Below are positions 1-23,934 of a stretch of 23,934 bases of DNA, piece after piece (position 1 is the stretch's first letter; each line of letters starts with the position of its first letter). The translations under genes and the position numbers were made by a program. This DNA comes from Candidatus Agrococcus pullicola (GTDB lineage: Bacteria > Actinomycetota > Actinomycetes > Actinomycetales > Microbacteriaceae), in NCBI GenBank assembly GCA_019115685.1, contig DXDC01000002.1, positions 1 to 23,934 on the forward strand, given 5' to 3'. The notes beneath the pieces were generated by a model. The model made no database searches. It was not told where the DNA came from and saw nothing but the letters and a program-made list of their open reading frames with translations.

Positions 1-712
1 CGAGGCGATACGCGAACGTTTCGAGCGTGTCCGCCTTGGGAAGCGTCGACACGAAGCCGTTGCTCTTGAACCGGTGCCGGATCAACTGCACGATACTCAG
101 CCCAGACGAAATCGCCAGGAACCCGATTGAAAGCGTGGCGACGAACACGTGCACGACAAGCCACGCCGACTGCAGGGCCGGCGGCAGCGGACTGATGGGC
201 ACGTAGTAGTTCACGGTCGCAGCGCCGAGGAAGAGCGTTGCCATCGCCGTGATGTAGACGCCGAGGAATCTCAGGTCGTTCCAGAACTGCGCAAAGATGA
301 ATACCGCGACGACGAGCACGACGCCAGTGAGTGCGAACTCGTACATGTTGGCCCACGGCACGCGCTCGGCGGCGATACCCCGCAGCACCGCACCGCCGAG
401 GTGCAGCATCCAGGCCATCACGGTTATCGCGAATCCGGCGCGCAGCCAATTGCGCCGCGGCTTTCGAGGTTTGGTGAGCGTCTCGCGCGGGGTGTCCGCG
501 GGAACGGACGCGGTGTCCGGTTCTCGCGCATCCGCATCGTTTGCGCCCGCACCGACGCCCACGAGCGACTTTCGTTTTGTTCGAACCGCCTCGGCTTCGG
601 CCTTTACGTTCGAACCGTGGCTCACGATGTCGAGCGCGAACAGCATGAACGCGAGTGCGTACACAGCGATCGCCGTATACACCAGCAGTTGCGAAATGCT
701 CTCCAGATCCAC
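1..712 (-). CDS. ccsB: Cytochrome c biogenesis protein CcsB/CcsA (ResC), 3' end cut by window edge
   Basis: The reading frame stays open from a GTG at 712 to the left edge (about 237 codons); the stop lies outside the window. The protein is a polytopic membrane partner of ResB in system II cytochrome c maturation, which delivers heme across the membrane and attaches it to apocytochromes. Visible: a first membrane segment at the N-terminus (LLVYTAIAVYALAFMLFALD), a charged linker of roughly 50 residues rich in Ala, Asp, Arg and Lys, then the family signature VPWANMYEF followed by further membrane segments, including SAWLVVHVFVATLSIGFLAI. The WWD heme-handling segment and the later helices should lie beyond the edge. 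The GTG starts 9 bp after the resB stop, with a purine-rich AGAAAGAGTAGG upstream as ribosome site. It is the last visible gene of the minus-strand operon starting at 4473. Confidence 0.93.
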   Translation of the reverse strand, partial: MDLESISQLLVYTAIAVYALAFMLFALDIVSHGSNVKAEAEAVRTKRKSLVGVGAGANDADAREPDTASVPADTPRETLTKPRKPRRNWLRAGFAITVMAWMLHLGGAVLRGIAAERVPWANMYEFALTGVVLVVAVFIFAQFWNDLRFLGVYITAMATLFLGAATVNYYVPISPLPPALQSAWLVVHVFVATLSIGFLAISSGLSIVQLIRHRFKSNGFVSTLPKADTLETFAYRL

Positions 713-721
713 GTGATCAGC

Positions 722-2422
722 CTACTCTTTCTCTTCTGGCGAGTTGGGTTCGGAGCCCGATTCTCTCGGGTCCTCACCGTCGGGTGCTACGGATCCGCGT
801 TCGTGCGCGAGCCGCTCAGCAAGATCCTGCACGGCCTTCTCAAGCCCCGGATCCTCACCTCTCGCGAGCCCGGCGATCTCCAACCCGTTCGGGCTGGGCT
901 TCACCCAGACCCGTCTGCGCGGCACGAGCAGCGCGAGCATGAGCCCTCCGAACAGCACGACCGCCGAGCCCAGCACCACGTAGTTCATCGGGTCGGCCTG
1001 AATGTCGATAACCGCGTAGCGAACGACGCTGTCGAGCGACACCGTTCCCATACCGTCGGGGAGCTCAACGCTGTTTCCAGGTGCCAGCACCAGGGTTTCG
1101 TGGTCCGCGTCCCGGCCGGCGATCTGCGTCATATCTTCCGTATCGAGCATGTACACATTGCGCGGAACGCCCTCGTCGAGCCCAAGGTTGCCCGTGTACA
1201 CCTCGAGTGTCATGACCGGCTGGAAGAGGTCGGGATACGCGGACGCAAGAGCACCCGTTTCAGTTTCGACGGCAGTCGGGTAGAAGAAACCGCGAAGCCC
1301 CACCTGCTCTTCGAGCCCGTCTGGGAGCTTGATGACGCCCAAGCTCGTGAGCTGATTGTCCTGCGCCAGAAAGGGCACGGGCTCATCAAAGACGACGTTG
1401 CCTTCCGCATCCTCCACCGTGATGACCGGCGCGTAGCCGTTCGAGAGCAGGAACAGGTAACTGCCGTGCACGTACAGGGGCGCGTTGACCTTGATCTCAT
1501 CGTCGTACGAGCCGTCTTCATCGGTTATCGTGACGTGCCCCGTGAAGTCGGTCGGCATCCCGAACGCTTCCATGTTGTCGGTCTCGTACTCGACATCGAG
1601 ATCGTTCAGCTGGAACGAGTAGTCGGGGAGGTCGCTCTCATCGAAGAACCTGCCGGGCTGGTAGAGATCCCAGCTGGAAAGCGTGTTCGCGTACGAATAG
1701 CCTTCGAACACGAGGCGCTGCCCCTTGTAGCCCCAGCCGTTGCCGACCGCAACCGCAATGAGCAGCACCACCATCAGCACGTGGAAGACGAGGTTGCCGG
1801 TCTCCTTCAGGTACCCGCGCTCTGCCGACACGCCGGTCTCGGTGCGCCGCGTGCGATAGCCGAGCTTCTTGAGCGTCCGCTGCGCGTCGTCCAGGTCACC
1901 GGCATCCCCCTCGATGACGGTGTAGCCGGGAAGCCGCCCCAGACGTGCGGGCACCTTCGGCGGCGGGGTGCGCAACGCCTTCAAATGGTGCTTGATGCGC
2001 GGCACGATGCAGCCGATGAGCGACACGAACAGCAGGATGTAGATCGCCGAGAACCAGTAGCTCTCGAAGACATGGTGGAGTTGGAAGGCGTCGTAGAGCC
2101 ACAGCAGCTCGGGATTCTCTTCCCGCACCTGGATGACACCGTTGGGGTTGCTCGTCTCCTGCGGCACAATGGACCCGGGGACCGCGGCGAGTGCCAGCAG
2201 CAATAACAGGAGGATCGCGGTCCGCATCGACGTGAGCTGGCGCCACGCCCAACGCAGCCAGCCGATGAAGCCGAGTTCCGGGTTCTTCGGCGCTGCTCGC
2301 TTCCTGGGCGTCGCGTCTACGTGATCGTCTGGGCGCAGCGGGTCACCGGCACTACCGCCCTCGTCATCGATCGAGGGCTGCTGGTTCTTCGGCGGTTGCC
2401 GGTCAGAGGACGGTCGTGACAC
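722..2422 (-). CDS. resB: Cytochrome c biogenesis protein ResB (Ccs1)
   Basis: 566 residues, normal for the family. ResB and CcsB form the system II heme delivery and cytochrome c synthetase complex. The N-terminal 60 residues are charged and cytoplasmic. Membrane segments follow near residues 67-83 (AILLLLLLALAAVPGSIVP), 122-142 (WFSAIYILLFVSLIGCIVP) and 211-229 (LVFHVLMVVLLIAVAVGNG). A large extracytoplasmic domain of about 240 residues follows, then a last helix near 475-498 ending in RRRVWVKP. The C-terminal tail is acidic and Glu-rich. The start is GTG at 2422, overlapping the 3' end of ccdA by 20 bp, so translation is probably coupled. The long open frame on the opposite strand is an antisense shadow of this gene. 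Confidence 0.95.
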   Translation of the reverse strand: MSRPSSDRQPPKNQQPSIDDEGGSAGDPLRPDDHVDATPRKRAAPKNPELGFIGWLRWAWRQLTSMRTAILLLLLLALAAVPGSIVPQETSNPNGVIQVREENPELLWLYDAFQLHHVFESYWFSAIYILLFVSLIGCIVPRIKHHLKALRTPPPKVPARLGRLPGYTVIEGDAGDLDDAQRTLKKLGYRTRRTETGVSAERGYLKETGNLVFHVLMVVLLIAVAVGNGWGYKGQRLVFEGYSYANTLSSWDLYQPGRFFDESDLPDYSFQLNDLDVEYETDNMEAFGMPTDFTGHVTITDEDGSYDDEIKVNAPLYVHGSYLFLLSNGYAPVITVEDAEGNVVFDEPVPFLAQDNQLTSLGVIKLPDGLEEQVGLRGFFYPTAVETETGALASAYPDLFQPVMTLEVYTGNLGLDEGVPRNVYMLDTEDMTQIAGRDADHETLVLAPGNSVELPDGMGTVSLDSVVRYAVIDIQADPMNYVVLGSAVVLFGGLMLALLVPRRRVWVKPSPNGLEIAGLARGEDPGLEKAVQDLAERLAHERGSVAPDGEDPRESGSEPNSPEEKE

Positions 2423-3230
2423 TGCCGATCCAAATCGCTAGAGCATCCATAATCATCATCCAGAGTCCCGTGATCATCAGTAGACCCACTGCGATGAGCA
2501 CGCTGCCGCCGACCATGTTGAACATGCGCATATGGCGCTTCACCCAGCTCGCCGACTTCGTCGCCCAGCCGAACCCGATCGCCATGGCGATGAACGGGAT
2601 GCCGAGCCCGAGGCCGTACATCAGCCCGAACAGCGCCCCCTGCCAGGCGGATCCGCTCGAGATCGAGAGCGCACCGATCGCAGCGAGCACCGGCCCGGAG
2701 CAGGGTGTCCACCCGATCGCGAACGCGGCACCAATGACGGGCGCGCTCCACAGCGACGACGCGTCGGAGACCTTGGGCTTCCACACGCGCTGCAGGAACG
2801 AGACGCGACCGATGAAGATCAACCCGGCTAGCAGCATGACGATGCCGAGTATCCGCAGAACAGGGTCGCGGTACTGGATGAAGAAAGTGCCGATGCCGCC
2901 GACGACCGCGTTCATGGCGACGAAGACGGCGGTGAACCCGAGGATGAACAGCGTGACGCCGACGAGGGTCCTGCGCATCGCGGATCCGCCCCGAGCGGGA
3001 TTCGCACCGCCTTCCGGGATGCCCTCACTGCCGGGGCGCGCGGTGCGAGCACCGGAGGTGCCCGCTGGAGCCGTCGACGCGACGGACGCTGCCGTGGCTG
3101 ACGGACCGCTGAGCGAACCCAGCAAGCCGAGATAGCCGGGCACGAGCGGCAGGACGCACGGGGACAGGAACGACACGACACCGGCTGCCAGTGCAATGAT
3201 GAGGGCCACGAGAAGTGGCCCTTCGAGCAT
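2403..3230 (-). CDS. ccdA: Cytochrome c biogenesis protein CcdA (thiol electron carrier)
   Basis: 275 residues from ATG 3230. CcdA carries reducing equivalents from cytoplasmic thioredoxin through the membrane to TlpA/ResA, which keeps apocytochrome cysteines reduced. The two conserved cysteines are visible in FLSPCVLPLVPGYLG (Cys25) and GWTPCSGP (Cys177), with about six hydrophobic helices. Between the first and second helices is an Ala/Ser/Gly/Pro-rich insert of about 45 residues, longer than in compact CcdA proteins. The frame stays open for another 133 codons upstream, but that part reads antisense to tlpA and is Arg-rich, so I reject it. ATG 3230 is preceded by GGGGG as ribosome site; a GTG at 3248 is the alternative. 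It lies 20 bp after tlpA and overlaps resB. Confidence 0.94.
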   Translation of the reverse strand: MLEGPLLVALIIALAAGVVSFLSPCVLPLVPGYLGLLGSLSGPSATAASVASTAPAGTSGARTARPGSEGIPEGGANPARGGSAMRRTLVGVTLFILGFTAVFVAMNAVVGGIGTFFIQYRDPVLRILGIVMLLAGLIFIGRVSFLQRVWKPKVSDASSLWSAPVIGAAFAIGWTPCSGPVLAAIGALSISSGSAWQGALFGLMYGLGLGIPFIAMAIGFGWATKSASWVKRHMRMFNMVGGSVLIAVGLLMITGLWMMIMDALAIWIGSVTTVL

Positions 3231-3250
3231 CGTTTCGAGAACCCCCACGA

Positions 3251-3832
3251 CTAGCCGGCGAGTTCTTCGTTGATCAGCGTGGAGACGATCGAGGTGTCCT
3301 GAACCGCCCCGGAGATCCGTGCCGCGACGCGGCCCTCGGAATCGAGAATGATCGTGGTCGGTACCGCGTTGGGCGCGATCTCCCCGGAGAACACGCGCTG
3401 GACGTCCGCGCCCTGCGCGTCGAGGATCGACGGGTACTCGATGCCGAAGGTCTCGTCGAACGAACGCGCTTGCGCAGCGCCGTCGCGCACGTTGATACCG
3501 ATGAAGTTCACATCCGCGCCGAATTCCTCGTGCAACTCGACGAGCACGGGAGCCTCGACACGGCACGGCGGGCATGCCGCGTACCAGAAGTTCACGAGTG
3601 TGACGCCGGGATTGTCGTCGGTCGACCACTGCTCGCCGGCGACGGTTTCACCGCTGAACTGCATGGGTTGACCGCGATCAGCCGGCGCTACTTCGGTAAC
3701 GAAGCCATCACCCGAGATATAGCCGGCCTCGCCAACCTGCCCGGCGACGCCATCGTTGCTCGAGCATCCGACGGCGACTGCGGCCGCCGCCACGATCGCG
3801 GCAACTTTGAAGGTCCTCCTGGGCGATCGCAC
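3251..3832 (-). CDS. resA: TlpA/ResA-like thiol-disulfide lipoprotein
   Basis: 193 residues. It is a membrane-anchored extracytoplasmic thioredoxin-fold reductase that likely reduces the CXXCH motifs of apocytochrome c using electrons from CcdA. The N-terminus has a basic region (RSPRRTFK), an Ala/Val core and a lipobox VAVGC, which predicts lipidation at Cys23. The redox motif is FWYAACPPCRVEAPVL (Cys87, Cys90), followed by the usual AhpC/TSA-type fold with a cis-Pro loop near NAVPTTIILDSEGRV. The start is GTG at 3832, overlapping the phosphatase stop codon by one base (TAGTG). An AGGAGG sits inside codons 5-6, but no in-frame start lies at useful distance behind it, and the GTG is needed for a complete signal peptide. 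Confidence 0.92.
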   Translation of the reverse strand: MRSPRRTFKVAAIVAAAAVAVGCSSNDGVAGQVGEAGYISGDGFVTEVAPADRGQPMQFSGETVAGEQWSTDDNPGVTLVNFWYAACPPCRVEAPVLVELHEEFGADVNFIGINVRDGAAQARSFDETFGIEYPSILDAQGADVQRVFSGEIAPNAVPTTIILDSEGRVAARISGAVQDTSIVSTLINEELAG

Positions 3833-4473
3833 TACACGGCCCCCGTATCTATCCGTGCGATGTCGGCCGCGGGGTCCGCATAGCCGGTTTCGACGAAGCG
3901 GCCGTTCTCGCGGCGGAAGCTCGTAATCGAAGACAGCGCGCAGCGCCGCTTGCGCGGGTCGTGCCAGAGCCGCTGCCCGGCGAGGTATCGGTGGGTGATC
4001 CAGATCGGCGCCTGGTGCATCACCATGACGATGTCGCCGTCTTCGCCGGACTCCTCGAGCTCATCCCAGGCGTCTTCCATGGCAGCGACGACCCGACCCG
4101 CCATCGCGTCATTGGCTTCGCCCCAGCTCGGCTTCGTCGGGTTCGCGATGAGTCGCCATTCGCTCGGCTTCCGCAGGGAAGCCTTGAGATCGAACTTTCG
4201 CCCTTCGAAGGCATTCCAAGGTTCAATGATCCGCGGTTCCGTGCGTATTTCGAGGTCGTATTTCTCCGCCCACGGCTCGGCCGACTGCTGCGCGCGCTCG
4301 AGCGGAGACGCGTACAGACGCCCGATGGTGACATCGCTCATGCTGTCGGCACTCACCCGCGCCATACGTTCACCTCGCTCCGAAAGCCGGTAACCGGGGA
4401 TGCGACCGTACAGGATGCCATCGGGGTTGTGTACCTCTCCGTGGCGCACCAGATGCAAGCGGCGTGGGGGCAT
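3832..4473 (-). CDS. Histidine phosphatase family protein (phosphoglycerate mutase-like)
   Basis: 213 residues from ATG 4473. The catalytic RHG motif is in LHLVRHGEVHNPDGILYG (residues 10-12), the downstream phosphate-pocket Arg in ASPLERAQQSAEPWAEK, and the second catalytic His in VMVMHQAPIWITHRYL. The family includes mutases and phosphatases acting on small phospho-compounds; the substrate cannot be told from sequence. It heads the cytochrome c biogenesis operon, the same position as in other actinobacteria such as the Rv0525-Rv0529 cluster of Mycobacterium tuberculosis, and overlaps tlpA by one base. An ATG at 4509 would add 12 residues, but it lies inside a repeat. A -10-like TAAACT ends 7 bp before ATG 4473, so the shorter form, probably leaderless, is preferred. 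Confidence 0.9.
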   Translation of the reverse strand: MPPRRLHLVRHGEVHNPDGILYGRIPGYRLSERGERMARVSADSMSDVTIGRLYASPLERAQQSAEPWAEKYDLEIRTEPRIIEPWNAFEGRKFDLKASLRKPSEWRLIANPTKPSWGEANDAMAGRVVAAMEDAWDELEESGEDGDIVMVMHQAPIWITHRYLAGQRLWHDPRKRRCALSSITSFRRENGRFVETGYADPAADIARIDTGAV

Positions 4474-4480
4474 ATTAGTT

Positions 4481-4486
4481 AGTTTA
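4481..4486 (-). promoter_or_regulatory. -10 element for the cytochrome c biogenesis operon
   Basis: Read on the minus strand, TAAACT lies 7 bp before the ATG at 4473, the spacing expected for a leaderless transcript. The 29-bp repeat at 4487-4515 abuts it directly upstream, so any -35 contact would fall inside the repeat. No good -35 is visible at the usual 17 bp; TTGAAA lies 22 bp upstream, which is too far for normal spacing. Confidence 0.45.
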
Positions 4487-4515
4487 CGTGGAGACCCTAT
4501 GAAGGGCATTTCAAG
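4487..4515. repeat. 29-bp direct repeat, copy 1
   Basis: Perfect 29-base match to 4560-4588. Each copy contains a small dyad, CCCT-ATGA-AGGG. This copy abuts the presumed -10 box of the histidine phosphatase gene. Start-to-start spacing is 73 bp, close to seven helical turns, which would place both copies on one face of the DNA. An operator pair is the favoured reading. Confidence 0.85.
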
Positions 4516-4559
4516 GCTCCCTGCACCCAGCCAAGGAAACAGTCCACAGGACTCTTTCC

Positions 4560-4588
4560 CGTGGAGACCCTATGAAGGGCATTTCAAG
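4560..4588. repeat. 29-bp direct repeat, copy 2
   Basis: Identical to 4487-4515; the 44 bp between the copies (4516-4559) is not repeated. That spacer carries its own small inverted repeat, AGTCC-ACA-GGACT, at 4541-4553. No third copy was found elsewhere in the window by eye. Confidence 0.85.
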
Positions 4589-4839
4589 CCCGCCTCCACG
4601 CCTTCCACGGATGCGGTGTCGGCGATTTCGCTTCTCCGCTACAACCGGACCGACATTCCATGCCGCCGCTGCGCAGCTCGCACACGCTGAGCCGTAGTGC
4701 GCAGGACACTAAGCATTAGAGACCGTTATCTGTAACATAAGTACACATTTCGCTCAGCGGTTCGAGTCTCGTGCACACTCTCACGTAACAACAGAGCGCA
4801 GTCGACCGACTGCAGAGAGTATCCCGAGAGGCACCGCAC
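4589..4839. other. Divergent intergenic region before the rhodanese gene
   Basis: No gene is seen here. Near the right end is a perfect inverted repeat, GCAGTCG-AC-CGACTGC, at 4798-4813, placed where it would overlap the 5' leader of the rhodanese transcript and could be an operator or small hairpin. A possible -10 (TAACAT, 4733-4738) has no convincing -35. The stretch GGTTCGAGTC near 4759 resembles a tRNA T-arm but does not pair as one. Confidence 0.4.
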
Positions 4840-5997
4840 ATGACACAAGCAAACGAAGACGCGAGCCGGGCGAAGGCCGCTGCGTCATCCGAAACCAGCG
4901 CGAGGACACGGCGCCCGTGGGTGACGCCGGTCGCCTTCGTCGCAGTCGCCGCACTGGCGGCCACGGCAGGCGTGTTGGTCTCCAACAGCCTCGGCGGCGC
5001 ATCCACCGAAACTGCGTCTCCCAACGATGAAGGCACGGGACAAGCCGCGTTACTCGACGTTGACTACGGCGAAGCGCGTGGACCCGTGCATCAGGAGGAG
5101 GCGCTGGTCAGCACGGACTGGCTCGACGAGAACATCGACGATCCGAACCTCGTGATCATCGAAGTCAGCGAAGGCCGTGAAGGCAGCGGACTCACGAGCT
5201 ACGAGGCCGGTCACGTTCCGGGCGCCGTGGAGTTCGTCTGGTATCGCGACTTCGTCGAGCGACTCAACCGCGACCTCATCGACCGCGAGGCATTCACGTC
5301 ACTTGCGCAAAACGCAGGCGTGAATGCCGACAGCACCGTGGTCATCTACGGTGATGCCAACAACTGGTTCGCCGCCTACGGCGCCTGGGTGTTCAAGCTG
5401 TACGGCTTCGAGGACGTCCGCTTGCTCGACGGGGGCCGCGAGGCATGGGAGCAAGAGGGACGCGAGTTGAGCCCGGCAGCGCCGAGCCCCGCGCAAGGCG
5501 ATTGGGAAGCGAGCGCCCCCAACTCGGACATTCGGGCATTCCAGGGTGAAGTACTCGAAGTCGTGAACGGACAGCGCGACGGTGTTCTCGTCGACATTCG
5601 TGGTCCGCAGGAGTTCAACGGAGAGATCGGTGTCGCGGAAGGCTTCGGAGGGGAGGCTGCAGCGAAGTGGGGCCACATCCCCGGTGCCGTGTACGCTCCC
5701 TGGGGCCAAATCGTCAATCAGCCCGATGAGGGCGGCGACGGCACGCTTCTCGATGTCGAAGAGATTCGCGATCACTACGCCGAACTCGGGGTCGACGGCA
5801 GCGTCACCGTCTACGTGTACTGCCGGATCGGTGAGCGTGCCAGCCACACCTGGTACGTCCTGAGCCAGGTGCTCGGCTATGACGTGAAGCTCTACGACGG
5901 CAGCTGGACGGAGTGGGGCAACTCGGTGGGTGTTCCCATCGAGAACCCGACGCTCGCCGACAACGACGACTTCAGCGGACTCTGGGGCGGAAACTGA
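4840..5997 (+). CDS. Membrane-anchored double-domain rhodanese (thiosulfate sulfurtransferase)
   Basis: 385 residues. Sulfurtransferases of this family move sulfane sulfur from thiosulfate or 3-mercaptopyruvate to acceptors. Residues 1-26 are polar and basic, then one hydrophobic helix near 27-50 (PWVTPVAFVAVAALAATAGV) acts as membrane anchor or uncleaved signal. Two rhodanese domains follow, about 85-210 and 235-370. The C-terminal active loop is YCRIGERASHTW with catalytic Cys328; the equivalent N-terminal loop is YGDANNWFAAY and lacks Cys, as usual for the inactive first domain. The ribosome site is GAGAGG 8 bp before ATG 4840. Common actinobacterial SseA/CysA sulfurtransferases are soluble, so the anchor places this one outside the cytoplasm. 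The next gene, a YeeE-type transporter, overlaps it or follows at once, suggesting joint thiosulfate use. Confidence 0.92.
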   Translation: MTQANEDASRAKAAASSETSARTRRPWVTPVAFVAVAALAATAGVLVSNSLGGASTETASPNDEGTGQAALLDVDYGEARGPVHQEEALVSTDWLDENIDDPNLVIIEVSEGREGSGLTSYEAGHVPGAVEFVWYRDFVERLNRDLIDREAFTSLAQNAGVNADSTVVIYGDANNWFAAYGAWVFKLYGFEDVRLLDGGREAWEQEGRELSPAAPSPAQGDWEASAPNSDIRAFQGEVLEVVNGQRDGVLVDIRGPQEFNGEIGVAEGFGGEAAAKWGHIPGAVYAPWGQIVNQPDEGGDGTLLDVEEIRDHYAELGVDGSVTVYVYCRIGERASHTWYVLSQVLGYDVKLYDGSWTEWGNSVGVPIENPTLADNDDFSGLWGGN

Positions 5998-7259
5998 ACG
6001 CCGCAGCCGCACCGAGCGCGGGGCCCATCACATCGGTTGACACCGGTGATGAGGGCCCCCGCGTCCTCGGGTGGACACGAGCCGACACGGTACGAACCGT
6101 CGCTGCGCTGGTCGTCGCCGCGACCCTGGTAATCGGCGCGGTCATCCTCCATCGGGGAGCCGCTCCCGGAGCCGGCTCCAGCGCTTCGTTCTCACTGATG
6201 ACCGGCACCGCACTCGGCATACTCTTCGAACGCGGTCGTTTCTGCTTCTTCTGCATCTTCCGCGATGCATTCGAGGAGAAGAACACCCGCGGGGTGTACT
6301 CGATCCTGACGGCTCTCGCTGTCGGCATCGTCGGCTACGCGATCGTGTTCGGATTGCGCATCCCCTCTCCGTCTCCGGGGGATGTCGCGCCCGGTGCATT
6401 CGTCGGCCCCGTCGGCCTCGCGCTCGTGATCGGCGGATTCGCGTTCGGTCTCGGTGTCGTGATTTCCGGTGGATGCATCGGCGGTCACCTCTATCGACTG
6501 GGAGAGGGAAGCCTCCGGGCAATCCCGGCCCTACTGGGCGCGCTGCTCGGGTTCGGGCTCGGGTTCCTGACGTGGAATCCGATCGCATCGATCTTCATCC
6601 TCGGCGCTCCAGTGCCGTGGCTCCCCGCCGCGGCGGGCTACGCACCGGCAGTCGTGCTGCAGCTGACCATCCTGGCGGTCATCGCGTTCTGGCTGCTGCG
6701 ATGGAACCCGCCCGTCGCCGCCCGTGAGCCACGAACCGTCGACCTGCCGGGCATCCGCCGGTCACTGTTCTTCACCCGCTGGCCCGCGCTCCTCACAGGG
6801 GCACTCGTCGGGCTCATCGGCGTCGTGTACTACCTGCGGGTCGGACCGCTCGGCGTGACCGCACAGCTGAGCAGCCTCTCCCGCTCAGTGCTCGATGACG
6901 CCGAGCTGATTCCGGGGTCACTCGTAGGCCTCGACGGCGCCCTCGCCGGATGCGTCGCGCTCGTGATCGAGACGATAACCGAGAACGGATGGCTCATCAT
7001 CGGCATCGTGGTCGGCTCGCTGCTCGCCGCGCTGCCCGGTCGCAAATTCAGCATCGAGAAGCTCACTCCTCATGGCGCAGGCACCGCGTTGCTCGGTGGC
7101 GTGCTGCTCGGCTGGGGTGCGACAATCGGACTCGGATGCACGATCGGGGTGTTCCTGTCCGGCATTCAGGCGTCCGGGGCTTCCGGTTGGGTCTTCGCCG
7201 CTTCGCTGGTTGCAGCACTCGCCATCGGCTTCAAGCTAGGACTCCACAAAGGAACGTAA
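5913..7259 (+). CDS. YeeE/YedE family membrane protein (thiosulfate/sulfur-compound importer)
   Basis: Up to 448 residues and about ten hydrophobic helices. YeeE/YedE (TsuA-type) proteins import thiosulfate or related sulfur compounds through conserved cysteines along the path. Those visible are GILFERGRFCFFCIFRD, VISGGCIGGHLYRLGEGSL and IGLGCTIGVFLSGIQASGASGWVF. The start is uncertain. GTG 5913 is the only ATG/GTG/TTG upstream of the first helix, but it lies 85 bp inside the rhodanese gene, and the 27 residues it adds look like out-of-frame translation. A CTG at 5994, overlapping the rhodanese TGA (CTGA) and preceded by GGGGCGG, would give a cleaner N-terminus and a 421-residue protein. Translation is probably coupled to the rhodanese gene. 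I read the pair as a two-gene sulfur acquisition unit. Confidence 0.9.
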   Translation: MGQLGGCSHREPDARRQRRLQRTLGRKLNAAAAPSAGPITSVDTGDEGPRVLGWTRADTVRTVAALVVAATLVIGAVILHRGAAPGAGSSASFSLMTGTALGILFERGRFCFFCIFRDAFEEKNTRGVYSILTALAVGIVGYAIVFGLRIPSPSPGDVAPGAFVGPVGLALVIGGFAFGLGVVISGGCIGGHLYRLGEGSLRAIPALLGALLGFGLGFLTWNPIASIFILGAPVPWLPAAAGYAPAVVLQLTILAVIAFWLLRWNPPVAAREPRTVDLPGIRRSLFFTRWPALLTGALVGLIGVVYYLRVGPLGVTAQLSSLSRSVLDDAELIPGSLVGLDGALAGCVALVIETITENGWLIIGIVVGSLLAALPGRKFSIEKLTPHGAGTALLGGVLLGWGATIGLGCTIGVFLSGIQASGASGWVFAASLVAALAIGFKLGLHKGT

Positions 7260-7328
7260 GACTCCCCGACACCCCCTCACCCTTTCCACGATTCCGATCC
7301 ACCGGACCGGTGCTCGGATGCCGGGGGC

Positions 7329-7386
7329 GGTTTCAGATGGATTCTATGGGTCGAGACGGCGTCTGAACCCGTGAAAACCATCTGGG
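7329..7386. repeat. Intergenic inverted-repeat element, copy A
   Basis: The reverse complement of this 58-bp stretch aligns over its whole length, with two small gaps, to 11147-11203. Its arms CAGATGGATTCTA (7334-7346) and TGAAAACCATCTG (7372-7384) form a stem with seven perfect terminal pairs. It lies between the YeeE gene and a small membrane-protein gene and matches no coding frame. Confidence 0.6.
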
Positions 7387-7464
7387 ATCAATCTCGTACG
7401 GCCGACAAGTGACCCCTTGCAGCTCAGCGGCTGTCGCTCCGTCCAGAAGTGGGGCCGGCTTGAC

Positions 7465-7470
7465 TACGCT
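7465..7470 (+). promoter_or_regulatory. -10 element of a leaderless transcript
   Basis: TACGCT ends 7 bp before ATG 7478, and no Shine-Dalgarno sequence precedes that ATG. The -35 region is not recognisable. Confidence 0.4.
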
Positions 7471-7477
7471 TATAACT

Positions 7478-7768
7478 ATGGACTCCCTGGACGTGTTCGT
7501 CATCGGCTGGCTCGCTTCCCTCCTGGGCCTCGTCGCCGCGAGCGCCTGGTGGCACTGGTTCTCGCACGAACCGAAGTGGTTCATCGGCGTAATGGCTCTC
7601 GTTTTGGTTGGCCTCATAGGCGCGATCGTGATGATGACGAACGGGATGCCCGCCTGGCTCGGCTGGACGACCGTCGGGCTGTCGACACTCCTCACGATCG
7701 CGGGCGTCACCTTGGTGGTGCACTCGATGAAAGCCGACGTGCGACGTTCCACAGCTACGAAGAACTGA
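7478..7768 (+). CDS. Small three-helix membrane protein, function unknown
   Basis: 96 residues from ATG 7478. Three hydrophobic helices are clear: VFVIGWLASLLGLVAASAWW, WFIGVMALVLVGLIGAIVMM and WLGWTTVGLSTLLTIAGVTLVV. A basic, polar tail (KADVRRSTATKN) follows and is likely cytoplasmic. The frame is open further upstream to 7409, but that part crosses the non-coding region and its composition is unlike the rest. A TANNNT box 7 bp upstream and the absence of a ribosome site suggest a leaderless start. I do not recognise the family. It stands alone between the sulfur transporter and aspS, and nothing in the context points to a function. Confidence 0.75.
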   Translation: MDSLDVFVIGWLASLLGLVAASAWWHWFSHEPKWFIGVMALVLVGLIGAIVMMTNGMPAWLGWTTVGLSTLLTIAGVTLVVHSMKADVRRSTATKN

Positions 7769-7784
7769 CGAAGCGACCGATAGC

Positions 7785-7817
7785 CGCGAAACGCTGACCG
7801 ACCGGTTCGTTTTCGCG
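7785..7817 (+). terminator. Possible hairpin terminator after the small membrane protein
   Basis: CGCGAAACG (7785-7793) pairs with CGTTTTCGCG (7808-7817), with one bulged T and a 14-nt loop. The T run is inside the stem rather than after it, so termination strength is doubtful. Confidence 0.4.
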
Positions 7818-7913
7818 ACTCATCCGCTTCTTCGTGACGTCACCGACCGAACTCGCCTGACTCTGCCCTGCCGTTGACGCTCCCGGACGTACTGTCGTCG
7901 TCTCCGTCGTTAG

Positions 7914-7919
7914 TACACT
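7914..7919 (+). promoter_or_regulatory. -10 element of aspS
   Basis: TACACT ends 6 bp before the GTG at 7926, which fits a leaderless aspS transcript. It would be too close for the in-frame GTG at 7923, so it decides the start. The -35 is weak or absent. Confidence 0.5.
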
Positions 7920-7925
7920 GGCGTG

Positions 7926-9233
7926 GTGACTTCGAGAACCCTCATCAGCGACCTAGCAGCACACGAGCCCGGCCCCGTCTCGATTTCGGGATGGGTCGAG
8001 GTTGTCCGCGATCAGAAGCGCGTGCAGTTCGTCATCCTGCGCGACGAATCCGGTTCGGCGCAGCTCGTGAACCCCGTGAACGATGCCACAGCCGATGTGG
8101 CCGCCACGATCTCCGGACTCTCGCACGGATCCTTCCTCACGGTGGATGGGCAACTCAAGCACGACGAGCGCGTCAAGCTGGGCGGCCTCGAGGTGAAGAT
8201 CGACGACCTGACGGTTGTGACGGAAGCCGCAGAGACGCCAATCGACGCGGAGACCGGTATCGACAAACGTCTCGACTGGCGTTTCATCGACCTGCGCCGC
8301 CCGCAGGGCCGCCTGCTCTTCAAGGTGCAAACGACCATGCTGCACGCGATGCGGCAGTACTGGATCGACAACGGATTCACCGAGATCCACACGCCCAAAC
8401 TCATGGCCTCGGCATCCGAGTCGCGCGCCGAACTGTTCGAGGTGCCCTACTTCGAGACGACCGCCTACCTCGCGCAGTCGCCGCAGCTGTTCAAGCAGAT
8501 GGCACAGGCAGCGGGCTTCGGCAAGGTGTTCGAGGTCGGCCCCGCCTTCCGTGCAGACCCCTCGTTCACCTCAAGGCACGCAACCGAGTTCACCTCGATC
8601 GACAGCGAGATCTCCTGGATCGACTCGCACGAAGACGTCATGGTGATGCACGAACAGCTCCTGCACGCGGCGTTCGCAGCCGTTGCAGAGAAGCACGGTG
8701 ACGAGATCAAGGAACTGTTCGAAATCGAGCTGCAGGTTCCCTCCCTGCCGTTCCCGCGCATCCCGCACGCTGAGGTCAAGCAGATCGTCGCCGACCGCGG
8801 CCACGTGATCGAGCGTGCCGACGGAGACCTCGACCCCGAAGCCGAACGTCAGATCGCCGCGCACGTCAAGGAGACCACGGGCCACGACTTCGTGTTCGTC
8901 ACCGACTTCCCCTCCTCGGTTCGCCCCTACTATCACATGCGCTACGAGGACGACGCGTCGGCGACGAAGTCGTACGACCTCATCTTCGGCGGCGTCGAGA
9001 TCTCGACGGGGGCGCAGCGCGAGCACCGCGTCGACGTGCTCCAGCAGCAGGCGATCGAGAAGGGGGTCGAGCCGGCGGAGATCGAGGAGTACCTCGACTT
9101 CTTCCGCTACGGCGTCCCGCCGCACGGCGGCTTCGGCATGGGGCTGGCCCGCGTGCTGATGCTGATGCTCGGTCAGCAGTCGATTCGCGAGACGACATTC
9201 CTGTTCCGGGGCCCGACGCGCCTCACGCCGTAA
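7926..9233 (+). CDS. aspS: Aspartyl-tRNA synthetase, short archaeal/non-discriminating type (aspartate--tRNA(Asn) ligase)
   Basis: 435 residues. It charges tRNA-Asp, and probably also tRNA-Asn, with aspartate. An N-terminal OB-fold anticodon-binding domain (residues 1-105, with ISGWVEVVRDQKRVQFVILRD) precedes the class II catalytic domain. Motif 2 is visible as FEVGPAFRADPSFTSRHATEFTSIDSEI (in two parts, FEVGPAFRADPS and RHATEFTSIDSEI) and motif 3 as GGFGMGLARVLMLMLG. The protein lacks the roughly 100-residue GAD insertion of the usual ~590-residue bacterial enzyme, so it belongs to the archaeal-like class. Such enzymes normally need GatCAB to turn Asp-tRNA(Asn) into Asn-tRNA(Asn), so the organism may lack AsnRS. 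It is monocistronic, with a GC hairpin after the stop. Confidence 0.94.
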   Translation: MTSRTLISDLAAHEPGPVSISGWVEVVRDQKRVQFVILRDESGSAQLVNPVNDATADVAATISGLSHGSFLTVDGQLKHDERVKLGGLEVKIDDLTVVTEAAETPIDAETGIDKRLDWRFIDLRRPQGRLLFKVQTTMLHAMRQYWIDNGFTEIHTPKLMASASESRAELFEVPYFETTAYLAQSPQLFKQMAQAAGFGKVFEVGPAFRADPSFTSRHATEFTSIDSEISWIDSHEDVMVMHEQLLHAAFAAVAEKHGDEIKELFEIELQVPSLPFPRIPHAEVKQIVADRGHVIERADGDLDPEAERQIAAHVKETTGHDFVFVTDFPSSVRPYYHMRYEDDASATKSYDLIFGGVEISTGAQREHRVDVLQQQAIEKGVEPAEIEEYLDFFRYGVPPHGGFGMGLARVLMLMLGQQSIRETTFLFRGPTRLTP

Positions 9234-9242
9234 ACGCACCTT

Positions 9243-9279
9243 GAGAGCCCGCCGCGGTATCCCTGCTCGGCGGGCTCTC
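9243..9279. terminator. GC-rich hairpin after aspS
   Basis: A perfect 11-bp stem, GAGAGCCCGCC (9243-9253) with GGCGGGCTCTC (9269-9279), and a 15-nt loop, 9 bp after the aspS stop. No T tract follows, as is common for actinobacterial terminators. The rest of 9280-9447 shows no gene or clear signal. Confidence 0.75.
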
Positions 9280-9447
9280 GTCACGCCCGCTTCAGCCGCG
9301 CGAAGCAGAGCAGCGGCGAAATTCGGCATCTGCTCTGATACACGGCGAATTTTGTCGTTTTCGAACGCAACGCCGCGTTTCGTGCACGGGACGGGCATCC
9401 CGGCGCGCACCTGTCGCTGGGAGGCACAGCGGGTGCAAGATGGGTGC

Positions 9448-9795
9448 ATGACCGAGTTCCGGCACAAGCGCATCTACGCGGCCCCTGAGGAGGCCGACGG
9501 TTTCAGAGTGCTCGTCGATCGGTTGTGGCCACGCGGCAAAAGCGAGGCTGCGGCCGAAATCGATCTGTGGGCGAAGGACATCGCGCCGACGAACGAGCTC
9601 CGCAAGCGGTTTCACTCCGACGACGACTACGCCGGCTTCCATACCGACTATCTGCGGGAACTCGACGGCAACGATGCCGCGCCCGACGTCTTCGAGGCCT
9701 TGCGCGAGCACGACGTCGTCACCCTGCTGACGGCCGCAAAGCATCCGGAGCGCAGTCACGTGCAGGTGCTGCTCGATCGCCTCCGAGCCCTCTAG
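9448..9795 (+). CDS. DUF488 family protein
   Basis: 115 residues from ATG 9448. The DUF488 signature is clear: RIYAAPEEADGFRVLVDRLWPRG near the N-terminus, then DLWAKDIAPTNELRKRFH. Family members are small soluble proteins of unknown biochemical role, and nothing here adds a function. The frame is open back to 9241, but that part runs through the aspS terminator hairpin, so the internal ATG is chosen; AAGATGG upstream is a weak ribosome site. It converges on the PLP enzyme gene at 9888. Confidence 0.85.
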   Translation: MTEFRHKRIYAAPEEADGFRVLVDRLWPRGKSEAAAEIDLWAKDIAPTNELRKRFHSDDDYAGFHTDYLRELDGNDAAPDVFEALREHDVVTLLTAAKHPERSHVQVLLDRLRAL

Positions 9796-9802
9796 GAGGG
9801 GC

Positions 9803-9860
9803 CAAAAATCGGTCTATATGAGCCGCCACCCCTCTATGGAGCCCTGGCCCACGATTTTGA
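9803..9860. repeat. Weak inverted repeat between convergent genes
   Basis: CAAAAATCG (9803-9811) is nearly complementary to CGATTTTGA (9852-9860). The arms recall the intergenic element at 7329 and 11147 (AAAA-C-GTCT against GATTTT-ACGG), but a full-length alignment is not convincing. It may act as a bidirectional terminator or be a decayed third copy. Confidence 0.3.
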
Positions 9861-9887
9861 CGGAGTCTGCGGGTGGGGAGACGCCGT

Positions 9888-11075
9888 TCAGGCAGCCGCG
9901 ATGGCCTGCGCGAGGTCAGCGATCAGGTCATCGGGGTGCTCGAGTCCGATGGAGATCCGCAGAACTCCTGTGTTCGGCTTCGCCTCCGCCGCTGCGGGGC
10001 GGTGCGTCAGGGATGCGGGATGCTGCAGCAGGCTGTCCACGCCGCCGAGCGAAACCGCGTGCGTGAAGATCTTCGCTGCAGCGGCGACCGCTTCGGCGCG
10101 CTCGTAGGTGCCGACGTCGATCGCCATCATGGCTCCGGGCCCCGCCATCTGCGTACCGACCAGCCCCTCGGGATCGCAATCCGGCAGCCCGGGATACATG
10201 ACGCGCTCGATGCCGGGCATCCCTTGCAGTGCCTCCGCGACCGCCTGCGCGTTCGACTGCTGCTGGTGCACCCGCAGCGGCAGTGTTGCCAGCCCGCGGT
10301 GCGAGAGGTAGGAGGCGAGCGGATGCGCGATCGCGCCCGTCAGCGAGCGCACGTGTCGGATGCGCCGTGCCCAGTCGTTGTCGCAGGCGACGATGCCGCC
10401 GAGCACGTCGCCGTGGCCGCCGATGTATTTCGTCGCGGAGTGCACTGCGAACTGCGCGCCGTGCCGCAGCGGTTGCTGCAGAACCGGAGTCGCGAACGTG
10501 TTGTCGACCATGAGCGGAACGTCGCCCGCCGCGGTGGCCAGAGTATCCAGGTTCGTCAACTCCACGGTCGGATTCGCCGGCGTCTCAGCGATGACGAGCC
10601 CTGTTTGATCCGTAACCGCTGCGGGAATCTCGTCGACACGGTCAACGAACGTGACCTCGGTTGCGAGCGTGCCCGCCGACAAGATCGACTCCGTTCCGCC
10701 GTAGATGGTGCGCAGCACGACGATGTGGCGGCGCCCGTCCCCGGCCGCCGCAAGGATCACGGAGGAGATCGCCGCCATACCCGACGAGAACGCGACAGAG
10801 GCTTCGGCTCCCTCGAGCTCCGCGAGGGCTTCCTCGTACCGTGCGGTCGTGGGATTCCAGAGTCGTTGATACACCGGTGACGCGTTCTGTTCGATCTCTC
10901 CGCCCGCTGCGAGCCGCCCGTATGATCGGCCACCGCTGTCGATATCGGTCAGCGGATTCGTCGTCGAAAGGTCGATCGGCAACGCGTGCACACCGAGCGC
11001 TTCGAGGTCGGCGCGGCCCGCGTGCACAGCACGGGTCTCGAGGTGCAGGTGGGCCTGTGTGTCGGAGTCCGTCAT
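9888..11075 (-). CDS. PLP-dependent trans-sulfuration family enzyme (cystathionine gamma-lyase / methionine gamma-lyase-like)
   Basis: 395 residues, the normal length for the Cys/Met metabolism PLP family. These enzymes cleave or form C-S bonds in cystathionine, homocysteine, methionine or O-acylhomoserine. Visible features: the substrate loop YGRLAAGGEIEQNASPVYQR, the cofactor-binding segment FSSGMAAISSVILAA, the aspartate region PLMVDNTFATP, and the PLP lysine Lys216 in HSATKYIGGHGD. The C-terminal domain has SLGGVDSLLQHPASLTHR. Sequence alone does not separate lyase from synthase. ATG 11075 has GAAGG directly adjacent, too close to act as a ribosome site, so it may be leaderless. The gene fits the sulfur theme of the rhodanese and YeeE genes but is not in their operon. 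Confidence 0.9.
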   Translation of the reverse strand: MTDSDTQAHLHLETRAVHAGRADLEALGVHALPIDLSTTNPLTDIDSGGRSYGRLAAGGEIEQNASPVYQRLWNPTTARYEEALAELEGAEASVAFSSGMAAISSVILAAAGDGRRHIVVLRTIYGGTESILSAGTLATEVTFVDRVDEIPAAVTDQTGLVIAETPANPTVELTNLDTLATAAGDVPLMVDNTFATPVLQQPLRHGAQFAVHSATKYIGGHGDVLGGIVACDNDWARRIRHVRSLTGAIAHPLASYLSHRGLATLPLRVHQQQSNAQAVAEALQGMPGIERVMYPGLPDCDPEGLVGTQMAGPGAMMAIDVGTYERAEAVAAAAKIFTHAVSLGGVDSLLQHPASLTHRPAAAEAKPNTGVLRISIGLEHPDDLIADLAQAIAAA

Positions 11076-11146
11076 CCTTCGATCATCTCACTGCCGATGT
11101 CTGCGTATGCATCCGCAAGTCGCAATGCCATCGAGTTACGGGCAGC

Positions 11147-11203
11147 TCCAGACGATTTTTACGGGCGCAGACGGCATCCAGACCACTAAAAACCGTCTGA
11201 GCC
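11147..11203. repeat. Intergenic inverted-repeat element, copy B
   Basis: Arms CAGACGATTTTTA (11149-11161) and TAAAAACCGTCTG (11187-11199) pair with one mismatch around a 25-nt loop. The 57-bp unit aligns to the reverse complement of 7329-7386. The stem tip differs by a compensatory change (T-A in copy A, C-G here). It lies in the 196-bp gap between two minus-strand genes; nothing else is seen in that gap. Confidence 0.65.
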
Positions 11204-11271
11204 TCCAGAACCGATCCGTACTTGAGGCACCCGAACCCAAACAGCCGCAGTCACCGTCAAGTTGAACGGTG

Positions 11272-11744
11272 TCACCGCTGGTCGAGCGCCGCGAGAACGG
11301 TTGGATCTTCGCAGGCGAGCGCGAACGCCTGGATGCGGCGCTGAATGTCACGGCCGAGCATCCGGCTTCCGAGCCGATCGCCGACGGGCGCAACCAGCCC
11401 GGCTGCACTGTGAACGTGTATTTCCAGACCGCGTGGGTGCCATCACCGTAGTCCGCGAACCTCCAACCCGCCGCGAATCTGCCGAGGAACCACGGCCCTC
11501 GCTCCATCGTGATGCCGACGTTTGTGGGCGGGCTGAAGGAGACGTAGCGACTGATCATGGTGAGCCCGTGGCGAGACTTCGTGAACGTTCGCACGTCTTT
11601 CGCAGCGTGCTTAGCGCCATCGAGGAAGCACTGGCGTCGAACGAACGGGTCCCAGGACAGCCGCACGGCGCCGGTTGTCTGCGAGACCGCGAACGCAATT
11701 GCCGGCGGAACCGGCACGGTAGCCTCTGCGACGATCTGCGGCAT
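11272..11744 (-). pseudogene. SRPBCC family protein gene with a frameshift
   Basis: From ATG 11744 the frame reads as an SRPBCC (START/polyketide-cyclase-like) ligand-binding protein: PQIVAEATVPVPPAIAFAV, then WDPFVRRQCFLDGA, then GPWFLGRFAAGWRF and VWKYTFTVQPGW. Near 11387-11393 the original frame turns into unrelated Ser/Arg-rich sequence and runs on past 11272. Moving to the next frame at that point gives APVGDRLGSRMLGRDIQRR followed by a helical end and a TGA at 11272-11274, the usual ending of this family. One lost base in the run TGGTTGCGCC explains it. Either the gene is broken or the assembly has an error. It follows the glutaredoxin gene by 8 bp and was probably cotranscribed with it. 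Confidence 0.75.
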
Positions 11745-11752
11745 GGGTTCGA

Positions 11753-12007
11753 TCAGGCGCTGACGGCCTGTTGGACTCGTTGACGGAAGCGGTCCTCCTC
11801 GACGAACCACTGGCTGTGACGGCGTTCTCCGACGTAGACGACGGGGATTTCCTCTCCGTAGGCTCGCTGCAGCGCAGGGTCGGCGGTAATGTCGACCTCC
11901 ACGAGGCCGACGCCGTCCGCGAAGCCTTCCAGCACCTCCTCGATGATGTCGCGCGCTTCGTCGCAGAGGTGACAACCAGGTTTCGTGTAGAGCGTGACGT
12001 TCAGCAC
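11753..12007 (-). CDS. Glutaredoxin family protein
   Basis: 84 residues from GTG 12007. It shows the small thioredoxin-fold pattern: first strand LNVTLYTKPGCHLCDEA with a CXXC (Cys-His-Leu-Cys) active site, then a helix, the strand VGLVEVDITAD and the cis-Pro segment EEIPVVYVGE. Such proteins act in thiol-disulfide exchange; the client is unknown. The frame is open to a GTG at 12061, but GTG 12007 is preceded by GGTGGAG and puts the first beta strand right at the N-terminus. It sits between the bS22 gene upstream, separated by a strong terminator, and the frameshifted SRPBCC gene downstream. Confidence 0.87.
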   Translation of the reverse strand: MLNVTLYTKPGCHLCDEARDIIEEVLEGFADGVGLVEVDITADPALQRAYGEEIPVVYVGERRHSQWFVEEDRFRQRVQQAVSA

Positions 12008-12101
12008 GTCTCCACCATACGCAACGATCACGCTGTCAGACCCAACGCCTCCCGCCCTCACCCAGACAAGTTCTGAGAGAGAAGGCGTACACCAAAGAAA
12101 A

Positions 12102-12124
12102 GACCCCTGGCATTGCCAGGGGTC
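12102..12124 (-). terminator. Intrinsic terminator after bS22
   Basis: A perfect 10-bp stem, GACCCCTGGC (12102-12111) with GCCAGGGGTC (12115-12124), and a 3-nt loop. Read on the minus strand it is followed by TTTTCTTTGG, so it ends the bS22 transcript 16 bp after the stop. Confidence 0.9.
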
Positions 12125-12139
12125 AGAGAGGCTACACCT

Positions 12140-12238
12140 CTACTTCTTGTTGCGACGCTGGTGGCGTGTCTTACGAAGACGCTTACGGTGCTTCTTCTTC
12201 GACATGCGCTTGCGGCGCTTCTTCACAACAGAACCCAT
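12140..12238 (-). CDS. Small basic ribosomal protein bS22 (AURKAIP1/COX24-domain protein)
   Basis: A 32-residue protein, too short for most gene finders. It begins MGSVVKKRRKRMSKKK and ends RHQRRNKK; more than half of the residues are Lys or Arg. It closely matches the pattern of the 33-residue actinobacterial AURKAIP1/COX24-domain protein, which in mycobacteria was identified as small-subunit ribosomal protein bS22 binding rRNA near the decoding region. A strong ribosome site (AAGGTGAGGA) lies 4 bp before ATG 12238, and an excellent terminator follows, so it is a compact unit that could be highly expressed. No clear promoter was identified in 12239-12432. Confidence 0.9.
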   Translation of the reverse strand: MGSVVKKRRKRMSKKKHRKRLRKTRHQRRNKK

Positions 12239-12432
12239 AGGTTCCTCACCTTCTTAATACTTGCGTGGACGGGCTGCGGCCGGTCCGCCGCAAAAAAGTC
12301 ACTCTCGCAATGTTACAGGCTGAGGCCCCGGAGCGCACATCCGATGGGTTATGCAGGCCGGTCGCTTCCCGTTCGAACCACAGTCTGGGCGGGTTCGACT
12401 CGCAGTTGCAACCCGGCGAACCGTCAGCTCCG

Positions 12433-12960
12433 TCAGCGACCGAGACGGTCCCGTGTCTGCTCTATCGCGTCTTCGGCGCGAGTCCGTGCTTCGTGCACGA
12501 CCTCCGCCGCCCGCCTTCCCACCGACTCGCCGAAGGGCTTCGGATCCTGCGCTACTCGTTCGACGGCATCCTTCGCCTGAGCAGTGCGGTTACGGGCCTG
12601 CTCGGCGGCGTTGCGCAACGACCCCGTCACGTCCGCCCACGCGGCGAATGCCGCTGCGCCCAGTCCGTCGTGCTGGTCGTCCGAGTGCTCTGCGAAGATG
12701 AACGGCATCAACCAGTCGTCGAGTTCGTCGAGCGGTTGGACATCAATCGAGTAGTAGCGATGCTGCCCCTCATCCCGTACGGTCGCGAGCCCGGCTTCAC
12801 GCAAAACCTTGAGATGTTTGGACACCGTCGGTTGTGTCACGCCAAGCGCGTCGACGATTTCGCTCACGCTGGCTTCCGCACCGTTCGAGCGCCGCTCGAG
12901 CAGCACCTCAAGAATCTCGCGCCTAGTGGAGTCTGCGACAACAGAGAAGATGTCTCCCAT
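12433..12960 (-). CDS. ArsR-type winged-helix transcriptional regulator
   Basis: 175 residues from ATG 12960. The N-terminal 90 residues are an ArsR/SmtB-like DNA-binding domain: ADSTRREILEVLLERRS, then the helix-turn-helix VSEIVDALGVTQPTVSKHLK, then the wing VRDEGQHRYYSIDVQPLDEL. No metal-binding cysteine pair is visible, so it is probably not a metal sensor. The C-terminal third is an amphipathic, Ala/Arg/Glu-rich helix (AAEQARNRTAQAKDAVERVA and on) that may form a coiled coil. ATG 12960 has AAGG at good spacing; ATG 12969 is the alternative, but its AAGG is directly adjacent. It is divergent from ktrB across a 195-bp gap, so it could control either itself or the potassium genes. Confidence 0.87.
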   Translation of the reverse strand: MGDIFSVVADSTRREILEVLLERRSNGAEASVSEIVDALGVTQPTVSKHLKVLREAGLATVRDEGQHRYYSIDVQPLDELDDWLMPFIFAEHSDDQHDGLGAAAFAAWADVTGSLRNAAEQARNRTAQAKDAVERVAQDPKPFGESVGRRAAEVVHEARTRAEDAIEQTRDRLGR

Positions 12961-13069
12961 ACCCTTCATCCTTGCAGCATTCTGGGCCCGATCGCAGAAA
13001 ACCCGCTGAAGAACTCTGCTGCACGGCGGAAATCCGTCGCTTTCGCCGGGTCGATTGTGGCGGTTTCCC

Positions 13070-13099
13070 TTCTCTTCCGTCCCCTCGCAGGGCTATGAT
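13070..13099 (+). promoter_or_regulatory. Candidate promoter of the ktrB operon
   Basis: TATGAT (13094-13099) is a good -10 box, with a weak TTCTCT 18 bp upstream. The start site would be near 13106, giving a leader of about 50 nt before GTG 13156. Confidence 0.4.
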
Positions 13100-13155
13100 C
13101 ACTATCCGCCGGATCAATCGACCCGACTGATGCGATCAGGGAAGCAGGTAGGTAC

Positions 13156-14592
13156 GTGGCCAAGCGTGTCGCCCCGGCCGAGCGCCGCCCCGGCGCCTTC
13201 GCACGAATGCGTCAGGGCGTCGACGGGTTCGCGCAGAATTACCCGGCTCGGTTCGCGATCGCGGTCTTCGCAGCGATCAATCTGCTGTTCGCGGCCCTCT
13301 TCATGACCCCTGCCGCATCTGTGTCCGGCACAGCGACGAACTTCTTCGATGCACTGTTCACCGCGGTCAGCGTCGTAAGTGTCACCGGGCTCACGGTCGT
13401 CGACATGGCCGACCACTGGTCGCCGTTCGGCGATTTTCTGACGCTGTTGGGCGTGCAGGTCGGCGGGATCGGCGTACTGACGGTGACGTCGTTCCTCGGG
13501 ATGATCGTCGCTCGTCGACTCGGCCTGCGGCAGCGGCTGATGGCCGCAGGAGAGGCGAATCCCGGCAGGATGCGTCGCGGTGCGGTCTCGGAGAGCCAGG
13601 CGATCAGACTCGGCGACATGAGCGCGCTGCTGCGGCTCGTCGTCATCAGCGTGCTGGTGTTCGAGGCCGCGCTCATTCTCCTGCTGCTCCCCCGCCTCCT
13701 GCTCGCGGGAAAGCCCTTCGGCGACGCAGTGTACGAATCGGTCTACTGGTCGTTCATGGCGTTCACCAACTCGGGATTCACTCCCACGAGTGCCGGGGTT
13801 ACGGAGTTTGCGACCGATCCGTGGTTCCTGTGCATTTTGATGCTGGGAGTGTTCGTCGGCTCACTGGGCTTTCCGGTCTACTTCGTGCTGCTGCGCAACC
13901 TCGGCAATCCTCGCCACTGGTCACTGCACGTGAAACTGACGATCTCGGTTTCAGCCATGTTGCTCTTCGCGGGAGGCGCGGTCTATCTCGCCCTCGAGTA
14001 CGGCAATCAGCAGTCATGGGGCGGGGAGGATGCCGGGCAGCAGGTACTGCAGGCGCTGTTCATGTCGGCCATGACACGATCGGGCGGGTTCGCGACGTTC
14101 GACCCCTCCCAGCTGCATCAGTCGAGCATGCTGGTGACGAACATGCTCATGTTCGTCGGCGGAGGCTCCGCATCGACCGCCGGTGGCATCAAGGTCACGA
14201 CGCTCGCAATGCTGTTCCTCGCTGCCATCGCCGAGGCGCGCGGCCGCGAGCACATGGAGGCGTTCGGCAAAGCCATTCCGGCCGACATCCTGCGGCTCTC
14301 GGTGGCCGTCACGCTGTGGAGCGCCACGATTGTGGCCGTCGTGACGATCGCGCTGCTGCAACTGACCGAGCAGCCGCTATCGGTTGTGCTGTTCGATGTC
14401 ATCAGCGCATTCGCCACGTGCGGCTTGACCGCTGGCTTCACGAGTTCGGAGTTGCCGGCAGCGGCCAAGACGATACTCGCGCTCACTATGCTCGTCGGTC
14501 GCATAGGTGGTGTTACGCTCGCGGCAGCACTTGCCTCGCGCCAACGGCCGCGGTTGTTCAACCGCCCGACAGAAAGGCCCCTCGTTGGTTGA
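13156..14592 (+). CDS. ktrB: Potassium uptake protein, TrkH/KtrB family
   Basis: 478 residues. It is the ion-conducting membrane subunit of a Ktr/Trk potassium uptake system. The four selectivity-filter loops with their glycines are visible: SVVSVTGLTVVDM (near 73-85), FTNSGFTPTSAGV, MTRSGGFATFDP and FATCGLTAGFTSSE. About eight or more membrane helices surround them. The last residues (ASRQRPRLFNRPTERPLVG) are basic and cytoplasmic. GTG 13156 is preceded by AGGTAGG. Its 3' end overlaps the start of ktrA by 8 bp, consistent with a pore and its gating subunit made together. The basic first 30 residues are cytoplasmic. Confidence 0.93.
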   Translation: MAKRVAPAERRPGAFARMRQGVDGFAQNYPARFAIAVFAAINLLFAALFMTPAASVSGTATNFFDALFTAVSVVSVTGLTVVDMADHWSPFGDFLTLLGVQVGGIGVLTVTSFLGMIVARRLGLRQRLMAAGEANPGRMRRGAVSESQAIRLGDMSALLRLVVISVLVFEAALILLLLPRLLLAGKPFGDAVYESVYWSFMAFTNSGFTPTSAGVTEFATDPWFLCILMLGVFVGSLGFPVYFVLLRNLGNPRHWSLHVKLTISVSAMLLFAGGAVYLALEYGNQQSWGGEDAGQQVLQALFMSAMTRSGGFATFDPSQLHQSSMLVTNMLMFVGGGSASTAGGIKVTTLAMLFLAAIAEARGREHMEAFGKAIPADILRLSVAVTLWSATIVAVVTIALLQLTEQPLSVVLFDVISAFATCGLTAGFTSSELPAAAKTILALTMLVGRIGGVTLAAALASRQRPRLFNRPTERPLVG

Positions 14593-15256
14593 TCGGATCC
14601 CCCACGACGCTCCCGTCCTGATCGTCGGACTGGGCCGGTTCGGTGCCGCCACCGCCGGTCAGTTGCAACGCCTCGGGCGCGAGGTACTCGCGGTCGATAC
14701 GAACATGGATCTCGTGCAGAAGTGGTCGGAGAGGATAACGCACGCCGTGCAGGCAGACGCTCGATCGATCGAAGCCCTGCAGCAGATCGGCGCGAAGGAG
14801 TTCTCGATCGCCGTGTGCGCAGTCGGCTCGTCCATAGAGGCGAGTGTGCTCGTCACCGCGAACCTCGTGGATCTCGGCGTCCCGCAGATCTGGGCGAAAG
14901 CGCTCAATCAGTCGCACGGCAAGATCCTCTCGCGCATCGGCGCGAATCATGTGATCTACCCGGAGGCGGAGGCCGGCGAGCGCGTTGCTCACCTCGTTTC
15001 AGGCCGGATGCTCGACTTCATTCAGTTCGACGGCGACTTCGCGATTGTGAAGATGTATCCGCCGAAGCCGATCCGGGGCATGAGTCTGGCCGATTCGAAG
15101 GTGAGGTCGAAATTCAATCTGACCGTCGTCGGCGTGAAGAGCCCCGGCGGCGAGTTCACCTACGCGGAGCCGCAGACCGTGGTGTCCAACCATGACCTCA
15201 TCATCGTCTCGGGCAACCAGCGCGACATCGAACGCTTCGCTTCACTGGGAGGCTGA
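14585..15256 (+). CDS. ktrA: Potassium uptake regulatory subunit, TrkA/KtrA (RCK domains)
   Basis: 223 residues, the standard KtrA length. The N-terminal RCK domain has the nucleotide-binding motif VLIVGLGRFGAATAGQL and the acidic residue ending the second strand (VLAVDTNMDLV). The C-terminal part (FAIVKMYPPKPIRGMSLADS to the end) is a TrkA-C domain. It is a cytoplasmic ring protein that gates KtrB in response to nucleotides. The start is TTG 14585, with AGAAAGG about 8 bp upstream, overlapping the ktrB stop; the frame upstream of it reads out of frame through ktrB and is rejected. The ychJ-like gene follows after 2 bp. Confidence 0.93.
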   Translation: MVDRIPHDAPVLIVGLGRFGAATAGQLQRLGREVLAVDTNMDLVQKWSERITHAVQADARSIEALQQIGAKEFSIAVCAVGSSIEASVLVTANLVDLGVPQIWAKALNQSHGKILSRIGANHVIYPEAEAGERVAHLVSGRMLDFIQFDGDFAIVKMYPPKPIRGMSLADSKVRSKFNLTVVGVKSPGGEFTYAEPQTVVSNHDLIIVSGNQRDIERFASLGG

Positions 15257-15258
15257 GC

Positions 15259-15660
15259 GTGGAGGCGACCACACGCTGCCCGTGCGGCACTGGCCTGACA
15301 TTCGGCGAGTGCTGCGGACCGATTCATGCCGGCGAGCGGGATGCCCCGACAGCCGAGTCGCTGATGCGCTCCCGTTTCACCGCGTTCGCGACCGGCGACG
15401 AAACATACCTCCTGCACAGCTGGCATCCGAGCTCCCGGCCCGCGCACATCGGAGTCGAGCCGAGCATCCGCTGGCTGCGACTCGACATCGTCGAAACGGT
15501 CGCGGGCGGACCCTTCGACAGGGATGGCATCGTCGAGTTCGTCGCCCACTACCGGTCCGGCGATGGCCCGGGCCGGTTGCGCGAACGCAGCAGATTCGTA
15601 CGCGATCGCGCATGGCTGTACGTGGACGGAGAGGTGGCTGAGCACGGCGTCCAGCCTTGA
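15259..15660 (+). CDS. YchJ family protein with SEC-C motif
   Basis: 133 residues. The N-terminal SEC-C zinc-binding motif is RCPCGTGLTFGECCGPIHAGE (about residues 6-25), followed by the YchJ/UPF0225 core: TAESLMRSRFTAFATGDETYL, then HSWHPSSRPA and an NTF2-like fold with VEFVAHYRSG and RERSRFVRD. The function of the family is unknown. GTG 15259 starts 2 bp after ktrA and has GGGAGG upstream, so it is very likely in the same operon. The C-terminus shows no extra domain. Confidence 0.9.
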   Translation: MEATTRCPCGTGLTFGECCGPIHAGERDAPTAESLMRSRFTAFATGDETYLLHSWHPSSRPAHIGVEPSIRWLRLDIVETVAGGPFDRDGIVEFVAHYRSGDGPGRLRERSRFVRDRAWLYVDGEVAEHGVQP

Positions 15661-16334
15661 CCGTTAGCGCGACAACGATGACAAACAACGCCAGGCAGTC
15701 CGCGGCTAGCTCAGCACAGGAAGCACTGACGGAGCTTCAGGCGAGTGGACGTGTCGTGTTAGCCGGCAGGTCGTCAGTATGGTCGGGTGGTATCTTCTTC
15801 GCCCATGTCGTCCTGATCGTTCTGCTCTCCTGCCTGATACTCGCCGCACTCATCGTGCCGCCCGTCCTCATCGGCATTTCGGATTTTCCCGCCGGCGGCC
15901 TGATCGGCATGTTCGGTGTCCTCGCCATGCTGACGATTCTCCTGCTCTTCGTCGTACGCGGCCTGCGAAAGCAGCGGCGTTACAGACGCACGGAGACCGA
16001 TCCGATCGTCGTCGAGCAGGCAGGCTTGACCATGCGGGGCATCGGCCCGATACCTTGGGCCGATTTCGGACCGGCCGAGCACCGCATGGTTCCGGCTGAA
16101 CGTGACAGCGGCTTCGTCAGACGAACCGTCATGGAACTGACGGAATCCGGCTTCGCCAACGTCAACCACCGACTGCCGCGGGAGCTTCGCATCCGGCTCT
16201 CACCGGAAATCGGGCCGTTGTGGAATCGTCACCGCCGCTTCATCTACGTACCCGCAGCAGAAAATCTGCGTCAGGGCGAGGTGATGCAGCTCATCAATGC
16301 TGGCCGCCGGGTATTCTGGGGGCAGCGTGCGTGA
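15657..16334 (+). CDS. Membrane protein of unknown function, tandem paralogue 1
   Basis: 225 residues from TTG 15657, which overlaps the ychJ stop as TTGA; ATG 15678 would give 218 residues, and neither has a clear ribosome site. Two hydrophobic helices (FFAHVVLIVLLSCLILAALI and LIGMFGVLAMLTILLLFVV) are followed by a basic stretch (RGLRKQRRYRR) and a soluble C-terminal half of about 110 residues. That half begins with an element shared with the next gene, RGIGPIPWADFGPAEHRMV, and ends in a shared segment, GEVMQLINAGRRVF. The soluble part looks beta-rich, perhaps a PH-like fold. The function is not recognised. It is probably cotranscribed with the potassium genes. Confidence 0.8.
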   Translation: MTVSATTMTNNARQSAASSAQEALTELQASGRVVLAGRSSVWSGGIFFAHVVLIVLLSCLILAALIVPPVLIGISDFPAGGLIGMFGVLAMLTILLLFVVRGLRKQRRYRRTETDPIVVEQAGLTMRGIGPIPWADFGPAEHRMVPAERDSGFVRRTVMELTESGFANVNHRLPRELRIRLSPEIGPLWNRHRRFIYVPAAENLRQGEVMQLINAGRRVFWGQRA

Positions 16335-16935
16335 CGCGATCTCGCGGTTGCACGCTCACTGCGAAGTAGAACTGCCCGGCGCGATCGGCGAGGGTCATCG
16401 CCGATGGCGGCGCAAGAGCATTGTCGCCGCCATCGCATTCGGCGCGGTCGGCTTGCTGGGCGTCCTCGCGATAGTCATCGGACTCGCATACCGCGAGCGC
16501 GTCGGAGGGCTCGTCATCTTCGGCGGCTTCATGGCACTTGTGGGCCTCCCGGAAGCTATCTTGATGAGCCTCCTGCCACTGCTCTGGCGCGGACAGTTCA
16601 AGATGCACCTGCACCCCGTGCGGATCAGTCGCGACGGAATCTGGCTGCGCGGCATCGGCCCGGTTCCGTGGTCGGACGTCGCACCGCCGACGTACGTGCG
16701 AGTGATGACCAAGAGCGAGCCGGGAGGGCGGCTCGCAGTCATGCCGTTCGCCCCCGCCGGCTTCGCACGAGCAAACCACGACGTGCCGACGCGCATGCGT
16801 CCGCGCCTCGGCCCACGGGTGTATCTCACCACCCAATTCCGATACCTGCTGGTTCCGGGAGTCGCGGGCATGACCGAGCATGAGGTCATGCAAGTACTCG
16901 CCGAAGCGCACCGCATGTTCGCGCAACACGGCTAG
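16327..16935 (+). CDS. Membrane protein of unknown function, tandem paralogue 2
   Basis: 202 residues from GTG 16327, overlapping the previous gene by 8 bp, with GGGGGC as ribosome site; ATG 16297 is a less likely upstream start. Architecture and sequence repeat the previous gene: two helices (SIVAAIAFGAVGLLGVLAIV and GGLVIFGGFMALVGLPEAIL), then RGIGPVPWSDVAPPTYVRV, GFARANHDVPTRMRPRLGP and a final MTEHEVMQVLAEAHRMF. It arose by tandem duplication, and the two products may form a heteromer. It ends 5 bp from the convergent proC gene, with no hairpin between. Confidence 0.82.
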   Translation: MRDAISRLHAHCEVELPGAIGEGHRRWRRKSIVAAIAFGAVGLLGVLAIVIGLAYRERVGGLVIFGGFMALVGLPEAILMSLLPLLWRGQFKMHLHPVRISRDGIWLRGIGPVPWSDVAPPTYVRVMTKSEPGGRLAVMPFAPAGFARANHDVPTRMRPRLGPRVYLTTQFRYLLVPGVAGMTEHEVMQVLAEAHRMFAQHG

Positions 16936-16940
16936 CCCGA

Positions 16941-17774
16941 CTACTCCGTTGCGAGCTCTTTCGCACGCGCGATGGCAGCATCCGCAGCGCGACGGAACAC
17001 TGCGTCCAGCTCCGCCTCCTGCAGTACCGCCAGCGCCTGTTCTGTCGTGCCCTTCGGGCTCGTCACTCTGCGGCGAAGCTCTGCGGGGTCGGCATCGGAT
17101 GCGGCGAGCAGTTCGCTCGCGCCACGGAAGGTGCCCTGCACCATCGCCGCTGCCTGGCTCTTGTCGAAGCCCAGCCCGAGAGCAACCCGGGTCCACTGCT
17201 CGATGAACAGAAACACATATGCCGGCCCCGACCCGGAGATGGAAGAGAGCGCGTCGATCTGAGACTCGTCGATGACCAGCACCGTGCCCACGACCTCGAA
17301 GATCGAGCGGGTCACGTCCACCGCATCCTGCCCGGCGCCGGAGCCTGCAGCAATACCCGCAACGCCCAACCCGACGTGGCTCGGCGTATTCGGCATAACA
17401 CGAACAACGGCGACGTCGGCACTGACCTCGGCCTCCATGACCGCAGTTGCGATGCCCGCCGCAACCGACACGACGATCGTTCCAGGCCTCAGAACATCGG
17501 AGATCTCACGCAGAAGCTCAACGATCTGGTACGGCTTCACACCGAGCACCACCACGTCCGCTTCCGCCGCCAGACGTCGATTCGCTTCCGGTTCCGCAAC
17601 CAACGCAACAGCTTCGACGGCTTCGCTCGCGATCTTCGCCGCGGATTCCTCCGAACGAGTCGTGGCCGCGAGCGACCCGAACTTTTCGCGTTGCTGCACG
17701 ATGCCGGTAAGGATGGCCCCGCTCATCGAGCCCGTGCCGAGAAAAGCAATTGATGGCTTAGCTGAGACATTCAT
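16941..17774 (-). CDS. proC: Pyrroline-5-carboxylate reductase
   Basis: 277 residues from ATG 17774, which has GGGGG upstream. It catalyses the last step of proline synthesis, NAD(P)H-dependent reduction of pyrroline-5-carboxylate, in the cytoplasm. The Rossmann motif is IAFLGTGSMSGAILTGI, followed by VVLGVKPYQIVELL and VSVAAGIATA. The ProC signature lies in the C-terminal helical domain: SSISGSGPAYVFLFIEQW, then GLGFDKSQAAAMVQGTFRGA and RRRVTSPKGTTEQALAVL. The frame extends upstream to 17957, but that part is antisense to the cation transporter gene. The start is only 37 bp from the divergent transporter start, so the two promoters overlap. Confidence 0.95.
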   Translation of the reverse strand: MNVSAKPSIAFLGTGSMSGAILTGIVQQREKFGSLAATTRSEESAAKIASEAVEAVALVAEPEANRRLAAEADVVVLGVKPYQIVELLREISDVLRPGTIVVSVAAGIATAVMEAEVSADVAVVRVMPNTPSHVGLGVAGIAAGSGAGQDAVDVTRSIFEVVGTVLVIDESQIDALSSISGSGPAYVFLFIEQWTRVALGLGFDKSQAAAMVQGTFRGASELLAASDADPAELRRRVTSPKGTTEQALAVLQEAELDAVFRRAADAAIARAKELATE

Positions 17775-17798
17775 AACCCCCAGCGTATTCGTCCGGCG

Positions 17799-17804
17799 TA
17801 GACT
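17799..17804 (+). promoter_or_regulatory. -10 element of the cation transporter gene
   Basis: TAGACT ends 7 bp before GTG 17812, with no ribosome site present, which fits a leaderless transcript. No clear -35 is visible. Confidence 0.45.
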
Positions 17805-17811
17805 CGTAGGC

Positions 17812-18774
17812 GTGAGCGCGTCACACGGAACAAAATCGGTCATCGCCGCGTTTTTCGCGAACCTGTCAATCGCGGTGATGAAGTTCGTCGCGTGGGCCTT
17901 CTCCGGCTCCTCCGCGATGCTTGCCGAGGCCATCCACTCGGTCGCGGATGCGGGCAACCAGCTGCTGCTTCTGCTCGGCGGCCGCCTTGCGAAGAAGAAG
18001 GCGGACCGCGAGCACCCCTTCGGCTACGGACGCGAACGCTACATCTGGGCGTTCATCGTCGCGCTGGTGCTGTTCTCGGTCGGCGGCCTCTTCTCGATCT
18101 ACGAAGGCGTCAACAAACTGCAGAATCCCCACGAGCTGACCCTGTGGTGGATTCCGATGCTGGTGCTGACCGGTGCGATCATCGCCGAGTCGTTCTCCCT
18201 GCGCACTGCGATCAAGGAGTCGAACCAGGTTCGAGGTGGCGCCGGCTGGATCTCCTTCATTCGCAAGTCGAAGTCGCCGGAGCTGCCGGTCATCCTGCTC
18301 GAGGACATCGCTGCGCTCCTCGGCCTCGTCTTCGCATTCGTCGGCGTCGGCCTGACCGCACTCACCGGCAACCCCGTGTTCGATGCGGTCGCGACGCTCG
18401 CCATCGGAACCTTGCTGGTCGTCGTGGCGATCGTACTTGCGATCGAGATGAAGTCGCTGCTGATCGGCGAGGGCGCGACCGAAGACGACTGGATCAAGAT
18501 CCGCGACATCATCAACGAGAACGAACGGGTCGAGGGCCTCATCCACATGAAGACCCTGTACCTGGGGCCGGAGGAGCTCATGATCGCGGCGAAAGTCGCG
18601 TTCCCTCCCACCTATACGACGCAGGACATCGCGCGCGCGATCAACGACCTCGAGGGACACATCCGCAGGAACGTCGCGGATGCTCGGGTCATCTACATCG
18701 AGCCCGACATCATGATCGACGATCCCGGCGTCGAGCTCTCGACGGATGTCGTCGTGATCCAGTCCGGCAACTGA
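17812..18774 (+). CDS. Cation diffusion facilitator family transporter
   Basis: 320 residues from GTG 17812. CDF proteins export divalent metals (Zn, Fe, Mn, Co) in exchange for protons. The metal site in helix 2 is in AMLAEAIHSVADAGNQLLL (His and Asp spaced by four), and the matching site in helix 5 is LLEDIAALLGLVFAF. The cytoplasmic loop carries KKKADREHPFGYGRERYIW. The C-terminal domain (about residues 215-320) is the usual regulatory ferredoxin-like fold, with YLGPEELMIAAKVAF. The metal cannot be predicted from this. The frame is open far upstream, but that part is antisense to proC. The 230 bp after the gene (18775-19004) hold no gene I can support. Confidence 0.92.
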   Translation: MSASHGTKSVIAAFFANLSIAVMKFVAWAFSGSSAMLAEAIHSVADAGNQLLLLLGGRLAKKKADREHPFGYGRERYIWAFIVALVLFSVGGLFSIYEGVNKLQNPHELTLWWIPMLVLTGAIIAESFSLRTAIKESNQVRGGAGWISFIRKSKSPELPVILLEDIAALLGLVFAFVGVGLTALTGNPVFDAVATLAIGTLLVVVAIVLAIEMKSLLIGEGATEDDWIKIRDIINENERVEGLIHMKTLYLGPEELMIAAKVAFPPTYTTQDIARAINDLEGHIRRNVADARVIYIEPDIMIDDPGVELSTDVVVIQSGN

Positions 18775-18992
18775 GGAACCCGCTCAACAATCGGCGCATT
18801 TGGCAGCGTGCGGAGACTGCCGTCCGACCTCGGCGTCCGCTCGTCAGCGGTCGGCGGCTGCTCTGCCTGTGGATGCGCTCGTAGTGTTCGTGAGGTTGCA
18901 GCGGCGTCGCGGGTACCCGCTGGAGCCATGGCACGCAGCAATGACTTACGCGCCCAGCATTTCCGACCTCAATACACCTTTGCTATGCCAGT

Positions 18993-18998
18993 TACCCT
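18993..18998 (+). promoter_or_regulatory. -10 element of the small membrane protein gene
   Basis: TACCCT ends 6 bp before ATG 19005; no ribosome site precedes that ATG. It is probably a leaderless start. Confidence 0.4.
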
Positions 18999-19004
18999 TG
19001 TTAT

Positions 19005-19379
19005 ATGGATGTTTTGCACTTGATTCTGCTCGTCGCCCACTTCATCGGACTCGCTCTTCTCGTCGGAACATTCCTGGCGAACCTGCGCCGCAACGAGAAC
19101 TGGAACTTTCCGGTCATGGTGATCGGTGGTGCCATTCAGCTCATCTCCGGCATCGGCATGTACGGCCTCCTGATGGGAATGGGAGCCGACCCCAACCACA
19201 TGAAGCTCGGCATCAAGAGCCTGCTCGCGCTGCTCGCATTCGTCGGTGCCCTGCTCGGCCTACTGCAGCAGCGCAAACTCAAAGCGGCCGGCGAGAACCA
19301 GCGCCCCGCCAAGAAGTTCTTCCACATGGCCGGTGGCTTCGCGACCATCAACGTGCTGATCGCGGTGCTCTGGCAGTAA
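19005..19379 (+). CDS. Small four-helix membrane protein, function unknown
   Basis: 124 residues. Four hydrophobic helices are visible: LHLILLVAHFIGLALLVGTF, VMVIGGAIQLISGIGMYGLL, MKLGIKSLLALLAFVGALLG and MAGGFATINVLIAVLW. Short basic loops lie between them (NLRRNENWNF, QQRKLKAAGENQRPAKKFF). I know no specific function; the layout resembles small actinobacterial integral membrane proteins of unknown role. It is alone on the plus strand and ends 8 bp before a strong bidirectional terminator. The ATG is chosen because a -10 box lies at leaderless distance and no upstream in-frame start is plausible. Confidence 0.8.
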   Translation: MDVLHLILLVAHFIGLALLVGTFLANLRRNENWNFPVMVIGGAIQLISGIGMYGLLMGMGADPNHMKLGIKSLLALLAFVGALLGLLQQRKLKAAGENQRPAKKFFHMAGGFATINVLIAVLWQ

Positions 19380-19386
19380 TCCTCGA

Positions 19387-19434
19387 GACGAAACGGCCCT
19401 TGCCATCCTCGGATGGGCAAGGGCCGTTTTCGTC
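19387..19434. terminator. Strong bidirectional terminator
   Basis: The arms 19387-19408 and 19411-19434 are complementary over about 22 bp with two single-base bulges. An A run on the left and a TTTT run on the right make it symmetric. It separates the convergent small membrane protein gene and putP. Confidence 0.88.
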
Positions 19435-19466
19435 GGGCGCACCGAGTCGCAGTACGCCCAGTTGAA

Positions 19467-21008
19467 TCAGCTCTTCACGTCATCGGCACCCGTGGCGTTC
19501 GGCTGTCCGACCGCGACAAGCGTGCCCGTTTCGGTGAACTCTTCCTCGATCTCCTGATTGTGCTTGAACGTTGCGAGGCTGACGAACACGGCCGTAAGCA
19601 TCGCGAGGATGAACGCCGGCAGCAGACCGTACAGGCTGAAGATGACCGGACCGTCTTCGATTTTGCCCAGCGCATCCCAGACGAACACCGTCACCGACCC
19701 GACCATCATGGCTGCGAGCGCTCCCCAGTTGGTGAGCTTGCGCCAGAAGAGGCTGAGCAGGATGATCGGGCCGAAGGATGCTCCGAACCCCGCCCATGCG
19801 AAGCTCACGAGCCCGAGAATCGTGTCGTTCGGACTGATCGCCAACAGTGCCGCGATGAGCGCGACGCCCAGGACGCAGAGGCGCCCCAGCAGTACAAGCT
19901 GCTTCTCGGACGGCGGATTCTTCTTCAAACCACGGTAGACGTCCTCGACCAGCGCCGACGAGCAGACGATGAGCTGGCTCGAGAACGTGCTCATGATCGC
20001 GGCCAGCACGGCAGCGAGCACAAGGCCCGCGATCAGCGGGTGCAGCAGGGCCTGCGACATCATCAGCACGATCGTCTCAGGGTCACCGAGGTCGATGTTG
20101 TTCTTCGAGACGTAGGCGATACCGATAAGGCCCGCGAGCACCGCGCCGATGAGTGAGACGATCTGCCAGGAGATGCCGATGCGACGCGCAGCCTTCGCAT
20201 CCTGCGGGGAACGCATCGCCATGAAGCGAACGACGATGTGCGGCTGGCCGAAGTACCCGAGACCCCACGCGAGACCGGAGAGTACGCCGATGATCGTGGC
20301 GCTCGTCAGGCCGGTTCCACCGAAGATATCGAAGTGACTGGGCTCGAGCTCGCGAATGAGCGCGGTCGCCTCTGCCGGGCCTCCGACCGCGATGACTGCG
20401 GCGACGGGAACGATGATCAGCGCGATCACCATCATGAGTCCCTGCGCGACGTCCGTCATCGAGGACCCCAGGAACCCGCCGAAGAGGGTGTACGTCAGCG
20501 TCACGACCGTGACGATGATCATGCCGATGATGTAGGTCGAGCCGAAGGCGCTCTCGAAGAAGACACCGCCTGCCACCATGCCCGACGAAACGTACAGCGT
20601 GAAGAACACGAGGATGATCACGCTGGAGACGATGCGCAGCAGACGCGACCTATCGCGGAGCCTGTTCTCGAAGTAGCTGGGCAGCGTGATCGAGTTCTTC
20701 GACACCTGCGTGTACGCGCGCAGCCGCGGCGCGACGAGCTTCCAGTTGAGGTACGCGCCGAGCGTCAGACCAACCGCGATCCAGCCCTCGATGAGGCCGG
20801 CGACGTAGATGGCGCCCGGAAGGCCCATGATCAGCCAACCTGACATATCGGATGCACCGGCACTCAATGCAGCGATCCACGGGGGTAGTCCTCGGCCGGC
20901 GATCATGTAGCCTTCGTGGCCGCTGGTCTTCTTATAAGCGCGGTAGCCGATGAAGATCATGCCCGCGAAGTACACACCCAGGGCGATGTACAGAAATGCC
21001 TGGTCCAT
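19467..21008 (-). CDS. putP: Sodium/proline symporter
   Basis: 513 residues, normal for PutP in the sodium:solute symporter family. It imports proline with sodium. Thirteen hydrophobic helices are readable. The diagnostic N-terminal region is GHEGYMIAGRGLPPWIAALSAG (in two parts, GHEGYMIAGRGLPP and WIAALSAGASDMSGW), followed by LIMGLPGAIYVAGL, and the conserved GYFGQPHIVVRFMAMRS lies mid-protein. The C-terminal 40 residues are polar. ATG 21008 has GAGGGAAG upstream. It ends at the bidirectional terminator near 19434. With proC in the same neighbourhood, the cell has both proline synthesis and uptake here, though they are not in one operon. Confidence 0.94.
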   Translation of the reverse strand: MDQAFLYIALGVYFAGMIFIGYRAYKKTSGHEGYMIAGRGLPPWIAALSAGASDMSGWLIMGLPGAIYVAGLIEGWIAVGLTLGAYLNWKLVAPRLRAYTQVSKNSITLPSYFENRLRDRSRLLRIVSSVIILVFFTLYVSSGMVAGGVFFESAFGSTYIIGMIIVTVVTLTYTLFGGFLGSSMTDVAQGLMMVIALIIVPVAAVIAVGGPAEATALIRELEPSHFDIFGGTGLTSATIIGVLSGLAWGLGYFGQPHIVVRFMAMRSPQDAKAARRIGISWQIVSLIGAVLAGLIGIAYVSKNNIDLGDPETIVLMMSQALLHPLIAGLVLAAVLAAIMSTFSSQLIVCSSALVEDVYRGLKKNPPSEKQLVLLGRLCVLGVALIAALLAISPNDTILGLVSFAWAGFGASFGPIILLSLFWRKLTNWGALAAMMVGSVTVFVWDALGKIEDGPVIFSLYGLLPAFILAMLTAVFVSLATFKHNQEIEEEFTETGTLVAVGQPNATGADDVKS

Positions 21009-21135
21009 TGTCTTCCCTCTTCAGTGTTCGATTGCAGGTCGCCATTGACCTTTGCTGTGTGCCCTTCACCCTGTCAGTTCCAGGTTCCGATATCCAGCAG
21101 ATCGAGGGCATTCGGGAAATTTCGCTATGCAATCG

Positions 21136-21606
21136 TTACGTTCTGCGTCTGGTGAAGAACGCACGCAGCTGTTCCGCGCACTCCTGCTCGAGCACACCAC
21201 CCACGACTTCGACCCTGTGGGGCAGCCGTCTATCGCGAAGCAGATCGACAACCGACCCGGCCGCGCCCGCCTTCTCGTCCCAGGCACCGAACACGACGCG
21301 CCCCAGACGTGACTGCGCGATAGCTCCCGCGCACATCGGGCACGGCTCGAGCGTCACCACCAGCGTGCAGGCGTCGAGGTGCCAGTCCTCGCGCATCCGA
21401 GCCGCACTCCTCATCGCCACGAGCTCCGCATGGCCGGTCGGATCGCTACGCAACTCACGGACGTTCGCCCCTGACGCGATTTCGATACCCGATTCGTCCA
21501 GCAGCACCGCGCCGACGGGAACGTCTTGCGGATCCCGCTCCGCAGCGAGGCGCGCGAGAGCCATCGCACGGCGCATGTGCGTTTCATACGCGGGATCGAC
21601 TCGCAT
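21136..21606 (-). CDS. tadA: tRNA-specific adenosine deaminase
   Basis: 156 residues. It converts adenosine to inosine at the wobble position (A34) of tRNA-Arg(ACG). The zinc deaminase motifs are complete: TGHAELVAM with His59 and catalytic Glu61, and TLEPCPMCAGAIAQSRLGRV with Cys89 and Cys92. The dimer-forming segment VVFGAWDEKAGAAGSVVDLL follows. ATG 21606 is preceded by GAGAGGAGC. It is divergent from upp across 200 bp, which hold the upp promoter and nothing else I can name. Confidence 0.94.
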   Translation of the reverse strand: MRVDPAYETHMRRAMALARLAAERDPQDVPVGAVLLDESGIEIASGANVRELRSDPTGHAELVAMRSAARMREDWHLDACTLVVTLEPCPMCAGAIAQSRLGRVVFGAWDEKAGAAGSVVDLLRDRRLPHRVEVVGGVLEQECAEQLRAFFTRRRT

Positions 21607-21769
21607 GCTCAGCTCCTCTCGCTACGGTTCCTTTACGGCGCGGCAGCCTCACTACGCCGGAGGGACGCTGTTCCCGTGCATTCGACCTTACTTACTGCGA
21701 ACGCTTTGTCGCAGTTCTACGGCCCTCACCCGATGACAACAGCATGCGTGCACCGTTCTATTCGGTTCT

Positions 21770-21800
21770 CTGACAATCGGAGGATCGCGCGCGGTAAATT
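21770..21800 (+). promoter_or_regulatory. Promoter of upp
   Basis: CTGACA (21770-21775) and TAAATT (21795-21800) are spaced 19 bp apart. The -10 ends 6 bp before ATG 21807, so the transcript is probably leaderless. Confidence 0.55.
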
Positions 21801-21806
21801 GAACGT

Positions 21807-22445
21807 ATGCGAGTCCACGTAGCCGACCATCCGCTCATTACGCACAAGCTCACGGTGCTACGGGACGAACGCACACCGTCGCCGACGTTCCGCGCACTCG
21901 TGTCGGAGCTCATGACGTTGCTGGCGTACGAAGCGACCCGCGAGGTCAAAGTCGCGCCGAAGGAGATCAGGACACCGGTCACCGCAACGACCGGTGTTGC
22001 GATCGCGGAGCCCCGCCCGCTCGTCGTGCCCATTCTGCGCGCAGGGCTCGGGATGCTGGACGGGATGACCGCGCTGGTACCGACCGCGGAAGTCGGCTTT
22101 CTCGGTATGGCCCGAAACGAAGCGACGCTCGAACCATACACGTATGCGGAGCGCCTCCCCGATGACCTGCGTGACCGGCAATGTTTCGTGCTCGACCCGA
22201 TGCTCGCGACCGGCGGGTCACTCGCGGCAGCCGTGCAGTATCTGTTCGACCGAGGCGCAGTGGATGTCACTGCTGTCTGCATCCTTGGAACACCGGAAGG
22301 CGTCGAACGCATGGAACGCGACTTCGGCGACAACGACAGCCTCAAGATCGTGCTCGGCGCGCTTGACGAGCGTCTCGACGAGCGCGGGTTCATCGTTCCC
22401 GGGCTGGGGGATGCCGGCGACAGGCTCTACGGCACGGCTGAGTGA
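21807..22445 (+). CDS. upp: Uracil phosphoribosyltransferase
   Basis: 212 residues. It is a pyrimidine salvage enzyme that makes UMP from uracil and PRPP in the cytoplasm. Visible motifs: [19 protein letters not shown] at the N-terminus, [13 protein letters not shown], the PRPP-binding [15 protein letters not shown] (residues 128-142) and the uracil-binding C-terminal end [17 protein letters not shown]. It has the full family length, starts at the leaderless ATG and is monocistronic, with no clear terminator hairpin right after it. Confidence 0.96.
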
Positions 22446-22764
22446 CGCGGCTCGGCATGACGCGATTCCCTGAGCGAGATCCACTCCACTGGACCGTTCT
22501 CCGGTTCGCCACTCGCACCCAGCGTCAACGCCGTCTCGGCCGAGCAGTGGCATTCGTGTTCTGAGAAGCGGCACAATTCGCAAAACGTACCGAAACACGG
22601 CATTATTTACCGCTTCTCGAGCGCAGCGCCGTCTCTCGATGTCCACGCCCGTCGCGATGCGCGGATGCTGCACCCGGCTCCGACTCACCAGCGATCTGAC
22701 GCAGCCTGGCCGAGCGAGCGCCTGCATGACGGCGCGTGCACGACACGCTCTTTCGCTCGAGAAC
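22446..22764 (+). other. Intergenic region without a supported gene
   Basis: About 320 bp after upp. Frames open on either strand have Arg/Ser-rich, non-coding character and no ribosome site, and I see no family resemblance. It may be decayed sequence or a long 3' region of upp. Confidence 0.4.
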
Positions 22765-22794
22765 TTGACTCGGCTGTGAAAGCTGCCATATCTT
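22765..22794 (+). promoter_or_regulatory. Sigma-70-type promoter of the micropeptide unit
   Basis: TTGACT (22765-22770), an 18-bp spacer and TATCTT (22789-22794). This is the best promoter match I found by eye in the window. The start site would be at or next to 22802, the A of the ATG, giving a leaderless mRNA. Confidence 0.65.
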
Positions 22795-22801
22795 GTTCGA
22801 C

Positions 22802-22897
22802 ATGACGAACATCAAGCAGCCCGCGACCGCCTCCGTCGCCAAGGGACTCAACGGCATGATGATGCCGATGTTCGCCATGTGCCGAATGTGCATGTAG
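22802..22897 (+). CDS. 31-residue Met/Cys-rich micropeptide
   Basis: The first 18 residues are ordinary and Ala/Lys-containing (TNIKQPATASVAKGLNG after the initial Met). The last 13 are MMMPMFAMCRMCM, so the peptide has eight Met and two Cys, the cysteines forming CXXC. The ATG is at the expected start site of a clear promoter, a hairpin covers the last codon and stop, and an intrinsic terminator follows 26 bp after the stop. Both ends of a transcription unit therefore fit this short frame. I do not recognise the sequence. It could be a leader peptide whose translation senses methionine/cysteine supply, a Cu(I)- or other soft-metal-binding peptide, or a small membrane-associated peptide. The next gene, a winged-helix regulator, starts 121 bp downstream. 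Confidence 0.6.
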   Translation: MTNIKQPATASVAKGLNGMMMPMFAMCRMCM

Positions 22898-22921
22898 TCA
22901 CCCCTCTTCGACCACTACATG
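22891..22921 (+). other. Hairpin across the micropeptide stop codon
   Basis: A perfect 8-bp stem, CATGTAGT (22891-22898) with ACTACATG (22914-22921), and a 15-nt loop. The 5' arm holds the last Met codon and the TAG stop, so a terminating or stalled ribosome would keep it open. It ends one base before the terminator stem and could stack on it. Confidence 0.6.
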
Positions 22922-22922
22922 C

Positions 22923-22950
22923 AACCGGCGGATCCCCGCCGGTTTTCTAT
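22923..22950 (+). terminator. Intrinsic terminator after the micropeptide
   Basis: A 9-bp stem, AACCGGCGG (22923-22931) with CCGCCGGTT (22936-22944), and a 4-nt loop, followed by TTCTATTTCTC. It lies before the winged-helix gene, so that gene needs read-through or its own promoter; no convincing promoter is seen in 22951-23018. Confidence 0.85.
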
Positions 22951-23018
22951 TTCTCAAGAACACTCATTTAGCAGCCGCCGTCGAGCACAGCTCCGGCGCG
23001 CTTTGGAAGGCACACACC

Positions 23019-23711
23019 ATGGCTATCGCACTCACGGACATTCGACCGCACATCTCCGACGCCCCCGCGGCACCGCATCCCGTCTCTCCCTCCCGTTCGC
23101 ACATCCGCGCGGTCCCCGCCGAGCCGGAGGCCCGTGGCTTCGTGCTCTACGTGGGTCTCGGTGAGGAGAGCCAGGAGCTGGACGGCATCGACCTCGCCAC
23201 ACTGGTGCGCGAACTGCGCGAACTCACCGGTCGGCTCTCGCCGTCCGCGCAGACGCACGCTGCTGTGGCGCTCGCTCCAGCTGACGCCGGCGGCCGCGAC
23301 ATCGATGTGGTTCGACGCGCACTGCAGGACCCTTCACTGCGCACGCCCGAACCGGAAGACGAGCCGGAGACCGACCTGGGAGTCACGATCGACTTCGGTC
23401 GCAATCGCGTCGCGATCGATGGCGAGCAAGCAACACTCACCTACAAGGAGTTCGAGCTGCTGCAGTCCATCGTGCTGCGCACGGGACGCGCGGTCGAGCG
23501 GCAGGAGCTGATCGACATCGTGTGGAGGGACACGGATGCAGCAGAGCGCCCCAACGCTCGTACGGTTGACGTGCACATCCGTCGCCTCCGTGCGAAGCTC
23601 GGCGACTACGCCGACATTATTCGCACCGTGCGCGGGTCCGGTTACCGCTACGACGGGCGCTCGGATGTGCGAATCGTTTCGAGCCTCACACGCAGCCCAG
23701 ACATCTTCTAG
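23019..23711 (+). CDS. Winged-helix DNA-binding protein (OmpR/PhoB-type) without receiver domain
   Basis: 230 residues from ATG 23019, with GGAAGG upstream. Residues about 121-212 form an OmpR-type trans_reg_C domain: VTIDFGRNRVAIDGEQATLT, then the helix TYKEFELLQSIVLRTGRAV, RQELIDIVWR, the recognition helix NARTVDVHIRRLRAKLGDY and the wing TVRGSGYRYD. The N-terminal 110 residues are not a response-regulator receiver, as no phospho-acceptor Asp pattern is seen. They have a Pro/Ala/His-rich start, then a short alpha/beta part (FVLYVGLGEESQELDGIDLA, LVRELRELTGRL). The signal and target are unknown. Its position right after the micropeptide terminator suggests that unit might control it. Confidence 0.87.
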   Translation: MAIALTDIRPHISDAPAAPHPVSPSRSHIRAVPAEPEARGFVLYVGLGEESQELDGIDLATLVRELRELTGRLSPSAQTHAAVALAPADAGGRDIDVVRRALQDPSLRTPEPEDEPETDLGVTIDFGRNRVAIDGEQATLTYKEFELLQSIVLRTGRAVERQELIDIVWRDTDAAERPNARTVDVHIRRLRAKLGDYADIIRTVRGSGYRYDGRSDVRIVSSLTRSPDIF

Positions 23712-23789
23712 CTCGGCCGCGACGGCTCTAATAGCTGACTCATAGCGTTCGTGGGGCTGATTCCAGGTTTGCGTTCCTAATCTTTAATC

Positions 23790-23889
23790 ACGCTGAAAGT
23801 TGTGCTGTGGCTTTCAGCGAAAGCTGACTTCTGAGAATCAGCTTGGTGCAAGGGACAGAAAAACCCCCGGCGTTCTGCCGGGGGTTTTT
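23790..23889 (+). ncRNA. Candidate small RNA with three hairpins
   Basis: Three adjacent stems: CGCTGAAAG with CTTTCAGCG (23791-23799 and 23811-23819); AAGCTGA with TCAGCTT (23821-23827 and 23838-23844); and the terminator stem ending in TTTTT at 23889. A -10-like TAATCT (23778-23783) would start transcription near 23790, but the -35 is weak. It may instead be only the long 3' end of the winged-helix gene. I recognise no known RNA family. Confidence 0.3.
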
Positions 23890-23904
23890 CGCGTCCCTTG
23901 CACC
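23845..23904. terminator. Long two-part terminator hairpin
   Basis: The outer stem GGTGCAAGGGAC (23845-23856) pairs with GTCCCTTGCACC (23893-23904). After a small internal loop, the inner 13-bp stem AAAAACCCCCGGC pairs with GCCGGGGGTTTTT (23859-23871 and 23877-23889) around a 5-nt loop. A runs on one side and T runs on the other make it usable in both directions, so a convergent gene probably lies beyond the right edge. Confidence 0.88.
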
Positions 23905-23934
23905 CTTGGGCAAGCGCGTTCGGCTCCAAAGCAA

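Follow-up and report, generated by a model that had tools for sequence, protein, structure and literature searches.

A leaderless micropeptide gene of 31 codons from Candidatus Agrococcus pullicola is probably the leader of an attenuator that senses methionine and cysteine and controls a previously undescribed sulfur regulator, a reading that is put forward here with restrained confidence. The gene lies near the end of the window, by which the whole analysed stretch of 23,934 nucleotides (contig DXDC01000002.1, forward strand) is meant. Six observations carry this reading: the frame is conserved, it occupies a fixed position before a gene for a winged-helix protein, it uses rare codons, it is enriched in Met and Cys, it is followed by a covarying hairpin (H2 below), and in sister Agrococcus species the leader shares a direct repeat with the upstream regions of methionine and monooxygenase genes.

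In the window, the promoter found by motif scan on the plus strand (22765–22794) consists of a −35 hexamer TTGACT (22765–22770), an 18-bp spacer and a −10 hexamer TATCTT (22789–22794); it is sigma-70-like and matches the consensus at 9 of 12 positions. The ATG of the upstream open reading frame (uORF) is at 22802, 7 nt 3' of the −10 hexamer, which is the expected transcription start. The leaderless frame (22802–22897, plus strand) has 31 codons, reads MTNIKQPATASVAKGLNGMMMPMFAMCRMCM and closes with a TAG stop at 22895–22897, while its peptide contains eight Met and a CRMC motif and has the C-terminal end MMMPMFAMCRMCM. Codons 19–22 (22856–22867) form an MMMP block that is near-invariant in a 33-row family alignment, and the tail codons TGC CGA ATG TGC ATG (22880–22894), encoding Cys-Arg-Met-Cys-Met, include CGA-ATG, the most widely kept element of all. 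Further downstream, a terminator-like stem at 22923–22944 is followed by TTCTATTTCT, and stem and U-rich tail together form a predicted intrinsic terminator (22923–22954, plus strand). The initial annotation had described the same promoter, start codon, 31-codon frame and terminator, and all of them were located where it had placed them. It had also held that such a close fit of the parts is unlikely by chance, which is borne out for the frame by its conservation among relatives and fails for the two flanking signals. Within the region 21500–23934, one promoter was found against a mean of 0.3 in shuffled sequences and one terminator against 1.5 expected, so that the terminator by itself is not significant and the anatomy alone is little proof; it is by its conservation that the frame can be taken as real. 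No NCBIfam model matched the uORF peptide, and Rfam gave no match at gathering score in the window or the leader, where a single lncRNA match lay far below that score (E 0.046). The window also carries a 14-nt inverted repeat of 93% complementarity (22800–22813 and 22867–22880), which would pair the start-codon region of the uORF with codons 22–27 and is partly paired in the minimum free energy (MFE) fold.

Searching with the 31-aa peptide recovered the frame in 24 of 24 Agrococcus genomes and in a single genome from another genus. Of the first 25 parsed relatives, window included, 23 have a frame of exactly 31 codons and the other two have 32 and 33. With a 14-row and then a 33-row profile at E ≤ 1e-4, the frame was found in 276 of 398 Microbacteriaceae genomes and in 67 of 85 genera, with one match per genome among the matches listed. 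An order-wide sample of 198 genomes gave 14 strong profile matches, all 14 in Microbacteriaceae, and four weaker ones (E 1e-3 to 8e-3) that were left uncounted. A genome scan returned 193 relatives, and the best 80 of the 193, which were used here, include Microbacterium, Leifsonia, Agreia, Plantibacter, Cryobacterium, Agromyces, Humibacter, Glaciihabitans and Salinibacterium. The family consensus peptide is MTxxxxxLTSxEAxGxAGMMMPxxAxMCCRMCA. The MMMP block, not the tail, was the criterion by which the best 80 of 193 were picked, which biases their Met share; each of the 80 has Arg-Met and at least one Cys within the last eight residues. As well, one relative (L249) lies in a record titled as an Acidobacteria MAG, and its peptide is identical to a Microbacteriaceae one, so the contig is probably mis-binned.

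A set of 76 loci was then defined by a parser that required CGN-ATG-TGY and a Met-Pro block, and a Cys after Arg-Met is therefore present in these loci by construction. It was applied to 84 loci, and the eight that it missed comprise four with MMMA and four with Ser or His after Arg-Met. In 63 of the 76 loci a promoter stands at leaderless distance, 5–7 nt 5' of the ATG, and in 61 of these it scores at least 7; of 1520 random positions taken from the 76 loci, 1 has such a promoter. The initial annotation had proposed to judge the frame by its conservation and by a Ka/Ks-type ratio across homologues, and it comes through both: the frame and its Met/Cys tail are kept in relatives, and among 23 Agrococcus loci (L003, differing in length, was excluded) pN/pS is 0.48 in codons 18–31 and 1.13 in codons 2–17, which indicates selection on the tail and not on the N-terminal half. 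Many leaders outside Agrococcus, such as L042, L054, L056 and L064, carry GCAAG(N)AACTTGC-type inverted repeats in the −10 region of the uORF, which could be the operator of another regulator.

Downstream of the frame and on the same strand, a winged-helix gene was present in all 76 parsed loci. In the window it spans 23019–23711 (plus strand) and encodes a regulator of 230 aa with a Trans_reg_C domain at residues 135–210 (Pfam); its Shine-Dalgarno (SD) sequence GGAAGG is at 23005–23010, and SD and start region together cover 23005–23023. The usual upstream neighbour is upp for uracil phosphoribosyltransferase (21807–22445, plus strand, Pfam/NCBIfam), found in 66 of 76 loci, some of the loci being short or at a contig end. 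The description of the frame as a stand-alone transcription unit in the initial annotation is thus unsupported, because the terminator lies within the leader of the winged-helix gene. Taken together, the position in every parsed locus, the promoter in 63 of them and the selection on the tail would fit a short frame directly upstream of its presumed target gene. It could be supposed instead that the peptide is a small protein acting in trans and that its place before the regulator is simple co-transcription, in keeping with tail amino acids that are conserved over dozens of genera. This seems extremely improbable, given that the N-terminal half is almost free to vary, that the same gene always follows in the parsed loci, that rare codons are preferred and that large sequence changes have occurred with the Cys content kept.

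The placement expected of an attenuator leader was also seen beyond the reach of the profile. Of 122 family genomes that the profile did not match, 20 were opened; the regulator is present in 19, and in 16 of these 19 it is preceded by a small frame that is Met-rich or ends in CRM, no candidate frame being found in L140, L143 and L144. Their tails include ...CSMCMCMCMCR, ...MACCRMCCC, ...MCACRMCCCC and MCSRMCS. Because the frame filter favoured Met-rich or CRM frames and did not require CGA, their Met content is partly selected and only the codons are independent evidence; 14 of the 16 contain CGA. In another family of the order, 9 of 14 regulator orthologues have a leader frame, whose tail is mostly CCRMHA or CCRMQA, with the codons TGY TGY CGA ATG and with MMM and the third Cys lost. 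No frame of this kind was found at the single regulator orthologues of two further families.

The 230-aa protein has homologues in Agrococcus and other Microbacteriaceae. Trans_reg_C is its sole Pfam domain, with no receiver domain, and its best NCBIfam models are those of PhoB, with all scores shown far below cut-off. The N-terminal part (23019–23378) is strongly conserved, with the motifs EARGFVLYVGL ... AVALAPxGAGGRDVDVVRLALQDP, and has no Pfam match; in a structure model, it is of low confidence and too poor for a fold search. This region is possibly an undescribed sensor or a degenerate receiver domain. Identity with Vatr1 of Clavibacter was considered and rejected, Vatr1 being described as a TetR protein. 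The upp, PutP and CDF transporter genes of the window gave no sulfur link by neighbourhood (Pfam/NCBIfam), and no conserved sulfur neighbour of the regulator was found when the genes of larger neighbourhoods were read by eye in six genomes. The window also encodes a PLP-dependent enzyme of Cys/Met metabolism (9888–11075, minus strand), about 12 kb from the leader.

The codons of the tail are among the clearest features of the frame. The Arg of Arg-Met is encoded by CGA in all 76 parsed loci, for which the parser allowed any CGN, and CGA-ATG is also present in the eight unparsed loci, which makes 84 of 84; among the best 80 of 193 loci, the count is 80 of 80. Elsewhere CGA is rare: in the 76 loci it accounts for 5% of Arg codons across the upp and regulator stretches (124 of 2467) and for 4 of 117 other Arg codons of the uORFs. 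Cys is written as TGT 128 times and as TGC 50 times in the uORFs of the 76 loci, compared with 8 and 142 times in upp and the regulator; for the best 80 of 193 loci, the numbers are 148 and 88. Cys makes up 9.1% of the uORFs in the best 80 of 193 loci and 0.6% of the upp and regulator stretches, and Met makes up 16.6% of the uORFs of the 76 loci. As would be expected of a sensing leader, codons for a residue presumed to be sensed lie near the stop (Cys in 80/80) and the rare codons TGT and CGA are preferred. Of the divergent or other-family frames, 23 of 25 retain CGA-ATG, the exceptions being L141 (AAA ATG) and L146 (MCMCMCMCR), and the CCRMHA and CCRMQA tails indicate that it is CGA-ATG, and not the number of Met/Cys codons, that is most widely kept.

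Two other sensing functions have to be weighed against this codon pattern. Binding of a soft metal had been offered by the initial annotation, so that the nascent or finished Met/Cys peptide would bind Cu(I) or a similar ion and alter translation or termination of the leader. Motifs such as MMM, CCRMC and MCMCMCMC suit Cu(I) by general chemistry, and a copper-responsive uORF is known in Bordetella as a precedent. The analysis itself turned up nothing in favour of this function, which we regard as very unlikely: an Arg fixed at the codon level, as CGA, is unexplained by metal binding, most other-family tails have just two adjacent Cys and one Met, and no metal gene was recognised at the opened sites of the repeat described below. 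Alternatively, the leader may be a general sensor of translation stress, in which the slow CGA-AUG step responds whenever elongation is slowed, for instance by antibiotics that target the ribosome, and the regulator is released in the manner of the whiB7/wblC uORF, with Met and Cys being secondary. That CGA-ATG is kept more widely than any Met/Cys pattern, the other-family CCRMHA and CCRMQA tails included, argues for it, and so does a presumed target that is a transcription factor, as the available description of whiB7 has it (PMC13236596). We nevertheless consider it rather unlikely, since every one of the best 80 of 193 loci keeps a Cys near the end, divergent genomes show poly-Cys or Met-Cys expansions, and the repeat considered below marks methionine and monooxygenase genes at 22 of 34 opened sites.

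An attenuator that reads Met and Cys would also need a responsive RNA after the frame. The 120 nt 3' of it contain 42% C and 26% G, with C exceeding G in 76 of 76 loci, compared with 49 of 76 for the 120 nt upstream; such C-rich, G-poor RNA would suit Rho. In the window, hairpin H1 (22889–22923, plus strand; arms 22889–22898 and 22914–22923, TGCATGTAGT/ACTACATGCA) is paired in the MFE fold, where it joins the end of the frame and the stop codon to the sequence just 5' of the terminator, and its pairing is perfect. It is kept with altered letters in L003 and is above both swaps and shuffles in Agrococcus; outside this genus, it is slightly above swaps and not above mononucleotide shuffles. A second hairpin, H2, has its 5' arm about 20 nt after the stop. 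Anchor motifs defined it in 32 of 52 distinct loci outside Agrococcus, the remainder being without the motif, and an exact 6-nt partner lies downstream in 20 of these 32, against 5.6 with free swapping and 2.6 with swapping between different arms (maximum 10 in 2000 trials). A second and partly overlapping set, 50 loci of the best 80 of 193, has the partner in 25 of 50, against 4.5 (maximum 11 in 1000 trials). The arms vary by genus (GAGTTC, GAGTCC, GAGTCG, GAACCG, GGGTCC and others), and this difference between genera amounts to covariation. Judging by its position, the terminator at 22923–22954 would be the counterpart in the window of H2 in other genera. Of 24 Agrococcus loci, only L001–L003, the three-genome clade of the window, have a T run in the leader, and of 52 other loci 4 have one; the whole leader of the window folds at a z of −3.74. 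As for a classical switch of 1:2, 2:3 and 3:4 pairings, the 2:3 alternative is slightly above swaps and 3:4, which is H2, is alone well supported, and the classical model was rejected.

A further candidate pairing joins the tail to the ribosome-binding site (RBS) of the regulator. The MFE fold of the window places the tail segment GCCATGTGCC (22874–22883, plus strand) opposite the SD and start codon of the winged-helix gene, its predicted partners being GGCACA (23009–23014) and TGGC (23020–23023), both on the plus strand. On this basis, it can be argued that an RNA or DNA sequence is selected and not its translation, with TGTCGAATG pairing with the regulator RBS or being a protein-binding site. 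Besides the fold of the window, it is consistent with this that the tail-RBS energy over all 76 loci is −7.90, against −7.07 (sd 0.18) for swaps, a difference that is smaller within groups. Likewise, the RBS is AAGGATTCGAC or similar (ATTCGAC, complementary to the uORF core) in about 10 of 76 loci, and the longest match to the uORF core in the leader has a mean of 6.0, against 5.55 (sd 0.09) in shuffled leaders. We judge this account unlikely all the same: the RBS lies on the tail with at least three expected pairs in 11 of 76 leaders, as many as with a shuffled tail (4–12), and the lower pN/pS of the tail, together with Cys kept as either TGT or TGC, points to coding. A universal helix that sequesters the RBS on the tail was rejected as well, being seen in the window and some genera and not above the shuffled-tail control. 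In five leaders of the other family (L145 and L177–L180), GGCATTCG is found about 30 nt after the uORF stop and is complementary to the uORF core CGAATGC. L003, on the reverse strand, has a perfect 27-nt inverted repeat, TTGTTGCGAATAACGCACCGGTTTGAC and its complement, 93–38 nt upstream of the uORF ATG and just 5' of the −35 hexamer.

The link from the proposed Met/Cys attenuator to sulfur comes from a direct repeat, CGTCACANTTCGTCACA, upstream of the leader promoter in most Agrococcus species. At two mismatches or fewer, it has 82 matches in 24 Agrococcus genomes, compared with 2 for the reversed control, and 18 of these matches are just upstream of the uORF, while a nineteenth may span a contig break in G022. 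Of the 64 sites away from the leader, 34 were opened, a choice that followed five genomes and the loci returned and was not random. The first 20 sites, from the five genomes, adjoin metNI (3), metQ (1), methionine-synthase-like genes (4), NtaA/DmoA-family monooxygenases (2), an FMN reductase (1), LLM monooxygenases (2) and a protein of about 355 aa without a Pfam match (3), and the other four are at a SOR/SNZ-family gene, a class-II glutamine amidotransferase, a DUF4395 gene and a 2OG-Fe oxygenase. The next 14, from other genomes, include 6 at the listed gene types, namely metN (2), metQ (1), methionine-synthase-like (1), NtaA/DmoA-like (1, 47% identity) and the ~355-aa protein (1), and eight at other or unclear genes. 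The totals over the 34 sites are 5 for metN/metI, 2 for metQ, 5 for methionine-synthase-like genes, 3 for the NtaA/DmoA type, 2 for LLM, 1 for FMN reductase and 4 for the ~355-aa protein. Sorted after the genes had been seen, 22 of 34 sites are of sulfur type by a loose count and 15 of 34 by a strict one (met and NtaA/DmoA-type genes only), whereas 12 of 34 adjoin unrelated or unclear genes; that the same genes recur from species to species is a stronger point than this sorted count. No antibiotic-resistance gene was recognised at the opened sites, which speaks against a general translation-stress sensor; in L226, an ABC transporter gene resembling drug-export ATPases lies behind the gene that adjoins the repeat site. 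In four Agrococcus genomes (L227:2057–3121, L218:2063–3097, L226:916–1959 on the minus strand, and L199:1557–2519), the CGTCAC repeat lies at the start of the ~355-aa protein, which has no Pfam or NCBIfam match and adjoins metNI in one of them.

The clade of the window departs from this picture. In G000, G015 and G012, there is none at the leader and none before the metN or methionine-synthase-like genes that were looked at, and the window's own genome (G000) has no match at all. G012 and G015 have four matches elsewhere, and none of the three opened is at such a gene; the two-mismatch repeat at L210:1501–1517 in G012 is flanked by the genes for an SDF-family symporter and for a member of the TauE/SafE family, the sulfite exporter family. 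In 12 genomes of three other genera, a related composite pattern is present at the regulator's own promoter in 8, with one recurrent site inside coding sequence in one genus and scattered matches elsewhere; its 11 non-promoter matches compare with 5 in the control. Since this pattern is essentially one of the regulator promoter, support for the regulon comes from the sister Agrococcus species only, and a regulon in the window's clade and the three other genera was tested without support. The presumed target of the leader is accordingly a regulator and not an enzyme, with the repeat at methionine and monooxygenase genes in sister species and missing in the clade of the window. The winged-helix protein would itself bind the CGTCAC repeat, as suggested by its PhoB-like domain and by the repeat beside its own promoter. 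Sulfur amino acid sensing by translation, the other function offered by the initial annotation, is in part upheld: it is favoured by the rare codons used for Cys and Arg, by expansions of Met/Cys in divergent lineages, by the covarying hairpin and by the sister-species repeat at methionine and sulfur-type genes, and the missing repeat in the window's own clade counts against it.

These features can be assembled into a mechanism in which the supply of Met and Cys would be the signal. As the transcript is expected to start at or next to the ATG, ribosomes would load without a leader and translate the frame, whose tail confronts them with many Met and Cys codons and with two rare codons, UGU and CGA. 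As long as charged Met-tRNA and Cys-tRNA abound, the ribosome would reach the stop, H1 and then H2, the latter in the window being the intrinsic terminator, would fold, and little regulator would be made. When sulfur amino acids are short, the ribosome would stall on the tail, the fold would change, and the regulator would be produced. It would then act, in a direction that we infer, on genes of methionine uptake and synthesis and on sulfur-scavenging monooxygenases via the CGTCAC direct repeats; which RNA switch is used is likewise a matter of proposal, H2 being the candidate assumed here. In its boldest form, this would mean an undescribed, family-wide master regulator of sulfur acquisition, under a leaderless peptide that reads Met and Cys together and has an obligatory slow CGA-AUG step as a ribosome brake, that is, a two-amino-acid attenuator on a transcription factor and not on a biosynthetic operon. 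This fuller picture is offered tentatively, as a serious possibility that falls somewhat short of probable.

The analysis offers a testable function for a regulator that was found even in 19 of 20 family genomes without a match to the peptide profile, and for a micropeptide gene of a length that gene callers tend to skip. If the proposal is true, attenuation in Actinobacteria would extend from biosynthetic operons and the antibiotic response to a sulfur regulator, and the leader would be a compact case in which a rare Arg codon, and not the sensed amino acid alone, is fixed across dozens of genera.

Among the matches listed in the open-licence literature, no description of the leader or regulator was found by title or start of the abstract. 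The regulator resembles PhoB/OmpR response regulators in its winged-helix DNA-binding domain and in its best NCBIfam models, PhoB, and domains of this type bind direct-repeat operators; it differs from them in that Pfam finds no receiver domain and the NCBIfam scores are far below cut-off. Cysteine-responsive attenuation in mycobacteria was reportedly described by Canestrari et al. in 2020. Cysteine-rich leaderless uORFs have been reported in mycobacteria (Shell et al. 2015, PMC4633059), and, as far as the accessible part of that report goes, the present leader is like them in belonging to Actinobacteria and in having a leaderless small frame, C-terminal Cys codons and a gene downstream on the same transcript, while it is unlike them in also using Met, in its fixed CGA-ATG and in having a transcription factor, not a cysteine operon, as its target. 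Candidate cys leader peptides have also been proposed for Mycobacterium, Propionibacterium and Bifidobacterium (Seliverstov et al. 2005, PMC1262725); in the portion of that paper available, they share with the present leader Cys codons near the stop, no conserved terminator hairpin and a possible Rho-binding region after the frame, whereas they precede cys or cbs genes and have Cys runs, with no Met block mentioned there. A run of consecutive C-terminal Cys codons is not what the window has, where two Cys are split by RM; most relatives have CC-RM-C, and longer Cys runs occur in a few divergent genomes only, so the leader is not a strict polycysteine attenuator. WhiB7 is an iron-sulfur WhiB protein. 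Its whiB7/wblC attenuator, as the available part of its description presents it, likewise has its uORF within the leader of a transcription-factor gene and so couples the level of the regulator to the state of translation; whiB7 answers ribosome-targeting drugs (PMC13236596), whereas the present leader would set the level of a PhoB-like winged-helix protein with a probable sulfur regulon.
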